The position numbers and the translations under genes were made by a program. From Spartobacteria bacterium (lineage in GTDB: Bacteria; Verrucomicrobiota; Verrucomicrobiia; Chthoniobacterales; UBA10450): a stretch of DNA of 64,000 nucleotides. This document shows positions 1 to 64,000 of this stretch, piece after piece (position 1 is the first letter of the stretch; each line of letters starts with the position of its first letter). Location of the stretch: NCBI GenBank assembly GCA_003167555.1, contig PMSN01000011.1:186001-250000 (forward strand), in the 5' to 3' direction. The notes beneath the pieces were generated by a model, which saw only the letters and a list, made by a program, of their open reading frames with translations, made no database searches and had not been told where the DNA came from.

Positions 1-772
1 CCGCGAGCGTGTCGATGAAGTCGGCCTGGATCTTGTTCGTGTCCTGATACTCGTCGACGAGGATGAATTGGAACTGACGCCGGTAAAAATCCGCGATGTG
101 CTCGTGCTCTTTCAGCATCCGCAGCGTCTTCTCGAGGAGATCGTCGAAGTCCATTGAGTTCGTCGATTTCTTCTTCCGCTCGTAGCGCGCCTGCACATCC
201 TTGATCTGCTCGAGAAGCGGCAGGAAATACGGAAACTTTTCCGCGAGCAACGCATCGATGGGCGTCTCGGTGTTGACGACGAAGCTGAAAATTTCCGCGA
301 GGACGTCGCCCTTCGGGAACCGGATCTCCTTCGGGTTGATCCCGGCCGCCGCGACCACTGTGTCGATGAGGTCCTTTTGATCCTCGCGATCCATGATCGT
401 GAATCCGCTCGAATACCCGAGCGCGCTCCCGTGCCGGCGCAGCATCCGATTTCCGATCGAATGAAAGGTACCGCCCCACAGGCCACTCGCATCGACCGGC
501 AGAAGATTCGCGACGCGATCCAGCATCTGGCGCGCGGCTTTATTCGTGAAGGTGAGGAGCAGAATGTTTCGCGGGTCGATCCCGTTTTCGAGCAAATACG
601 CCACGCGATAAGTGAGCGTGCGCGTCTTGCCGCTCCCCGCGCCCGCGATGACAAGGAGCGGTCCCGGCGGCGCGGTCACCGCCGCGAGCTGCTGCTCATT
701 CAGCTCCGCCGCGTAATCGATATTGATCGCGGTCGCGTGGGGAGCGCGCTGGAGCGTGTATTCGCGGGACAT
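1..772 (-). CDS. UvrD/PcrA-type superfamily 1 DNA helicase, N-terminal part
   Basis: The gene is cut by the left window edge, so only about 257 N-terminal residues are visible. They show the SF1A helicase signature in order: a Q-motif-like segment LNEQQLAAV (residues 24-32), Walker A AGAGSGKT (43-50), motif Ia around LLLTFTNKAA, and the Walker B motif DEYQDTN near residue 240. Members of this family are 3'-5' ATP-dependent helicases of nucleotide excision and mismatch repair. Start is the ATG complementary to 770-772. The first 195 bp (578-772) recur upstream at 1472-1666, so the native promoter may have been separated from this copy. Whether it is PcrA, UvrD or Rep cannot be decided from the N-terminus. 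Confidence 0.93.
   Translation of the reverse strand, partial: MSREYTLQRAPHATAINIDYAAELNEQQLAAVTAPPGPLLVIAGAGSGKTRTLTYRVAYLLENGIDPRNILLLTFTNKAARQMLDRVANLLPVDASGLWGGTFHSIGNRMLRRHGSALGYSSGFTIMDREDQKDLIDTVVAAAGINPKEIRFPKGDVLAEIFSFVVNTETPIDALLAEKFPYFLPLLEQIKDVQARYERKKKSTNSMDFDDLLEKTLRMLKEHEHIADFYRRQFQFILVDEYQDTNKIQADFIDTLA
578..772. repeat. 195-bp direct repeat, copy A (5' end of helicase gene)
   Basis: This segment matches 1472-1666 at an offset of exactly 894 bp with three mismatches that I can count. The match ends at the ATG of the helicase gene. The 699 bp between the copies (773-1471) hold a lipoprotein gene of lower GC. Confidence 0.93.
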
Positions 773-903
773 GGGGCGTAACGCTCCGGTGTCGAGACGA
801 GCTCTTCAACGGGAATATGATCGGGCTCGCAGAATCTCTATTTGCCGATAACGCTCACGATGACTTCTCACTTCCGACCAGTGTGCTCGGGGGGATAGCT
901 TTT

Positions 904-1332
904 TCAGTAACGGGAGATTTCGTAGACTGCATTCCCACCGCTGCTCGTGAAACCGGCGCTTTGGAAAATGCGATAGACTTGTTTGGTATTTTGGGACACA
1001 TCGGCATTCATCTCCCAAAAACCAGAACGACCGAAATTGTAGGAAGGAGCGATGCCGAAGCGGTAGCGGCCCGGGGAAAGATAGAAACGGATCATCTCGT
1101 CGGGGGCAAGTTTCGCCATCGGCTGGCCATTAAGATGAAATGTCAGCAGCCCGTCGCCGCGCACTTGTTGCACAACGACGACTTCAATTTCGTCGACTGT
1201 GTGACGATGCAAGTGAGTTGCATCGATGATCTGCGCGGCTGAAACGCTCGAGGCTCGGATTACGATTGAGGGGCCTTGGCTGGTGGTGCAGCTGCTTACA
1301 GCTAGCCCTAAGATAATGAATAGCCGCTTCAT
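904..1332 (-). CDS. small lipoprotein of unknown function
   Basis: A 142-residue protein with a lipoprotein signal peptide: MKRLF, a hydrophobic core, and a lipobox-like LAVSSC with Cys at residue 15. The mature part is predicted to be mostly beta strand, with a segment like LAPDEMIRFYLSPGRYRFGI reminiscent of DUF2846-type lipoproteins, but I cannot assign a family. It lies between the two copies of the helicase 5' end, on the same strand. Its base composition, near 50% GC by eye, is lower than its neighbours, which suggests recent arrival. The lipobox and ordered codon pattern favour a real gene. Confidence 0.7.
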   Translation of the reverse strand: MKRLFIILGLAVSSCTTSQGPSIVIRASSVSAAQIIDATHLHRHTVDEIEVVVVQQVRGDGLLTFHLNGQPMAKLAPDEMIRFYLSPGRYRFGIAPSYNFGRSGFWEMNADVSQNTKQVYRIFQSAGFTSSGGNAVYEISRY

Positions 1333-1471
1333 GGGGGTGCAAGACTCGGAATCGGGCGAGTGTTACCTCCGGTGTTTAGCGAAGTCGAGTCGCAAAAACT
1401 TGGACAGCCCTTTTCAAGGGGCAACGTTGCTTAACCGCTAATAGATCGAGCCTACGACGCGAACGGAGGCG

Positions 1472-1666
1472 GATCCCGTTCTCGAGCAAATACGCCACGC
1501 GATAAGTGAGCGTGCGCGTCTTGCCGCTGCCCGCGCCCGCGATGACAAGGAGCGGTCCCGGCGGCGCGGTCACCGCCGCGAGCTGCTGCTCATTCAGCTC
1601 CGCCGCGCAATCGATATTGATCGCGGTCGCGTGGGGAGCGCGCTGGAGCGTGTATTCGCGGGACAT
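1472..1666 (-). pseudogene. duplicated 5' fragment of the UvrD/PcrA-type helicase gene
   Basis: This reads the first 65 or so residues of the helicase at 1-772, including the Walker A AGAGSGKT, with Tyr20 changed to Cys. It then departs into unrelated sequence and stops at 1376 after 96 codons. It lacks all later helicase motifs and cannot be functional. The two copies share the start codon as one boundary, so this may be the original 5' end left behind after an insertion that carried a replacement 5' end. A local duplication is the alternative. Confidence 0.88.
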
Positions 1667-1793
1667 CCGTTACCTGTAGCGGCGGTCGACGATCGTCGCA
1701 ATTTTCCAGGAAAAAGAATGGCTGCCCGAAGGCTGGGGCGGGTCTCAAGCCGTGGTGTTGCCTTTATGTCAAAATAGTAATACGCTCCTTCGG

Positions 1794-2048
1794 ATGAAGA
1801 CTCTCACTGTTAAAGTGACCGACGGTTTATTTTCTGAAATCGCCAGCGCCGCCAGGGCTCGCAATCTTCCGAAGTCTGAGATTGTCCGTGAACGGCTAAC
1901 GCACAAGGCGGCGGCAGCAAAACTGGTCAGGGGCTCGCTCTGGAGTCGCATGGACGACCTGGTCATTCACTCGGATTCGCTTCCCGCGGATCTTTCTTCG
2001 AACAAGGCGCATTTGCGAGGCTATGGCCAAAACCGTCCTCATCGATAG
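1794..2048 (+). CDS. VapB-type antitoxin (ribbon-helix-helix)
   Basis: An 84-residue protein starting at MKTLTVKVTDGLF. The N-terminal beta strand followed by two helices (SEIASAARARNLPKSEIVRERL) fits the CopG/Arc/MetJ ribbon-helix-helix fold used by VapB antitoxins to bind their own operator. The stop codon overlaps the downstream PIN-domain gene by 26 bp, the usual antitoxin-first arrangement with coupled translation. An upstream in-frame GTG at 1752 exists, but the fold begins at the ATG. The C-terminal tail would wrap the toxin. Autoregulation by the complex is expected from the family but no operator was identified. Confidence 0.82.
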   Translation: MKTLTVKVTDGLFSEIASAARARNLPKSEIVRERLTHKAAAAKLVRGSLWSRMDDLVIHSDSLPADLSSNKAHLRGYGQNRPHR

Positions 2049-2439
2049 CGGTGCGATTGTCGCCGCGCTCCGCCGGCGCGATCAACATCACGCCTGGACG
2101 CGCGCACACTTCGAGGCGGAGAGCGAGCCATTTGTCAGTTGTGAGGCGGTGATTTCTGAAAGTTTTTTTCTTTTGGACGGCGCGGTGGGAGGGAAGGAAG
2201 CGCTTTGTGGGTTGCTGGAACGCTCCATTATTGCAATCGATTTTTCCTTCACCGATCAACTGGCGGAAACGCTTCGCCTCCTCCGCCGCTATGACGACGC
2301 GCCCATGAGCTTTGCCGACGCCTGCCTGGTCCGAATGGCGGAGCAAATTCAAGGCGCGGTGGTTTTCACCACCGACAGCGACTTTCGCACCTATCGAAAG
2401 AACGGCCGGCAGATCATTCCGCTCATCATGCCGGAGTGA
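2023..2439 (+). CDS. VapC-type PIN-domain ribonuclease toxin
   Basis: A 138-residue PIN-domain protein. Acidic residues of the active site are visible: Asp in VLIDSGAIVA near the N-terminus, Glu in CEAVISESFFLL, Asp in SFADACLVRMAE, and Asp in VVFTTDSDFRTY near the C-terminus. VapC toxins are Mg2+-dependent RNases that cut tRNA or rRNA loops. It overlaps the VapB-like gene at 1794-2048, completing a type II toxin-antitoxin pair. The substrate cannot be inferred. The pair sits next to the duplicated helicase 5' end, in what looks like an accessory patch. Confidence 0.9.
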   Translation: MAKTVLIDSGAIVAALRRRDQHHAWTRAHFEAESEPFVSCEAVISESFFLLDGAVGGKEALCGLLERSIIAIDFSFTDQLAETLRLLRRYDDAPMSFADACLVRMAEQIQGAVVFTTDSDFRTYRKNGRQIIPLIMPE

Positions 2440-2508
2440 ATTGAGAGCGGACGCGCTTCCTCCTGATCGTGCCGGAGTGGAATTATCGTCGGCTCGACGA
2501 GCGACGCG

Positions 2509-3233
2509 TTAGGGCGTCGGAATGTTCGACGTGCCGCGGCGTTTTTGGCCGAGTTCTTCGAGCAGCTCGATCTGGATTTGCTGCAGTTCGAAGAGCCGGT
2601 TGTACTGGCGGCGCAGAAGGTGATCGAGTTTTTCGTGCAGGTGCCGGATCTCCAGCTCGGCCTTGAGATTGATCTTGTAATCGTTTTCGCCGCGCAACCG
2701 GTCGCGCGCTTCGCTCCGATTCTGGCTCATCATGATCACCGGCGCCTGCAGGGCGGCGAGCGCGGAGAGAACCAGATTCATCAAGATGTACGGGTAGGGC
2801 TCAAATGCTCGGGTCGCGAGGATGAAACTGTTGACGGCGATCCAGACGAGCAGGACCACGCCGAAGAAGATGATGAAGGTCCAATGCCGCCGAACGCGGC
2901 GATCGTATCCGAGAGCCGTTCACCGAAGGTCAATTTCTTCTCGAACTGTTTGCTGATGTCGCTCGAAAGAATCTCGTGTTGCTGCAAGCTCTCAATGACT
3001 TCGTTGTCCAGCGCGGACAACTCGCCGATTTCGTCCTCTAAAACTTCCTTCACGTAATCCCGGCGGAATTTTCCGAGATCGTCGAGGCAGATGAACCCTT
3101 TACCGTCCCACTGCGGCGCTTTCTTTTTGATGAAGTCGGAGAGGGACGGACGGATCACCTCGCCGATCGTGCCGTTCCGGGTTGATTTGGTTTGCCGGCA
3201 AATCTGACACTCCGCTGTCTCTGCCTTGCTCAT
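2509..3233 (-). pseudogene. DUF1003 membrane protein gene, frameshifted
   Basis: Two overlapping frames together make one DUF1003 protein. The N-terminal half (from 3233) has a Cys-rich start (CQICRQTK), then a cytoplasmic domain down to DTIAAFGG. The C-terminal half continues with the conserved membrane part (VVLLVWIAVNSFILAT, ILMNLVLSALAALQAPVIMM, SQNRSEARDR) and a coiled-coil tail. The reading frame is lost near 2881-2890; restoring one base gives FGG-x-WTFIIFFG, which is the family consensus. Either the gene has a recent single-base deletion or the assembly has an indel. The function of the family is unknown. Confidence 0.85.
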
Positions 3234-3281
3234 GGGAATGTAATAACGGACAACTGCGTCCGCTGTCGATTGCGCAGCGAG

Positions 3282-5660
3282 CTAACGCAAAATCACGGAG
3301 CGCGACGCGGAGCGACCGTGATCGTCCAGCGCGGTCAACTCGTAGACGCCGGGCGCCGGTTTCCAACAAAGCACCTCATGCGCGTCGCAGGCGCCGAGAA
3401 ATGTTTTGTCGGCAAACCAGTAGAGCTTTCGCACGCCGCTCTCGGTCTCGGCGCGAAGAGGAATTCCCGGCGTGTTGGCGGAGTTGCTCCGCGACAACGT
3501 CATTTCGTCCGCGGGCAGCGTGATCTTGGGTCCATGCCCGCTGCGCGAGAGGAGGTCGTTTCCGATCGTGGACAAAAATGGCGGCGGCAATTTTCTGGGA
3601 ACGCCGGCGCGGTCGAAGAGCGCGAGCAGATCGGATGGCCAGAACTCATACACCTCGCGTTTCAACGTCCGCGTGCCGTCGTCCTGGATGACGCGCAATC
3701 CGGTGGCCGCGTCCACCAGCACTTCGCGATGCACGTCGCACGTTGAGATCGGCGAGATGCCGGGAATGAACCAGCCTTCCGTGCGATGTGGGCAGGAGGG
3801 GCCGGGGAGTTGTCCCGAGACCGAACAGAACTCGACGCGTTTCAAATTCGATCCCGGCGGCGGCAGATGCGGCTCGGGGCGAGAGGGTGCGCTCGCGCGC
3901 AATGCGTCGATCATTTGAAACAGAAGCGGCGCCGCGGCGGTGCGGCCGATGAACGCGGCGTTTCTGCGTCCATCGAAGTTTCCGATCCAGACCGCCAGAA
4001 CATAATGATCGAAAACCGCGATCGACCAGGCGTCGCGGAACCCATGCGACGTGCCGGTCTTCCAAAATATTTGCGCATACCGAGACGAATCAGTATTCGT
4101 TAGGCCGGGCCGCGGAATTTGCCCGAGCATGTCGAGGGTGAGGAAGGCGGCTTCCGGACTGAGCAACCGCGTGCTGGCTGGGCGTGACGATTCGTGCAAG
4201 AAATGTCGCAACGGTTGCAGTTTTCCTCCGTTGGCGAGCGCGGCATACAGCCGGACCAAATCTTCCATCGTCACTTCGGCGCCGCCAAGCGGCAGTGAAA
4301 GTCCGTAATAGGATTCCAGATGCGGCAGCGAGACGCCCGCGCTCCGGAGAAATTCATAGAGCGTCGGGTGCGCCAGTTCGGAGGCGAGCGTGACTGCCGG
4401 GACGTTGCGGCTGCGTGCGAGCGCGTCGGCCGCGCGGATCGGGCCGAGAAATTCACGGTCGAAATTCTCCGGATTGTAATCGCCGAAGCTGTGCGGCGCG
4501 TCCTTCAACAAGGTGAGCGGATGAATCCGGCCCTGATCGAGCGCGAGCGCGTAGACGAGCGGCTTCAAGGTCGAACCCGGTGAACGCGGCCGTCGCGTTC
4601 CATCCACCTGGCCTTGGATTTCCGGCTTCGAAAAATCAGCGGAGCCGACGGAGGCGAGAACGTCCATCGTCCGGAAATCAATCAGCAACGCCGCCGCGTT
4701 TTCGATTCCGCGTTGCCGATTCCGCGCGATGTAATCGGCGACGCGGCGTTCCAGAATTCGCTGGAGCGATAAATCCAGAGTCGTGATCACATCTGGCCCG
4801 GCGGTCGTTGACGCCAGTACACTTTGGACAAAATGCGGGGCCGCCAACTCCGGGCGAGGCCGCGCGACCGCGCGGAAGGTTTGTCCCAAAAGTTCCCGCG
4901 AGTCGTGCACATTCGCGCGCGCATACCAGCGTTGTTGCGCGACGGTGAGCCTTTCGTTTTCCCGGCCGACGATGAGCGCGCGGCGCGTCGGGCTTTGCGG
5001 GATGACGCTCAGCGCGACCGCTTCCGGCCCGCTCAAGCGCGCGGCGGTCTTGCTGAAATAAATTTCACTCGCCGCGCCCGTCCCTTCGATGTTTCGGCCG
5101 TAAGGCGCGAGGTTCAGGTAGGCTTCGAGAATTTCGTTCTTCGAGAAATGGCGCTCGAGTTCGATCGCGTAAAGGATTTGCCGAAGCTTCCCGCTGAGCG
5201 TGCGCGTGTGGAGATGAAACCGCAATCGCGCCAACTGCATCGTGATGGTCGACGCGCCCGCGCGCGGATGGCCGGTGCTCACGAGGTTCCAGGCGGCGCG
5301 CAAGAGCGGCACCGGATTCACGCCAGGATGTTCCGCAAAATATTTGTCCTCGAATCGGACGGTGGCGTCGATGAGCGATGGAGAAATCTCCCGGAGCGGA
5401 GTCCAGACCCGGTATTTTTGGTCCCGCGTGAGCGTGACACGAAGGACGTTGCCGTTGCGATCGCGTACGCGCGTGGAGAAATCGATCCCGTCCAGCAAGG
5501 GTGGCTTTGGCAGTGCCAGCCAAACGGCAGCGAGCGCCATCGCGACAAATACAAAACGACGCAGCCACCCAATGAGCGGCGGCCTCCAGCCCGCCGATGA
5601 AGCGACGGCGGTTTGGAAACCGCCGCTCCTTGGAGGAGGTTTTGTGCGGGAGTTTTTCAC
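3282..5660 (-). CDS. pbpC: penicillin-binding protein 1C (bifunctional peptidoglycan synthase)
   Basis: A 792-residue class A PBP. Order: cytoplasmic tail, membrane anchor (about 33-50), GT51 glycosyltransferase with catalytic Glu104 in EDKYFAEHPG, transpeptidase with Ser363 in PGSTLKP and Lys534 in WKTGTSHGF, and a C-terminal BiPBP_C domain with the paired-Cys signature around FIPGISPISTCDVH. PBP1C polymerises glycan and is typically coupled with an alpha-2-macroglobulin, which is encoded 30 bp upstream here in the same direction. Residues about 11-29 are encoded by a dispersed repeat (5574-5630), so the true start may be further in or the tail may be a repeat-derived extension. Confidence 0.95.
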   Translation of the reverse strand: MKNSRTKPPPRSGGFQTAVASSAGWRPPLIGWLRRFVFVAMALAAVWLALPKPPLLDGIDFSTRVRDRNGNVLRVTLTRDQKYRVWTPLREISPSLIDATVRFEDKYFAEHPGVNPVPLLRAAWNLVSTGHPRAGASTITMQLARLRFHLHTRTLSGKLRQILYAIELERHFSKNEILEAYLNLAPYGRNIEGTGAASEIYFSKTAARLSGPEAVALSVIPQSPTRRALIVGRENERLTVAQQRWYARANVHDSRELLGQTFRAVARPRPELAAPHFVQSVLASTTAGPDVITTLDLSLQRILERRVADYIARNRQRGIENAAALLIDFRTMDVLASVGSADFSKPEIQGQVDGTRRPRSPGSTLKPLVYALALDQGRIHPLTLLKDAPHSFGDYNPENFDREFLGPIRAADALARSRNVPAVTLASELAHPTLYEFLRSAGVSLPHLESYYGLSLPLGGAEVTMEDLVRLYAALANGGKLQPLRHFLHESSRPASTRLLSPEAAFLTLDMLGQIPRPGLTNTDSSRYAQIFWKTGTSHGFRDAWSIAVFDHYVLAVWIGNFDGRRNAAFIGRTAAAPLLFQMIDALRASAPSRPEPHLPPPGSNLKRVEFCSVSGQLPGPSCPHRTEGWFIPGISPISTCDVHREVLVDAATGLRVIQDDGTRTLKREVYEFWPSDLLALFDRAGVPRKLPPPFLSTIGNDLLSRSGHGPKITLPADEMTLSRSNSANTPGIPLRAETESGVRKLYWFADKTFLGACDAHEVLCWKPAPGVYELTALDDHGRSASRSVILR
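5574..5630. repeat. short palindromic repeat within the pbpC 5' coding region
   Basis: GAGCGGCGG at 5574-5582 pairs with CCGCCGCTC at 5622-5630, with further complementarity inside (GGCGGTTT). It is in frame with pbpC and encodes the Gly/Ala/Trp-rich part of the cytoplasmic tail. Confidence 0.6.
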
Positions 5661-5690
5661 TTTCCGAAATCCGGTTTCCGGTCTCCGAAA

Positions 5691-8600
5691 TTATTTTGTC
5701 ACACTGATCTTTCCGCCCAGGCCGCGCGCTTTTACGTTGCGATCGTACATCGATTCGGCGAAGATCGGCGGCACGACAAACTGCCCGCGATTACACGATT
5801 TGATCTGGTAAGTGATTTCGAGGGTTTGCGTCGGCACCGTCGCGAAAAATACCGCGCGATCTTCCCGGACCTCGACGTAATCCACGCCGTTGATCGAGGA
5901 GATGCCGGGCGACAACGACGAGCTGACGATTTCGAAACCGCCGGGCAACAGATCGACAATCGCGACGTTCGTGATCGATTCAGGCCGCAGGCTGCGGACA
6001 CGCAGCCGCACCGTGATCACGTCGCCCAGTTGCGTGCTCGTGACGGTCTTGCCCGATTTGTCGAGCAGCTCGCGATAAACTTCGAGCCCGTCGGTTAGCG
6101 TCTTGGTTGAAACCTGGCGATCGAATCCGGCTTCGATCACCTGGAGGAATGCGCCGGGCGGATTGAGCGCCGTGGGACTGCGGAAACGAAGTGCGGCGGC
6201 ATCGGCGGAGAAGTTCGCGCGCTGAAGCAGTTTGGTTCCGCTCGTCAGGCGCTTCTCCTGTTTCGTTTTGTTAACCTCGTCGATCGACAGCTCCGGCGGA
6301 TGTTGCGCGACCGTTTGCGAATAAGACTTGAGCGCGAGCACGGCGTAGGCAGCCGAGAGCGTGTTGAACGTTCCGTCGCTGATCGGCTTCAAAATATTTT
6401 CAAACTCGGCCGCCGAAAGTTTCTTGAGACGCGCGGAAAATTCGCGTGCGAGCACGGTGAGATATTGGGCATCGGCGCCGAGCGGTTGGTAGAAATCGGT
6501 CAACCGCGACGGATCGTGTTGGCCGATCCGATACTGCGCGATCAATTTCCCGGCGTCGTCTTCCTTGCGCAGGATGTGGAGTGCGCCCGCCAGATAAACG
6601 CCGGTCAGGTCGGACGGCCATTCTTTCGCGAAATTCTTGTCGAGATAATCGCGCAGATTGAGAATGTAATTCGTCGTCACCACGCCTTCGCGGCTGAGTA
6701 GGTAGATGGCGTAGGCGACGGTGCGGGCCTCCTCGAGATTCGACGGCTCTTTCGCCACCATCGCCTGAAGGTTCCTCAATCCGCTCGCGAACATTTCCGC
6801 CGGCGGCGCGAACCCGGCCGCCTTCGCCTCGATCAGGAAGTGCATCGCATATACCGACATGAAGTCGATGCCCGCGCCTTTCTCCGGTCCCCAATAGCCA
6901 AAAGCGCCTTGATCGTTTTGGCGGCGGCGCAAAGTCGCAAACACGTTTTCGAGTTGGGCGCCCACTTCCTTCCGGTCCAAACCGAAATCCGCTTCGTTCG
7001 CGAGCATGAGGCGGGAAAACGCCGCGCTCGTGATCTGCTCGCTGCAACCGTGCGGAAATTCCTTCAGGTAAGCGTCGAGGCCGTGGGCGAGACCGAGCGG
7101 CAGCGCGGAGACGGAAGCGATAAGCTTGCGGAATTCGGGATACATGTCGCGCGTCACCGGCGCGTCCACGCTCTTTTGCGTGAAGCTGCTCGTGCGCACC
7201 TGCGTCATGAACGTCGTCGGCGGCCGGACGCTGAGCGTGGAGCGCAGGCGCGTTTCTTTTCCGCCGGCCGTCGCGATAAACGTAATCGTGCCGGAGCCGA
7301 GCTTGTCGTTCACGTGCACGGAGAACGTCGTGGTTTGCTCTCGCCCTTCCGCGATCTTCAAAGTTTGCGAAGCCGATTTCACGATCTGGACGTGCTCCGA
7401 ACTTTCAGCGCGGATCTGCACTTCCGCGTTTTCGCCGGAGCCTTCGACATTATTTGCAACCGTGACTCCGACTTCGAATTCGTCGCCCGGCGCGGCCAGC
7501 ACCGGCACGCTCGGCGTGATGACGAACGGTCCGCGGATCAACGCATTCTGTTCCGCCGCGCCGGTCGCATCATCAGCCACCGCCACAGCCATGACGGTGA
7601 GCGTGCCGCTGAAGTAATCGGGCACGTTGTAAATCACTTCGCGCGTTGTCGCGTCGGCCTCGATGATTCCCGACCAAAACACGACCGGCTTTTCCGTGAC
7701 GCGCTTGAACGGGTTCAATTGCTTCGCGTTGTCGCCATCGCCGCCGAAGGCTGAGACCGAGCGGAGAATGGAAAACTCCGGCATGATCAAGTCCATGATC
7801 TGCGCGGTCTCGACGCCGAGCGCGCATTTCCGGAAGAAGAAGCCGAGCGGATCGGGCAGCTTATAATCGCTCACTTGCAAAATGCCCTGGTCGACGGCGA
7901 AGACGGCGATCTTCGAGGGCCGATCCGTTTTGTAGCTGATGTGGAGCGGCTCGCCGGGTTTTGCGATCGTGGCCGTTTGCAGATCGACCTTCAGCCGGCG
8001 CTTCTCGATGTTCGCGGTGAACGGTACCACGCCGTAGCTGAGCGGACTGGTGAAGATTTCCTTCGAATCGAGCGCGCGAATCAGCGCGACGTTGATGTAG
8101 CCGCTGCCTTCGAATCCATCCGGCACCTTGATCCGTTGCACCGTGCTGGCCGCATCCGCCTTGAACCAGCGGACCGCGTAGACTTTGTCGCGCTCGATCG
8201 TGATCAGGCCGCTCCCGGCATACGGCGCGGTGATGCTGATCGCGATCTCTTCGCCGGAGTTGTATTGCGTCCGCTCGAGTTTCACCTGGAGCTCTGAGTT
8301 TTTGTCGAGCGCGCGTTTCACCGGGCCGCGGCCAACGACAGAAAAACGAATCCGGCTCACCTTGCGCTGCCCGCTGTCGCGCATCTCGATCACGTAATCG
8401 CCCGGGTCGCTCGTGGGGAGCTGATAACGCAATCCATCCGCGCTGATCGCGATCTTGTCTGATTTCGCGACGCGCTCCTTCAAGACCGACTCGTAGCCGT
8501 AGCTGCCATTTTCTTTTTTCGTGACGACCGAGACGTATTCCTGCGCGATCACGTCGAGCGTGACGTTCTCGAGCGCGATCCGTTTCAACTGCGGATCGAC

Positions 8601-11597
8601 CGCGACGAGATCGACGCCGCGAGGGGTGCTCGCCTGAATGTAATGCAGGTCGCCGTCGCTCTTGTAACCGACCACATAAGGCAGCGCCGAAACGAGCACG
8701 GACGCCTGGCCCGTTATGCTGCGCCCGCCTTCGCCCTCGAAAGCCTCGGCGAAAAACTGCATCGAGTAAGTCGCATCGGCAAAGCGATCGAGCTGCAAAT
8801 CCAACTCCGTGTGGCCATCGGCATCCGTGGTCTGCTCGCCGAGATCGACCGTCTCGTGCTGGCGCTCCTTCTTCTCGTCGAGCAGCGGATCGAAAAAGCT
8901 GTAGTCCCGAAATTCCGGGAATGAAAACGCGGCCGGCGAAAGCTCGACGCGGCTCTTCACGCGCCGTTCCGAGGCCGGCGTTCCGTAAAGATTGGCGAGT
9001 GAAATCGAAGCGTGCATTTCTTTCGGATCGACCCAGCCGTGCGCGGAAGTCTTCGAGAGCCGCGTCTCGATCTTCATGCGATCGGGCAGAAATTCTTTCA
9101 CGTTCACGGTGGTGGAACCGAGGAGCGTGGAGCGCTTGTCGTTCTTTACGAGGTAGACGTTGATCGTGTATTCGCCCGTGGGCGATTCGTAGACGGTCTT
9201 GTAATTCACTTCGGTGAAGCCGCCCGCGGGCAACGCCAGCTTCTTCGTCTGCACCTTGAGATCGCGCGCATCGACCACTTCCGTTTCGATCGGCAACCCG
9301 GCGAGGCGGCCCTGCCAATTGCGTTGTTTGATGACGAACGCGATGTGCATCTCGTCCCCTGGCCGATAAACGCCGCGGTCGGTGAAGACGAAAGCATCGA
9401 GGTCTTCCGCCAGAACTTTGGCCACGCCATCGACGTCGAACCGCGAGAAGTTCAGCATGCGATCGTCGCGCTCATACGGAATGAAGCTGAGGTCGTCGCC
9501 CAGCCGCGCGACGTAGACGACCGGCTTTTTCTCGCGCTCGTTCTTCTCGACGGACGCAAACGTGACGCGTCCATCGGCGGAACTCTTCACGCTTTGGAGC
9601 GCAATCCCGTTTCGACCGAGCACCTCGACCGTCACGCCGGCGAGCGGCTGCCCGGTCTTGATCGAGCAAACGAAAACATCGCTGGTGTGATCCGCGTTCT
9701 TTTTGACCAGCAGACCCAGATCGCTGACGAGGATGAAGCGGGTCGTCGTCGCGCCCTTGATATATTTTTTCGTGACGGGATCCCAGCCGCTCGCTTTCAC
9801 GAAGAAGAGGCCGCGCTCGCTCCCGCCATCCGAAGGCTTTTGCAGGTACTGGGAAAAATCGAACGCGGAATAATTCGCCTTCCATTTGTTTTGGAGGCTG
9901 ATCGACTGGTCCTCGCGCGCGATCCGCGAGATGTTGTCCTGGTCGAACGAGCCATGTTTGAATTCCGGCGCCTGGAATTCGCCTTCGGTCTGGCTGACCA
10001 AATGGTTGATCTGGTTCGAAAGGACACGATCGATTTCGAACTTGATCACCGAGACGCCGCGCGAACGGATCGAGAGTTTGCGTTCGCCGCTTAGGGCGAG
10101 CAGCCCGCCGTCGCCCTGGATGTCCACTTCCTGCGGCAACTCGGGTGCGACGACTAGCTCGGTGTAATTCTGCGCGAGATCGTAACCGCTGCGCGCCCGC
10201 ACGCCTTTGTCCACGCGCACGTAAAGCTGGCCGTCGCCTTCGAGCCGGAATTTGAAATGGTGGTCGCGGGAATGTTCCTTCTCGGTCGGGATCGCCGTGA
10301 ACTTAACGACCTTGGCTTGATCGAGAATTTCGTCGGTGACTTCATCCGCGTTCGACCATTTTGTCTCCGTGGAAGTTTCGGCCGTTGTCTCTTCGTCGCC
10401 GTCGCTGGCCGTCTCTTCCTCGGAAGGTTTGGTGTTCTCCTCGGTCGCGCTGTCAGTGCTGGCAGTTTCTTCAGTGGTTGTTTCAGCGCTGGACTCCTCT
10501 TCCTCCTTCGCTGGCTCAGTCGTTTTCAGATCACGTTTCGGAAGAAGATAGATGTGGAATGCCTTCGCGAGATCCGCGGTGCTGATGTCGCCGCTGGTTT
10601 CGATGTTAAGGATTTGCTCCGGCTCGCCCTCTTTGTTGCGAACGATGCTGCCGCTGATGGAATTGATCTTGAACGCGGTTTCCTTCGAAGGCACCAGCGT
10701 CTTCTGCTCGACCGCTTCCTGCATTTCCGCGCCGCCTTGCGCGGTCGGGAGCTGCTTGTTGATCGTGACCCGCATCCAATCTTCGCTCGCGGGAAGAACG
10801 ATGGGCGAGCTGCGCAAGAAAGCCTGGCGGTTGTGCAGTCCGTAGACGACCGAGAAATGCGGCGCGGGGTCGTTAGGCGCGAAAACGTTCGAGCCGCCGA
10901 TCATGTTGAGCGCGGCAAATTTGTCGAGCTGTCCCGGCTCGACCGCGTGCGTCAGCTCGATCGTGGCGATGACGCGCTGAACGCCTGGCTCCTTTGCGTC
11001 CTCGGAAAAAACGACGCTCTTGATCTCGGCGCGGAACGGCGGCGTGACCGCTTCATATTCGAGCTTGTCCATGCGGACATGCGACGGGAAGAGGTCTCGA
11101 TCGAAGATGATGCGGAACTTGCGATCGGCCGGCCAATCTTGCGCGGGAGCAAAGGTGAGCTTGCGATCGTTGGTCCATTTCCAGGCGCCAGCAATCGGCG
11201 GATCGAGTCGCGCATGTTGCACGGTGGGATTCTTCAGATCATCCAGGCGCGCCGCCGATTCGCTGAACTCGATCGAAAGCGGTGGAATTTTCAGCTCCTT
11301 GTCGAGCGGCGTCACGGGAATGGGCGCGACCTGAGCGGAAACTGTGTGTGGCTTCGGCTGGCGTTGATACCACTTCCACGTCCAGAGCGATCCGCTCGCG
11401 AGCAGCAACACGAGGAGAACTTCGCCGGCTAAAAGGAACGGATGCCGGCGACGATAGAGATGGATTCGAACGAAGCCGCGCTGGAGCCAGGGCGGCGGTG
11501 TCCAGGAAAGCTGGCCGAGCGTGGTGCGAGCAATTTTTCTCAACAGCCGCGCGAACCAGGCGAACGGGCGAATGAAGAGCCACAAAAAGTTGAGCAT
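5691..11597 (-). CDS. bacterial alpha-2-macroglobulin with thioester motif
   Basis: A 1968-residue protein of the large bacterial A2M family (YfhM-like). A hydrophobic segment at about residues 52-72 (FLLAGEVLLVLLLASGSLW) anchors it to the inner membrane; no lipobox is seen, unlike E. coli YfhM. A Glu/Thr-rich low-complexity stretch follows at about 360-410. MG-type beta domains fill the middle. The thioester GCSEQ has its Cys near residue 1518, followed by the alpha-helical TED domain and a C-terminal receptor-like domain. Such proteins trap proteases that breach the outer membrane and work with PBP1C, encoded immediately downstream. A good AAGGA ribosome binding site precedes the ATG. Length exceeds the E. 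coli protein (about 1650). Confidence 0.95.
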   Translation of the reverse strand: MLNFLWLFIRPFAWFARLLRKIARTTLGQLSWTPPPWLQRGFVRIHLYRRRHPFLLAGEVLLVLLLASGSLWTWKWYQRQPKPHTVSAQVAPIPVTPLDKELKIPPLSIEFSESAARLDDLKNPTVQHARLDPPIAGAWKWTNDRKLTFAPAQDWPADRKFRIIFDRDLFPSHVRMDKLEYEAVTPPFRAEIKSVVFSEDAKEPGVQRVIATIELTHAVEPGQLDKFAALNMIGGSNVFAPNDPAPHFSVVYGLHNRQAFLRSSPIVLPASEDWMRVTINKQLPTAQGGAEMQEAVEQKTLVPSKETAFKINSISGSIVRNKEGEPEQILNIETSGDISTADLAKAFHIYLLPKRDLKTTEPAKEEEESSAETTTEETASTDSATEENTKPSEEETASDGDEETTAETSTETKWSNADEVTDEILDQAKVVKFTAIPTEKEHSRDHHFKFRLEGDGQLYVRVDKGVRARSGYDLAQNYTELVVAPELPQEVDIQGDGGLLALSGERKLSIRSRGVSVIKFEIDRVLSNQINHLVSQTEGEFQAPEFKHGSFDQDNISRIAREDQSISLQNKWKANYSAFDFSQYLQKPSDGGSERGLFFVKASGWDPVTKKYIKGATTTRFILVSDLGLLVKKNADHTSDVFVCSIKTGQPLAGVTVEVLGRNGIALQSVKSSADGRVTFASVEKNEREKKPVVYVARLGDDLSFIPYERDDRMLNFSRFDVDGVAKVLAEDLDAFVFTDRGVYRPGDEMHIAFVIKQRNWQGRLAGLPIETEVVDARDLKVQTKKLALPAGGFTEVNYKTVYESPTGEYTINVYLVKNDKRSTLLGSTTVNVKEFLPDRMKIETRLSKTSAHGWVDPKEMHASISLANLYGTPASERRVKSRVELSPAAFSFPEFRDYSFFDPLLDEKKERQHETVDLGEQTTDADGHTELDLQLDRFADATYSMQFFAEAFEGEGGRSITGQASVLVSALPYVVGYKSDGDLHYIQASTPRGVDLVAVDPQLKRIALENVTLDVIAQEYVSVVTKKENGSYGYESVLKERVAKSDKIAISADGLRYQLPTSDPGDYVIEMRDSGQRKVSRIRFSVVGRGPVKRALDKNSELQVKLERTQYNSGEEIAISITAPYAGSGLITIERDKVYAVRWFKADAASTVQRIKVPDGFEGSGYINVALIRALDSKEIFTSPLSYGVVPFTANIEKRRLKVDLQTATIAKPGEPLHISYKTDRPSKIAVFAVDQGILQVSDYKLPDPLGFFFRKCALGVETAQIMDLIMPEFSILRSVSAFGGDGDNAKQLNPFKRVTEKPVVFWSGIIEADATTREVIYNVPDYFSGTLTVMAVAVADDATGAAEQNALIRGPFVITPSVPVLAAPGDEFEVGVTVANNVEGSGENAEVQIRAESSEHVQIVKSASQTLKIAEGREQTTTFSVHVNDKLGSGTITFIATAGGKETRLRSTLSVRPPTTFMTQVRTSSFTQKSVDAPVTRDMYPEFRKLIASVSALPLGLAHGLDAYLKEFPHGCSEQITSAAFSRLMLANEADFGLDRKEVGAQLENVFATLRRRQNDQGAFGYWGPEKGAGIDFMSVYAMHFLIEAKAAGFAPPAEMFASGLRNLQAMVAKEPSNLEEARTVAYAIYLLSREGVVTTNYILNLRDYLDKNFAKEWPSDLTGVYLAGALHILRKEDDAGKLIAQYRIGQHDPSRLTDFYQPLGADAQYLTVLAREFSARLKKLSAAEFENILKPISDGTFNTLSAAYAVLALKSYSQTVAQHPPELSIDEVNKTKQEKRLTSGTKLLQRANFSADAAALRFRSPTALNPPGAFLQVIEAGFDRQVSTKTLTDGLEVYRELLDKSGKTVTSTQLGDVITVRLRVRSLRPESITNVAIVDLLPGGFEIVSSSLSPGISSINGVDYVEVREDRAVFFATVPTQTLEITYQIKSCNRGQFVVPPIFAESMYDRNVKARGLGGKISVTK

Positions 11598-11765
11598 ATA
11601 GAGAGCGTCCTTAAGGCGCTGAGTGGGAGACGTTCCGTTCGCGCCGATCTTGCAAGGGCACGCAAAAGCCTATCGACCCCTCGCAAACAGGGAAAGAATG
11701 AAATGTTCCGGGAGCCGATTCGTTGGCTTTTTTTTGGCGCGGGTTAGTTAGTTTGCACTGGCATC

Positions 11766-12541
11766 ATGAACAAACTGACCGGAAAAAACATCCTGATCAC
11801 CGGCGCGTCCCAGGGACTGGGCCGCGAACTGGCTCTCGCGTTCGCACGCGAAGGCGCCTCCGGCCTTGCCCTCGCTGCCCGCCACGCCGCGGCCATCCAG
11901 ACTGTGCGCGACGAAGTTCGGAAGATCGCCTCCGGGACAACGTCCTCGCGATCGAAGCCGACGTGAGTAAACCGAAAGATATCGAACGATTGATCGCGAC
12001 GACGCTCGATGCCTTTGGCGGCCGCCTCGACGTGCTCGTGAACAACGCCTCGACGATCGGCCCTTCGCCCATGCCGTATCTCCTGGATTATCCGCTGGAG
12101 GATTTTCAAAATGTGCTCAACACGAATTTGATCGGGCCGTTTCTCCTCACGAAGAATTTACTCCCGGCCATGATCGAAAACGGCGGCTCGATCATTAATG
12201 TGACGAGCGACGCCGGCTCGACTGGATATCCCGGCTGGGGCGCTTACGGCATTTCCAAATTCGGACTCGAGGGAATGTCGCAGACGTGGGCCTCGGAATT
12301 GGAAGAAACGGGCGTGCGCGTGAACTGGGTTGATCCAGGCAATATGAATACGGCGATGCATCGTGCCGCCGAGCCGGACGAGGATCCGAGCGAATGGGCA
12401 AATCCGGCCGAAGCCACGAACGTTTTTGTTTTCCTGGCGAGCGATGAATCAAAGGCGGTCAACGGCAAACGTTTTCGCGCACAGGAAGATTGGAAAAGAC
12501 TAACCACGGAGATCGCAGAGAACACGGAGATGAAGGAGTAA
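11766..12541 (+). pseudogene. short-chain dehydrogenase/reductase gene, frameshifted
   Basis: The N-terminal frame (from ATG 11766) gives the Rossmann start ILITGASQGLGRELALAFA. A second frame continues with the SDR features VLVNNASTIGPSP, the catalytic Ser region SIINVTSDAGS and YGISK (catalytic Tyr and Lys), then a conserved C-terminal part. The frame changes near 11926-11932, where adding one base would give a continuous protein (KIG-LRDNVLAIEADVS). The last dozen residues (LTTEIAENTEMKE) are encoded by a palindromic repeat. This is a recent single-base loss or an assembly error. Substrate unknown. Confidence 0.85.
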
Positions 12542-12565
12542 AAAAGTCTCTGCGATCTCTGTGGT
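12503..12565. repeat. palindromic repeat at SDR 3' end
   Basis: ACCACGGAGATCGCAGAGA at 12503-12521 is an inverted copy of TCTCTGCGATCTCTGTGGT at 12547-12565 (one mismatch in 19). The left arm lies inside the SDR coding region and supplies its C-terminal residues; the right arm ends 12 bp before the queA-like start. Confidence 0.9.
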
Positions 12566-12577
12566 CCAATTCTGTCG

Positions 12578-13627
12578 ATGGCGACGCCGTTCAATTTCAC
12601 GCTGCCGGATGAGCTGAGCGCGAAAGAGCCGCCGGAGCGTCGCGGCCTTGGCCGGGACAAGGTGCGGTTGCTCGTAATCGATCGGCGGAGCGGCGCGGTC
12701 GAACACACGAAGTTCGAGCAGCTCGCGAAATTTCTGCGCAAAGGCGATCTGCTCGTTTTCAATTCGAGCCGGACGCTGCCGGCTTCGCTCGAGGCGTGCT
12801 GCACCGCACACGGTCCCTGCGTTCAAGTGCGCCTCGCTCAACATCTGCCGGACGACAGTTGGCTCGCGCTTCTTGTTTGCAAAGCGGGCGATCCGTTCGG
12901 CTGCGGCTTGCGCGCGGGGATGCATCTGGATTTCACGAACAATCTCGTGGGCGAAGTCTTCGACCGCGATGCGCGGATCCCGCGTCTCTGGAAAATCCGC
13001 TTTTCGAAAACGGGCACCGAATTGATAGATCTGATTTACCGAATTGGTCAGCCGGTCCGTTACGAGTACGTCTCCGCGCCCTGGGACCTGGATTATTACC
13101 AGACCGTTTATGCGAAGGAGCCTGGCTCGGCCGAGATGCCATCAGCCGGACGCGCTTTCACTTGGAAATTGCTCTTCGAGCTGCGCCGGCGCGGAATCGA
13201 TTTTGCCTATCTTGTTTTGCACACCGGCCTCTCCTCCTACCTGGACGATGAGCTGGATCGGTCCCATCCGGCATCGGAGGAGGAATATTTCTTAAGCGAA
13301 GCAGCGGCGACAAAAATCAATGACACGCGTGCGGGAGGCGGTCGCGTCATCGCCGTCGGGACGACCGTCGTGCGCGCGCTCGAATCGATCGCGGAAGCGA
13401 ATGGCCGCGTCCAGCCGGCGCATGCCTACACGCGTTTGCATATCGGGGACGCGCACGAATTGAAAACTGTCGACGGACTGCTCACCGGTCTGCACGAACC
13501 GGAGGCAAGCCATCTCGATTTGTTGAGTGCGTTTGTGTCCGCGGAGAAAATCCATGCCGCTTACCACGAGGCGATCATGCAGCGTTATCTCTGGCATGAG
13601 TTCGGCGATCTGAACTTGATCATTTAA
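12578..13627 (+). CDS. queA: S-adenosylmethionine:tRNA ribosyltransferase-isomerase (QueA family)
   Basis: A 349-residue protein, close to the usual QueA length. The N-terminal region (FTLPDELSAKEPPERRG..., LLVIDRRSG, GDLLVFNSSRTLPASL) and the C-terminal region (VDGLLTGLHEPEASHLDLLS, HEAIMQRYLWHEFGDLNLII) match the family, which transfers the ribosyl group of SAM to preQ1-tRNA to make epoxyqueuosine. The sequence is rather divergent, with short central segments, and no tgt gene is nearby, so a QueA-like paralogue is possible. It starts 12 bp after a palindromic repeat and runs with the plus-strand block to 17177. Confidence 0.82.
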   Translation: MATPFNFTLPDELSAKEPPERRGLGRDKVRLLVIDRRSGAVEHTKFEQLAKFLRKGDLLVFNSSRTLPASLEACCTAHGPCVQVRLAQHLPDDSWLALLVCKAGDPFGCGLRAGMHLDFTNNLVGEVFDRDARIPRLWKIRFSKTGTELIDLIYRIGQPVRYEYVSAPWDLDYYQTVYAKEPGSAEMPSAGRAFTWKLLFELRRRGIDFAYLVLHTGLSSYLDDELDRSHPASEEEYFLSEAAATKINDTRAGGGRVIAVGTTVVRALESIAEANGRVQPAHAYTRLHIGDAHELKTVDGLLTGLHEPEASHLDLLSAFVSAEKIHAAYHEAIMQRYLWHEFGDLNLII

Positions 13628-13701
13628 CTGTAGCCGCCGCCCTGTGGGCGGCGCGGTATGGCGGTTCGTTGCCGGCGCTTCGCATAGCGAAGCGGCTACA
13701 G
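13628..13701. repeat. palindromic dispersed repeat
   Basis: CTGTAGCCG at 13628 pairs with CGGCTACAG ending at 13701, with an inner GCCGCC/GGCGGC hairpin. It begins directly after the queA-like stop codon and fills most of the gap to the DUF4337 gene. Confidence 0.8.
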
Positions 13702-13751
13702 GGCGCGAGTTCCGGCTTGAACGGCAATTTGCTGAACCTAAGGTTGATTTC

Positions 13752-14279
13752 ATGGAAGAAGCCGAAGTTCCGCTCGAGCAGTTGCACGAAGAAATCCATC
13801 ACCAAGCCGAGCATGGCGGTCCGCCCTGGATCTCGTGGGTGGCCTTGAGCACGGCAATTCTTGCCGTCCTCGCCGCGATTGCTGGACTGCTCTCGGGCAG
13901 TCACGCGAATGAAGCGATGATGAATCAGATCGAGGCGTCCGATCAGTGGCTTTATTATCAAGCCAAGAGCATCAAAGCCTCGGTGCTGGAGGCCAAGACG
14001 ACGCTGGCGGCGGAAGCGACCGAGAAGGACAAGGAAAAAGCGGCCAAGTATCAGGAGGATCAAACCAAGATCAAGGCCGAGGCGGAGCACAAGGAGACGG
14101 AAGCGAAATCCAATTTTCACAAGCACGAAGTTTTCGCGCGCAGTGTCACGATGTTTCAAATCGCGATCGCGATCGCCGCGATTTCCGCACTGACGAGGAA
14201 GCGCCGATACTGGTTTGTCAGCCTCGTTTTCGGCCTGGTGGGCCTGGCTTTCCTCGTCCTCGGATCGATGACGCATTGA
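13752..14279 (+). CDS. DUF4337-family membrane protein
   Basis: A 175-residue protein starting at MEEAEVPLEQLHEEIHH. It has a first membrane helix (WVALSTAILAVLAAIAGLLSG), a charged central helix rich in Lys/Glu/Ala (about residues 65-120) that is probably coiled-coil, and two C-terminal membrane helices (FQIAIAIAAISAL and FVSLVFGLVGLAFLVLG). This layout is that of DUF4337. Function unknown. An upstream in-frame start exists only within the preceding repeat, so the ATG at 13752 is preferred. ruvC follows after 4 bp, but a functional link is not obvious. Confidence 0.82.
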   Translation: MEEAEVPLEQLHEEIHHQAEHGGPPWISWVALSTAILAVLAAIAGLLSGSHANEAMMNQIEASDQWLYYQAKSIKASVLEAKTTLAAEATEKDKEKAAKYQEDQTKIKAEAEHKETEAKSNFHKHEVFARSVTMFQIAIAIAAISALTRKRRYWFVSLVFGLVGLAFLVLGSMTH

Positions 14280-14283
14280 TTCG

Positions 14284-14787
14284 ATGCGTGTTCTTTCGAT
14301 CGACGCTTCGCTCCGCAATACCGGCGTGGCCGTGATCGACGCGAACGGCGGAAAGCCGCGCGCGCTTTATTTTGGCGTGATCCATAACGCCCCTTCACTG
14401 CGTTCGTCCTCGTGTCTGGTCGCGATTCGCGATCGGCTCGCGGAATTGATTCACACGCACGAGCCGGACTGTTGCGCGCTTGAATCCGTCATTTATGTGC
14501 AGAGCTACAAAACGGCGATCATTCTCGGCGCTGCGCGGGGCGCGGCTATTCTCGCAGCGGCGGAGCGGGGCTTGCCGGTGTTTGAATATGCGCCGACACG
14601 GATCAAGCAGGCGACCGTCGGCCGGGGCAGCGCCGGAAAGAACCAGGTCGCGTTCATGATCCGCGCGCTTCTCGGGTTGACCGAAACGCCCGGGCCTGAT
14701 GCGGCGGATGCGCTCGCGATCGGACTGACGCATTTGCGTTCGCAGGAAGCCGCCCGGCTCGGAGTGCCGGCGGGCACGCGCATATGA
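14284..14787 (+). CDS. ruvC: Holliday junction resolvase RuvC
   Basis: A 167-residue protein with the RNase H-like resolvase core. The four catalytic acids are in place: Asp7 in SIDASLRNTG, Glu67 in CALESVIY, and Asp139 and Asp142 in PGPDAADALAIGLTH. RuvC cuts four-way junctions bound by RuvAB; ruvA and ruvB are not in the window. The stop overlaps the lipB start (ATGA), so the two are translationally coupled. Spacing of 4 bp from the DUF4337 gene suggests one transcript. Confidence 0.96.
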   Translation: MRVLSIDASLRNTGVAVIDANGGKPRALYFGVIHNAPSLRSSSCLVAIRDRLAELIHTHEPDCCALESVIYVQSYKTAIILGAARGAAILAAAERGLPVFEYAPTRIKQATVGRGSAGKNQVAFMIRALLGLTETPGPDAADALAIGLTHLRSQEAARLGVPAGTRI

Positions 14788-15446
14788 GCGAGCGTTCGTT
14801 CTCAATTCGCTGGCTCGGACGAGTCGCGTTCGCGGACGCGCTGGCGCTGCAGGAAGACTTGGTCGCGAAGAAGCGGGCCAATCACTCGTTAGGCGACGAG
14901 TTATTTCTGTTGGAGCACGAACCGGTCTACACGATCGGGCGCACGCCGGACCAATCGAGTCTCCGCGGCAGCGCCCATCTTCCGCATCCGCTCTTTCCGA
15001 TCAATCGCGGAGGACAGGCGACTTATCACGGTCCGGGGCAATTGGTCGGCTATCCGATCATCGACCTGCGCCGTTGCGGGCAGGATCTGCATCGCTATTT
15101 GCGGTGGATTGAAGCGTTGCTGATCGAAACGCTTTCAAGTTTTGGCGTTTCAGCTCAAACCCGCACGGGCCTGACCGGAGTGTGGATTGACGACCGGAAA
15201 ATCGCGTCGATCGGCGTCGGTGTGCGGCATTGGGTCACGATGCACGGCTTTGCGCTGAACGTGTGCGGCGATCTCGCGCCCTTCGATCAAATCGTGCCGT
15301 GCGGAATCGCGAATGTGACGATGACGTCGATCGAGAAGGAAACTGGCCGTGCACATTCGGTCCGCGAAGTTGCGACTCGCGTGGAAGCCATCGCGGCGGG
15401 CCATATCGCGAGACTGCACGAAGAAGAGCTGGCTCAAACAAGTTAG
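14784..15446 (+). CDS. lipB: octanoyl-[acyl-carrier-protein]:protein N-octanoyltransferase LipB
   Basis: A 220-residue protein with the LipB signatures NRGGQATYHGPGQLVGYPI (about 74-92), catalytic Lys139 in DDRKIASIGV and catalytic Cys173 in VPCGI. It moves octanoyl from ACP to lipoyl domains of 2-oxoacid dehydrogenases and GcvH, the first step of lipoate assembly. It overlaps ruvC by 4 bp. No lipA is in the window. Confidence 0.96.
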   Translation: MSERSFSIRWLGRVAFADALALQEDLVAKKRANHSLGDELFLLEHEPVYTIGRTPDQSSLRGSAHLPHPLFPINRGGQATYHGPGQLVGYPIIDLRRCGQDLHRYLRWIEALLIETLSSFGVSAQTRTGLTGVWIDDRKIASIGVGVRHWVTMHGFALNVCGDLAPFDQIVPCGIANVTMTSIEKETGRAHSVREVATRVEAIAAGHIARLHEEELAQTS

Positions 15447-15463
15447 ATAATCTTCATTTCCAG

Positions 15464-16285
15464 ATGGCTATCCCGCTCGAAGACAATTTCACCGACATCA
15501 TCGGCAAAGCGCAGCGCGGCTTGCGCATCTCAGACAGTCAGCTCGCGGAAGAATCCAGTGTCAGCGCTGATCGCATTCGTAAACTCCGTGACGGCACGTT
15601 CGACGACGAAACGGCCGCGCGGATCGCTCCGGCGCTCCAACTGGATGCAGCGGCGCTTTGTAAGCTCGGGTCCGGGAAATGGGATCCGGAATCGGTTGGC
15701 GAAATCGACGGCCTTGCTCAGTTCAACACGCAGTATGGCGATATGACGGTGAACGCCTATCTCGTCTGGGACCCGGCCAGCCGTGAAGCCGTTGCGTTCG
15801 ATACCGGCGCGGATTGCGGCGGAATGTTGCAGCGCATCGCCAAAGAAAAGCTCGATGTGAAGCTGATCTTGCTCACGCACGCGCATCCGGATCACGTGGC
15901 CGATTTGCGCCGGTTGACAAAAGAAACCGGCGCGCCAGTTTTTATTTCGGAACGCGAACCGGAAGAAGGCGCGGAATCGATCGCGGAAGGAAAGCGTTTC
16001 CGCGTCGGCTCGCTCGAAATCGAAGCGCGATTGACCTGGGGCCATTCCCCGGGCGGAATGACTTATGTGATCACGGGCCTTTCCAGGCCTGTGGCGGTCG
16101 TCGGGGATTCGCTTTTCGCCGGTTCCATGGGCGGCGGCAACGTTTCCTACGAAGACGCGGTCCGAAATAATCGCGAGAAGATTTTAACGTTGCCGGACGA
16201 GACGATCGTTTGTCCGGGGCACGGACCGCTCACGACGGTCGGAAAAGAAAAACGGGACAATCCATTTTTCGCTGGAGGTGCTTGA
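15464..16285 (+). CDS. metallo-beta-lactamase-fold hydrolase with N-terminal HTH-like domain
   Basis: A 273-residue protein. Residues 1-70 look like a small helical HTH-type domain (IIGKAQRGLRISDSQLAEE, SSVSADRIRKLRDG). The rest is an MBL fold of the glyoxalase II-like group, with the metal motif THAHPDHVADL (His139, His141, Asp143, His144), a His in WGHSPGGMTY, Asp in VVGDSLFAGS and a final His in CPGHGP. These ligands support a binuclear metal hydrolase of thioester or similar substrates. It ends 1 bp before the dehydrogenase start, so the two are probably co-expressed. Substrate unknown. Confidence 0.88.
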   Translation: MAIPLEDNFTDIIGKAQRGLRISDSQLAEESSVSADRIRKLRDGTFDDETAARIAPALQLDAAALCKLGSGKWDPESVGEIDGLAQFNTQYGDMTVNAYLVWDPASREAVAFDTGADCGGMLQRIAKEKLDVKLILLTHAHPDHVADLRRLTKETGAPVFISEREPEEGAESIAEGKRFRVGSLEIEARLTWGHSPGGMTYVITGLSRPVAVVGDSLFAGSMGGGNVSYEDAVRNNREKILTLPDETIVCPGHGPLTTVGKEKRDNPFFAGGA

Positions 16286-16286
16286 A

Positions 16287-17177
16287 ATGAATATTGGTTT
16301 CGTCGGCGTGGGGAGAATGGGCGCGAACATGGCGCGGCGGTTGAAGGATCGCGGGTATCACGTCACGACGTTGTTCGATGTGAATCGCGCGGCAGCGACT
16401 GCGCTTGCGCAGGAACTTGGGGCCGCCGCCAGTCCGACACTGGGCGATGTGAGCGCTGGCGCGGACGTGATCTTTACCATCGTGACGGATGACGCCGCGA
16501 TGCGCGAAATCTTCAGCGGACCGGACAACCTCCTGGTCAATGCGAGCGGGAAACTATTTATCAACTGCGCCACGGTTTCACCGGCGATCCATCTCGAGAT
16601 CGAAAAGCTGGCGGAAGGTGCGGGCGCAGCTTCGCTGGAGGCGTGCATGGCTTCGAGCATCACGCAGGCGCGGGAGGGTTCGCTTTATTTGATGTGCGGC
16701 GGAAGCGAAGAAAACTTCCGACGCGCCGAGCCGATCCTGAAGGAGCTCAGCGCGTCGCTTCGTTACATCGGAAAATCCGGTGAGGCTGCGAAGGTGAAAG
16801 CGCTCGTGAACATGGTGATGAACATCAACACCGCCGGGCTGGCGGAAGGGCTCGGGCTCGGTGACGCGCTTGGGCTCGATCTGACGATGTTGCGCGAAGT
16901 CTTTTCGCAGACCGGCGCCGCCTCGCGCGTGCTCCAGACCGACGGCGAAGACATGCAGAATCGAGATCACGCCTGTTTCTTTTCGGCGGCGCACGCGGCG
17001 AAGGACAGCGGCATCGCGCTCCAACTCGCGCGCGAACTTGGCCTCGATCTTCCGCTTGCGAGCGCGACGAAGGCGCAATACGACCGCATGATTGCGGCCG
17101 GCTTGGGAGAGTTGGACAAGTCCGGAATCGCAGAGCTGACCTTCAAGCGGCGCTACGCGGAAGGCTCCGGACCTTAA
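16287..17177 (+). CDS. beta-hydroxyacid dehydrogenase (3-hydroxyisobutyrate dehydrogenase family)
   Basis: A 296-residue NAD(P)-dependent oxidoreductase. The N-terminal Rossmann motif is FVGVGRMGANMARRL. The substrate motif SSSxxTG-like region appears as ACMASSITQAREGSLYLM, and the catalytic Lys lies in KVKALVNMVMNIN. The all-alpha C-terminal domain follows. The family includes 3-hydroxyisobutyrate, tartronate semialdehyde and succinic semialdehyde reductases; the sequence does not fix which. ATG 16287 is preferred over GTG 16278 because GGAGG at 16274 is well placed for it. It is the last gene of the plus-strand run and is convergent with the dciA-like gene. Confidence 0.9.
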   Translation: MNIGFVGVGRMGANMARRLKDRGYHVTTLFDVNRAAATALAQELGAAASPTLGDVSAGADVIFTIVTDDAAMREIFSGPDNLLVNASGKLFINCATVSPAIHLEIEKLAEGAGAASLEACMASSITQAREGSLYLMCGGSEENFRRAEPILKELSASLRYIGKSGEAAKVKALVNMVMNINTAGLAEGLGLGDALGLDLTMLREVFSQTGAASRVLQTDGEDMQNRDHACFFSAAHAAKDSGIALQLARELGLDLPLASATKAQYDRMIAAGLGELDKSGIAELTFKRRYAEGSGP

Positions 17178-17188
17178 AGCGGCGGCGC

Positions 17189-17548
17189 TCAGCCAACGCG
17201 GAACCGAATTTCCCGGATAATTTTCGCGCCGAAGCGCTGCTTCAATTTGCGCAATATTTCGGCCTTCGAGATTTGCTCGAATTGATAATGCAGCGCGGGC
17301 TGCAACACGCGGATGAAGAGAACGCCGGCCCGCAAGCTGACCGGCGCGGAGTGGGCCGAGATAAAATCGCCGACGATTTGTTTCCACGCCTCGATGACTT
17401 CCGCCTCGCGCAGGCGCTCGCTCAGGCCGAGTTGCTGCATGAGTTTCGGAAGTAAATCCGCCGGCGCCTGCCAGCGATCGGGCTTTGTTTTTTTCGCCGG
17501 CAAGCCGCGCCATTCAGCAATGACGGCGGCGCGCAGGGACGCGTTCAT
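17189..17548 (-). CDS. DUF721/DciA-like protein
   Basis: A 119-residue protein with a DUF721 (DciA) domain: EAWKQIVGDFISAHSAPVSL, then GVLFIRVLQPALHYQFEQIS and the LKQRFG-AKIIREIRFRVG ending. DciA is the ancestral loader of the replicative helicase DnaB in bacteria lacking DnaC. It lies 19 bp downstream of rpoN in the same direction. dnaA and dnaN are about 20 kb away. Confidence 0.85.
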   Translation of the reverse strand: MNASLRAAVIAEWRGLPAKKTKPDRWQAPADLLPKLMQQLGLSERLREAEVIEAWKQIVGDFISAHSAPVSLRAGVLFIRVLQPALHYQFEQISKAEILRKLKQRFGAKIIREIRFRVG

Positions 17549-17567
17549 CGGCTCGCGTTTCGCCCGC

Positions 17568-18989
17568 TCAATATTTCCGCCGCATGTTGCTCGGCAGAAT
17601 ATTCAGCTCGGTCCGGTATTTGGCGACAGTGCGGCGGGCGATTGGTATGCCGCGCTCGCTCAGGATCTCGACGATCTCTTTGTCACTCAAGGGCGAGCCG
17701 GAGTCCTCGTTCTTCACGAGGTCGAGGATCGCTTCCTTCACGCTGGTGTTGCTCATCGATTCGCCGCTCGAGGTTTGATAGCCCGGCGTGAAGAAATACT
17801 TCATCTCGAAGACGCCCTGGGGCGTGGACATGTATTTGCCCGAGATCGCGCGGCTCACGGTCGTCTCGTGCACGCCGACGATGTCGGCGATCTGCACCAT
17901 CGTCATCGGCTTTAAGTGCGCGGTGCCGTGATCGAGAAACTCCTTTTGCCGCAGCACAATCTGGTGCGCGATATTTGAGATCGTCTGCTGGCGTTGGTGG
18001 ATCGATTTGATGAGGAACTTCCCGCTCCGTATTTTGTCCCGGATATAATCCTTCACCTCGCTGCCGTTCCCATCCTGCGACATGATGTCTTTGTAAGTGT
18101 TGCTGATGCGCAAGTGCGGGATTTGTTCGCCGTTGAGGATGACCTGGTATTCGCCGTCGATTTTTTCCACGGTCACATCGGGCAGAACGTAATTCTGGGG
18201 CGCGGCGGCAAAAATCTGGCCGGGCCGCGGATCGAGCTGGGCGATGTTGTTCGCGCATTTTTGGATTTGCTCGACGCTGATCCCCATCCGGCGCGCGATC
18301 TCGGGGAAGCGCCGTTTGCCGAGGTCCTGCATGTGGTCCTGGATGATTTTGTATTCGAGGCTGCTTCCTTTTCCCTCGCGCTTGAGCTGAATGAGAAGGC
18401 ACTCGCGCAAATCGCGCGCGCCGACGCCGGGCGGATAAAAGCTCTGGATGAGCAAAAGCATCGTTTCGAAATCTTCCTGCGCGATGCCGGTGTTGAGCGC
18501 CATGTCTTCCGGCGTGACCTGGAGAAAACCGTTGTCGTCGATATTGCCGATGATCAGCTCGGCGGTCTTGCGATCATCCGCATCGAGAGGGGCCTGATTG
18601 AGCTGGCCCATGAGATGTTGCTGAAGCGTTTCCTGGGTCGCGATGGAATCGAAGAAGAACTGGCGCTTCTCTTCGTCGTCCTGGGAACGCGCGCTGTAGC
18701 TGCCCGATTGCGCCATGTAATCGCGCCACTCATCATCGAGCTTCGCCAGTTGATCGAACTCGGCTTTGAACTCTTCGTCCGCCGTCGGCTTGGCCGGTTC
18801 TTCGACACCGTCGGCATCCGGTTCGGTAGCCAACTCTTCCAAAACCGGATTCGTTTCCATTTCCTGCTGGACGAGGTTGCGGAGCTCGAGCAGCGGGGCC
18901 TGAAGGATGAGCAAGCTTTGCTGAAGCTGGGGTGCAAGAACCTGCTGGAGCGAGAGGTTTTGCGACTGATGCATCCCTGGGCCGGCCAT
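17568..18989 (-). CDS. rpoN: RNA polymerase sigma-54 factor
   Basis: A 473-residue sigma-54. Region I is Gln/Leu-rich (SLQQVLAPQLQQSLLILQAP) and interacts with activators; an acidic region II follows; the core-binding domain has paired helices around ELIIGNIDDNGFLQ; the C-terminus carries the HTH and the RpoN box ARRTVAKYR, which reads the -24 element. The ATG at 18989 (MAGPGMHQSQNL) is chosen; ATG 18974 is possible, and the long upstream extension is not conserved. An NtrC-type activator is encoded about 0.9 kb upstream. dciA-like follows after 19 bp. Confidence 0.96.
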   Translation of the reverse strand: MAGPGMHQSQNLSLQQVLAPQLQQSLLILQAPLLELRNLVQQEMETNPVLEELATEPDADGVEEPAKPTADEEFKAEFDQLAKLDDEWRDYMAQSGSYSARSQDDEEKRQFFFDSIATQETLQQHLMGQLNQAPLDADDRKTAELIIGNIDDNGFLQVTPEDMALNTGIAQEDFETMLLLIQSFYPPGVGARDLRECLLIQLKREGKGSSLEYKIIQDHMQDLGKRRFPEIARRMGISVEQIQKCANNIAQLDPRPGQIFAAAPQNYVLPDVTVEKIDGEYQVILNGEQIPHLRISNTYKDIMSQDGNGSEVKDYIRDKIRSGKFLIKSIHQRQQTISNIAHQIVLRQKEFLDHGTAHLKPMTMVQIADIVGVHETTVSRAISGKYMSTPQGVFEMKYFFTPGYQTSSGESMSNTSVKEAILDLVKNEDSGSPLSDKEIVEILSERGIPIARRTVAKYRTELNILPSNMRRKY

Positions 18990-19104
18990 GGTTTCCGACG
19001 CTACTCGGTCGAGGCGCGTAAAACAAGCAATTAGCGCGCCGCGACCCCGCAGAGGACGGGCGGAATACGACTTGCTGTGAGAAGAGACGAACCGATTCTG
19101 CCCA

Positions 19105-19335
19105 ATGAAAATTCTTCCCGCTCTCGCCGCCTTTCTCTCGCTCGCGCTCTTGACGACCGCACCGGCCGCGGATGAAACGAAAGACAAACAGCAGCAGGTC
19201 CTCGCTCTCGTCAAGGAAGTGCAAGGCCAGCAGAAGACGATCGCCGAGAACCAGGGGAAAATTGACGAAAAGCTAGTGACAATCGCGGAAGCAGTCCGGC
19301 TGGCGCGAATTTATTCCAGCAGGGGAGGCAAATAA
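19105..19335 (+). CDS. small secreted coiled-coil protein
   Basis: A 76-residue protein with a Sec signal peptide (MKILPALAAFLSLALLTTAPAA) followed by a heptad-like helix rich in Gln, Lys and Glu. It ends in AEAVRLARIYSSRGGK. It lies divergently from rpoN and 1 bp before a similar gene. The shared C-terminal pattern (A/Q-x-x-R/I-IY) suggests the pair are distant paralogues. Function unknown; the consistent layout of both proteins supports real genes. Confidence 0.72.
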   Translation: MKILPALAAFLSLALLTTAPAADETKDKQQQVLALVKEVQGQQKTIAENQGKIDEKLVTIAEAVRLARIYSSRGGK

Positions 19336-19336
19336 C

Positions 19337-19624
19337 ATGAGCGGCAAAGCTCTGATCTTCGCAATTACTTTCGCCCTTGCGAGCACACTGGCCGCTCAGT
19401 CGCCTGTCCCGATAATCGTTCCGGCCATGACGCCGGCCACCACGACGAAAGCGCCGGCGGCGGCGGTTGAGACCGACAATTCCCTTTCAGCGGCCCTGAA
19501 ACTTCTGCAAGAGATGAAGGCCGCGAATGATGAGATCATCGCCAAACAAGCGGCGACGCTGACCCAACTCGACGAGCTGGAAAAAGAGGCGCAGCAGATT
19601 CGGATTTACACGAAGCGCAGCTAG
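19337..19624 (+). CDS. small secreted coiled-coil protein, possible paralogue of the upstream gene
   Basis: A 95-residue protein with a signal peptide (cleavage after about LASTLAAQ), a Pro/Ala/Thr-rich linker and a C-terminal helix (LLQEMKAANDEIIAKQAATL, then EKEAQQIRIYTKRS). The last residues resemble the end of the protein at 19105-19335 (ARIYSSRGGK against IRIYTKRS). The two genes are 1 bp apart and surely co-transcribed. No family recognised. Confidence 0.72.
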   Translation: MSGKALIFAITFALASTLAAQSPVPIIVPAMTPATTTKAPAAAVETDNSLSAALKLLQEMKAANDEIIAKQAATLTQLDELEKEAQQIRIYTKRS

Positions 19625-19647
19625 CCGTCACCAGCTCGGCGCGAGAG

Positions 19648-19807
19648 TGTCATCCTGAGCCGCGCAGACGGCGAAGGACCTCACATTCGCAATCCGCGCT
19701 ATCGCGAGACAAGTTCGCATTATTCGCAGATGGCGCGGCAATGAAACGCGGAAGCGTTCAGGGTAATTGCGAGATCCCTCGGCGCGCTGCGCCAGCCTCG
19801 GGATGAC
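19648..19807. repeat. about 160-bp palindromic dispersed element (family A)
   Basis: Left end TGTCATCCTGAGCCGCGCAG, right end ...GCCTCGGGATGACA: terminal inverted repeats with a variable centre. Related copies are at 25715-25871, 38799-38955 and 42661-42814. It lies between two convergent genes. Confidence 0.9.
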
Positions 19808-19839
19808 AACGCAGACCGTTGCTCGAAGTGCGTGTCTCG

Positions 19840-21210
<1,371 letters not shown>

Positions 21211-21269
21211 AGTCGCAATGCGGAGAATATTTCACGTTTGAGAAAAGGAAAGCGAAATTGAGAAAACGC

Positions 21270-22475
21270 TTAAGCTAGATTTAATGCCCTTCCGTCCAGC
21301 ATCATCCACGGAACTTGTCCTTCGAAGGCGATGATTGCGTCGAAAATGTCGGCCCGCGATTGCGCGAAGGGAATTGCGATCAGGTCCGCGAAGAATCCCG
21401 GCGCGATGATGCCAAGTGCTTCCGCCTGACCGAGAGCACGTGCTCCATGCACCGTCGCCATTTCCAGAATCTCGCGCGGTGCTACCTCGGGCGCTTTGCG
21501 CTGGAATTCGCGCATCTCGGAAAGAAGGCTGAGGCTGGAGTTGCTCGCCAGGCTGTCGGTCCCGAGGCAAACGTTGAAGCCGAGAGCGCGTAGTTTTTTC
21601 AAATTGAAGGGCGCATGACCCAGGAATGTGTGGCTGCGCGGACAGTGCGCGATGTGGAACTTCGCGGCGCGCGCGAGAAGATCGAAATCGCTGTCAGTGA
21701 GTTCGTTCAAGTGCGCGATGATCCATCGCTCGTCGATTTCCTGTCGGCGAATCAAGAATGAAAGCGGGGTCTCGTTGCCGCAGTCGTCCATCGGGCGCCC
21801 GATGCTTTTCAGGAACTCGAAGGCCGGGCCGTTTCCGTCGCGAAACATTTGCATCTCTTCATGCGATTCGGCCAGATGCGTCGTGAGACGAGCATTTTCG
21901 CGGCGGGCGATCTCTTCGCAGCGCGCATACAAACGCGCTGAGGCCGTGAACGGCGCGTGCGGCGCCAGGCCCCAATGCTTCGCGGATTTTAGCGACTCAA
22001 CGGCAAGATCGACAATGCTCTCCGCCCGATCCGGAGTTCGCACATCGATCAATTCCCCAAACCACCATGTCCGGATCGGCTCGTTGATTTCAGCGATCAA
22101 TTCCGGGAACGCGGTCAGGTTCGCGATGGTCGTCGTCCCGAATCCTTGCGCTTCGACGAAGCCCTCCTTGATCGATGCCACGTAATCTTTCGCGCTCAGA
22201 CTGGCCTTCTCGGCGTTGATCGCTTGAATCCAATCGGCAAACGACGATGGCGGCGGGATCTTGCCGCGCAGCATCGTGTAATCGAGATGGCAATGCGCGT
22301 TGATGAGGCCAGGCAGTAGAACTCGCTCGCCGAGGTCGAAAACCTCACCGCTGTGGCGCGCTTTCACCTCCTCGAAGCGCGCGACCTCGACAATCTTGTT
22401 TCCCGCAATGGCGACGGCGCCATTCTCGATGGGCCCGCCCACCATTGGCACCACAATGCGTGAACGGATAATCAT
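21270..22475 (-). CDS. amidohydrolase-family deaminase (cytosine deaminase/MtaD-like)
   Basis: A 401-residue metal-dependent hydrolase. Visible ligands: HxH in NAHCHLDYT, His in LAPHAPFTAS, THLAESHEEM, the FHIAHCPRSH region, and Asp in CLGTDSLASN. These are typical of the subgroup with S-adenosylhomocysteine/methylthioadenosine deaminases, chlorohydrolases and aminodeoxyfutalosine deaminase of the menaquinone futalosine route; the sequence does not settle which. The start overlaps the stop of the upstream DR2241-like gene (ATGA), making it the last gene of a four-gene operon with a tetrapyrrole chelatase. Confidence 0.88.
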   Translation of the reverse strand: MIIRSRIVVPMVGGPIENGAVAIAGNKIVEVARFEEVKARHSGEVFDLGERVLLPGLINAHCHLDYTMLRGKIPPPSSFADWIQAINAEKASLSAKDYVASIKEGFVEAQGFGTTTIANLTAFPELIAEINEPIRTWWFGELIDVRTPDRAESIVDLAVESLKSAKHWGLAPHAPFTASARLYARCEEIARRENARLTTHLAESHEEMQMFRDGNGPAFEFLKSIGRPMDDCGNETPLSFLIRRQEIDERWIIAHLNELTDSDFDLLARAAKFHIAHCPRSHTFLGHAPFNLKKLRALGFNVCLGTDSLASNSSLSLLSEMREFQRKAPEVAPREILEMATVHGARALGQAEALGIIAPGFFADLIAIPFAQSRADIFDAIIAFEGQVPWMMLDGRALNLA

Positions 22476-23131
22476 TCAGGCATGGCCGCGCGGACGATCT
22501 TGCGCGCTTCCGCGACGAGCAGATTGCAGGCTTCCTGGCAAAGCAGCGGGATCACCGCCGCGCCCTGGCCCGTTTGGTCATGTCGCGGATCGCATTTCTC
22601 GGACGGCAATCGAGTTGATGCGACCCCGCCGTTCTCATCGCGTTTCCAAAGAATCGTCCGCAAGCATCCTCCATCCGAACCGCAAAAATTTCCGACCAGC
22701 GCGTTTGCCTCGTCGACGGATATCTTCGCGGACGCGCGATACATTCCAGTTTGTCGTTCCAGCGTCGCGCGCAGCGGTGTGGTGGCGCACGCGCCCTCCT
22801 CCCACGCAAGAAATGCGGCAAGCCGTCCCGGATAAAACAAATCGAGCGCGATCCGCAACGCGGCAATATCCTTCAGCGCCAACCGCCATCCGTGCCGCAG
22901 ATTAGGCGCGGTCTTGAGCGGCCGATAATTTTTCGCATCATCGAATCGGGCGATCTCGGAGGCACCGACAGCGTTGCCGTAGTGCTGGAGGTCATTTCGC
23001 GACGTATCATCATCGCGATGAGTTAACACAAAGCCTTCGCCAGACCTGTCCGCGATCGAGATTTGCCCGATGCAGCGCAGACCCGCCGCGAGCCAATTCG
23101 CCAGCGCGGTCTCCTGCACCGAAGCGCTCAC
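22472..23131 (-). CDS. DR2241-type 4Fe-4S cluster-binding protein
   Basis: A 219-residue protein starting at the GTG 23131 (GTGA overlap with the GAF gene stop). The frame is open further upstream but there it overlaps the GAF gene. The C-terminal part has Cys spacing fitting an Fe-S site: CGSDGGC, SEKCDPRH and CQEACN. Together with HGWRLALKDIAALRIALDLF this resembles the DR2241 stabilising and 4Fe-4S domains that are fused to CbiX in Deinococcus. Here CbiX is separate, two genes upstream. A role in chelating iron or cobalt into sirohydrochlorin-like tetrapyrroles is inferred. Confidence 0.72.
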   Translation of the reverse strand: MSASVQETALANWLAAGLRCIGQISIADRSGEGFVLTHRDDDTSRNDLQHYGNAVGASEIARFDDAKNYRPLKTAPNLRHGWRLALKDIAALRIALDLFYPGRLAAFLAWEEGACATTPLRATLERQTGMYRASAKISVDEANALVGNFCGSDGGCLRTILWKRDENGGVASTRLPSEKCDPRHDQTGQGAAVIPLLCQEACNLLVAEARKIVRAAMPE

Positions 23132-23583
23132 TTCAAGGCGCGTGCCAGCAACGCCGCCGTCCGCTCGAGAAATTCGCGGTCCTTCTCCGTGAACGCATTC
23201 AGTTTCTCGCTCTCCACATCGATCAGGCCGACCGCGCGCCCCGATTCCGCGATGATCGGCACCACGATCTCCGACATGGTGCTCCCGAAGGTGGGCAAAT
23301 AGCGCGGGTCCTTGTGCACATCCGCGACCATGACGGATTGCTTCGATTCCACGGCCGAGGCGGCCAGGCCTTGTGTGATCGGAAAGCGCGGATAAGCCGG
23401 CGGGCATTTTCCCGTGCGCGCTACGACGACGAAATCGCCCCGCGAAATCTTGTAAATCCCGACCCAGCGATAATCGCAGGCCGCCCGAATCATTTCCGCC
23501 ATCTCGCAGAGTGGATGAGGCCCTTTGGCTCCAGCCAACACGAGAGCGCCGAGCTCTTGCAGGATTTTGAGCGTGGCTTCCAT
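23128..23583 (-). CDS. GAF-domain protein
   Basis: A 151-residue single GAF domain: RWVGIYKISRGDFVVVARTG, VESKQSVMVADVHKDPRYLP, SEIVVPIIAESGRAVGLIDV. It resembles free methionine-R-sulfoxide reductase in layout, but the catalytic and resolving Cys positions are replaced (GLAASAVES and YLPTFGS), so that activity is unlikely. It sits between CbiX and the DR2241-like gene and overlaps the latter by 4 bp. A small-molecule or tetrapyrrole sensor role is possible but unproven. Confidence 0.85.
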   Translation of the reverse strand: MEATLKILQELGALVLAGAKGPHPLCEMAEMIRAACDYRWVGIYKISRGDFVVVARTGKCPPAYPRFPITQGLAASAVESKQSVMVADVHKDPRYLPTFGSTMSEIVVPIIAESGRAVGLIDVESEKLNAFTEKDREFLERTAALLARALK

Positions 23584-23610
23584 TTTTAACCGTAACTGCG
23601 TGCGGAGAAT

Positions 23611-24423
23611 TTACGAGGCCGAATCCGGCTCGCGTCTTTGCGGGTCGAATGCTTCGGCCTGTTCGATTATCACGTCGGCAAATTTTGGCTCGGTTCCAAT
23701 CGCGGTCGAGTAGAAGAGCGACCGGCCCTGGAGCTGATGTGGATTGGCGGATGGCGGATGGCTCGCGCTGTTTATCCCGAGCATCACCGGGATGTCTTCA
23801 TGGCTATGCAGGCCATCAGAAACGAAAAACGGAACGACCACGACGTTCCGCGTCTGGGTGAGCGCCCGCCAATCGGAGACGAGCGGCGGCTCCTCCATGT
23901 AGACATTCAGGACCGCGGCGTATTCCCCACGCGCGCGAATCATTTCCGCCTGGCGCTTGGCCGCGACGGCGCTGTTGTCGTTCAGGCTGGTGCCGTGACC
24001 GACGATCAACAGGGTGGTTTCGGCCGCGGAAATATCAGGCGCGACTGCGCGGGCGCGTTGCAGGAGGAGTTCCGTCATCCCGCGGTGGTTCCCGGTCGGC
24101 TCGCAATATTTCCACGTCTGGCCGTTGGCGCGCTTGGTAGCAGGTCCCGTTAATTCCAATTCCCGGGGAATGACCGTGCGCGTGAAATAACCCTCGCTGA
24201 TGAAATTGGGAACGACGTAGACATCGTGGATCGCCGGATCGCGGAAAAATAGGAGCGCGTCGCGCAGACTTGGCTCTTCTTTCCAGAAGCAGCAGGCGAC
24301 ATCGGCAAAGATCCCGCGCCGGCGAATTTCGGACGCGTGGGTCAGAGTCGGCGCGCTGGAATCGGGATTCACGGTCGAGCCGTGACCGACAATGAGGAGC
24401 GCGCTGGATTTCTTGGCCGACAC
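23611..24423 (-). CDS. cbiX: CbiX-type chelatase with two tandem domains
   Basis: A 270-residue protein built of two CbiX domains. Each opens with the metal/tetrapyrrole site GHG: ALLIVGHGSTVN (N-terminal) and TLLIVGHGTSLND (middle), and each has the following VxxxFxxEGYFT or FFVSDGLHSHEDIP segment with His ligands. The family inserts Co2+ or Fe2+ into sirohydrochlorin. GTG 24423 is chosen because the upstream ATG at 24459 would add residues (MDVRRWAFDVFF) encoded by a dispersed palindromic repeat. It is the first gene of an operon with GAF, DR2241-like and amidohydrolase genes. Confidence 0.85.
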   Translation of the reverse strand: MSAKKSSALLIVGHGSTVNPDSSAPTLTHASEIRRRGIFADVACCFWKEEPSLRDALLFFRDPAIHDVYVVPNFISEGYFTRTVIPRELELTGPATKRANGQTWKYCEPTGNHRGMTELLLQRARAVAPDISAAETTLLIVGHGTSLNDNSAVAAKRQAEMIRARGEYAAVLNVYMEEPPLVSDWRALTQTRNVVVVPFFVSDGLHSHEDIPVMLGINSASHPPSANPHQLQGRSLFYSTAIGTEPKFADVIIEQAEAFDPQRREPDSAS

Positions 24424-24426
24424 GAA

Positions 24427-24623
24427 GAAAACGTCGAACGCCCAACGCCGAACGTCCAATATCGAATTAGAGGCATCCCGAAAACGCTAGTCATCCTGAG
24501 CGGAGCGAAGCGGAGTCGAAGGACCCCGTGGAGCATCGCTCGACACACGACGGGGTCCCTCGACTTCGCTCGGGATGACGGGCTGGCGTCTAGTGCATTC
24601 GGCGTTCGGCGTTGGACGTTTTC
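24427..24623. repeat. nested palindromic repeats in divergent cbiX/aldo-keto reductase gap
   Basis: An outer inverted repeat (GAAAACGTCGAACGCCCAAC near 24427 against GCGTTGGACGTTTTC ending near 24623) encloses a second palindrome at 24490-24579 with ends GTCATCCTGAG and CTCGGGATGAC. The inner unit belongs to the same family as the copy inside uvrC. The layout suggests one element inserted in another. Confidence 0.82.
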
Positions 24624-24650
24624 ACCTTCTCTTATTAAGCTGACTGCCTT

Positions 24651-25694
24651 ATGCGCTATCGCACCTACAAAAACACCGACCTGCGCGTGAGCGAGGTGGG
24701 GTTTGGTCTTTGGACGATCTCGACGGGATGGTGGGGGCAGTTCACCGAGGGCGAAGCGATCGCGCTCATGCATAAAGCGTTCGATCTCGGCATTACGCTC
24801 TTCGATGCGGCCGATACTTACGGCAACGGACTGAGCGAGGAACTAATCGCGAAGGCGTTTCCGAACCAACGCGATCAAGTCGTCGTCGCGACGAAGGTCG
24901 GTTACGATTTTGTCACGCACGGCGAAACGCGCGGGCGCGGCCAGCGCGAAATCCCGCAGGATTTTTCACCCGACGCCATCGTGCGCGCGACCGATGCGGC
25001 GCTCAAGCGTTTGAAGACCGACCGCATCGATCTGCTTCAACTGCACAACATCCGGATGGAACAGATCTACGACGATGCCATCTGGATCGCGCTCGAGAGG
25101 TTGAAAGCGAGCGGCAAGATTCGTTACGCGGGGATCGCGCTCGGCCCGGCAATCGGCTGGCTTTACGAAGGCATCAATTGCATTCGTGAACGCGAGGTCA
25201 CGAGCGTCCAGCATATCTACAACATGCTCGAGCAACATCCCGGACGCGCCATGCAGGACGCGGCCACGGATGCGGGCAAAGACACGATGTTTCTCATTCG
25301 CGTCACGCATTCGTCGGGCATGCTCGAAGGAAAATACACCGCCGAGACGACGTTCCCGCCGACCGATCATCGCAGTCATCGGCCGCGCAGCTGGCTCCTG
25401 AACGGTGTGAAGAAAATCGATCGCCTCCGTTTTCTGGAGAACTCCGAGCGCACCCTCGGCCAGGCTGCTTTGCAATGGCTGCTCGAGGACGACCGCGTCG
25501 CATCGACCCTGCCGAACATCTACGAAGAAGCGCAACTGATCGAGTTTGCGAAGGCGCCCGAATGTCCGCCGCTCACGAGCGACGAGATGGAGAAAATCGC
25601 CGAGCTTTACGCCGATAATTTCGGAGTGGAACGCGAAGAGCCGAAATTTAAGGGGACGATGGAAATTGCGGCTGCGGCCGCGGCGACTGTTTGA
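24651..25694 (+). CDS. aldo/keto reductase
   Basis: A 347-residue (alpha/beta)8 NADPH-dependent oxidoreductase. Catalytic tetrad: Asp and Tyr in LFDAADTYGNGLSEE, Lys in VVVATKVGYDF, and His in IDLLQLHNIR. The NADPH-binding C-terminal part includes the QAALQWLLEDDRVASTLPNI segment. Substrate unknown. It is transcribed divergently from the cbiX operon across a gap filled by nested repeats. Confidence 0.93.
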   Translation: MRYRTYKNTDLRVSEVGFGLWTISTGWWGQFTEGEAIALMHKAFDLGITLFDAADTYGNGLSEELIAKAFPNQRDQVVVATKVGYDFVTHGETRGRGQREIPQDFSPDAIVRATDAALKRLKTDRIDLLQLHNIRMEQIYDDAIWIALERLKASGKIRYAGIALGPAIGWLYEGINCIREREVTSVQHIYNMLEQHPGRAMQDAATDAGKDTMFLIRVTHSSGMLEGKYTAETTFPPTDHRSHRPRSWLLNGVKKIDRLRFLENSERTLGQAALQWLLEDDRVASTLPNIYEEAQLIEFAKAPECPPLTSDEMEKIAELYADNFGVEREEPKFKGTMEIAAAAAATV

Positions 25695-25714
25695 AGGAAG
25701 CGTCGATCCTTGCT

Positions 25715-25871
25715 TGTCATCCCGAGCCGCGCAGACGGCGAGGGACCTCACAGCTGCCTTAGTCGCTTCCGCGTCCCATTGCCGCGTGATCTGCGGACCA
25801 CGCGAACGTGTCGCGCGAAGCGCAGCCCGCGACTGTGAGGTCCTTCGCCGTCTGCGCGGCTCAGGATGACA
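25715..25871. repeat. 157-bp palindromic dispersed element (family A)
   Basis: Ends form 38-bp terminal inverted repeats with two mismatches: TGTCATCCCGAGCCGCGCAG at the left and CTGCGCGGCTCAGGATGACA at the right. It fills the convergent gap between the aldo/keto reductase and PBP2 genes and could fold as a long hairpin acting as a bidirectional terminator. Confidence 0.94.
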
Positions 25872-25888
25872 GCTGCGTGAGATGAATC

Positions 25889-27769
25889 CTAATCCGATTC
25901 ATCTTCCTCCACCGGCTGCGCGCGGGGCGTTTTTTTGTTCGCGTCGATCTTGTAAATATCCTTCAAAATCATCCCGATCATCGGAGCGGCGGCCGATCCC
26001 CCGTGCGCTTTGCTGCCGACATCGCCTTCGTAAAGCGCGGCAAACGCATATTGTGGCTTCTCCGCGGGCACGAACCCGGCAAACCACGCCGCCGTGCGCT
26101 CCTTGTTCTTCGGTCCCCACTGCGCCGTGCCCGTTTTCCCCGCCACTTCCACGTTCTCGAGACTCGCCTGGTGCGCGGTGCCGGACGGCCCATTCACCGC
26201 GGCGATCAGTCCAGTGCGCAATTGCTCCATCGTGTCTGGCGAAGCATCGAGCGTTTTCTTCGCGCGCACCTGAAAAGCCGTCACGATTTCGTTGTTCACT
26301 GTCTGGACCTGCTGCACGAGCCGCGTCTGATAAAACGTGCCGCCGTTGCCGATGATCGCCATCGCTTGCGCCACTTGCAGCGGCGTGACCTGCATGTCGC
26401 CCTGACCGATCGAGAGATTTGCGATATCGCCATTGAGCATCTTCCGGCCGTGCGTCGCCTTCATGTATTGGTCGTTAGGCACGCGCCCTTCCACTTCGCC
26501 GCGCAGCGGGATCCCGCATTTCGCGCCGAACCCAAGCTTCTGCGCCCAATCGAGAATTGGGTCGGCGCCCGTCTTGATGCCGACTTGATAAAACCAGGTG
26601 TCGCACGACTCCGTGAGCGCCTGGACGAAATTCAGCGGACCGCGGTTGGTCTTCTTCCAATTGTGGAACGTGAGGTTGCCGATCTGAATTGAAGGGACGC
26701 AGTCGAACTCCTCGTCGGCGTGAACGGCGCCGCTCTCCAAGGCGGCAATGCCGACCGCAACCTTGAACGTCGAACCCGGCGGATAGGAGGAACGAAAGGC
26801 GCGGGGCAGGAGCGGGATGTCGGGATCGTCCTGCAACGCTTTGAACTTCTCCGCCGAAATTGCCGGCGTGAAAACATTCGGGTTATACGTCGGCCACGAA
26901 GCCATCGCGAGGATGTCGCCGGTGTTCGGATCGACCACGACGATCGCGCCGCGCTTCGCTTTCGCTTCGAGCGCTTTCTCCGCCAGCTCCTGCAAGTGAA
27001 GATCGAGTGTCGTCACCACCGTGTGGCCGGGCACCGGCGGCGTCACGATTTTCTCCGACGTTTTGCGCCCGTCCTTGTCGAACGTGATTTTGTATTCCCC
27101 GTGCTTTCCGGTCAGGACCTGGTTGAAGGTTTGCTCGAGTCCCTCGCGTCCCTCCGTCTCCGGCCAGAGCACTTCATGATTGTCGATGATCCCGTCTGGA
27201 TTCCGGCCCGTCTTGCCGGCGTAACCAACAATTTGCCCGGCGATTTTCCCGTTCGGATAAGTGCGCACATAAAACGGGCGCAACGCCATTCCCGCCGGCA
27301 GCCGCCCCTTTATCTCGTCGTATTCGGACGCGCTGAGGTTCTGCGCGATCTCGAAGGGAAGAATGCCGCGGTTGCGATAATGCCGCTTGATCAGCTCATC
27401 GGGAATCTTCAACGGCCGTCCGAGTAATTTTTCCGCGGCCTGAATTTTCTCGCGCGCAAAGCTCAGCAATTGCGCATCGGAAAAATCGAGCGGCGTCGGG
27501 TAATTGATCGCGAGATTGTAACTCAGCTTATTTTGCGCGAGCGGCGCGCCGTTGCGATCCGTGATCTGCCCGCGCGGCGCGGGGATATCGAGAATGTAAG
27601 TGCGCGCGAGTTTCTGCGTCTCGAAGGTCGGAACGATCGTTTCTTCGAATGGCGTCGTGGCCGGCGCGGGCGAGGGACTTTCCGATTGCGCACAGACGCG
27701 AGACATCGGCAGCCAGCCCGTTACCAGAAGGCAGCCGAAGCGCAGGAGCCGTGCGCAGTGCAAATTCAC
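25889..27769 (-). CDS. mrdA: penicillin-binding protein 2 (elongation transpeptidase)
   Basis: A 626-residue class B PBP. An N-terminal hydrophobic segment is followed by the PBP dimerisation domain (LDIPAPRGQITDRNGAPLA) and the transpeptidase with Ser333 in PGSTFKV, the SCD motif in TESCDTWFYQVG and Lys545 in AGKTGTAQ. This D,D-transpeptidase crosslinks lateral-wall peptidoglycan with RodA, which is not in the window. The predicted N-terminus is short and signal-like, MNLHCARLLRFGCLLVTGWL; an anchor is still plausible. Confidence 0.94.
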   Translation of the reverse strand: MNLHCARLLRFGCLLVTGWLPMSRVCAQSESPSPAPATTPFEETIVPTFETQKLARTYILDIPAPRGQITDRNGAPLAQNKLSYNLAINYPTPLDFSDAQLLSFAREKIQAAEKLLGRPLKIPDELIKRHYRNRGILPFEIAQNLSASEYDEIKGRLPAGMALRPFYVRTYPNGKIAGQIVGYAGKTGRNPDGIIDNHEVLWPETEGREGLEQTFNQVLTGKHGEYKITFDKDGRKTSEKIVTPPVPGHTVVTTLDLHLQELAEKALEAKAKRGAIVVVDPNTGDILAMASWPTYNPNVFTPAISAEKFKALQDDPDIPLLPRAFRSSYPPGSTFKVAVGIAALESGAVHADEEFDCVPSIQIGNLTFHNWKKTNRGPLNFVQALTESCDTWFYQVGIKTGADPILDWAQKLGFGAKCGIPLRGEVEGRVPNDQYMKATHGRKMLNGDIANLSIGQGDMQVTPLQVAQAMAIIGNGGTFYQTRLVQQVQTVNNEIVTAFQVRAKKTLDASPDTMEQLRTGLIAAVNGPSGTAHQASLENVEVAGKTGTAQWGPKNKERTAAWFAGFVPAEKPQYAFAALYEGDVGSKAHGGSAAAPMIGMILKDIYKIDANKKTPRAQPVEEDESD

Positions 27770-27820
27770 GAAGTCAACTGTGCTGGCGACACCGGAATCG
27801 ACAAGCGGAAAGGTGCGGCC

Positions 27821-29449
27821 TCAATGCCGCTCGAGAAAGCGGTGCACTTCCTCAGCGAGCTTCGGCCCGATCCCTTCCGTGGCCGCGATTTGTTCGACAG
27901 TCGCTTTGCGCAGTCGATTCACCGAGCCGAATTTTCGCAGGAGCAGACTCTTGCGGTTCTGGCTCACGCCCGGGCAATCGTCGAGAATGCTTTCGCCGAT
28001 GCGCTTCTTCATCAGCAGCTGATGGTAAGTGTTTGCGAAACGATGCGCCTCGTCCCGGATGCGTTGGAGCAAACGCAATGCGCCTGAATCCGGCGGCAAG
28101 ACTAAGGGCAGCGCGCGGCCGGGCCGGTAAATTTCTTCGTACTCCTTCGCGAGACCGATGATCGGCAGCTCATGCAAACCGAGCCGTTGTAACTCGCGGC
28201 AAGCGGAAGACAATTGTCCTTTGCCGCCGTCGACGATGATTAAGTCCGGTAAACGCACCGCGACATACCTGTCATCCCGAGCGAAGTCGAGGGACCCCGC
28301 CGCCGAACGTGCCGGTAACTCCGCGGGATCCCTCGACTGCGCTGCGCTTCGCTCGGGATGACGGGCGAGCGCTTCCACCGGATTTTCCTGAGAAAACTCT
28401 GCCGCGTCGGGGTTCGCCTCGCGCGCCTGCAGGAGCACGCGCGAATAGCGCCGTCGCACCACCTCCGCCATGCTCGCAAAATCGTCCTGGCCTTCCACGG
28501 TCCGGATCCGATAGCGCCGGTAATTGTCCTTGTCGGGAACGCCGTTGCGAAAACACACCATCGAAGCGACCACGTGCGTCGTGGAGATGTTCGAGATGTC
28601 GAAACATTCCATGACCGCGGGAAGACGCGTGAGCTGAAGCGCATCGGCCAGCGCTTGCACATCGCTCGCTGGATCGATCGTGCTCGGGAGACTGTGGCGC
28701 GTGAAGCGCCGCATCGGTTTCGTCGTGCGGCGCAAATCCTCCAGCATGTTGCGCAGCTCCGCCGCTTTTTCGAAATCGAGCTTTTCCGCGGCCTTTCGCA
28801 TTTCGTCCTCCACCGCCGCCATCATCTCGCGCGAATGTCCTTCCAGAAAATCGCACGCCTGCGCGACCCGTTCGCGATACAACTCCGCGCTGATTTCGCT
28901 CAAGCGCGTCGGCACCTGATACGTGGCGGATTTCAGTTCGCGCTCCGTCGGCGAACCGCGCCCAAATGTGAGCACGCCAAATTTCTTCCGCATGAAGTTG
29001 AGTGTTTGCCGCAACGCACCGGCGTGTGCGTACGGTCCGAAATAGCGGGCACCATCATCTTTCTTGAAGCGAGCCAGGCGAAACCGCGGCCATTCTTCCA
29101 TCGGGTCGACTTTGACGACGAGAAAGCGCTTGTCGTCGCGAAAGGAGATGTTGTAACGCGGCCGATATTCCTTGATCAACTTGCCTTCGAGCAAAAGCGA
29201 CTCCGGTTCACTCTGCACCGTGTGCGTCTCGAAATCCCAGACGGCGTCGAGCATCGCGCGGGTTTTCAGATCGGCCTGCGCCATTTTCGACGGCATGAAA
29301 TACGAGCCGACGCGCTTGCGCAGGTCGCGCGCTTTCCCGACGTAGATGACGCGGTTGAATCGGTCGCGCATAAGATAGACGCCGGGCTTGTGCGGCACCT
29401 CGTGCACCTTCTTGTTCAAATCGGGTTTTTCCTTTGCGGACGAAGCCAT
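27821..29449 (-). CDS. uvrC: excinuclease ABC subunit C, with a repeat-derived in-frame insertion
   Basis: A 542-residue UvrC. Order: GIY-YIG nuclease (PGVYLMRD, VIYVGKARDLRKRVGSYF), UVR motif (EKLDFEKAAELRNMLEDL), RNase H-like nuclease with CFDISNIS and LPDLIIVDGGKGQ, and C-terminal helix-hairpin-helix (LLRKFGSVNRL, TEGIGPKLAEEVHRFL). It makes both incisions in nucleotide excision repair with UvrAB. Residues of about 363-393 are encoded by a palindromic repeat at 28271-28362, which interrupts the nuclease domain just before DGGKGQ while keeping the frame. All other motifs are intact. Confidence 0.95.
   Translation of the reverse strand: MASSAKEKPDLNKKVHEVPHKPGVYLMRDRFNRVIYVGKARDLRKRVGSYFMPSKMAQADLKTRAMLDAVWDFETHTVQSEPESLLLEGKLIKEYRPRYNISFRDDKRFLVVKVDPMEEWPRFRLARFKKDDGARYFGPYAHAGALRQTLNFMRKKFGVLTFGRGSPTERELKSATYQVPTRLSEISAELYRERVAQACDFLEGHSREMMAAVEDEMRKAAEKLDFEKAAELRNMLEDLRRTTKPMRRFTRHSLPSTIDPASDVQALADALQLTRLPAVMECFDISNISTTHVVASMVCFRNGVPDKDNYRRYRIRTVEGQDDFASMAEVVRRRYSRVLLQAREANPDAAEFSQENPVEALARHPERSAAQSRDPAELPARSAAGSLDFARDDRYVAVRLPDLIIVDGGKGQLSSACRELQRLGLHELPIIGLAKEYEEIYRPGRALPLVLPPDSGALRLLQRIRDEAHRFANTYHQLLMKKRIGESILDDCPGVSQNRKSLLLRKFGSVNRLRKATVEQIAATEGIGPKLAEEVHRFLERH
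28271..28362. repeat. palindromic repeat inserted within uvrC
   Basis: Left end GTCATCCCGAGCGAAGTCGA, right end TTCGCTCGGGATGAC. The same unit type occurs at 24490-24579 and as partial copies near 31537 and 50277. It adds about 30 residues to UvrC without breaking the frame. Confidence 0.93.
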
Positions 29450-29535
29450 GCGTTTTCTCTCGGAGTGAAATTACGTCAGAACCACGCGCTCGAAAAATGC
29501 GTTCTGCATTTCGATCGCTTGGAAGATAGTCGGCC

Positions 29536-30612
29536 ATGTTCGATGTCGCGATCGTAGGCGGGGGCCCGGCCGGGTCGAGCTGCGCCGCTTTCTGCGCGAA
29601 GGCCGGCCTGCGAACGCTGCTCCTCGAGCGGGAAAATTTTCCCCGCGAGAAAGTCTGCGGCGATTGTTTGAATCCGGGCTGCTGGCCGGTTTTGCACCGT
29701 CTCGCGTTGGCGGAGCGCGTTCGCGCGTTGCCGCATGGCGTGCTCAATCGGGTCGAATTTATCGGCATCAACGGCCGGACCCTGGCGGTGGAATTGCCGG
29801 CGACGGAAGACGCCGAGATCGCGCTCAAGCGAAATCTGTTCGATCAACTCCTCCTGGCGCGCGCGCGGGAATTGGGCGCGACAGTTTGCGAAGCGACCAC
29901 GGTGACCGCGCTGTCTCCTCCTGGCAACGCCAAGGAAAATTGGATGATCACGGCCGGCGATAAAACTTTCGAGTCGCGAACGCTTGTTGCCGCAGATGGT
30001 CGCAACTCAACGGTCGCCCGGCTTTGCGGGCTGCTTCCTCGAAGCGAAAAAGAGCGCATCGCGTTGCAAACTCATTTGCCGTTACCGGAAGGGTTCGGCG
30101 ATCGGATCGTTCTTCAATTCTTGCCCGATGGCTATTCGGGCCAGGCGCCAGTGGGTGGCGGCGAATTGAATCTTTGCCTCGTTAGTGTCCCGCGCAAAAT
30201 GGCGGCTTTGCGCAACTGGGCGGAAGCGCGATTTGGAATCTCGCCTGATCATGCGTGGCGCACGATTACGCCGCTCACGCGCGCTCCGATTTCAGCCGGG
30301 CATGATTCGCTCTTTCTCGTTGGCGACGCAGCGCGAGTCGTCGAGCCGTTCACAGGCGAAGGGATTTATTACGCGCTCGCTTCGGGCGAACTCGCGGCGG
30401 CTGCGATTGTGTCGCAAAGCGGCGGCCGAAGCGCTGATGAGGTGTCCGCGGCCTACTCCGCCGCGCATGAAAAACTTTATCGTGGCAGATTGTGGATCAA
30501 TCGCCTGGCGCGCGCCGCGGTCTTATCACCGCACATCGGCTCGGCGATATTGGGGATGGCGCGCTTCCAACCTGCGCTGCTGCGATTTCTGACGTCGAAA
30601 ATTGTCGGGTAA
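29536..30612 (+). CDS. FAD-dependent oxidoreductase, geranylgeranyl reductase family
   Basis: A 358-residue flavoprotein with the dinucleotide-binding motif VAIVGGGPAGSSCAAF, the CGDCLNPG segment near the FAD site, and the second FAD motif LFLVGDAARVVEPFTGEGI. This layout fits the geranylgeranyl reductase/aromatic hydroxylase-like group that reduces polyprenyl chains or oxidises polyketides. Quinone or lipid side-chain reduction is a guess. It is convergent with folD, with a short palindrome between them. Confidence 0.85.
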   Translation: MFDVAIVGGGPAGSSCAAFCAKAGLRTLLLERENFPREKVCGDCLNPGCWPVLHRLALAERVRALPHGVLNRVEFIGINGRTLAVELPATEDAEIALKRNLFDQLLLARARELGATVCEATTVTALSPPGNAKENWMITAGDKTFESRTLVAADGRNSTVARLCGLLPRSEKERIALQTHLPLPEGFGDRIVLQFLPDGYSGQAPVGGGELNLCLVSVPRKMAALRNWAEARFGISPDHAWRTITPLTRAPISAGHDSLFLVGDAARVVEPFTGEGIYYALASGELAAAAIVSQSGGRSADEVSAAYSAAHEKLYRGRLWINRLARAAVLSPHIGSAILGMARFQPALLRFLTSKIVG

Positions 30613-30614
30613 CG

Positions 30615-30656
30615 CGAACCGCCCGGGCGATTGAGTCAATCGCCCCTACCTTTGGC
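30615..30656. repeat. short palindrome at the folD stop codon (family B)
   Basis: GGGCGATTGA pairs with TCAATCGCCC around 30625-30645. On the minus strand it reads AAAGG-TAG-GGGCGATTGA, where TAG is the folD stop. A close copy at 40157-40198 has the same relation to the dnaA stop. Confidence 0.85.
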
Positions 30657-31521
30657 GGCAGGCTTTGACTGTGTTCGACATCAACATCGCGATTGTCATC
30701 GGCCCGACGCCGCCCGGCACCGGGGTGATGGCGGAAACTTTTTCGGACACTTCATCAAACGCGACATCGCCGACCAAACGATAACCGCGTTCCGTCGTCG
30801 CGTCGTCCACTCGATTGATGCCGACGTCGATCACGACTGCGCCGTCGCGAACATGTTCCGCTCGGACAAACTGCGGCTGCCCGATCGCCGCGATCAGGAT
30901 GTCGGCGGAACGCGTGATGTCCGCGAGACGCTGGCTGCGCGAATGAACCACCGTGACGGTCGCGTCACTGCCCCGGCCTTTCCGCATCAACAAAAGTGCG
31001 AGCGGCTTTCCGACAATCATGCTGCGACCGAGAACGACGACGTGGGCGCCGGAGATTTCGATTCCGCTTTCGACAAGCAATCGCTGGCAGCCGAGCGGCG
31101 TGCACGGAACAAATCCGCTCTCATCGCCCAACGCGAGCTTCGCGACGTTCATCGGATGGAAACCATCCACGTCTTTCGCCGGATCCAACGCGCGCACGAT
31201 CGCCGCCTCATCGATGTGCTTCGGCGGCGGCGATTGAACAAGAATGCCGTGGATCGCCGCATCGCGATTCAACTCTTCGACCCGCGCGAGCAATTCGGCC
31301 TGGGTGGTCTCGGCAGGCAATTCCAGCTTCACCGAATGCAGCCCGAGATCGCGGCACATCTTGTCTTTCGCGCGCACATACGCGCGCGAAGCCGGATTGT
31401 CGCCCACCAGCACCACCGCAAGGCCCGGAGTCCGGCCCCTTTTCTTTAGCTCGGCGATCTCGCCGCGCAATTCCGCGTAGACTTTCTCCGCAATCAAGCG
31501 GCCTTCGATGAGTTGCGACAT
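30646..31521 (-). CDS. folD: bifunctional methylenetetrahydrofolate dehydrogenase/cyclohydrolase FolD
   Basis: A 291-residue FolD. Catalytic Lys lies in [13 protein letters not shown], the substrate loop is [10 protein letters not shown], the NADP-binding motif is [17 protein letters not shown] and the signature [14 protein letters not shown] is intact near the C-terminus. It interconverts 5,10-methylene-, methenyl- and 10-formyl-tetrahydrofolate. Its stop codon TAG is part of a dispersed palindrome. It lies 69 bp downstream of a DUF374 acyltransferase on the same strand. Confidence 0.97.
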
Positions 31522-31590
31522 AACGAGAATAATAGCGAGAGATTCCTCGACTTCGCTCGGAATGACAAAAAGAGAGGGCTGGCCATTTCT

Positions 31591-32235
31591 TTATTTCTCT
31601 TCCACCAGGCTCATCATCGCATTTTGCAAACGGAGCCGCTCGGCCTCGAATTGCTCCGCATCCGCGGTTGGCTCGACGTGGATTGGAGCGCCAAAGATAG
31701 CGCGCAACTTGGCGAACGGACGCGGGACGATAAAACGGTCCCAACTTTTCAACCGCCAGCAGCTTGAATATTCCATGTGGATCGGGACAACGGGCGCGCC
31801 GGTTTTTTGGGCAAGAAAAACAACGCCCTGGCTGGCTTCATAGACGGGGCCGCGAGGGCCATCCGGCGTGAGCAAGACGTTGCTGCCGGCCGCGAGCGTG
31901 TCGACGAGCTGGCGCAACGCGCTCACGCCTTTGCGCGAGCTCGATCCGCGAATCGTGCCGTAACCGGAACGTTCGATGAGAATGGAGACGAGGTCGCCGT
32001 CGCGGCTCGCACTGATCAAACCGAAACTTTGCCGGGTGGGAAAACAAGGATCAAAAACGCGCGGCAGCATCAACAGTCGATTGTGCCAGATGGCGAAGAT
32101 GACCGGTTGATTCCGCACCAAAGCCATGACGTTGTTGGGATCTTCCACCTGCAAACGAAGTGTTCGCGCCCAGAGCCGATACAATCCAAAGCCAAGCGCG
32201 ATCAGAACGCGCGCGGGCCAGCTATCGAGCTTCAC
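31591..32235 (-). CDS. DUF374 lysophospholipid acyltransferase-family protein
   Basis: A 214-residue protein with an N-terminal hydrophobic segment (ARVLIALGFGLYRLWARTL) and a DUF374 core: FAIWHNRLLMLP (the HxxxL variant of the acyltransferase motif), SASRDGDLVSILIERSGYG, RGSSSRKGVSALRQ and TPDGPRGPVYEASQGVVFLA. Members are plsC-related enzymes, often near Kdo/lipid A genes, and are thought to acylate envelope lipids. Its start overlaps the ubiX stop (ATGA), so they are coupled. Confidence 0.88.
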   Translation of the reverse strand: MKLDSWPARVLIALGFGLYRLWARTLRLQVEDPNNVMALVRNQPVIFAIWHNRLLMLPRVFDPCFPTRQSFGLISASRDGDLVSILIERSGYGTIRGSSSRKGVSALRQLVDTLAAGSNVLLTPDGPRGPVYEASQGVVFLAQKTGAPVVPIHMEYSSCWRLKSWDRFIVPRPFAKLRAIFGAPIHVEPTADAEQFEAERLRLQNAMMSLVEEK

Positions 32236-32801
32236 TTTGGTTCGGTTTTCGCACGGCCGTCACGCCAGCGATAGGCGGCGGGATTCGAAAGGCCGAGTTG
32301 ATCGAGAATGCGCCAGACCACTGTGTCGGCCACGGCGGCGACGGAACCCGGGCGGCTATAAAATGACGGGATTGCGGGTAGGAGGATGGCGCCTGCCTCG
32401 AGCAGGCTGACCACATTGCGCGCGTGAATCAAGCTCCACGGGGTCTCGCGCGGGACGAGAATTAATTTACGGCGCTCTTTCAAAAAAACGTCCGCCGCGC
32501 GCAGAAGGGCCGTGTCGCTGCAACCCGAAGCGATGCGTCCGAGCGTCGCCATCGAGCAGGGCACGATCACCATCGCGTCGAACCGCGCCGATCCGCTGAC
32601 GAACGGAACATTCAGATCGTTTTCGGCATGTTCGCGGACGCCCGCGGGGACGATCAACGCGTCGACCTCCTGGGCGGCGACCTGTTTCGCGTGTCCGCTC
32701 ATCACGAGATGGACTTCGTTGGCGGCGCAATCAATCTGGGCCAGCAAACGTTGCAGATAGATCGTTCCGCTGGCGCCGGTCGCGGCGATGACGAGTTTCA
32801 T
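32232..32801 (-). CDS. ubiX: flavin prenyltransferase UbiX
   Basis: A 189-residue flavoprotein-fold enzyme. FMN-binding segment AATGASGTIYLQRLL, the VPCSMATLGRIASG loop, and the C-terminal conserved LVPRETPWSLIHARN and PAIPSFYSRP regions mark UbiX/Pad1. It makes prenylated FMN for the UbiD decarboxylases of quinone or aromatic acid metabolism. No ubiD is in the window. It overlaps the DUF374 gene by 4 bp. Confidence 0.95.
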   Translation of the reverse strand: MKLVIAATGASGTIYLQRLLAQIDCAANEVHLVMSGHAKQVAAQEVDALIVPAGVREHAENDLNVPFVSGSARFDAMVIVPCSMATLGRIASGCSDTALLRAADVFLKERRKLILVPRETPWSLIHARNVVSLLEAGAILLPAIPSFYSRPGSVAAVADTVVWRILDQLGLSNPAAYRWRDGRAKTEPK

Positions 32802-32906
32802 CCGGCTAAGGAATCACATTCAACGCGGGATGACCAGTCGAGCTGAGCAATCGCCCCTGCTCATTAGCGTTTGAAATTCGCCCGAGCGCGGGCAATAGGA
32901 GACGCC

Positions 32907-33290
32907 ATGGTCAAGAAGCTCTTACACACGCGCTATCGTGTCGCCGATCTGGAGAAGACCGTTTCCTTTTACCGGGACGTTCTCGGGCTCCAGGAAATCC
33001 GGCGCCAAACTTCCGGCCGCGGCTCGCAACTGGTTTTCCTGAAAGCGCCAGAGAGCGACGAAGAAATCGAAATCTGCAAGTTCGATGAAAGCGGTCCGAT
33101 CGTGGTGGGTCCCGATCTGACTCATCTCGCTTTCGAAGTGGACGACATCGAGCAGTTCGCGCGCGACTCCGCGAAAAAAGGCTATCCGCTCTCCGACGGC
33201 CCGCAGCCAAATGGCAAGGGCGGCGCGATTGCGTTCATGGATGCGCCCGAAGGCTACGAGATCGAGTTGATCCAGCGGGCGAAGGCTTAG
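32907..33290 (+). CDS. glyoxalase/VOC-family protein, lactoylglutathione lyase-like
   Basis: A 127-residue VOC-fold protein starting at ATG 32907 after an AGGAGA site. Metal ligand positions of glyoxalase I are present: His in LLHTRYRVADLEKTVSFY, Glu in DEEIEICKF, His in DLTHLAFEVDD and Glu in GYEIELIQR. Glyoxalase I isomerises the methylglyoxal-glutathione hemithioacetal. Assignment beyond the superfamily is likely but not certain. Confidence 0.85.
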   Translation: MVKKLLHTRYRVADLEKTVSFYRDVLGLQEIRRQTSGRGSQLVFLKAPESDEEIEICKFDESGPIVVGPDLTHLAFEVDDIEQFARDSAKKGYPLSDGPQPNGKGGAIAFMDAPEGYEIELIQRAKA

Positions 33291-33342
33291 CCGCGATGCA
33301 ACTGCTTGCGCGCATAAAAATTCTGCCGCTAAATTGCCGCCG

Positions 33343-34260
33343 ATGAAACGCGAATTCGCCGCACTCGTTTGCACAATGATGTTTGCGCTGCTTTGCGTCG
33401 CGGCGAAACCGAAGCCGCAGGAATTCAGCACGATGCGGCCAATGGGGACGCCGGACGCGCCGTCGTTCATTCAGAAGGCCGAGAAAGCCGAGCCGGTCAA
33501 CGGTCCACCGCCCGGGGGAGTTTCGAAACTTGCGCCGGCCACGCGCGCGGCGTCGGTGATCGTGATCGATGCGCGCAGCGGCGAAATTATCTATGAGAAA
33601 AACGCGGATGCGCCGCGGGCGGCGGCCAGCACCCAGAAATTACTCACAGCGCTGATTGTTTCCGAACGCGGATATCTCGACCGGCCCGTGACCGTCGAGC
33701 CGGTTGATACGATGGCGGAGCCGGTGCGGCTCAACATTAAGCCGGGCGAAACGTATCAGCGGATCGAGCTGTTGCGCGCGTTGCTCGTGAAAAGTCCTAA
33801 TGACGTGGCGCGCTGCCTGGCGCGCGACGCCGCTGGAAGCGTGGAAGCTTTTGCGGAGTTGATGAATGAAAAGGCGCGCTCGCTCGGCGCGACCCATTCG
33901 CATTTCGTTAATCCGAACGGCCTCCCGATACCGGGCCAATACTCTTCCGCGCGCGATCTCTCGATCATCGCGAAAGCCGCCTACGCGAATTCCACGATTC
34001 GTTCCATCGTTTGCCTGCCGCATCTGGTTTTCCGCTATGCGAACGGCCGCACCCGCGAGCTGGAGAACACCAACAAAGTTTTGAAACGGCTGGCCTACTG
34101 CAACGGAATGAAGACCGGCTACACCGAGGCGGCCGGCCATTGTTTGATCGCGAGCGGCGCGCGCCCGGGCCGCGACATCATCGTGGTCGTGCTCGGCGAC
34201 AGCAAATCCGGCGTCTGGCAGGACGCGTCCGCGCTTCTTTCCTGGGGGCTTTGGATGTAG
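33343..34260 (+). CDS. serine-type D-Ala-D-Ala carboxypeptidase (peptidase S11)
   Basis: A 305-residue protein with a signal peptide (MKREFAALVCTMMFALLCVAA). Three active-site motifs of the S11 family are present: SxxK in ASTQKLLTAL, SxN in VKSPNDVARCLA and KTG in NGMKTGYTEAAGH. It trims the terminal D-Ala of peptidoglycan stem peptides. It lacks the long C-terminal domain of DacA/PBP5, ending 40-50 residues after the KTG. Immediately after its stop lies an in-frame bioF remnant. Confidence 0.93.
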   Translation: MKREFAALVCTMMFALLCVAAKPKPQEFSTMRPMGTPDAPSFIQKAEKAEPVNGPPPGGVSKLAPATRAASVIVIDARSGEIIYEKNADAPRAAASTQKLLTALIVSERGYLDRPVTVEPVDTMAEPVRLNIKPGETYQRIELLRALLVKSPNDVARCLARDAAGSVEAFAELMNEKARSLGATHSHFVNPNGLPIPGQYSSARDLSIIAKAAYANSTIRSIVCLPHLVFRYANGRTRELENTNKVLKRLAYCNGMKTGYTEAAGHCLIASGARPGRDIIVVVLGDSKSGVWQDASALLSWGLWM

Positions 34261-34632
34261 TCCCGCGGCGGCGCAGCGTTGGCCGCCGTGGAATTCCTTG
34301 CTTCCGAGGAAGGCGAGAAAAGGCGTCAGACACTTTGGGCGCGAATCAAGACGCTCCGCGCTGCGCTTCCTCCGCAACCTGAAACTGTAAACTCAGTCAG
34401 CGTCGGTCGTGATCCCGGCAGCGCGATTCATCCATGGATCGTGGGGGACGAACAAAGCGCGATCGATTTGGCGCGATCACTTCAAGGCGACGGATTGCTC
34501 GTGCCCGCGATTCGGTATCCGACGGTCGCGAAAGGCGCGGCGCGTCTTCGCATCACCGTCACGGCCGTGCACGAAGAAGCGCAAGTCCATGCGCTTTGCG
34601 CGGCACTCGCGCGCCACGCGGGCGCGCTCTGA
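34261..34632 (+). pseudogene. 3' remnant of 8-amino-7-oxononanoate synthase (bioF)
   Basis: About 120 codons following directly after the carboxypeptidase stop read the C-terminal domain of BioF: AALAAVEFLASEEGEKRRQ, then SAIHPWIVGDEQSAIDLA and VPAIRYPTVAKGAARLRITV, finishing with the AHEEAQVHALCAALA helix. The PLP domain with the catalytic Lys is missing. The remnant has no good start (TTG at 34279 at best) and probably marks a deletion that joined bioF to the upstream gene. Confidence 0.75.
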
Positions 34633-34644
34633 GAAGAGCGGCGG

Positions 34645-34905
34645 CTACGGGCTGCCAACCGCGTTGACGCGGAGGAGCGGCGAGGGGACGAGCGCGGGAT
34701 TCCGATTCAGGTCTGTCGGACCTTCGCCCGAAATATCTTCGGGACCTGCCGCGGGAGGAGCGGGCTCGTTCAGATTCGTCGTGGCGTTGCTGTTGCTCGC
34801 GTACATTTCGCGCAGCGTCGTGCGCTTATTGGCCGTCATGTTCGTCGTTCCGCAGGCGGCGAGAAGGGAAATTGTCAGCAAAGACGCGGCGATTTTGGTG
34901 ATCAT
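34645..34905 (-). CDS. small lipoprotein of unknown function
   Basis: An 86-residue protein with a clear lipobox: MITKIAASLLTISLLAACGT (Cys18). The mature part is short and rich in Asn, Thr, Pro and Gly with no recognisable domain. An AGGAG site lies 9 bp before the ATG. The AT-rich region upstream is promoter-like. Confidence 0.75.
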   Translation of the reverse strand: MITKIAASLLTISLLAACGTTNMTANKRTTLREMYASNSNATTNLNEPAPPAAGPEDISGEGPTDLNRNPALVPSPLLRVNAVGSP

Positions 34906-34914
34906 GATTTAGTA

Positions 34915-35010
34915 ACTCCTTGGAAGCTTGAGCCGGGTTTCCCCCGACGGTCTTTATAATTACTATATTTTAATTCTGTTTGGCAAGTACGTTTTTTGTT
35001 GGCCCATCTG
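34915..35010 (-). promoter_or_regulatory. AT-rich promoter-like region upstream of the small lipoprotein
   Basis: On the minus strand TTGCCA (about 34980) is followed after roughly 17-18 bp by TAATTA/TATAAA-like sequence, then a GGGGGAAACCC stem-loop and an AGGAG site before the ATG. The AT content is strikingly high for this genome. The assignment of -35/-10 is by eye only. Confidence 0.4.
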
Positions 35011-35036
35011 CGACTCACATTTGCGAGTAGTCTGCC

Positions 35037-35915
35037 CTAGAGAAACCGGCCGAGGATCGCCCGGAGCTTTTCGGTCGTCGCCGGCGGCCAGAGCTTTCGA
35101 TCCGTCACCAACGCGGTGTCCAGCGCCCTGTGTTCCGGCCAGTCCGGCTCGGAGGGAATTCGCGGAATGATTTGGGCCAGGATCTTCTTTGCCGTCTCCG
35201 CGTTCGCAATCAAATGCTCGAAAACTGTCTGCGCCGTGACGGGCTCTTCTTCGACCTTCCAGCAATCGTAATCGGTGATCATCGCCAGGGTCGCGAGGGC
35301 AATCTCCGCTTCCCGCGCCAGTTTCGCCTCGGGCAAATTCGTCATGCCGATGACATCGAAGCCGTGGCGGCGATTCGATTCCGATTCCGCCCGGGTAGAA
35401 AAAGCCGGTCCATCCATGTTCACGTAGGTGCCGCCGTTGTGGACTTTGATGTTCAGGCCGCGCGCTGACTCTGCGAGAATGTGGCGCAGGTTCGGCGAGA
35501 TCGGCTCGGCGAAGCTCACGTGCGCCGCGATCCCATCGCCGAAAAATGTGTGTTCGGTCCGCCGGCTCGTCCGATCGAAGAATTGCGAAGGCAAAAGCAC
35601 ATCCCGCGGCGCATACTGTTCCTGCAGGCTCCCAACCGCTGTCACGCAAATGATCCACCGCACATTCAGCGAGCGGAGCGCGTAGATGTTCGCGCGATGG
35701 TTCAGCTCGTGCGGGAGCAGGCGATGTCCGCGTCCATGCCGCGGCAAAAAATAGATCTGCCGGCCATGCATTCGGCCGCCGATGATCGCGTCGGATGGAT
35801 CGCCAAACGGCGTCGGGACGCGGCGCTCGCTCGGGTTCTCCACGCCTTCCATCTGATAGAGGCCGCTCCCACCGATGATACCGATTGCCGATGTCTCTCC
35901 ATTCATTGAGCTCAT
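35037..35915 (-). CDS. mtnP: S-methyl-5'-thioadenosine phosphorylase
   Basis: A 292-residue nucleoside phosphorylase (PNP/MTAP family). Phosphate-binding start IGIIGGSGLYQMEG, RHGRGHRLLPHELNHRANI, and the purine/methylthioribose site NMDGPAFSTRAES with VIGMTNLPEAKLAREAEI are intact. The enzyme splits methylthioadenosine to adenine and methylthioribose-1-phosphate in methionine salvage. An internal ATG at 35906 is an alternative start. It is divergent from miaB with a 43-bp gap. Confidence 0.96.
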   Translation of the reverse strand: MSSMNGETSAIGIIGGSGLYQMEGVENPSERRVPTPFGDPSDAIIGGRMHGRQIYFLPRHGRGHRLLPHELNHRANIYALRSLNVRWIICVTAVGSLQEQYAPRDVLLPSQFFDRTSRRTEHTFFGDGIAAHVSFAEPISPNLRHILAESARGLNIKVHNGGTYVNMDGPAFSTRAESESNRRHGFDVIGMTNLPEAKLAREAEIALATLAMITDYDCWKVEEEPVTAQTVFEHLIANAETAKKILAQIIPRIPSEPDWPEHRALDTALVTDRKLWPPATTEKLRAILGRFL

Positions 35916-35958
35916 TATGGCGCGGCCTCCCGGTCTGTGTCACTATTCCGCTCTCGCG

Positions 35959-37338
35959 ATGCCGAAATTTTTCATCAAAACCTACGGCTGCCAGATGAAC
36001 GAGCGCGATTCCGAACAGGTCGCGCACTCTCTCCTGGCGCGCGGCTATGAACGCGCTGCGCACGAGATCGAGGCGGACGTGGTGCTTCTAAATACATGCA
36101 GCGTGCGCGACATGGCGGAGCAGAAGGCGCTCGGGAAAATGGGGATGCTCGGGCAGATCGCGAAGCGCCGGCCCGAGGTCGTCTTCGGTTTTCTCGGTTG
36201 CATGGCCCAGGCCCGGGGCGATGCACTCTTTGCCGGATTGCCTCATGTGGACCTCGTTGTGGGCACCCAGAAATTTCATCGCGTGGCCGATTACGTAGAA
36301 GAACTTCTCGAGAAAAAACGGACGCGCCGAATGGATGATCCGCGTTTCTCAATCTGCGACACGGATGAAGAAGAGGGCTCCGCGGCAACCATCCGCGACC
36401 ACGAACTCAAGAGCCGGCAGGCGACCGCGTTCGTCTCCATCATGCAGGGGTGCAACATGCATTGCACGTTTTGCATTGTGCCCCAGACGCGCGGCGCGGA
36501 ACGAAGCCGCTCCATCGAAGAAATCGTTCTTGAGGTCCGCGAGCTGGTGGCGCGCGGCGTGAAGGAGGTGACGCTGCTCGGTCAAATCGTGAATCTTTTT
36601 GGACGCCACGAATTCCCGTCCGTGCATGGCAAGAGCCCATTCGTGCAGTTGCTCGAAGCGGTGCATACCATCGACGGTCTCGAGCGTCTTCGTTTTACGT
36701 CTCCGCACCCCATCGGATTTCGCGACGACCTTGTCCAGGCGCTGGCCAACCTTCCGAAACTCGCTGAGCACGTTCATCTCCCGCTCCAGTCGGGATCGAA
36801 TCGCATCCTGAAAGCGATGCATCGGCCTTATACCGCGGAAAAGTATCGCGCCTTGGTGGATCGCATCCGGCGCGCGCGAGACGAAATCGCCATCACCACC
36901 GATGTGATCGTCGGTTTCCCCGGCGAGCAGGAAGACGATTACACGCAGACGCGGGATCTGGTCGAGGAGATCCAGTTCGATAACGCGTTTATCTTCCGCT
37001 ACTCGACGCGCCGCGATACTCCGGCGGCGACGATGGCGGCGCAGATCGATGAGCGCGTGAAAGAGGAGCGCAATCAGGATTTGCTCCGCGTGGTCGATGC
37101 GTCGGCGCATCGCGCGAACGAACGCCTCGTCGGTCGCGACCTCGAGATTTTGTGCGAAGGACCGAGCCGGACCAACCCGGCCCGTTTGATGGGCCGGACG
37201 CGCACAAACAAGATCGTTGTTTTCGAAGGGACGCCGGAGCACGTCGGCGAGATTTTCGACGTGAACGTTACGCAGGCGAATGGATTCAGCTTGTATGGGA
37301 CGCCACGCGTGCAAACCTGCTTCCCAGTTTTCGCATGA
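35959..37338 (+). CDS. miaB: tRNA-2-methylthio-N6-dimethylallyladenosine synthase MiaB
   Basis: A 459-residue radical-SAM methylthiotransferase. The N-terminal UPF0004 domain has its cluster Cys at 11, 47 and 81 (YGCQMNERDSE, LLNTCSVRD, FLGCMAQ). The radical SAM motif is CNMHCTFC (165-172), and a TRAM domain is at the C-terminus. It adds the methylthio group to i6A37 of tRNAs. ATG 35959 is chosen because the conserved region begins there. One oddity is LLGQIVNLFG, where LLGQNVNSY is usual. Its stop overlaps the next start (ATGA). Confidence 0.95.
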   Translation: MPKFFIKTYGCQMNERDSEQVAHSLLARGYERAAHEIEADVVLLNTCSVRDMAEQKALGKMGMLGQIAKRRPEVVFGFLGCMAQARGDALFAGLPHVDLVVGTQKFHRVADYVEELLEKKRTRRMDDPRFSICDTDEEEGSAATIRDHELKSRQATAFVSIMQGCNMHCTFCIVPQTRGAERSRSIEEIVLEVRELVARGVKEVTLLGQIVNLFGRHEFPSVHGKSPFVQLLEAVHTIDGLERLRFTSPHPIGFRDDLVQALANLPKLAEHVHLPLQSGSNRILKAMHRPYTAEKYRALVDRIRRARDEIAITTDVIVGFPGEQEDDYTQTRDLVEEIQFDNAFIFRYSTRRDTPAATMAAQIDERVKEERNQDLLRVVDASAHRANERLVGRDLEILCEGPSRTNPARLMGRTRTNKIVVFEGTPEHVGEIFDVNVTQANGFSLYGTPRVQTCFPVFA

Positions 37339-37886
37339 TCTATCATTTATCGCTTCAAACGGCCGGCTTCATCGCGGGCGTTTTCCTGCTGCTCATCGGT
37401 CTGCCCGGGCTCATTAAACCCGATTTCGCGCGCGGTCTCACCCAGCGGTTGCCCCGTTCTCGCGGCGCCGGCATCACGCTCTTGACGATCGATTTAGCCT
37501 GGAGCTTTTGGCTTCTTGCCACGATGGAAATGGGAGAGTTCTCCAGCTTTCGCCGGCCGCTGCTCTTCATCCTGCCGATCGGTTTCATTCTCGTCTTGAT
37601 ATTCGTCGACGAATTTCTCGCCGTTCGCGCACTCGGCATTCTCTTCCTCCTGGCCGCCGAGCCGCTCCTCGATGCCGCCTTTTTCCGGAGCGAAACCAGC
37701 CGGCTGCTCGTGACTGTGTTCGCGTATCTGCTCATCGTGGCCGGATTGTTTTGGGTCACGATGCCGTATCTCTTGCGCGACCAGATAAACTGGAGCGCGC
37801 GCACGCCCGCGCGCTGGCGTTTGACGCATGCGCTCGCCCTGCTCTATGGGGCTGCGATTCTCGCGTGCGCGGTGATGCGTTATTGA
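37335..37886 (+). CDS. integral membrane protein of unknown function
   Basis: A 183-residue protein with five or so hydrophobic segments, for example TAGFIAGVFLLLIGLPGLI, PLLFILPIGFILVLIFVDEF and LLVTVFAYLLIVAGLFWVTM. No family recognised. It is translationally coupled to miaB (ATGA) and to the glycosyltransferase (TTGA), so it belongs to a three-gene operon. Confidence 0.8.
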   Translation: MIYHLSLQTAGFIAGVFLLLIGLPGLIKPDFARGLTQRLPRSRGAGITLLTIDLAWSFWLLATMEMGEFSSFRRPLLFILPIGFILVLIFVDEFLAVRALGILFLLAAEPLLDAAFFRSETSRLLVTVFAYLLIVAGLFWVTMPYLLRDQINWSARTPARWRLTHALALLYGAAILACAVMRY

Positions 37887-38797
37887 ATCGGATTCTCGTC
37901 ATTCGCGGTGGCGCGATTGGCGACTTCATTCTCACTCTGCCGGCGATCAAACTCCTGCGGGACGGCTTTCCACGGGCGCACCTCGAAATTCTTGGCTATC
38001 GGCCCATCATTGCGCTGGCGGAAAAACGCTTTTACGCCGACGCCATTCGCTCGATTGAGGATGGGGCGCTCGCAGCCTTCTTCGCGAAGAATGCCGAGCT
38101 TTCACCAGAGCTGGTAACTCACTTCGGCAGTTTCGATCTGGTCGTTAGCTATTTGTTCGATCCGGATGGAATTTTTGAAACGAACCTGAAGCGCTGCGGA
38201 ATCAAACGCTTAATCTCAGGTCCGGCAAAGCTCGGCAGTCACGAGCACGCCGCGCAGCAACTGGCTCGACCGCTGGAAGAACTCGGGCTGCGCCTGGAAA
38301 ATCGTTCCGCGAGAATTTATCCATCCGACGTCGATCGCGATTTTGCGCGGACCTTTCTCCGGGACGCCGCGCAGCCTTTTATCGCGCTTCATCCCGGCAG
38401 CGGCAGCGAAACGAAAAATTGGCCGATCGAAAACTGGAGAGAACTCGGCGAATACCTGCTCGCGCGCGATCGAAGCATCCTCATCGTCTCAGGTGAAGCC
38501 GATGAAGAGCGCGTGCGTATATTGGAATCAGCGTGGGGCAAGGAGCGCGTTCAATTCGCGAAGCATTTGCCGCTGCCTCGTCTCGCTGCGTTGCTCGAAA
38601 ACTCCATCTTCGTCGGGCACGATAGCGGCATCTCACACCTGGCCGCCGCGGTCGAAGCCCGATGCCTTCTGCTTTTCGGGCCCACCGATCCGGCAATCTG
38701 GGCGCCAGTCGGCGAGAAGGTGAGGGTGTTGCGAGCGCCGGAAAGGAAAATGCGCTTGCTCGATGTCGAGATGGTAGTCGCCGCCATCGAGTGCTGA
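37883..38797 (+). CDS. glycosyltransferase family 9 (heptosyltransferase-like)
   Basis: A 304-residue GT-B protein. N-terminal ILVIRGGAIGDFILTLPAIK is typical of ADP-heptose:LPS heptosyltransferases, and the C-terminal donor site has ALHPGSGSETKNWPIENW, FVGHDSGISHLAAAV and LLLFGPTDPAIWAP. It probably adds a sugar to lipopolysaccharide or another envelope glycan. The start is the TTG that overlaps the upstream stop (TTGA); no better ATG/GTG is in frame close by. Confidence 0.88.
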   Translation: MNRILVIRGGAIGDFILTLPAIKLLRDGFPRAHLEILGYRPIIALAEKRFYADAIRSIEDGALAAFFAKNAELSPELVTHFGSFDLVVSYLFDPDGIFETNLKRCGIKRLISGPAKLGSHEHAAQQLARPLEELGLRLENRSARIYPSDVDRDFARTFLRDAAQPFIALHPGSGSETKNWPIENWRELGEYLLARDRSILIVSGEADEERVRILESAWGKERVQFAKHLPLPRLAALLENSIFVGHDSGISHLAAAVEARCLLLFGPTDPAIWAPVGEKVRVLRAPERKMRLLDVEMVVAAIEC

Positions 38798-38798
38798 T

Positions 38799-38955
38799 TG
38801 TCATCCCGAGCCGCGCAGACGGCGAGGGACCTCACAACTGCAATTCGCGCTATCGCGAGAAACTCAGGCGTGATCTGACGTAGACGCCCACGATAGCGCG
38901 GAAGCGGTTAGCGCGCTTGCGAGGTCTCTCGCCGTCTCCGCGGCTCGGGATGACA
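38799..38955. repeat. 157-bp palindromic dispersed element (family A)
   Basis: Begins TGTCATCCCGAGCCGCGCAG and ends GCGGCTCGGGATGACA, with an internal conserved GCGCTATCGCGAGA segment shared with 19648-19807 and 42661-42814. It fills the convergent gap between the GT9 gene and dnaN. Confidence 0.93.
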
Positions 38956-38962
38956 CGCGCTC

Positions 38963-40060
38963 TTACGAACTGATGCGCATCGGCATCAGCACGTAGAGAA
39001 ACGGTGTCTGGATTTTCAGCACGCCCGGACTCATCTCATCGATCAGATCGAGAAACACTTCGTCCTCGGTCAGGTTCCGCAGCGGCGCCATGAAAAATTC
39101 CGGATTGAACGCGATCGAAAAATCGCGGCCCTTGTACGCCACCGCCAGCGACTCCTTGGCCTCCCCGACTTCCGGCGTGTTGGCCGTGATATCGATGTTG
39201 TTCTTGGTGAAGTTAAGTTTGATCGAGTTCGATTTGTCGCTCGCCAGCAGCGAAACGCGCCGGAGCGAATTGAGAAATGTCTCGCGCTCGAGGGTGACAC
39301 GTTCCTTCGTCTCGGTCGGAATGACCTGGCGATAATTCGGATAATTACCTTCGATCAACTTTGAAACCAGCAGCGTGTTATTCAAATCGAACGCGATCTG
39401 GCCGCTGCCCACGCTCATCTTCACTTCGCCGTCGTCCGTCAGGAGCCGCTGCAATTCCGTGACCGCCTTGGTCGGCACGATGATGTCCGCTTCGTGACTG
39501 CGCGGGAACTCGAGCTCGATGTCCACCATCGCCAGCCGCCGCCCGTCCGTCGCGACGAGCGTGAGCTTGTTCTCTTTCAAGCTGAAGAGGAGTCCGTTGA
39601 GAACATAACGCGTTTCATCGGTCGAAATCGCGTAGGAAGTTTTCCGCAAGCCATCGCGCAAATCCTTCTGGCGGATCGTAACCACCTTCGCGCTGTCGAA
39701 TTTCGGCAACGGCGGAAACTCTTCCTCCGGCAACCCGAGGATTTTGAAAAAACTTTGGCCACTGCGAATCGAAGCGGCGTTCTTCCCATCGACCTCGACC
39801 TGCACTTCGCTCGAAGGCAGTTCGCGGATGATCGTGAAGAGCCGCCGGGCCGGCAGCGTGGTTGCGCCTTCCTTCTCGACGTTCGCTTCGAAGCTTCCGC
39901 GCACGCCCACGTCGAGGTCGGTGGTGGTGAGGTGGACTTCGTTGCCTTTGGCCTGCAAGAGAACGTTGGAAAGAATCGGCAGCGTCGTGCGCGTGCTGAC
40001 CACGTTCTGAACCTGCTGCAAACCTTCGAGCAATTTTTCTTTCGTGGCGCTGAATTTCAT
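38963..40060 (-). CDS. dnaN: DNA polymerase III subunit beta (sliding clamp)
   Basis: A 365-residue clamp of three repeated domains. Start MKFSATKEKLLEGLQQVQNV, middle TRYVLNGLLFSLKENKLTLVATDGRRLA (read in parts) and C-terminal YVLMPMRISS match DnaN; the DGRRLA motif is near residue 175. It tethers polymerase III to DNA. It follows dnaA in the same direction with a 128-bp gap, the standard dnaA-dnaN order. Confidence 0.97.
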   Translation of the reverse strand: MKFSATKEKLLEGLQQVQNVVSTRTTLPILSNVLLQAKGNEVHLTTTDLDVGVRGSFEANVEKEGATTLPARRLFTIIRELPSSEVQVEVDGKNAASIRSGQSFFKILGLPEEEFPPLPKFDSAKVVTIRQKDLRDGLRKTSYAISTDETRYVLNGLLFSLKENKLTLVATDGRRLAMVDIELEFPRSHEADIIVPTKAVTELQRLLTDDGEVKMSVGSGQIAFDLNNTLLVSKLIEGNYPNYRQVIPTETKERVTLERETFLNSLRRVSLLASDKSNSIKLNFTKNNIDITANTPEVGEAKESLAVAYKGRDFSIAFNPEFFMAPLRNLTEDEVFLDLIDEMSPGVLKIQTPFLYVLMPMRISS

Positions 40061-40156
40061 GACGGAACGGGAAGCTAAGATGTAAGGCTTACGATTTTAT
40101 TCGGCAACCGCAATCTCGTAAGCGCTAACATTGGAAAATAGGCGGCTCCCATTCGC

Positions 40157-40198
40157 GCGAACCGCGCGGGCGATTGCGGTCAATCGCCCTACCTTTGC
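40157..40198. repeat. short palindrome at the dnaA stop codon (family B)
   Basis: GGGCGATTG pairs with CAATCGCCC. On the minus strand the dnaA stop TAG forms part of AAAGG-TAG-GGCGATTG, as at folD (30615-30656). Confidence 0.87.
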
Positions 40199-41556
40199 AG
40201 CGCGCTGTCGATGAAGGAGATGGTTTGGCGAATATTGTCCTGCTCTTGCATGCGTTTCTTCACTAGCTTGCACGCGTGCAACACCGTGCCGTGATCGCGC
40301 CCGCCGAACGCGTCGCCGATTTCGTTCAGCGACGCTTTTGTTAATTCGCGCGCGAGATACATCGCGATCTGGCGCGGGAAGGCGATGTTGGCCGGGCGGC
40401 GCTTGCTCGTCATGTCCGCGAGGCGCACGTCGAAATGCTCCGCCACGCGCCGCTGAATTTGTTCGATCGTAACGGCGTGCCGGGCTTCTTCCTGGAGAAT
40501 GTCCTTGAGCAGATGTTCGACGACCTCGTTGGTCAGCTCTTTGCCGCTGAGGGACGCGAACGATGCCACTCGCATGAGCGCGCCTTCGAGCCGGCGCACA
40601 TTTGTGCGAATCCGATTGGCCAGGAACTCGAAAATTTCGTCGCGCAACTTGATCTGAAGCGTGTGCGCTTTCTTCCGCAGGATCGCCATGCGCGTTTCCA
40701 CATCGGGCGGCTGCAGCTCCGCGGTGAGTCCCCATTCGAAGCGTGAAACCAATCGATGCTCGAGGTTCGCGATCTCGGACGGCGGCCGATCGCTCGAGAG
40801 CACGATTTGTTTATGCCCGTCGAAGAGGGTGTTGAACGTGTGGAAAAATTCCTCCTGCGAGCGCTCTTTGCCGCCGAGGAACTGAATGTCGTCGATCAGC
40901 AGCAGATCGGCCTGCCGGTAGCGTTTGCGAAATTTGACCAGGTTATTGTGCTGGATGGCGTCGATGAATTCGTTGATGAAAAGTTCGCTCGAAAGGTACA
41001 TCACCTTCGAGTTTTTCTTTTTCATCCCGACGTATTGCCCGATCGCCTGCATCAGGTGCGTCTTGCCGAGTCCCACCCCGCCGTAAATGAAGAGCGGGTT
41101 GTAAGTGCGCGCGGGCGATTGCGCGACCGCGAGACTGGCGGCGTGCGCGATCTCGTTATTCGGGCCGACCACGAACGATTCGAAAGTATTCCGGGGATTG
41201 AGCCCGAGCGCGGTGCTGGATTGCTTCGCGTCGCGCGTGTTCTGGCGGGCGAATTCCTTTTCGGAAAGCTCGGGCAGAATCTCTTCGTCCAGTTTCCCGG
41301 GTATTTCCGAGGCGGAAGAAAATTTCACCGCGCGCGGCGAACCAAAAGCGCTCACAATCGCGGCTTGCAGGGCGGCCATGTGATTACTCTCGATCCAGAA
41401 CTGATAGATGTTGTTCGGAACGCGAAAAGTGAGCGCATCATCGGTCGCATTGACGAGCTGCACGGCGGAGAACCAGCGCTTGAAAGTGTCCGGGCTGACC
41501 TGCGGCTTGAGAGCGGCCGACAATTTCTGCCAGAGCTGAGTGCACTTCTCGTCCAT
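40189..41556 (-). CDS. dnaA: chromosomal replication initiator DnaA
   Basis: A 455-residue DnaA. Domain I begins MDEKCTQLWQKLSAALKP; the AAA+ domain has Walker A GGVGLGKTHLMQAIG and Walker B LLIDDIQFLGGK; domain IV has the DnaA signature around GGRDHGTVLHACKLVKKRM. It unwinds the origin and recruits the helicase. A DnaN gene follows and a candidate origin lies upstream. The stop is embedded in a dispersed palindrome. Confidence 0.98.
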   Translation of the reverse strand: MDEKCTQLWQKLSAALKPQVSPDTFKRWFSAVQLVNATDDALTFRVPNNIYQFWIESNHMAALQAAIVSAFGSPRAVKFSSASEIPGKLDEEILPELSEKEFARQNTRDAKQSSTALGLNPRNTFESFVVGPNNEIAHAASLAVAQSPARTYNPLFIYGGVGLGKTHLMQAIGQYVGMKKKNSKVMYLSSELFINEFIDAIQHNNLVKFRKRYRQADLLLIDDIQFLGGKERSQEEFFHTFNTLFDGHKQIVLSSDRPPSEIANLEHRLVSRFEWGLTAELQPPDVETRMAILRKKAHTLQIKLRDEIFEFLANRIRTNVRRLEGALMRVASFASLSGKELTNEVVEHLLKDILQEEARHAVTIEQIQRRVAEHFDVRLADMTSKRRPANIAFPRQIAMYLARELTKASLNEIGDAFGGRDHGTVLHACKLVKKRMQEQDNIRQTISFIDSALQR

Positions 41557-42106
41557 ACCGACTTGTTAACAGGGTTAAGCAACCTGCGTCGCGACCGGCG
41601 AGGCAAGAAGTTGCGGGGTGAAAGTTAGTTCTGCGGCCCGGTGTGCGGCGAGCCCTCGCGATGCACACCGAGGAAAAATTTGCGTCGAAAACGTGAAATA
41701 CGAGGGAGAAAGCGTGGAAGTGCGAGCGTGCGAAAGGCGCGTAACGTGGAGAGCGACGTTCGCTTGGCCGGGATCGTTCACTCTGGCGGGTCTTATAATC
41801 ATTCTAGCTCTTTGAAATTGCGGAAAACTGTTCACATCTTGTTCACACCTGCGTTGCTTGCTCCCGGCCAGCGGGCTTGAGATTAGAAACCGCTTGCAGA
41901 TGCGACAAGAAAAAAGCTGAACTTTATTTTTGTGCGGGTGTCAAAAAAATCTTGACGAAAAATCCTCTCTGGCGATGTCCCTGATGCCTTCACCGAGCCG
42001 CACGAGGGAGGTTGACCCTGTCCTCTCGCTCGCGCAACGTTGCTCCCGAATTCGCGTCCGCTTATTGGTCGCGTCCTTTTCAAATGCGCTCCAATTTTTC
42101 CTCCGA
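41557..42106. other. candidate replication origin region upstream of dnaA
   Basis: A 550-bp gap without a supported gene between dnaA and the divergent gene at 42107. It holds two DnaA-box-like 9-mers, CTGTTCACA (41828-41836) and TTGTTCACA (41839-41847), spaced 11 bp, and AT-rich runs at about 41790-41830 and 41905-41970. The boxes deviate from TTATCCACA at two or three positions. Position next to dnaA-dnaN supports an oriC, but no GC-skew could be computed. Confidence 0.45.
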
Positions 42107-42646
42107 ATGAAAGCCCGCTGGCGCCACGCGCAGATTTTCTTCGCGACCGCGCTGGCGCTCATCGGTTCCGTCGCTGCCGCCAGGGCGGTCGACGACATTC
42201 CACCGCCGTTTGGCTTCCACTGGAACGATTCGATGACCCGCGTCGAGCAGGTCCTCGTCGGCGCCAAAGCGAGAATCGTCACGCGCGATCGCAAGGAAAA
42301 GCGCGATGTCTGGACGGTCGAGGGTCTCGTGCAGCCTGGCCTCAAGCGGACGCTTTTCACTTTCAGGGACGGCGCTCTCGTCGAGGTGGAATTGCAGTAC
42401 GAGTACCCGGATTGGAGCATCGAGCGTTACAACGACCGGATGGGGGAAATCCGCCGTTATTTCGACGCGAAGTTCGGGACCGGAAAATTGGTTTCAAGAG
42501 CGCGCGACACCGATTCGGACGTGATCCAGACGCTGGTGGGTTATCAGTGGATTGTCGGCGGGACTATGCTCGAACTTTTCTATTTCTCCGCGCAACGCGA
42601 CACGATGGTTTTCCGCAGCATCACGGTGACCTACAAAGCGATTTAG
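42107..42646 (+). CDS. secreted protein of unknown function
   Basis: A 179-residue protein starting at MKARWRHAQIFFATALALIG, a signal peptide ending near AARAVDD. The mature part contains FHWNDSMTRVEQVLVGAKAR and repeated beta-type segments (LFTFRDGALVEVELQYEYPD). No family recognised. The open frame extends upstream to 41930 but that part lacks coding character and overlaps the candidate origin. Its 3' end faces def across a family A repeat. Confidence 0.75.
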   Translation: MKARWRHAQIFFATALALIGSVAAARAVDDIPPPFGFHWNDSMTRVEQVLVGAKARIVTRDRKEKRDVWTVEGLVQPGLKRTLFTFRDGALVEVELQYEYPDWSIERYNDRMGEIRRYFDAKFGTGKLVSRARDTDSDVIQTLVGYQWIVGGTMLELFYFSAQRDTMVFRSITVTYKAI

Positions 42647-42660
42647 TGGAGAAGTCGCGG

Positions 42661-42814
42661 GTCATCCCGAGCCGCGCAGACGGCGAGGGATCTCACAAAT
42701 GCAATTTGCGCTATCGCTAAACCTCACGCGCGATCTGACGTTGACGTCCACACTAGCGCGAAAGCGATTGAGCGCGTGAGAGGTCCCTCGCCCTCTGCGC
42801 GGCTCGGGATGACA
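42661..42814. repeat. 154-bp palindromic dispersed element (family A)
   Basis: Begins GTCATCCCGAGCCGCGCAGA and ends GCGGCTCGGGATGACA. It fills the convergent gap between the secreted protein gene and def. Confidence 0.93.
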
Positions 42815-42821
42815 CGCGTCT

Positions 42822-43382
42822 CTACATTCCCTTCACCGTTTCCTTCTGCAACCGCTTGAGCCGGCTCGCGTGACTGGCCTTCGCGACCGAGCTCATGCGG
42901 TCGACGAACAGGATGCCGTTGAGGTGATCCACCTCATGTTGCAAGACCCGCGAGAGCAATCCCGCGGCTTCGATCCGCACCGCGTCGCCTTCCAGCGTCT
43001 CGGCTTCCAAGGTGACAGAGATCGCGCGGTCGATCTCGGCGGTGATATCAGGAAAGCTGAGGCAGCCTTCGTTTCCTGAAACTGTTTCGTCTGCCAGGCT
43101 CAGTTTCGGATTGAGCAACACCAGCGGCATGGCGCTCGCCGGATCTTTATCGTCGCCGTTTAACTTCAGATTGCTCGGGCGATCCTCGACCTGCGAAATG
43201 TCGACGACCGTGAGTTGGAGCGCGTGACCGACTTGTTGCGCGGCGAGGCCCACGCCGTTCGCCTCGTGCATCGTCTCGAGCATGTCGGCGGCGAGAGATC
43301 GAATGCGCTCGTCCACTTTTTCCACGCGTTTTCCTTTCGCGCGCAAAATTGGGTCGCCATATTTCCGGATCGGCAATTTCAT
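42822..43382 (-). CDS. def: peptide deformylase
   Basis: A 186-residue metalloenzyme with the three deformylase motifs: GVGLAAQQVG, EGCLSFPD (metal-binding Cys) and QHEVDHLNGILF (two His and catalytic Glu). It removes the formyl group from nascent proteins. It overlaps the exbD stop (ATGA), so it is coupled to the Ton operon instead of fmt. Confidence 0.97.
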   Translation of the reverse strand: MKLPIRKYGDPILRAKGKRVEKVDERIRSLAADMLETMHEANGVGLAAQQVGHALQLTVVDISQVEDRPSNLKLNGDDKDPASAMPLVLLNPKLSLADETVSGNEGCLSFPDITAEIDRAISVTLEAETLEGDAVRIEAAGLLSRVLQHEVDHLNGILFVDRMSSVAKASHASRLKRLQKETVKGM

Positions 43383-43786
43383 TTCTCGCCGTGCGTGAAG
43401 GCTGGCAGATTTTTCACGCCGGCCAGCTTCAACGCGTCCATCACTTTAATAATTGTGCCGAACGAGGCTTTCTTGTCCGCCTGCAAGGCGATTGACGACT
43501 TGCGCGTTGGCGGGAAACTCCGCACCGCATTCTCGAGTTCCTCCACGCTGATGACCTGGCCATCGAGCCGGATTTCGTCGGTCTCATTCACGCTCACGAT
43601 CGCGTGTTCGAGCTCCGAGGAGGCTTTGGTCGACGTCTTCGATTCCGGCAGATTGATCTGCACCTCCGGCTGATCTCTTTTGAAAGTGGTCGAGACCACG
43701 AAAAAGATCAGCAGGATCGTCAGGATATCCACGAGCGAAACGATGATGATGGAGGGCGCGCGCCGCTTTCGGACTGCGATCTTCAT
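43379..43786 (-). CDS. exbD: ExbD/TolR-family biopolymer transport protein
   Basis: A 135-residue ExbD. N-terminal MKIAVRKRRAPSIIIVSLVD leads into one transmembrane helix with the conserved Asp (LVDILTILLIFFVVSTT), then a periplasmic domain. It uses proton motive force with ExbB to drive TonB. The ATG at 43786 is chosen; the longer frame upstream overlaps exbB. It is followed by def with a 4-bp overlap. Confidence 0.9.
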   Translation of the reverse strand: MKIAVRKRRAPSIIIVSLVDILTILLIFFVVSTTFKRDQPEVQINLPESKTSTKASSELEHAIVSVNETDEIRLDGQVISVEELENAVRSFPPTRKSSIALQADKKASFGTIIKVMDALKLAGVKNLPAFTHGEK

Positions 43787-43808
43787 GGCGTGAAAACAGG
43801 CGGGTGGC

Positions 43809-44528
43809 TCACGCGACGGGCGCGCGTGCCGGCGCCGGCACGGTTGATCTCGAGGCCGGCATCTCTTCGCGGCTGACACGGCCGTAATAAATCTTCGCGA
43901 TGAGGTCGGAGACGAGCGATTCAATTTCCACCGACATCACTTCCACTTTTTTCGAGAAGTAACTGAAGCTGATCAAGGCCGGGACGGCGATCGACAAACC
44001 GAAGATCGTGCAGTTGAGCGCTTCGGAAATGCCGAGGGCCACGCCCTTCGTGTCCGAGGCGCCGCTGCTCAGACCGAGTCCGGAAAAAACATGCACGAGG
44101 CCCGAGACGGTGCCGATCAGTCCGATCAACGGTGCGATTCCCGTCACCACTTCGAGCACGATCAAACCGCGCTCGAGCCGGACCAGCTCACGCCGCGCCC
44201 GCGTTTGGACCGACTCGATATTTTCCGCGCGCGGCCAGCGCAAATGATGCAGCGCCACCCGCACGACTCGCGCCAGGGAGGATTGATCGTCGGTAACGAT
44301 GCGCAGCAAACGTTCCGCACTGCCTCCGGGCACGAGGCGTTCGATCTCGCTCTCGATCACGAGCGGCAGGACTTTTTTCTCCCGCAAAGTGAGCGCGCTC
44401 AAAACGATCGTCGTGCCGGTGACGATCGAGGCGAGGAGAAGCGGCCACATGAAGAGGCCGCCCTTGGTGAAAAAGCTCACCATCGTATGGAATGTCTCTG
44501 TCGGTTGCAGGGCCAGGAGCGCGATCAT
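43809..44528 (-). CDS. exbB: MotA/TolQ/ExbB proton channel family protein
   Basis: A 239-residue ExbB with an N-terminal helix (FMWPLLLASIVTGTTIVLSA) and the conserved pair of C-terminal membrane helices (VTGIAPLIGLIGTVSGLVHV and ISEALNCTIFGLSIAVPALI). It forms the pentameric channel around ExbD. It overlaps the tonB stop by 4 bp and precedes exbD by 22 bp. Confidence 0.92.
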   Translation of the reverse strand: MIALLALQPTETFHTMVSFFTKGGLFMWPLLLASIVTGTTIVLSALTLREKKVLPLVIESEIERLVPGGSAERLLRIVTDDQSSLARVVRVALHHLRWPRAENIESVQTRARRELVRLERGLIVLEVVTGIAPLIGLIGTVSGLVHVFSGLGLSSGASDTKGVALGISEALNCTIFGLSIAVPALISFSYFSKKVEVMSVEIESLVSDLIAKIYYGRVSREEMPASRSTVPAPARAPVA

Positions 44529-45574
44529 TGGTTTGCGTAAGTCGTAAAGTAAATGTCCACCGGCATTCTGCCATCGGGCAAAGTCGCGATCAGATCCGGT
44601 GGAATCGGAGGAAGATGCGCCTCCTGAAACGATTGCAAGCAGATGTTGGCGAAAGCTTCGTTCGCATTGTTCGAGAGGACTCGCAACTTTTGGATGTGCC
44701 CTTGCGCGTCGACCTCGGCCTCGATGTGCGCCGTCCCGATGCTGACCAGGTCCATCTTCGAATTCATATAGTAATACCAGCGCGAACCGATCGCGTCCGA
44801 GACGGCCTTTTGGTAGCGCCCGAGCGGCGTGCCGACCGCGTTCACGGAAGAAGGCCCGCGGTTTGTGATCCGGCCTGTGACGCGCGTCTCCTGCTTTTGC
44901 GCCTGATAATTGGAAGCGGGATTTTCCGGCTTCGGCCGCGGAACAATCGGCGCGGATGAGGGTGCGGTCTCCGGCGGCGGAGATGGCTCGATCTCTTCCG
45001 GCGCGTTGATCGGCGGTGGCGGCGTCGCGGTCAGCATCGCGAACTTCTCGGGCTCGGGCGTCGCGGCGGCCGCTGGCGTTGAATTCGGTTTCGGCGCCTC
45101 GGATGACTTCGGCTTTGGCGTGGCGACAGGCTCCGGCTTCGACTCTGGCTGGACGGTCGCTTGCGCTTGCGGCTGCGGCTTCGATCCGTCGGTCGAGAGA
45201 GAATAATCGTGCGTATCGAGATTCAGGAACGGACGCTCCTTCGCATCCTGCGTCGGCAACGGCGCGTCGCCGTTCGCGGGAAGTTTACTCGCCGCGATCG
45301 AATTGGCGTTCGATTCAAAAGTTTGCTCCTTGGGTTTCTCCGCCGATTCCTTCGCTGGCTCTGTTTCCACGAACGCCGGATTTTTCGGAACGGAGTCGGG
45401 CGGCGGCGCGGACAGATCGACCAGCGTAAGCTCGGACGGTGTGTCCTCCGGCGGCGGCGGCGGAGTAAACACGCTGCCAAAGGCGGCCAGCGAGTAGCCG
45501 ACGGCGAGATGAAGAAAGAGCGATATCAGAATCGCCCATCCGAGCTTTCGGCGTTCTTTTCTCTGTTCCATCAT
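44525..45574 (-). CDS. TonB-like energy transducer
   Basis: A 349-residue protein starting MMEQRKERRKLGWAILISLF with an N-terminal membrane anchor, a long Pro/Glu/Ala/Lys-rich periplasmic spacer, and a C-terminal TonB/TolA-type domain (YQKAVSDAIGSRWYYYMN, IEAEVDAQGHIQKLRVLSNN, LPDGRMPVDIYFTTYANQ). The protein spans the periplasm and transmits energy to outer-membrane receptors. It is the first gene of the operon with exbB, exbD and def. A TolA role is an alternative. Confidence 0.82.
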   Translation of the reverse strand: MMEQRKERRKLGWAILISLFLHLAVGYSLAAFGSVFTPPPPPEDTPSELTLVDLSAPPPDSVPKNPAFVETEPAKESAEKPKEQTFESNANSIAASKLPANGDAPLPTQDAKERPFLNLDTHDYSLSTDGSKPQPQAQATVQPESKPEPVATPKPKSSEAPKPNSTPAAAATPEPEKFAMLTATPPPPINAPEEIEPSPPPETAPSSAPIVPRPKPENPASNYQAQKQETRVTGRITNRGPSSVNAVGTPLGRYQKAVSDAIGSRWYYYMNSKMDLVSIGTAHIEAEVDAQGHIQKLRVLSNNANEAFANICLQSFQEAHLPPIPPDLIATLPDGRMPVDIYFTTYANQ

Positions 45575-45640
45575 CTGGTGGGATTGCTTTTTCGGCCGGA
45601 AAATTCTACGGGCCAGCAATCGCGGGAATCATATCGCGGT

Positions 45641-46528
45641 TCACAGGGCCGAACAACCTGCCCGCGCTTCCCTCTCGGGCGCGGCGGCGCGCTTGCGCGC
45701 GTGATGAAATAAATATTGCTGCGCATAGCCGCCGTGTTCGCCGAAGTACGTCTCACAAAAAACGCGCAACTGCGCCGCGGTCACCTTCCTCCTCCGTGGA
45801 AAATATTTCTGCCTCAGGACCCTCTCGATCCACACGTCGATCGGGAACGCGCGCAGCCTCTCGTAAGCGAAGAGCATCACACAATTAGCAACCTTTGCGC
45901 CCACACCCGGCAGCGAGCAAAGACGTTCGCGCAGTGATTCGTCGGGTAGTTGGCTCCATTTCTCCAGGTCGGCTTCGCCGGAACCCACGCGCCGCGCCGT
46001 GGCCAGCAAATTCTTCGCGCGATAACCGAGCGCGCATGCTCTCAAATCTTCTTCGGCGAGCTTCGCGATTCGGTCGGCCCGGGGAAATGTGTAGACCTGG
46101 CCTCCCAAAATCTTTCGGTGCTCTCCGTATCTTTCGCGCAACGCCCGCGACATCTGTCGAATGTGCGCCACCTGTTTCATGGATGAAGTGATGAACGTGG
46201 CCAGACATTCCCAGCGAGGCTGACGAATGATCCGCAGGCCCTGGCAGAAATCGCGCGCTGCGCACATCGCCGCATCTTCCGGAAACGAACGGCAGATTTC
46301 CTCGAGCGGATGATCGAGCGCGAAATAGTGCGCGATCACTTTCGCCGTTGCGCCTTTGAAAAAAAGCCGGTTCCGCCGTTGCTCCACATACACGCCCTTC
46401 GTGCCGATTGTTCCTATGAAGCCGTCGCCGCATTTCTCCCAATGGAACACCTGCCCGGAGTCCAGGGTGCGGGCGAGATCGAAATCATCCGCGGTAATGT
46501 GCGCCAGCCTCATGAGATTTTGAGCCAC
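45641..46528 (-). CDS. 8-oxoguanine DNA glycosylase (OGG1 type)
   Basis: A 295-residue protein. The N-terminal part (ARTLDSGQVFHWEKCGDGFI) is the OGG_N domain, followed by HhH-GPD. The catalytic Lys is in GYRAKNLLATA, the hairpin is LCSLPGVGAKVANCVMLF and the catalytic Asp is in FPIDVWIERVLRQKYF, as in eukaryotic OGG1. It removes 8-oxoguanine from DNA. Bacteria more often use MutM, so this form is notable. A palindromic repeat overlaps its start region at 46526. Confidence 0.92.
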   Translation of the reverse strand: MAQNLMRLAHITADDFDLARTLDSGQVFHWEKCGDGFIGTIGTKGVYVEQRRNRLFFKGATAKVIAHYFALDHPLEEICRSFPEDAAMCAARDFCQGLRIIRQPRWECLATFITSSMKQVAHIRQMSRALRERYGEHRKILGGQVYTFPRADRIAKLAEEDLRACALGYRAKNLLATARRVGSGEADLEKWSQLPDESLRERLCSLPGVGAKVANCVMLFAYERLRAFPIDVWIERVLRQKYFPRRRKVTAAQLRVFCETYFGEHGGYAQQYLFHHARKRAAAPEREARAGCSAL

Positions 46529-46612
46529 AGATTAACACGGATGAAACCCGGATGATAAAGCGAGCGGAGTGCGCGGCGGCGATTGTCCTATCTGTGATAA
46601 TCCGTGTTAATC
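46526..46612. repeat. palindromic dispersed repeat overlapping the OGG1-type gene start
   Basis: CACAGATTAACACGGAT at the left pairs with ATCCGTGTTAATC at the right, with further complementarity near TATCTGTGATA. It sits in the divergent gap between the glycosylase and the symporter. Confidence 0.85.
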
Positions 46613-46727
46613 TTTGGCCTTAGAAAATCCGCTTTGCGCGGTCGCGGTTTTCTGTCACCTAAAACCAGAATGGGCGCACACCTCGCGATCGATACCGGTG
46701 CTGAGCCCTCGAATCTCCCGCGATAAA

Positions 46728-48398
46728 ATGCCCGATCCTGTCTTCAACTCCCGATTGCTGATCGATGCGATCGTTCTGCTCGCTTACTTTTTTGGGATCG
46801 TCGCGCTGGGGTTGTGGGCTGGCCGGCGAAACAAAAATTTGCGGGATTTCGCGCTCGGTGGCCGGTCGATTCCGTGGTGGGCGGTTCTGGGCTCGATCAT
46901 TGCGGCGGAAACGAGCGCCGCGACTTTTTTGGGAACGCCCGCCGAAGGCTTCAAGACGAGGGGTTACTTCTACGGCCAGCTCGTTATCGGCACGATTCTG
47001 GCGCGCGTCGTGGTCGCCTTCACCTTCATCAAACCGTACTACGATTATCGGGTTCAAAGTGTTTACGAATTTCTCACCGTCCGCTTTGGCACGAAGACCA
47101 AGAACATGGCGAGTGGGATTTTCCTCTTCACCCGTGTGCTGGGAATCGGCGTCCGCCTCTACCTTGGCGGCGCGATCATGGTGGTCATTTGGCGTTATCT
47201 TTTCCCGTCTCTGCCGGTGAGTTTGAATACCTATGTCTGGGGCATCATTTTCGTCACCGTCATCACCACGGTTTATACGGCGGTGGGCGGAATCAAGGCG
47301 GTCGTGTGGACAGACTTGATCCAGGTCGTGGTGATGTTCAGCGCCATGATTTTCACGATTTTCCTGCTGCTTCGGCATATTCCCGGAGGCTTCGACACGG
47401 TAAAAGAAAACCTTGGCGGCCTCGGCAACATCAAGATTTTTCAAACCGGTTGGAATTCCGAGCTGCCGTTCGGCGCGGCCTTGAAGGCGATGTTCGAAGA
47501 ACCGTACACTCTGTTCGCCGCGTTCATCGGCTCCACTTTGGTGACGATGGCCACTCACGGAACCGATCAGGACAGCGTTCAACGGATGTTGACGGCGCCA
47601 AACTACCGGAAATCTCAGCTCTCGCTGATTTTAAGCGGAGTGATGGATTTCCCGATCGCGATGGCGTTCCTGACCGTCGGCATTCTCCTTTCGGTTTACT
47701 ACTCGGTCGTTCCCGGCGCGACGATGCCTGCCTCGGATAACGAGATCTTTGGGCATTACATCGTGCACGAAATGCCGGTGGTTTTTCGCGGACTGGTCAT
47801 TGCCGGCGTTTTCGCCACGATGATGGGCTCGACTTCCGCCGCGCTGAATGCGCTCGCCACCAGCTTCACGAAGGATTTTTACCTTCCATATATTCGTCGT
47901 GACGCGACGGACCGTCAGACGATCCGTGCCGCGAGGATCGCGACCGCGGTCTTTGGCGTTCTCATGATCATCGTAGCGACCGTGGCCGCTAATGCGGTTC
48001 TCCACGATGCGAAGCTCACCATCATTCCCATCGCCATCGGAATTCTCGGCTACACTTATGGCGCGTTGCTTGCAGTTTTTCTCCTCGGAATGCTAACGCG
48101 CAGCCGCGGTCGCGACGGTGTCAACGTCGTGGCCATGATTGTGGGCATCACCTCCGTGCTCGTCTTATGCAAGATCACGATTCCGGCTTTCGATCCTCTG
48201 GCCCTTTTTCGTGGAAAATTAATAGCCGCTGAATGGGACTTCGGCTGGTTCATGCCCGAGTGGTGGCCAACGATTGCGTGGCCCTGGTTTGTTTTCGTCG
48301 GTTGCGTCGTCACGCTCGCGATCAGCGTTCTCTTCCGCACTCCCCCAAGCCAGATTGCAGCGGCGAAGGCGCACGTCGCAGCCGCGCCACGAACTTAA
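46728..48398 (+). CDS. sodium/solute symporter (SSS family)
   Basis: A 556-residue membrane protein with 13 or so membrane segments. The SSS core shows in GRRNKNLRDFALGGRSIPWW, SIIAAETSAATFLGTPAEGF, TAVGGIKAVVWTDLIQVVVM, the Na+ region around TFIGSTLVTMATHGTDQDSV (read as ATHGTDQ in sequence) and AGVFATMMGSTSAALNALAT. Substrate cannot be inferred; sugars, amino acids and carboxylates are all known. The ATG at 46728 is preferred over earlier starts lying in the repeat-derived leader. Confidence 0.93.
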   Translation: MPDPVFNSRLLIDAIVLLAYFFGIVALGLWAGRRNKNLRDFALGGRSIPWWAVLGSIIAAETSAATFLGTPAEGFKTRGYFYGQLVIGTILARVVVAFTFIKPYYDYRVQSVYEFLTVRFGTKTKNMASGIFLFTRVLGIGVRLYLGGAIMVVIWRYLFPSLPVSLNTYVWGIIFVTVITTVYTAVGGIKAVVWTDLIQVVVMFSAMIFTIFLLLRHIPGGFDTVKENLGGLGNIKIFQTGWNSELPFGAALKAMFEEPYTLFAAFIGSTLVTMATHGTDQDSVQRMLTAPNYRKSQLSLILSGVMDFPIAMAFLTVGILLSVYYSVVPGATMPASDNEIFGHYIVHEMPVVFRGLVIAGVFATMMGSTSAALNALATSFTKDFYLPYIRRDATDRQTIRAARIATAVFGVLMIIVATVAANAVLHDAKLTIIPIAIGILGYTYGALLAVFLLGMLTRSRGRDGVNVVAMIVGITSVLVLCKITIPAFDPLALFRGKLIAAEWDFGWFMPEWWPTIAWPWFVFVGCVVTLAISVLFRTPPSQIAAAKAHVAAAPRT

Positions 48399-48442
48399 TC
48401 TGTCGAAAATTTGAGACGCGCACGCGCACGTCACTGAATTCC

Positions 48443-50215
48443 CTACACAGGTTTTTCGCCGGTGAGCGAAATGCCCAGATCGCGCAACTGGCGCGCATCG
48501 ACGGCGGTCGGCGAATGAGACATTAGATCGATGCCGCGGTTGTTTTTCGGGAAGGCGATCACTTCGCGAATGCTTTCTTCGCCGCAGATCAACATCACGA
48601 TGCGATCGAGACCCAAGGCGATGCCGCCATGCGGCGGCGCGCCCAGGCGGAAAGCGCGCAGAAGATGTCCGAAAAGCGTCTCCTGATCTTCCTCGCTCAC
48701 GCCCAGCGCGGCGAAGATTTTTGCCTGCAAGTCGGGCTCGTGAATGCGAATGCTTCCGCCGCCGAGTTCCACGCCGTTTAGCACAACGTCGTACGCTTCC
48801 GCCCGAACCTCGCGGTAATTCTGCGCCTCGAGTTTGTCGATGTCTTCCGCTTTTGGCCGCGTGAAGGGATGATGCACCGCGTTCCACTTGTTCTCCTCCG
48901 CGCTGAATGCCATCAGCGGAAAGTCCGTCACCCAGAGAAAGTCGAGCTGGTCCGAGCCGGCGGTCAGTTTCTGCATCTCGGCGATGCGGGTGCGAAGCCG
49001 GCCGAGCACTTCGCAGACAACGTCCCATTTATCCGCAGCGAACAGGATCAGATCGCCTTCCTCGACCAGCAGCTTCGAACGCAGCGCTTCCTTTTCGGCA
49101 TCGCTGAAAAACTTCACGATCGGTGATTTCCACTCGCCGTTTTCCACTTTGATGAAGGCGAGTCCCTTCGCCCCATAATGCTTTGCCATCGCGGTGAGTT
49201 CGTCGCTCTGGCCGATGGTGAGGCTCGCAAATCCTTTTGCATTGATCGCCTTGACCGCGCCGCCCGCATCGAGCGCGCCGCGAAACATCTTGAAAGCGCT
49301 CGCTTGAAAGATCTCGCCCAGGTCGGTGAGGTGCATGGCGAAACGCCGGTCGGGCTTGTCGCTCCCGTATTCGTCCATCGCCTGCGCGTGCGTGAGCCGC
49401 GGGAACGGCGTGGGAACCTCGACGCCGCGTCCCGCGCGAAAGAGCGCGGCGAGCAAACCTTCCACCAGGAGAAAAATGTCGTCGGGCGTGACGAACGAAG
49501 CCTCGATGTCGATCTGGGTAAATTCCGGCTGGCGATCGGCGCGGAGATCTTCGTCGCGGAAACATTTCGCGATCTGGAAATACTTTTCGATCCCGCCCAC
49601 CATGAGGAGTTGTTTGTATTGCTGCGGCGCCTGCGGCAGCGCGTAAAATTTTCCCTTGATCAGCCGGCTCGGGACGAGAAAATCGCGCGCGCCTTCCGGC
49701 GTGCTCTTGGAAAGAATCGGCGTCTCGATTTCCACGAACCCTTTTTCATCGAGAAAATCGCGGGTCGCTTTCGTGACGCGGTGACGCAACCGCAGATTGC
49801 GCGTCATCTGGGGCCGGCGCAGATCGAAGTAGCGATAGCTCAGCCGAAGATCTTCGTTGCTCACTTCAGCATCGAGCGGGAAGGGAAGGACATCCGCGCG
49901 GTTGAGGACGCGCAATTTGTCCGGGAGGATCTCGATGTCGCCGGTCGGCAGCTTCGGATTCTCCGTTCCGGGCAAACGCGCGGAGATTCTGCCTTCCACT
50001 TCGATCACGTCTTCGCTCCGCAAATGATGCGCTTGCGCGGCGACCTCGGCGTTTTCTTCCGGCCGGAAGACAACCTGCGTGAGTCCCTCGCGATCGCGCA
50101 GATCGATGAAGATCACGCCACCGTGGTCGCGGCGAACGTGAACCCACCCGGCGAGCATCGCCGTGGTCCCGATGTCGGCTTTACGCAGTTGGTTGCAATG
50201 GTGGGTGCGGTACAT
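48443..50215 (-). CDS. aspS: aspartyl-tRNA synthetase
   Basis: A 590-residue class II bacterial-type AspRS. The OB-fold anticodon domain is N-terminal (GWVHVRRDHGGVIFIDLRD); class II motif 2 is FRDEDLRADRQPEFTQIDIE; the GAD insertion follows; motif 3 is GLDRIVMLICGEESIREVIA. It may charge tRNA-Asp and possibly tRNA-Asn, depending on whether the organism has AsnRS. It lies 42 bp downstream of hisS in the same direction. Confidence 0.97.
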   Translation of the reverse strand: MYRTHHCNQLRKADIGTTAMLAGWVHVRRDHGGVIFIDLRDREGLTQVVFRPEENAEVAAQAHHLRSEDVIEVEGRISARLPGTENPKLPTGDIEILPDKLRVLNRADVLPFPLDAEVSNEDLRLSYRYFDLRRPQMTRNLRLRHRVTKATRDFLDEKGFVEIETPILSKSTPEGARDFLVPSRLIKGKFYALPQAPQQYKQLLMVGGIEKYFQIAKCFRDEDLRADRQPEFTQIDIEASFVTPDDIFLLVEGLLAALFRAGRGVEVPTPFPRLTHAQAMDEYGSDKPDRRFAMHLTDLGEIFQASAFKMFRGALDAGGAVKAINAKGFASLTIGQSDELTAMAKHYGAKGLAFIKVENGEWKSPIVKFFSDAEKEALRSKLLVEEGDLILFAADKWDVVCEVLGRLRTRIAEMQKLTAGSDQLDFLWVTDFPLMAFSAEENKWNAVHHPFTRPKAEDIDKLEAQNYREVRAEAYDVVLNGVELGGGSIRIHEPDLQAKIFAALGVSEEDQETLFGHLLRAFRLGAPPHGGIALGLDRIVMLICGEESIREVIAFPKNNRGIDLMSHSPTAVDARQLRDLGISLTGEKPV

Positions 50216-50257
50216 TTTTTTCGTCAGGTCGAGCGAAGGCGAGACATCCCCGTGGAG

Positions 50258-51556
50258 TTACCTGTCCGTTGAGCCGCGGGGTCCCTCGACGTCGCTTCGC
50301 TCCGCTCGGGATGACAAACTGGGAAGACTGGCCAAATACGCAAGCATCTCTTCATTTCCAATGAGCTGTTCTTCACGACTGGCCAAGGTCTTGACCCTTA
50401 CCTGCGGCCACTCGTCGCCGAAGAGAATCGCGACACGCGCGCCCAGTTGCTCGGCGGTTTGGAACTGCTTTCCGACCTTTGCGGCGGTGAGTGAATAATC
50501 GACGCGATAGCCTCGGTCGCGCAGTGCCTGGATTTTTGCGAGCGCATCGGCCCGCCGCTCTTCCTTCGCGATCACGATATAGATATCCAGGTTCTGTTCC
50601 GTAGCGATGGCGGTTCCCAATTTCTCTCTTGCCGCCTGGGTTTCACCAATCAATTCGCCGAGAACGACGTCGCCCATGGCGAAGCCGAGCGCGGGGAGTG
50701 AGACGGCGCCATCACTGAGTTGAGCGATGAGATTGTCGTAGCGGCCACCGCCGGCGAGCGCGCGCAACTTGCCGCCGCGATCGAATGCCTCAAAAACGAC
50801 ACCGGAATAATAAGCGAGTCCGCGCACGATCCCGAGATCGATTTCCACGAAGTCGGCGAGACCACGAACTCGGAGAGCGGCCAGCACTCGATCCAATTTT
50901 TCGCTTCCACCTTTTCCATCGAGAATCTTGAAAGCCGGCTCGGCCAGCGGACCCAGTTTGACGGCCGTCTTCTCCCGCGGCTCGCGCTCGCTCCTGTCGA
51001 TGATCTGCAGGATTTCCTGCCAATTTTCTTCCGGCACGTTCTGGGTCCGAAGAAAATCGATCCAGAATTCACGATCGCTTACCCGAACGACGAAATCGTT
51101 TGCGGCAAAACCAAACGCACGCAAGAGATCGACGCAGAGCGCGATCAGTTCGACATCGGCGTCGAGCGAATCCTCGCCGATGATGTCGGCATTGAATTGG
51201 AAATGCTCACGGAGCCGGCCGCGTTGCTGCTTTTCGTAACGGAAACATTGCGGGATCGAGAACCACTTGAGCGGCTTCTTGAATTCGCGCTCATGTGCCG
51301 CGACGACCCTCGCCAGAGTGGGGGTGAGTTCGGGGCGCATCGCCACTTCGCGTTCGCCTTTGTCGGTGAAATTGAAAAGCTGCGTGACGATCTCCGCGCC
51401 GCTTTTTTTCGTGTAGAGATCCGTCGGCTCGAGCACGGGTCCGTCCCATTCCACGAAGCCGTAGCGGCGCGCCACTTCCCGCCAGCGATCGAAGATGTAA
51501 TTTCGCGCGGCGCAATCCTGCGGCAGAAAATCACGGAAGCCTGGGAGCGGTTGCAT
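50258..51556 (-). CDS. hisS: histidyl-tRNA synthetase, with repeat-encoded C-terminal tail
   Basis: A 432-residue HisRS starting at MQPLPGFRDFLPQDCAARNY. Motif 1 region, motif 2 (FRYEKQQRGRLREHFQF), the histidine-specific region (RGLAYYSGVVFEAFD) and the anticodon-binding domain (VDYSLTAAKVGKQFQTAEQL) are intact. The last residues (SSRAERSDVEGPRGSTDR) are encoded by a half-copy of a dispersed repeat at 50277-50315, so the native C-terminus has been replaced or extended. Confidence 0.96.
   Translation of the reverse strand: MQPLPGFRDFLPQDCAARNYIFDRWREVARRYGFVEWDGPVLEPTDLYTKKSGAEIVTQLFNFTDKGEREVAMRPELTPTLARVVAAHEREFKKPLKWFSIPQCFRYEKQQRGRLREHFQFNADIIGEDSLDADVELIALCVDLLRAFGFAANDFVVRVSDREFWIDFLRTQNVPEENWQEILQIIDRSEREPREKTAVKLGPLAEPAFKILDGKGGSEKLDRVLAALRVRGLADFVEIDLGIVRGLAYYSGVVFEAFDRGGKLRALAGGGRYDNLIAQLSDGAVSLPALGFAMGDVVLGELIGETQAAREKLGTAIATEQNLDIYIVIAKEERRADALAKIQALRDRGYRVDYSLTAAKVGKQFQTAEQLGARVAILFGDEWPQVRVKTLASREEQLIGNEEMLAYLASLPSLSSRAERSDVEGPRGSTDR
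50277..50315. repeat. half-copy of the TCATCCCGAG-type palindromic repeat in hisS 3' end
   Basis: Contains GGGGTCCCTCGACGTCGCTT and the end CGCTCGGGATGACA, matching one arm of the units at 24490-24579 and 28271-28362. It supplies the HisS tail in frame. Confidence 0.82.
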
Positions 51557-51563
51557 TATTGAA

Positions 51564-51652
51564 GGTAGGGACGCCGCGCTGCGGCGTCCGTTTCTCGCGA
51601 CTGAATTATTTCGCCGCAAATAAGGCGGACGCCGCAGCGCGGCGTCCCTACC
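51564..51652. repeat. palindrome with 27-bp perfect arms
   Basis: Left arm 51564-51590 begins GGTAGGGACGCCGCGC; right arm 51626-51652 is its exact reverse complement, with a 35-bp centre. It lies in the divergent gap between hisS and the Thr-rich secreted protein gene, 7 bp from the hisS ATG. Confidence 0.96.
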
Positions 51653-51773
51653 TCAAGGCGGCCATTGTTGCCGCGATATACGAAATAAGGGTGCGGTTGA
51701 ATAAACTCCCGCTCCGAGCAGTCGGATGAATGCACGACGGAGAGCATCCGTTTAACCAAAACAAAGGACAAAC

Positions 51774-52235
51774 ATGAAACAAAACAGATTGATGACATTA
51801 TTGGCAGCCGGAGCAGTCAGCGCAATCGCGCTCAGCACAGCTTTCGCACAAACTTCCACCACCACCACCGCCACCACCAACAGCCCCGGAGTGACCACCA
51901 ACAGCCCCGGGATCACCACCAACTCATCGACGACCTCGACGAGCACAGTCGACGGATCGGGCACGATCACGACTTACACGCCGGGCTCGGACTACATCGC
52001 GTTCCGCACGGAAACCAGTACGGCGCCGGTGAAGTATTACTACACCAAGACCACCACGATCGTTGATCCGGAAGGCAAAACGGTCGAGTGGTCGATGCTC
52101 AAGCCCGACATGCCGGTGAAATACACCTACGTGAAGGACGGCGAGCGCATGGTGATCACCAAAATCACGCTGACCAAGCCGGTCTCTTATTACGAAACGA
52201 AAGAGACCACCACGACGACTACGACCAAGCCCTAA
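51774..52235 (+). CDS. Thr-rich secreted protein
   Basis: A 153-residue protein with a signal peptide (MKQNRLMTLLAAGAVSAIAL, cleaved near AFAQ). A Thr/Ser-rich stretch with degenerate repeats (TTNSPGVTTNSPGITTNS) follows, then a beta-rich domain (YIAFRTETSTAPVKYYYTKT, WSMLKPDMPVKYTYVKDGER) and a Thr-rich end. No family recognised. An AAAGGA site precedes the ATG and a strong terminator follows the stop, so it is a single-gene transcript. Confidence 0.82.
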   Translation: MKQNRLMTLLAAGAVSAIALSTAFAQTSTTTTATTNSPGVTTNSPGITTNSSTTSTSTVDGSGTITTYTPGSDYIAFRTETSTAPVKYYYTKTTTIVDPEGKTVEWSMLKPDMPVKYTYVKDGERMVITKITLTKPVSYYETKETTTTTTTKP

Positions 52236-52265
52236 GGCGAAGTCAGTAGATTCGAACTGAAATTC

Positions 52266-52305
52266 AAAGCACCCGCGGAACGTGTTTCCGCGGGTGCTTT
52301 TTTTT
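52266..52305 (+). terminator. rho-independent terminator
   Basis: A 15-bp perfect stem (AAAGCACCCGCGGAA / TTCCGCGGGTGCTTT) with a 5-nt loop followed by a T run to 52305. It lies 30 bp after the stop of the Thr-rich protein gene. Confidence 0.95.
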
Positions 52306-52391
52306 GGTGGATCGCGCGCTCTGTCGCGCGATGACTATTTTCGCGACTTCGCCGCTAATTTTGCCATCGTGCGCGGAGCGCACGATCCACC
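52306..52391. repeat. palindromic element between terminator and galE stop
   Basis: Left arm GGTGGATCGCGCGCTCTGTC and right arm GCGGAGCGCACGATCCACC are imperfect inverted repeats. The right end touches the galE stop codon TAG, and the left end begins directly after the terminator T run. Confidence 0.88.
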
Positions 52392-53362
52392 TAATCTCCG
52401 TAGCCGTTCGGGAATTTCTGGTGCCACTTCCAGGCGCTCTCGATGATCGCATCGATGCGCTGGAATTGCGGACGCCAGCCGAGCTCGCGTTGAATTTTCT
52501 CCGAGGCCGCGATGAGCCGCGGTGGATCGCCGGCGCGCCGCGGTTTTTCAACGACGGGGATATTGTGTCCGGTAATTTTTCGGCAAGAATCGATCACCTC
52601 GCGGACGCTGGTGCCGCCGCCGGTGCCGAGATTGTAAAAGTCGCTCGTCGCGGACTTCAGCGCCAGGATGTGGGCGCGGGCGAGATCGAGAATGTGGATG
52701 TAGTCGCGGATGCAAGTGCCATCCGGCGTTTCGTAATCGGTGCCGTAAATCTCCACCTGGGATTTTTGACCGAGCGCGACCTTCAGCACGTTTGGGATAA
52801 GATGAGTTTCGACGCGATGCTCTTCGCCGAAATTCTCCGAGGCGCCGGCGGCGTTGAAGTAACGCAATGCGACGAAGCGAAGGCCGTGAATCTCATCGTA
52901 CCAGTGCAAGATTTTTTCGAAGGCCAGCTTGGATTCGCCGTAGGGATTGATCGGACGCTGCGGCGCCGTTTCGTCGATCGGGACGCGTTCGGGCGGACCG
53001 AAGGTGGCGCAGGTCGAGGAAAAAACGATTCGCTGCACGCCGGTCGCGACCATGGCATCGAGGAGATTCAAGCCGTGGGCGATGTTGTTCCGAAAATATT
53101 TCGACGGGTTCTCCATCGATTCACCGACGAGCGCGCTGGCGGCAAAGTGCATGACCGCCTCCGGTTGAAAATCAACCAGCGCGGCCTGGATCCGGACGCG
53201 CTCCGCTAGATCGCCTTCGAAAAACGTGGCCCGGGGATCGACCGCGCGACGATGGCCTTCGGAAAGATTGTCAAAGACGCCAACTTCGTGGCCCTCGTCG
53301 AGCAGGAGCTCGGCGCAAACGCTCCCGATGTAGCCCGCTCCGCCCACGACGAGAATCTTCAC
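52391..53362 (-). CDS. galE: UDP-glucose 4-epimerase
   Basis: A 323-residue extended SDR starting with GTG (MKILVVGGAGYIGSVCAELL). NAD motif GGAGYIGS; catalytic region FSSTCATFG and YGESK (Tyr and Lys). The protein interconverts UDP-glucose and UDP-galactose for envelope glycans. Its stop codon abuts a palindromic element. Alternative related sugar epimerases are less likely given the full-length match in motifs. Confidence 0.93.
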   Translation of the reverse strand: MKILVVGGAGYIGSVCAELLLDEGHEVGVFDNLSEGHRRAVDPRATFFEGDLAERVRIQAALVDFQPEAVMHFAASALVGESMENPSKYFRNNIAHGLNLLDAMVATGVQRIVFSSTCATFGPPERVPIDETAPQRPINPYGESKLAFEKILHWYDEIHGLRFVALRYFNAAGASENFGEEHRVETHLIPNVLKVALGQKSQVEIYGTDYETPDGTCIRDYIHILDLARAHILALKSATSDFYNLGTGGGTSVREVIDSCRKITGHNIPVVEKPRRAGDPPRLIAASEKIQRELGWRPQFQRIDAIIESAWKWHQKFPNGYGD

Positions 53363-53419
53363 CGGGGAAGTTGTCGCGTGCGAAGGCGCGCTGTCAAAAC
53401 AAAGCGCGCTCTCAGTTCG

Positions 53420-53923
53420 CTAACTCTTGTTTGCCTCGAGCGCGGCGATCATGCGCCGGACGAGGCGATTCTTCTTTCTGGGCGCCAGGACCTTGAGGCT
53501 TTGCTGTTTCGATCCCCATTCCAGAATATCGATGGCGACGCGTCGCACGCCCCAAGCGCGCATCGCGGCGCGGTTGGTCTTGTAGAGATCGATCGTGTTG
53601 GTGCCGATGAGTGCGCCGCCGTAGTCGTCGATTCGGTATTGATCCCTTGTGCCGACGACTTGGAATTTTGTCCCGAGCGGAAAGCGCGACCAATCCGACG
53701 CGGCGCTCATGACATTCCCTCCGGAAAGCGACGTGCCGATGGCATTATGCCGGCCGCCTCTTTCCGAATGCGTGTAAGCGGTCGTGCGGACGTTTGCAAT
53801 CCGGCGCGCGCCCGTGATACCCGTGGGACCGAGCTGCGGGCCGAGCGCGGATTTCGGCGCTTCGCAACTGGCGATCAAACACGCGAGTGCACCGAGCGCG
53901 GCGAATTTCAGGAATGAAGACAT
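53420..53923 (-). CDS. 3D-domain lipoprotein (lytic transglycosylase-like)
   Basis: A 167-residue protein starting MSSFLKFAALGALACLIASC, with a lipobox (LIASC). The rest is a 3D (three-Asp) domain of the double-psi beta-barrel type: RTTAYTHSERGG, MSAASDWSRFPLGTKFQVVG, RIDDYGGALIGTNTIDLY, where the conserved Asp residues are visible. Such domains occur in peptidoglycan-cleaving proteins. ATG 53923 is chosen because the lipobox then lies within 20 residues. Confidence 0.85.
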   Translation of the reverse strand: MSSFLKFAALGALACLIASCEAPKSALGPQLGPTGITGARRIANVRTTAYTHSERGGRHNAIGTSLSGGNVMSAASDWSRFPLGTKFQVVGTRDQYRIDDYGGALIGTNTIDLYKTNRAAMRAWGVRRVAIDILEWGSKQQSLKVLAPRKKNRLVRRMIAALEANKS

Positions 53924-53984
53924 CTGCGCGGAAAGTCCGCTCAATAGCGATTGAAGCCGCGAGTGGCAAGCGATAATTTGCGCG

Positions 53985-54180
53985 ACTAAACGCTTCGATT
54001 TGTCTCCACTCCGGGCGAATCAGGCGCTCGTCGCCCATGAAATTTTGCTCGATGGCCGTCTCGCGTTTTTCCATCAACACGAACGATGGCTGGCCGTGGC
54101 CGACCTGCATTCCCCACCCCGGCACGAGACGACCGGCGGCCGGGAATTACGATCGACAGCTGCGCGGTAAATTTGAAACC
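53985..54180 (+). pseudogene. possible 5' remnant of a metallophosphoesterase gene (PdeM-like)
   Basis: One frame reads ALVAHEILLDGRLAFFHQHE then RWLAVADLH, resembling the N-terminus of ligase-associated metallophosphoesterases (ALLAHE..., LFVADLHLGK). The similarity ends at DLH and the remaining domain is absent; a palindromic repeat begins at 54189. No good start codon is present. Could be chance. Confidence 0.35.
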
Positions 54181-54188
54181 GGCGTTCT

Positions 54189-54331
54189 GGGGAGCGCACG
54201 CGCCTCGCGTGCTGGTTTCGGCGCCGCGCCGAAACGAACTTCGCCGGGCGCGCGGCGGACCGTGTGGCCCGGGAGAAAAGTCCGCAATGACGAGGGCGTC
54301 ATCGCCAGGACGCGAGGCGCGTGCGCTCCCC
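54189..54331. repeat. palindromic element with 22-bp perfect arms
   Basis: Left arm GGGGAGCGCACGCGCCTCGC at 54189-54210 (22 bp) is exactly complementary to 54310-54331. The 99-bp centre has no supported gene. It lies next to the possible metallophosphoesterase remnant. Confidence 0.92.
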
Positions 54332-54381
54332 GATGCGAGTTTTCACGCGATGGTTGCTAGACGAGTCAAGGATACAGCGCA

Positions 54382-54843
54382 CTAAACGCGCGCAGTCCCC
54401 GCCATTTCCGAGGTGCAATGCGGGCAGCGGGTCGCCTTGATCGAAATCGTCATCGTGCAGAAGGGACATTCCTTCGACACCGGAGCGGCCGCGCCGGGTG
54501 CGGGCCGTTTGATATTGTTGAGTGCGCGCACAAGCAGAAAAATCGAAAAAGCGACGATCAAAAAATTCACGACGAGGGTGACGAAGACTCCGTAGTTCCA
54601 GGTGACGGCGCCGGCCTTGGCGGCATCGGCCGCCGTCGTGAAGACACCCCCGCCGGGCGCGTCGCGCAGGACAACAAACTTGTTCGAGAAATCCAGGCCG
54701 CCGGTCAGCAAAGTGATTGGCGGCATGATGATGTCTTTCACCAGCGAGGTGACGATCGATCCGAAGGCCGCGCCAATGATGATGCCCACGGCCATGTCGA
54801 CCGCGTTTCCTTTGACAGCGAATTCCTTAAACTCTTTCAGCAT
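54382..54843 (-). CDS. mscL: large-conductance mechanosensitive channel
   Basis: A 153-residue MscL starting at [20 protein letters not shown]. First transmembrane helix ([20 protein letters not shown]) lines the pore; a short periplasmic loop and the second helix ([19 protein letters not shown]) follow; the C-terminus carries a Cys4-type tail ([18 protein letters not shown]), an addition seen in some bacteria that looks like a zinc ribbon. The channel opens under hypo-osmotic stress. GTG 54849 is an alternative start. Confidence 0.95.
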
Positions 54844-54857
54844 AAGCACAGGTCTAG

Positions 54858-57413
54858 TTACCGGGTCACGACGTTCACAAGCTTTTTGGCAACGACCACG
54901 ACCTTGCGAATCGTTTGGCCGGCGACGCTCCTTTGAACTTTCTCGCTGGCGAGCGCAGCCGCTTCCAGCTCGGCATTGGTGGCGTCGAGCGCGATGGTGA
55001 TCTTGTCCCGCACTTTCCCGTTCACTTGCAGAACGATCTCGATTTCATCTTCGACGAGGAAACGCTCGTCGTGGCGTGGCCAGCTCTGCTCCGTGATGTC
55101 GCCGGCGGCGCCGGGAAATTTTTCCGCGAGCGTTTCCCAAAGCTCCGAAGTGAGGTGCGGCGCGAAGGGATTGAGGAGGAGCAGGAGCGTGCGGAGCGCC
55201 GAGACAGGTTTGGCCGGAGCGTTCGTGAGCGCGTTGACCAGAATCATCATCTGCGAAATGGCGGTGTTGAAGGACAGCGTCTCGATATCGCCGGTGACTT
55301 TTTTGATCGTGGTGTGCAACACCTTGAGCTGCGACTTGTCGGCCGCGACGTCCTGCACTTCGTCGGAAAGAATCCATTCGCCGGCCTGATTTTCTTCCAT
55401 GATGAGACGCCAGACGCGGGCGAGGAAACGCGAGACGCCTTCCACGCCTTTCATGCTCCACGGCTTCATCTGCTCGAGGGGGCCCATGAACAGCTCGTAG
55501 CAACGGAACGCGTCGGCTCCGTAGATTTCGATCACGTCGAGCGGATCGATCACGTTGCCCCAGCGCTTCGACATTTTGCGGCCGTCCTCGCCGAGGATCA
55601 TGCCTTGATTCACGAGGCGCTGGAACGGCTCCGGTTTCGAAACGTGCCCGAGATCGAAGAGCACCTTGTGCCAAAAGCGCGCATACAAAAGATGCAGGAC
55701 CGCGTGTTCGACGCCGCCGACGTAGAGATCGACTCCGCCAGGCTTCTCACCTCCCATCCAGTAGCGCTCTGGCTCTTCGCCGACGAAGCGTTGGTCGTTT
55801 CGCGGATCGCAGAACCGCAGGTAGTACCAGCACGAGCCGGCCCATTGCGGCATGGTGTTCGTTTCGCGCGACGCGCTATCCGAATATCGAATCCAATCTT
55901 TCGCTTTTGCGAGCGGCGGTTCGCCAGTTCCGGTTGGTTTGAAGTCCTCGAGGGCCGGCGGTTCCAGCGGCAGTTCCGATTCCGGCAGCGCTTCATGTTT
56001 GCCATCGCGCCAGACGACAGGAAACGGCTCGCCCCAATAACGCTGCCGCGAGAAAAGCCAGTCGCGCAGTTTGTAGTTGATCGAGCGCCGGCCAAGTTCG
56101 CGCTCTTCCAGCCAGGCGGTGATTTTTCGCTTGGCCGCTTCAGTCGTTAGGCCGTCAAGGAGCGGGGAATTGATCGCGATGCCGTCGTCGACGTAACCGA
56201 TGGATTCATCCGCGGTCTTCCCCGGAGCTTGAACCACTGGGATAATTCGCAGCCCGAACTTTTGCGCGAATTCCAAATCGCGCGCGTCATGTCCCGGCAC
56301 GCCCATGATCGCGCCGGTGCCGTAACCCATCAGAACGTAATCGGCGACCCAGATCGGGATTTGTTCGTTGTTCGCCGGATTGATCGCGAAGGCGCCGGTA
56401 AAGGCGCCCGTTTTTTCCTTGGCCAGGTCCGTTCGCTCGAGGTCCGATTTGGCGGCGATCTGAGTGCGGTAACCCGCCACGGAATTGCGATGCTCTCCAG
56501 TCGTGATCTCGTCCACGAGCGAATTCTCCGGTGCGAGCACCATGTACGTCGCCCCGTAAAGCGTGTCGGGTCGCGTCGTGAAAACACGGATGGTCTCATT
56601 TCGATTATCGATCTTGAAATCGATCTCCGCGCCCTCGCTTTTTCCGATCCAGTTTCGTTGCAGCGCCTTGATCGAATCCGCCCAGTCCAAGGCTTCCAAC
56701 CCGTCGAGCAACCGATCGGCGAACGCCGTGATGTGGAGCATCCATTGCCGCATCGGTCGCCTAACGACCGGAAAGCCGCCCACTTCGCTCTTGCCGTCGA
56801 TGACTTCTTCGTTCGCGAGGACGGTGCCCAATTCCGGACACCAATTCACCGCGACCTCGGCCACGTAGGCGAGGCGCACGCTGTCAGGATCGGCGCCGCG
56901 GTAAGTGGAAATGGGCTCCGCTTTTTTCGTCTCCGGGTTGAACCAGGAATTGTAAATCTGGAGGAAAATCCACTGCGTCCATTTGTAGTAGGCGGGATCG
57001 GTCGTGTTGACTTCGCGTTCCCAATCGTAGGAAAAACCGATCCGCTTGAGCTGCGTTTTGAACTTGGCGACGTTCTCGCGCGTGGTGATGGCGGGATGCT
57101 GGCCCGTCTTGATGGCGTATTGTTCCGCCGGCAATCCGAACGCGTCCCAACCCATCGGGTGCAGGACATTGAAGCCGAGGAGACGCTTGTAGCGCGCGAT
57201 GATGTCGGTGGCGGTGTATCCTTCGGGATGGCCGACGTGGAGCCCGGCGCCGCTCGGGTACGGAAACATGTCGAGCACGTAAAACTTCGGCTTGGCCGGA
57301 ACGAAATTCTTCTCGCCGGGATTGGGCGCGTGGAAAAAACGCTGCTCATCCCAGATCGTCTGCCACTTCGGCTCGATCCAATCGAAAGGATAAGGTTTGC
57401 GGCGCTCGTTCAT
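54858..57413 (-). CDS. leuS: leucyl-tRNA synthetase
   Basis: An 851-residue class I LeuRS. HIGH-type motif [13 protein letters not shown] near residue 60, the CP1 editing domain (with [20 protein letters not shown] containing the conserved Asp), the KMSKS loop as [13 protein letters not shown], and a C-terminal anticodon domain. The protein charges tRNA-Leu and edits isoleucine or norvaline. It lies 14 bp upstream of mscL in the same direction. Ser to Arg in KMSKS (KMSKR) is the only oddity. Confidence 0.97.
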
Positions 57414-57430
57414 GCAGCGGAATTAGGAAG

Positions 57431-57495
57431 GAATCAGGAACACAGGAAAAGAGGAAAGAAACAGAAAATTTCCTGCGTTCCTCTTTTCCTGATTC
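57431..57495. repeat. palindromic repeat in divergent leuS/rdgB gap
   Basis: GAATCAGGAA...AGGAAAAGAGGAA at the left pairs with TTCCTCTTTTCCTGATTC at the right. It fills most of the 92-bp gap. Confidence 0.83.
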
Positions 57496-57505
57496 ATTTT
57501 GCGCC

Positions 57506-58096
57506 ATGCGCCAGCTCCTCCTTGCCACCCGCAACGCGCATAAGACGCGCGAGTTCGCGCAGATCCTCGGAGCGGAGTTCGAGGTGCGCGATCTCGCCAA
57601 CGCGCCGCAATCTGCGCCGATGGAGGAAACGGGGCTGACCTTCGCCGAGAATGCGATTCTCAAAGCGGTCGCGATCTCGAAGCAATTCCCGGCACTTGTT
57701 GTCGCGGATGATTCAGGTCTGGAAGTGGAGGCGTTGCGCGGCGCACCGGGTGTTTACTCGGCGCGTTACGCGGGTGAGCGCGCGAGCGACGCGGAGAATG
57801 TGGCGAAACTTCTCGCCGAACTCGCGCGCTGCGAATTGGAGGCGGGTGCACGCGTCGCTCGTTTCCGTTGTGCGCTGGCGCTGGCGCGCGAAGGAAAGAT
57901 CCTGGGAATTTTCGAAGGCGTGGTGGAAGGAACGATTGTCCACACACCACGCGGTTCCGCCGGGTTTGGCTACGATCCTATTTTTCAGCCCGCCGGATTA
58001 TCGCGAACGTTCGCCGAGCTTTCTCCGCTGGAGAAAAATCGAATCAGCCACCGCGCCCGCGCGATTCAATCGCTCCGGGCCGCGCTGCTTGCCTGA
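57506..58096 (+). CDS. rdgB: non-canonical purine NTP pyrophosphatase (RdgB/HAM1 family)
   Basis: A 196-residue protein with the family motifs: LLATRNAHKTREFAQIL (substrate Asn and Lys), ADDSGLEVEALRGAPGVYSA with the catalytic Asp, and SAGFGYDPIFQP. It hydrolyses dITP and XTP to keep them out of DNA. It is divergent from leuS and convergent with the second Ton operon. Confidence 0.96.
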   Translation: MRQLLLATRNAHKTREFAQILGAEFEVRDLANAPQSAPMEETGLTFAENAILKAVAISKQFPALVVADDSGLEVEALRGAPGVYSARYAGERASDAENVAKLLAELARCELEAGARVARFRCALALAREGKILGIFEGVVEGTIVHTPRGSAGFGYDPIFQPAGLSRTFAELSPLEKNRISHRARAIQSLRAALLA

Positions 58097-58112
58097 TCGC
58101 GACGAGGTGAAC

Positions 58113-58598
58113 TCAGGGCTTATTCGGCGGCGGCGGCGGAGCGACGGGGCCGGGCGGCGGGACTGTCCCGGTGCTTCCAGTGACCGAGGCGGCCTTGATT
58201 TGATAGCCGATCTTCTGAATGCCGGCAGAACGCACGCGATCGAGCAGTGTGATCACGTCGCCGTGTATCGCGAGGGTTTCGCCGCTGATCGAAACCTTCA
58301 CGTCCGGATTGGCCTGATGCATTTGATAAAGCTTCGGCAAGACATCCTGATCGAGCACTGGCGCGTTGTCGAAATAGACGAGGCCGCCTGCGGTCACGCG
58401 AACGGAAACGTAATCTTTCGGTTGGTCCGGAGGGGGCGGCGGCGTATTCGCGCTCGGCAGATTGACGCGAATACCCTTCATGTGGGTCTGGCTCAAGCTC
58501 ACCATCATGAAACTGGCGAGGAGGAAAAACATGATATCGATCAACGGAATGATCTCGATCCGCGCGCGTTTGTGCGGAATGGGCGATCGCATTTTCAT
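58113..58598 (-). CDS. ExbD/TolR-family protein
   Basis: A 161-residue ExbD: MKMRSPIPHKRARIEIIPLI opens, followed by one membrane helix with Asp (LIDIMFFLLASFMMVSLSQT) and a periplasmic domain ending in a Pro-rich tail. It is the last gene of the second Ton operon and a paralogue of the ExbD at 59226-59663, sharing nearly the same N-terminus. Two ExbDs in one operon suggest a heteromeric or receptor-specific complex. Confidence 0.9.
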   Translation of the reverse strand: MKMRSPIPHKRARIEIIPLIDIMFFLLASFMMVSLSQTHMKGIRVNLPSANTPPPPPDQPKDYVSVRVTAGGLVYFDNAPVLDQDVLPKLYQMHQANPDVKVSISGETLAIHGDVITLLDRVRSAGIQKIGYQIKAASVTGSTGTVPPPGPVAPPPPPNKP

Positions 58599-58622
58599 AG
58601 GTTGGCGTTTCGAAAAATTGAG

Positions 58623-59219
58623 TTAGTACGATGCGCCGGTAAGGGTAAAGGTGATTGGTATCTTCACTTTGGGAGCTGTCCCTGGATTGAATCTCGCCCG
58701 GCGGAATGCGGATGTTGCGGCATTATCAAGAATGGCGTTGCCACAGCTCACTCCCATGCTTGCCTCGGTTACTTCGCCGCCCGGCCCAACCGACACCACG
58801 ATAACTCCACTCCCGGTGATCTTCGATCTTCTCGCTTCGTAAGGGTATTCGATGTGCGGCTTGTAAGTCATGGCTGCTTTGCCAGTACTTGTGGGTCTCG
58901 CGATTGGCACCACTGGCTTGGTCGAAGGCGGACGTTTCGGTGGCGGCGTCGACTGTTCCTCCACGAATTCGGATTTCTGTTCCGGAATCGCCTCGGGCGG
59001 CGGTGGCGGTGGCGGCTCGTCGATCGGAGTCGGTTCCGGTGTCGCCTGCTGCTCTAAAGAAACATCGACCACGGCTTCCGGAATGTCGCTCAGATCGACC
59101 ACCTTTTCTGTCGGATGAATCGAAGCGATCGCTACGGCGGCGAAGTGAATCGCGACCGCGCCGCTTAGCGCTGCCCAACCCTGCCACCTGGGGGGCGGAC
59201 GATAGAGGAGTGGGCCCAT
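58623..59219 (-). CDS. TonB-like energy transducer
   Basis: A 198-residue protein: short N-terminus, membrane anchor (GWAALSGAVAIHFAAVAIAS), Pro/Glu-rich spacer and a C-terminal TonB domain (YPYEARRSKITGSGVIVVSV, ILDNAATSAFRRARFNPGTA). It lies between two exbD genes, 24 bp before the downstream one and 6 bp after the upstream one. It is shorter than the TonB-like protein at 44525-45574. Confidence 0.87.
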   Translation of the reverse strand: MGPLLYRPPPRWQGWAALSGAVAIHFAAVAIASIHPTEKVVDLSDIPEAVVDVSLEQQATPEPTPIDEPPPPPPPEAIPEQKSEFVEEQSTPPPKRPPSTKPVVPIARPTSTGKAAMTYKPHIEYPYEARRSKITGSGVIVVSVGPGGEVTEASMGVSCGNAILDNAATSAFRRARFNPGTAPKVKIPITFTLTGASY

Positions 59220-59225
59220 ATTACC

Positions 59226-59663
59226 TCACTTTGCCCCACCAGGGATGCCCGCCGCCGCCTGGCTCTTGATCTCGAACGATATCTTGCTGAAACCCGACGA
59301 ACGGATTTGATCGAGCACGCGAGTCACATTGCCGTGGACAGCGTCCCGGTCGCCACGAATGAAAATTTTCGCGTCGGGATTGGTGGCGTAAATCTTCCTC
59401 AGCCGCGGGAGCACTTCTTCGAGCGGGATTCTTTCCTTATCGAAATAAGTGTAGCCATCCTTGTCGACGGAAAGGCTGACGTAATCCTTTTTCGACTGCG
59501 TCTGACCGGAGGCGCCGGTGGGCAGATTCACTTTCATGCCCTTCATGGTCGTCTGGCTCAAACTCACCATCATGAAACTCGCGAGAAGAAAGAACATAAT
59601 GTCGATCAACGGAATGATCTCGATCCGTGCCTTCTTATGCGGGATGGGTGAGGAGACGTTCAT
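59226..59663 (-). CDS. ExbD/TolR-family protein
   Basis: A 145-residue ExbD with MNVSSPIPHKKARIEIIPLI at the start, the Asp-containing membrane helix (LIDIMFFLLASFMMVSLSQT) and a periplasmic domain (IFIRGDRDAVHGNVTRVLDQ). It follows exbB by 9 bp and precedes the tonB-like gene by 6 bp. The first 40 residues are nearly identical to the ExbD at 58113-58598, pointing to tandem duplication. Confidence 0.91.
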   Translation of the reverse strand: MNVSSPIPHKKARIEIIPLIDIMFFLLASFMMVSLSQTTMKGMKVNLPTGASGQTQSKKDYVSLSVDKDGYTYFDKERIPLEEVLPRLRKIYATNPDAKIFIRGDRDAVHGNVTRVLDQIRSSGFSKISFEIKSQAAAGIPGGAK

Positions 59664-59672
59664 GGAAGGCCC

Positions 59673-60695
59673 TTAAATCGACGAGCGCGTCGCTGAGCTT
59701 GGGGTTGTTCCCGGGATCTCCACGCCGGTGTGCTCCGCCTTGTTTTGAGCTTCCAACATAACTTCAAGGTTCGTCGCAGCTGTCTGCAGTTCGAACTCTA
59801 AGTTAGACACGCGAGAAGTGAAAAAGTTAAATGGAACCAATGAGAAAATCGCGATGCCGAGACCGCAAGCCGTGGCGATGAGCGCTTCCGCGATACCGCC
59901 GGTGACCGCTTGCACCGCCAACTCTTCGTTGCCGAGGAAGCTGAACGATTTCATCAGACCGGTGATCGTTCCCAACAAACCGAGCAACGGCGCGAGCGTG
60001 ACCAGCGTGTCCATCACGACGAGGAACCGGCCGGCGCGTTTGATCTCGATGCCGGCGGCGACTTGGAGCGCGCCCTGCAGCGAGGCGTGCTGATGGTTCA
60101 ATCCATTCCACATCATGCGCAGAACCGGATCGCGCGAACTGCGTGAGAGGCGCGATGCTTCCGCGACGTCGCCGGTTTCAATGGCGGTGAAAACTTTCTC
60201 GATTCGTTTCGGGTCGCGCCGCATCCAGCGGCCGAGCCACCAGAAAATGCGCTCGAGCACCACCGCCAGGGCAGTGAGCGAGACAATGAGGATCGGCCAC
60301 ATGATCGGGCCGCCCTTGCGGAAATTATCGACGAAGAAATTCTTGTCGAACATTCCTTCAGGCGCTGCTGGGCTCGCCGCGGGAGCGGGACTCGACGCAG
60401 GACTGATCACCGGGGCCGAGCTCGCGATCGGACCTGGCGGACTCGAGACGGGTGAGGTTCCCGGAGTGGTGGCTGGCATTGTTCCCGTCACCGGCGGTGC
60501 GCCGGCAACAGTGGGCGCAGGCGCCACTGGATTTGTGGCGGCCGGAACCGGCGCCACGGGATTTTGCGCGTTTGCCGCAGGCGGGACCGGCGGGCGAACC
60601 GTTGGCGGCTGATTCTGAGGTTGCGGCGGCGCTTGGCCGAACGAAGTCAACGCGAGGGTGACGGAGCAGAGGCTGACGAGTAGCAGTGTTTTCAT
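59673..60695 (-). CDS. exbB: MotA/TolQ/ExbB proton channel family protein with signal peptide
   Basis: A 340-residue ExbB starting MKTLLLVSLCSVTLALTSFG, a signal peptide followed by a Pro/Ala/Thr-rich extracytoplasmic stretch of about 110 residues. The channel part has the first helix (PIMWPILIVSLTALAVVLER) and the conserved pair (LVTLAPLLGLLGTITGLMKS and IAEALIATACGLGIAIFSLV). It heads the operon ExbB-ExbD-TonB-ExbD. An earlier in-frame start at 60827 would add residues without conserved character. Confidence 0.91.
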   Translation of the reverse strand: MKTLLLVSLCSVTLALTSFGQAPPQPQNQPPTVRPPVPPAANAQNPVAPVPAATNPVAPAPTVAGAPPVTGTMPATTPGTSPVSSPPGPIASSAPVISPASSPAPAASPAAPEGMFDKNFFVDNFRKGGPIMWPILIVSLTALAVVLERIFWWLGRWMRRDPKRIEKVFTAIETGDVAEASRLSRSSRDPVLRMMWNGLNHQHASLQGALQVAAGIEIKRAGRFLVVMDTLVTLAPLLGLLGTITGLMKSFSFLGNEELAVQAVTGGIAEALIATACGLGIAIFSLVPFNFFTSRVSNLEFELQTAATNLEVMLEAQNKAEHTGVEIPGTTPSSATRSSI

Positions 60696-60893
60696 AAGGT
60701 TGATTGGAAAGTTTTTCCCGGCTCGATTTTCTGACGAGGCGCTATTTATCCTCAATGAACTGAGTGCGAGTCGAGCAAAACTTTCGCGTTTGTCTTTTCG
60801 GCATTTCGGATCCTGGCGGAGCCACAAGATTAGTTCGTATCATCCGCCTCCTTGGGATGTAGCTTAGCTCCGGGAATTTGGGCGAGGAAAGAA

Positions 60894-61670
60894 TTATTTT
60901 TCCGCAAGTGGCGCGGCCACGACCGAATTGCGCAGCGCCGGCCACTCGCCGATCCGCGCCTCGATCTCATCGCCGGCACGAATCGGGCCGACGCCGGAAG
61001 GCGTGCCGGTCAGGATCACATCGCCCGGCAGCAGGGTGAGCGATTGAGAGGCGAACGAGACGATCTCGGCCGGCGAATAAATCATCTGGCTCGTGCGCGC
61101 TTGTTGTTTCACCTCGCCGTTTTGCCGCAAGATGATGGAAAGATCGCGCACGTCCACGCCGGTATAAACAAAGGGCCCGACCGGCGTGTAAGTATCGAAG
61201 GACTTGCAGCGCCCGAATTGTTTCTCCGATTTCTGCAGGTCCCGGTCGCTGATGTCTTCCCCCAGCGTGTAACCGAAAACGCAATCGAGCGCCCGCTCGA
61301 CGCTGGCGTTTTTGGCCTCGGTCCCGATCACAATTCCCAGCTCCACCTCGAAATCGGTTTGATGCTCGGGAAAGGCGATCTCGATCGTGCCGCCGTGCGG
61401 AAGGAGCGAGGTCGGGGCCTTGAACCAAATCAACGGCGTGCCGAGCGGTGTCCGTTTCATCTCGGCAATGTGATCGGCGTAATTTAATCCGACGGCAATG
61501 AGCTTGCCCGGCGCTACCGGCAGATGGATTTGCAACTCGCCTAACGAAAGGACGTCGCTGCTGAATTCGAGCCCGAGCCAATACGGCTTCGTCAGGACGT
61601 GAACGGAATCGCCGCGCACTTCGCCATAAACGATCCTGCCTTGAGAAAGGAAACCGCCGAAGGTGCGCAT
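60894..61670 (-). CDS. fumarylacetoacetate hydrolase-family protein
   Basis: A 258-residue FAH-fold protein. The N-terminal part is short; the core has metal-binding acids in FEVELGIVIGTEA and FGYTLGEDISDRDLQ, the SFDTYTPVGPFV region, and the C-terminal VILTGTPSGVGPI loop. Members cleave or isomerise beta-diketo acids such as fumarylpyruvate, or decarboxylate homoprotocatechuate intermediates and oxaloacetate. The substrate here cannot be chosen. Confidence 0.92.
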   Translation of the reverse strand: MRTFGGFLSQGRIVYGEVRGDSVHVLTKPYWLGLEFSSDVLSLGELQIHLPVAPGKLIAVGLNYADHIAEMKRTPLGTPLIWFKAPTSLLPHGGTIEIAFPEHQTDFEVELGIVIGTEAKNASVERALDCVFGYTLGEDISDRDLQKSEKQFGRCKSFDTYTPVGPFVYTGVDVRDLSIILRQNGEVKQQARTSQMIYSPAEIVSFASQSLTLLPGDVILTGTPSGVGPIRAGDEIEARIGEWPALRNSVVAAPLAEK

Positions 61671-61837
61671 CGGAGTGGGAGCTTTGTGATGCGGCGACCG
61701 CGAGTCAAGCTTTGCGGCGCCGTTTCGGTTTGCGCGACGGTGGCGGGATGTCGATGATCGGTCGCGTTCTTAACAATGGCGGGGACGAATATGATCTGGA
61801 TGGCTGCTTCGGAGATTGAGTCGCCGCGGAGGCGGCG

Positions 61838-63115
61838 ATGATTGCTCGGCTCGTCGAGTGGTTTGGAAGCGGTCCGCTTCCTTATTATGTTTTCGGGCTC
61901 AGCGCGCTTGCTCTTTTCGTCGCGCTCACGCTCCTGCGAGAGAGCGACCGCACCGACAAGCTGGGATTTGATTGCGCGTTTCTGGCCGCGGCCGGGCTGA
62001 CTCTTCTCGCCTGGCGCTGGCCGAATTTCCTCTGGCAATACCCACTGAATCCAGACGAAGGACTCTGGGTTGCGGGAGCGCTGAAAGTAAGAACCGATTG
62101 GGTCCCCTGGCGTGGATTTGACGGAGCCACGAGCGGACCCCTGACCGCCTACACGCTCGCACTCCCGGCGCTCTTCGGTGCGCGGATCGATTTCTTTTCC
62201 GCAAGATTTCTCGGCGTTTGTCTGCTCACCCTCACCTTGGGCGGACTTTATTTTGCGGTGAAATGGCTGAATGGCGGCCGCGTCGCGCGCCTCGTCCTTC
62301 TCCCGCCGGTGCTCCTGCTCGCTTTGACCAAGGATTGGAATTTTCTTCATTTTTCGAGCGAGACCGTCCCAATTTTTTTGACGACGACCGCGCTGGTTGC
62401 GAGCGCCTACCTCGCGCGTGAAGCGATGCCGAACCGGCGGCGGATCGCGGCCTGCGCGATTGCGGGTATTTGCCTCGGCAGCGCGGGCCTGGCCAAGCTC
62501 CAATCGCTCCCGATTGCGCTCGTACTGTTCGGATTTGTCGCGGCGGAAATTTTTTTTGGCGGTCGCCGGCGTTGGAAAAGCGCAATCCACGAAGCGCTCG
62601 TGTTTGCGGTGTCACTGATTCTCATTCCCGCGATCGTGACCGCCGTGCTCTGCGCGACCGGAGAGCTGCATTACGCGATCCGCTCGTATCTGCAAAGCTC
62701 GGTCGGCTACGTCGGCGAAGGGATCCACATCGGTCCTTCGTTCCTTTTCGAATCGTCGGCATCGTACACGGCGTTCCTCGCCGGTTCGCTGATCGTCGTT
62801 GTCTTGAGCGTGGCAATAATTTGTTGGAAACGCGCCGTGCCGTCGCGCAGCTCATTATGGATTGCGATCGCTGCGCTCCTTTTGGTCCTCGCCGCGGGTT
62901 TCTCGATTTACACGCCGCGCCGGCCTTTTCAGCATTACCTCCTTTTGTCAGTCGTGCCCGTGAGTTGCTGCGTCGCGGCGGTGCTGCGGCTCGTGCGGGA
63001 GACAAGTTTTTGGAAAAATCGCGAGGCGCTCGTTACCGGATCGTACCTCAGCGTGTTTCTTATTTCGGAGACTCGGGGTTTCTCTCGCGTCCGGTCCGAG
63101 CACGCTCGTGACTGA
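61838..63115 (+). CDS. membrane glycosyltransferase-like protein, N-terminal part (possibly frameshifted)
   Basis: A 425-residue polytopic membrane protein with about ten hydrophobic segments and, near the N-terminus, NFLWQYPLNPDEGLWVAGAL, an acidic DE pair like that of GT-C (family 39-type) enzymes. A GGAGG site precedes the ATG. The frame ends with ISETRGFSRVRSEHARD, and the next frame (63108-63980) continues, in the +2 frame, as a plausible extension (FRRLGVSLASGPSTLV). So this is probably one gene with a single-base shift near 63057-63065. Confidence 0.75.
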   Translation: MIARLVEWFGSGPLPYYVFGLSALALFVALTLLRESDRTDKLGFDCAFLAAAGLTLLAWRWPNFLWQYPLNPDEGLWVAGALKVRTDWVPWRGFDGATSGPLTAYTLALPALFGARIDFFSARFLGVCLLTLTLGGLYFAVKWLNGGRVARLVLLPPVLLLALTKDWNFLHFSSETVPIFLTTTALVASAYLAREAMPNRRRIAACAIAGICLGSAGLAKLQSLPIALVLFGFVAAEIFFGGRRRWKSAIHEALVFAVSLILIPAIVTAVLCATGELHYAIRSYLQSSVGYVGEGIHIGPSFLFESSASYTAFLAGSLIVVVLSVAIICWKRAVPSRSSLWIAIAALLLVLAAGFSIYTPRRPFQHYLLLSVVPVSCCVAAVLRLVRETSFWKNREALVTGSYLSVFLISETRGFSRVRSEHARD

Positions 63116-63980
63116 GATTGCGTCCAATTCCAAATCAGCCGGCAGCAAACAAGCCGTGGCGCTCTCGCGTTATGCGCCTCGCGGCAGCCGCGTCGCGATC
63201 TGGGGTTCGTGTCCGGAACTCTACGTCCAGACAGGCACGATCATGGCGACGCGCTACGGTCAGATGGGGCCGATTCCGGCGGGCCATTTTCGGGAATATT
63301 ATGAGGGGATTCTCATGCGCGATCTGGAGCGAAGCCGGCCGGCGGTCTTCGTGGACGCGGTCCACTCCGGCGCATTCAACTTCAACAATCGCGCGACGCA
63401 AGGCCATGAAACTTTTCCGGCGCTCGCGGCGTTCGTGCGTCGGAATTACCAATTGAAGGAAGAGATTGGCGGCGTTCGCATTTTCGTCGCGAATGGAAAC
63501 ACGAATTTCGCACCGGCGGAAACTGTCGCCAAATCGATGGAGTCCTCCGAAGAGCCGACCGGCTGGACGATCCGTTTCAACGCCGGCAGCGGCGCGGAGA
63601 TTTATCGAGTTTCGGGCTGGAGCGGCGCCGAGCCGGAGTTTACGTGGACTGAGGGAACATCCGCGAAACTGAAGTTGCCAATTCCCGATCACGATGCGGC
63701 CCTCATGCTGCGCATGAAACTCGGCGGATTGATTCATCCGCGGGAACTGCCCGTGCAAAACGTCGCTGTCTACGCGAACGGGCAAAAAATCGCCGACTGG
63801 CAGGTGAGCGAGCCCGCGGATTTCGCGGCGCCGATTCCACTCGAGCTGACCAGGAACGTCGAGGACTTGAACATCGAGCTGCGCATTCCTGATGCCGCTT
63901 CGCCGCAGTCGTTAGGCATGAGCTACGATGGCCGGCTGCTCGGTGTCCGGTGCTACTTCGTCGAATTGCGACGAAGGTAG
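63108..63980 (+). CDS. C-terminal soluble part of the membrane glycosyltransferase-like gene
   Basis: A 290-residue frame with no signal peptide: SRYAPRGSRVAIWGSCPELY, ATRYGQMGPIPAGHFREYYE, and a C-terminal beta-rich part (GGLIHPRELPVQNVAVYANG). It overlaps the preceding frame by 8 bp (GTGACTGA). The soluble extension after the membrane part of GT39-like proteins has this character. If translated separately it would have to start at the GTG at 63108, which lacks a clear ribosome binding site. Confidence 0.7.
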   Translation: MTEIASNSKSAGSKQAVALSRYAPRGSRVAIWGSCPELYVQTGTIMATRYGQMGPIPAGHFREYYEGILMRDLERSRPAVFVDAVHSGAFNFNNRATQGHETFPALAAFVRRNYQLKEEIGGVRIFVANGNTNFAPAETVAKSMESSEEPTGWTIRFNAGSGAEIYRVSGWSGAEPEFTWTEGTSAKLKLPIPDHDAALMLRMKLGGLIHPRELPVQNVAVYANGQKIADWQVSEPADFAAPIPLELTRNVEDLNIELRIPDAASPQSLGMSYDGRLLGVRCYFVELRRR

Positions 63981-64000
63981 CCAATCACTTCGGCACCACG

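Follow-up and report, generated by a model that had tools for sequence, protein, structure and literature searches.

The uvrC gene of the window, a stretch of 64,000 nucleotides from a Spartobacteria bacterium, contains a 92-bp near-perfect palindrome at 28271-28362 that lies in frame and encodes 31 amino acids. The palindrome belongs to a dispersed repeat family, termed R1 here, and judging from sequence comparisons and a structural model, it is very probably a non-autonomous palindromic repeat that inserted into a tolerant loop and was kept as a translated passenger. The genome of the window (G000) belongs to the Chthoniobacterales (Verrucomicrobiota), and its nearest named relatives are Spartobacteria/Chthoniobacterales metagenome-assembled genomes, many of them from palsa and soil. 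The features of the window relevant to this assignment were as follows.

27821..29449, minus strand: uvrC, excinuclease ABC subunit C (ORF of 542 aa, assigned by Pfam and by TIGR00194 above cut-off)
28271..28362, minus strand: in-frame palindromic repeat, family R1, 92 bp (UvrC residues 363-393, RHPERSAAQSRDPAELPARSAAGSLDFARDD)
24490..24579, no strand given: R1 copy, intergenic (nhmmer E 1.8e-23; 79% to the uvrC copy)
50224..50315, no strand given: third R1 copy, between hisS-like and aspS-like ORFs (nhmmer E 3.6e-14)
31536..31566, no strand given: single-arm R1 remnant, intergenic (nhmmer E 8.8e-06)

The insert and its structural setting

The major data for the insert were its fold and its likeness to other copies. 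The predicted fold of −71.5 kcal/mol (z −7.35) was equaled by none of 200 dinucleotide shuffles, and the outer ends read TGTC on one side and CGTC on the other. An nhmmer profile made from other genomic copies, without the uvrC copy, recognized the latter at an E value of 1.8e-20 and also found the copy at 24490-24579. These data bear out the original prediction, which had placed a palindromic repeat inside uvrC, matched it to the repeat at 24490-24579 and proposed that the open frame adds about 30 residues. The gene is a single open frame in the ORF list, and the 31 residues, which include HPERSAAQSRDPAELPAR, would be translated as part of the protein.

The product of uvrC has the Pfam domains GIY-YIG, UVR, UvrC_RNaseH_dom and HHH. 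When the genes of G000 and its relative G005 were compared outside the insert, 36, 17 and 229 differences were found at codon positions 1, 2 and 3, respectively. This concentration of divergence at third positions indicates that uvrC is functional by that criterion and is not a pseudogene, a condition under which the prediction would have failed. From the same comparison, purifying selection is seen to act on uvrC outside the insert, and the insert-bearing enzyme is presumably of normal activity. A search of G000 found the window gene as its only full-length uvrC match; even so, the description of the enzyme as essential was too strong and is unproven. Standard laboratory bacteria can do without nucleotide excision repair.

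The insert was also predicted to interrupt the nuclease domain. It does lie within the RNase H-like domain, just before the strand with the catalytic Asp of the DGGKGQ motif, but in a hypervariable loop and not in the catalytic core. A stretch of about 57 residues in the window UvrC corresponds to only 2-4 in the three UvrC nuclease domains of solved structure. In the AlphaFold2 model, pLDDT was below 50 at residues 365-395, the lowest of the whole protein, while the RNase H fold beside this stretch was intact and matched 2nrt and 3c65; the best PDB matches of the model were UvrC C-terminal domains. The low confidence of this stretch suggests that the insert forms a disordered loop, which is presumed to be solvent exposed.

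Empty and filled loops among relatives

The segment is absent from close relatives, among them other members of the family, and from distant UvrCs; its presence in the latter would have refuted the prediction. No more than 10 loop residues separate the EAL motif from VRLPD in the same-genus genomes G001 and G002 or in G013 and G017. The insertion point and frame are identical in G000, G005 and G016, whereas L037 uses a different frame for its repeat (VIPSEAERSRGIP), and insertion points vary among carrier species. The genus as a whole holds a mixture of R1, heptamer and empty loops.

The loop was surveyed in 96 distinct UvrC sequences. The palindrome profile matched 17 of the 96 loops at 16.7-69.6 bits (1920 shuffled loops scored at most 8.0), and one further loop fitted a sister family, B, at 23 bits (shuffles at most 10.8). 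Three more loops were labeled as palindromes on weak scores or resemblance. All 18 of the R1 or sister-family matches in uvrC open frames fell in this loop, with none elsewhere in the gene. Loops of other species were labeled by eye as heptamer arrays of AATCCGC, CCAACGY or ATCAACY; the first two heptamers are also dispersed elsewhere in the tested genomes, with none found for reversed controls, and ATCAACY is sparse there.

Several separate insertions into the loop are likely, because the carriers do not all use one frame or one insertion point. A single ancient insertion inherited by all carriers would explain the identical point and frame in G000, G005 and G016, but it is unlikely in view of the different frame in L037, the other insertion points and the mixed loops of the genus. 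On a UvrC tree made without the loop by a quick method, and having many weak branches, it would also have to accommodate 11 changes of the palindrome label, at least 7 of them forced by starred branches.

R1 in other genes and the fate of the insert

Similarity searches, each of which scored at most 40 candidates, recovered at least 63 distinct R1 copies of 75-110 bp from G000. The arm CTCGGGATGAC, which is common to a second family, occurs 111+116 times in this genome compared to 0+0 times for its reversed control. The copy at 50224-50315 encodes the last 19 residues (LSSRAERSDVEGPRGSTDR) and the stop of the hisS-like ORF at 50258-51619 (minus strand). The intergenic copy at 24490-24579 is nested in an inverted pair of CCAACG-type heptamer repeats (24427-24452 and 24598-24623). 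A second, longer family of palindromes of about 155 bp, whose outer GTCATCC arms are common with R1, is found at 19649-19807, 25716-25870, 38800-38954 and 42661-42813. The window also holds two direct repeat pairs, at 578-772/1472-1666 (195 nt, 98%) and 58451-58586/59516-59651 (136 nt, 81%). No known RNA family was recognized for the repeat, as Rfam gave no match within 18000-52000. The repeat is also not adapted to be coding, since R1 copies have on average 3.06 open frames of six compared to 3.66 in shuffled sequence.

A minority of R1 copies is intragenic. A copy was counted as intragenic only where Pfam supported the gene, and the genes given come from a sample of copies. Within G000, the internal in-frame copies lie in dnaE, tgt, ileS and, at two sites of one fused frame, uvrA. 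Among relatives, G005 carries R1 in uvrA and dnaE; G016 in uvrA, at another site of ileS, and in an aminotransferase class-V/cysteine-desulfurase-like gene; G033 and G034 each in dnaE; and G022 in pheT and an IMS_C-containing, Y-family-polymerase-like ORF. Alignment to solved structures placed the tgt insert where known proteins have about five residues, and it introduced a gap into the ileS stretch. Candidates without a Pfam domain (L196, L209, L213, L252, L253, L270, L263, L278 and others) were taken to be chance frames, and copies that precede a probable start (lysA-like, nuoD, polX, aspS-like and others) were left out of the intragenic count. The uvrA frame of G000 (L226, G000:C23:149000-154500) has at least 1833 aa and resembles two UvrA bodies fused in tandem. 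Of its two R1 inserts, one is close to the beginning of the retrieved frame and the other is in the linker; the linker insert is also present in G005 (L260) and G016 (L288).

Genes of repair, replication and tRNA account for 7 of the 8 gene families with intragenic R1, a hint of a bias to information-processing genes. This clustering exceeds what would be expected of a pure passenger unless such proteins are unusually tolerant, and it could instead reflect a protein-level function, in which a flexible loop tunes UvrC, for example through contacts with DNA or UvrB, and repair and replication proteins are recurrently modified. The recurrence of several repeat types in one UvrC loop would agree with such a function, as would the presence of in-frame R1 in uvrA, dnaE, ileS, tgt, pheT and the polymerase-like ORF and the report of the same gene classes for unrelated REPs (PMC3733652). 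It was nevertheless considered improbable, because the loop peptides are unrelated in sequence, some species of the same genus are without the insert, and the codon positions of the insert differ about equally between G000 and G005 (1/3/3), with no selection on the peptide visible. As a broader proposal, the UvrC RNase H loop of the Chthoniobacterales could be a recurrent acceptor of unrelated repeats, with palindromic repeats kept in repair, replication and tRNA proteins far above other genes because disordered additions modulate them; taken together, this is a tentative idea and rather doubtful.

The insert has diverged differently from the gene around it. Between G000 and G005, 3 of its 31 third positions differ, compared to 43% in the rest of the gene (P 5.9e-5), and divergence this low was seen in none of 436 windows of the same size in uvrC. 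The insert was therefore not simply inherited and left to drift like synonymous sites. L020 and L125 gave the opposite picture: their inserts differ at 17 of 99 sites and third positions elsewhere at 3.5%. The near identity of these two genes with strongly unlike inserts suggests a recent replacement. Both patterns would fit replacement or homogenization of the insert by other copies. The insert of G000 is 92% identical to that of G005, whereas identity to the further G000 copies in the comparison reached at most 84%, so that simple conversion from the latter is less likely. The G000/G005 pattern could also reflect DNA-level constraint or independent insertion, and the passenger reading needs the addition of one of these, or of homogenization, to account for it. 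A comparison of filled and empty uvrC loops by eye, across flanks that have diverged, showed no clear target duplication.

The strong fold of the window copy and its very low third-position divergence could also mean that the DNA or RNA hairpin is kept and not the peptide, acting for instance on mRNA stability or translational pausing. Among carriers, hairpin z values span −7.3 to about 0 with the frame kept open, and L020, L028, L093, L100, L108 and L133 keep the frame with a hairpin that has decayed to z near 0. The hairpin is thus not generally required, and this decay series rules out a conserved hairpin as a general explanation. The L020/L125 insert, moreover, diverges far faster than its gene, and retention for the sake of the hairpin is held to be quite unlikely. 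Finally, misjoining of a repeat into uvrC during assembly is most improbable, since independent assemblies (PLCM01, PNAA01 and others) carry in-frame inserts flanked on both sides by uvrC, even though the genomes are mostly metagenome assembled and repeats are error-prone there.

For the favored reading, a translated passenger, the following sequence of events is proposed. An element of about 90 bp, with the build of a head-to-head REP dimer and CGTC/TGTC at its outer ends, would enter uvrC where the gene encodes an exposed loop of variable length in the RNase H-like nuclease domain. The element carries stops in some frames only; where the frame is open, the ribosome would read through and UvrC would gain about 30 disordered residues. 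Selection would discard copies that break the gene and tolerate those in disordered loops, and the palindrome would later decay to an ordinary peptide or give way to another repeat. One loop of one enzyme offers a natural series of empty loops, fresh palindromes, decayed palindromes and heptamer arrays, in which the question of whether such inserts are neutral or alter repair is directly testable.

Comparison with known repeat classes

In-frame REPs within repair genes are known, and the CGTC-tagged REPs include RPE-4 and RPE-6 of Rickettsia (Di Nocera, De Gregorio and Rocco 2013, PMC3733652). The same functional gene classes hold in-frame inserts of unrelated REPs, and those authors speculated that repair and replication proteins are modified recurrently by such repeats (PMC3733652). 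The literature search for UvrC with in-frame palindromes gave nothing beyond this paper.

Like the CGTC REPs, R1 is dispersed, forms head-to-head dimers, has outer ends of CGTC or TGTC with AT next to them, was found with no dedicated transposase at its side, and occurs in frame in nucleotide excision repair, dnaE and tRNA-related genes. Most of 30 listed R1 copies show CGTC or TGTC at an end (the class tag being CGTC, TGTC or CCTC), and almost every copy recovered consists of an inverted pair whose tags face outward. No transposase was found beside R1 in uvrC, and the flanks retrieved for the five Y1_Tnp matches in G000 hold no R1 or B element. The dimensions differ: CGTC REPs have stems of 8-9 bp and loops of 4-5 nt, whereas an R1 unit measures about 45 nt, its inner stem being long and weak and its center of 20-odd nt variable. 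By eye, the unit ATCCCGAGCGAAGTCGAGGGAT gives about 5 bp plus an internal loop, and the strong R1 fold forms between the two units. On these sequence features, R1 is best called CGTC-REP-like and not a member.

The likeness to Rickettsia palindromic elements drawn in the original prediction holds through the in-frame insertion in conserved genes (uvrC, uvrA, dnaE, tgt and ileS), with CGTC-type REPs as the closest described class. As outlined in PMC10969869, which cites Ogata et al. 2000 and 2002, those elements are likewise palindromes, roughly 100-150 bp long, that lie in frame in conserved genes. They belong to another lineage, however, and R1 is no more open than shuffled sequence and is intragenic in a minority of copies; the likeness is one of behavior.

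The GTAG REPs of Opitutus terrae (Verrucomicrobia) form double inserts in both uvrA genes (PMC3733652). The phylum and the in-frame uvrA inserts are common to both, the window genome also having two inserts in one uvrA frame, but R1 has no GTAG end and no RAYT-type gene beside it. Mobilization by a RAYT had no support, as the retrieved flanks of the Y1_Tnp genes hold no such repeat. MITEs resemble R1 in being short and dispersed, with terminal inverted repeats and no gene of their own. For R1, the comparison by eye across diverged uvrC flanks showed no clear duplication of the target, and a parent transposon was not found.

REPs inside repair genes are a kind already known. The present data repeat the finding of in-frame palindromes in repair, replication and tRNA genes and, as far as the papers searched show, extend it to a lineage new to them, the Chthoniobacterales.
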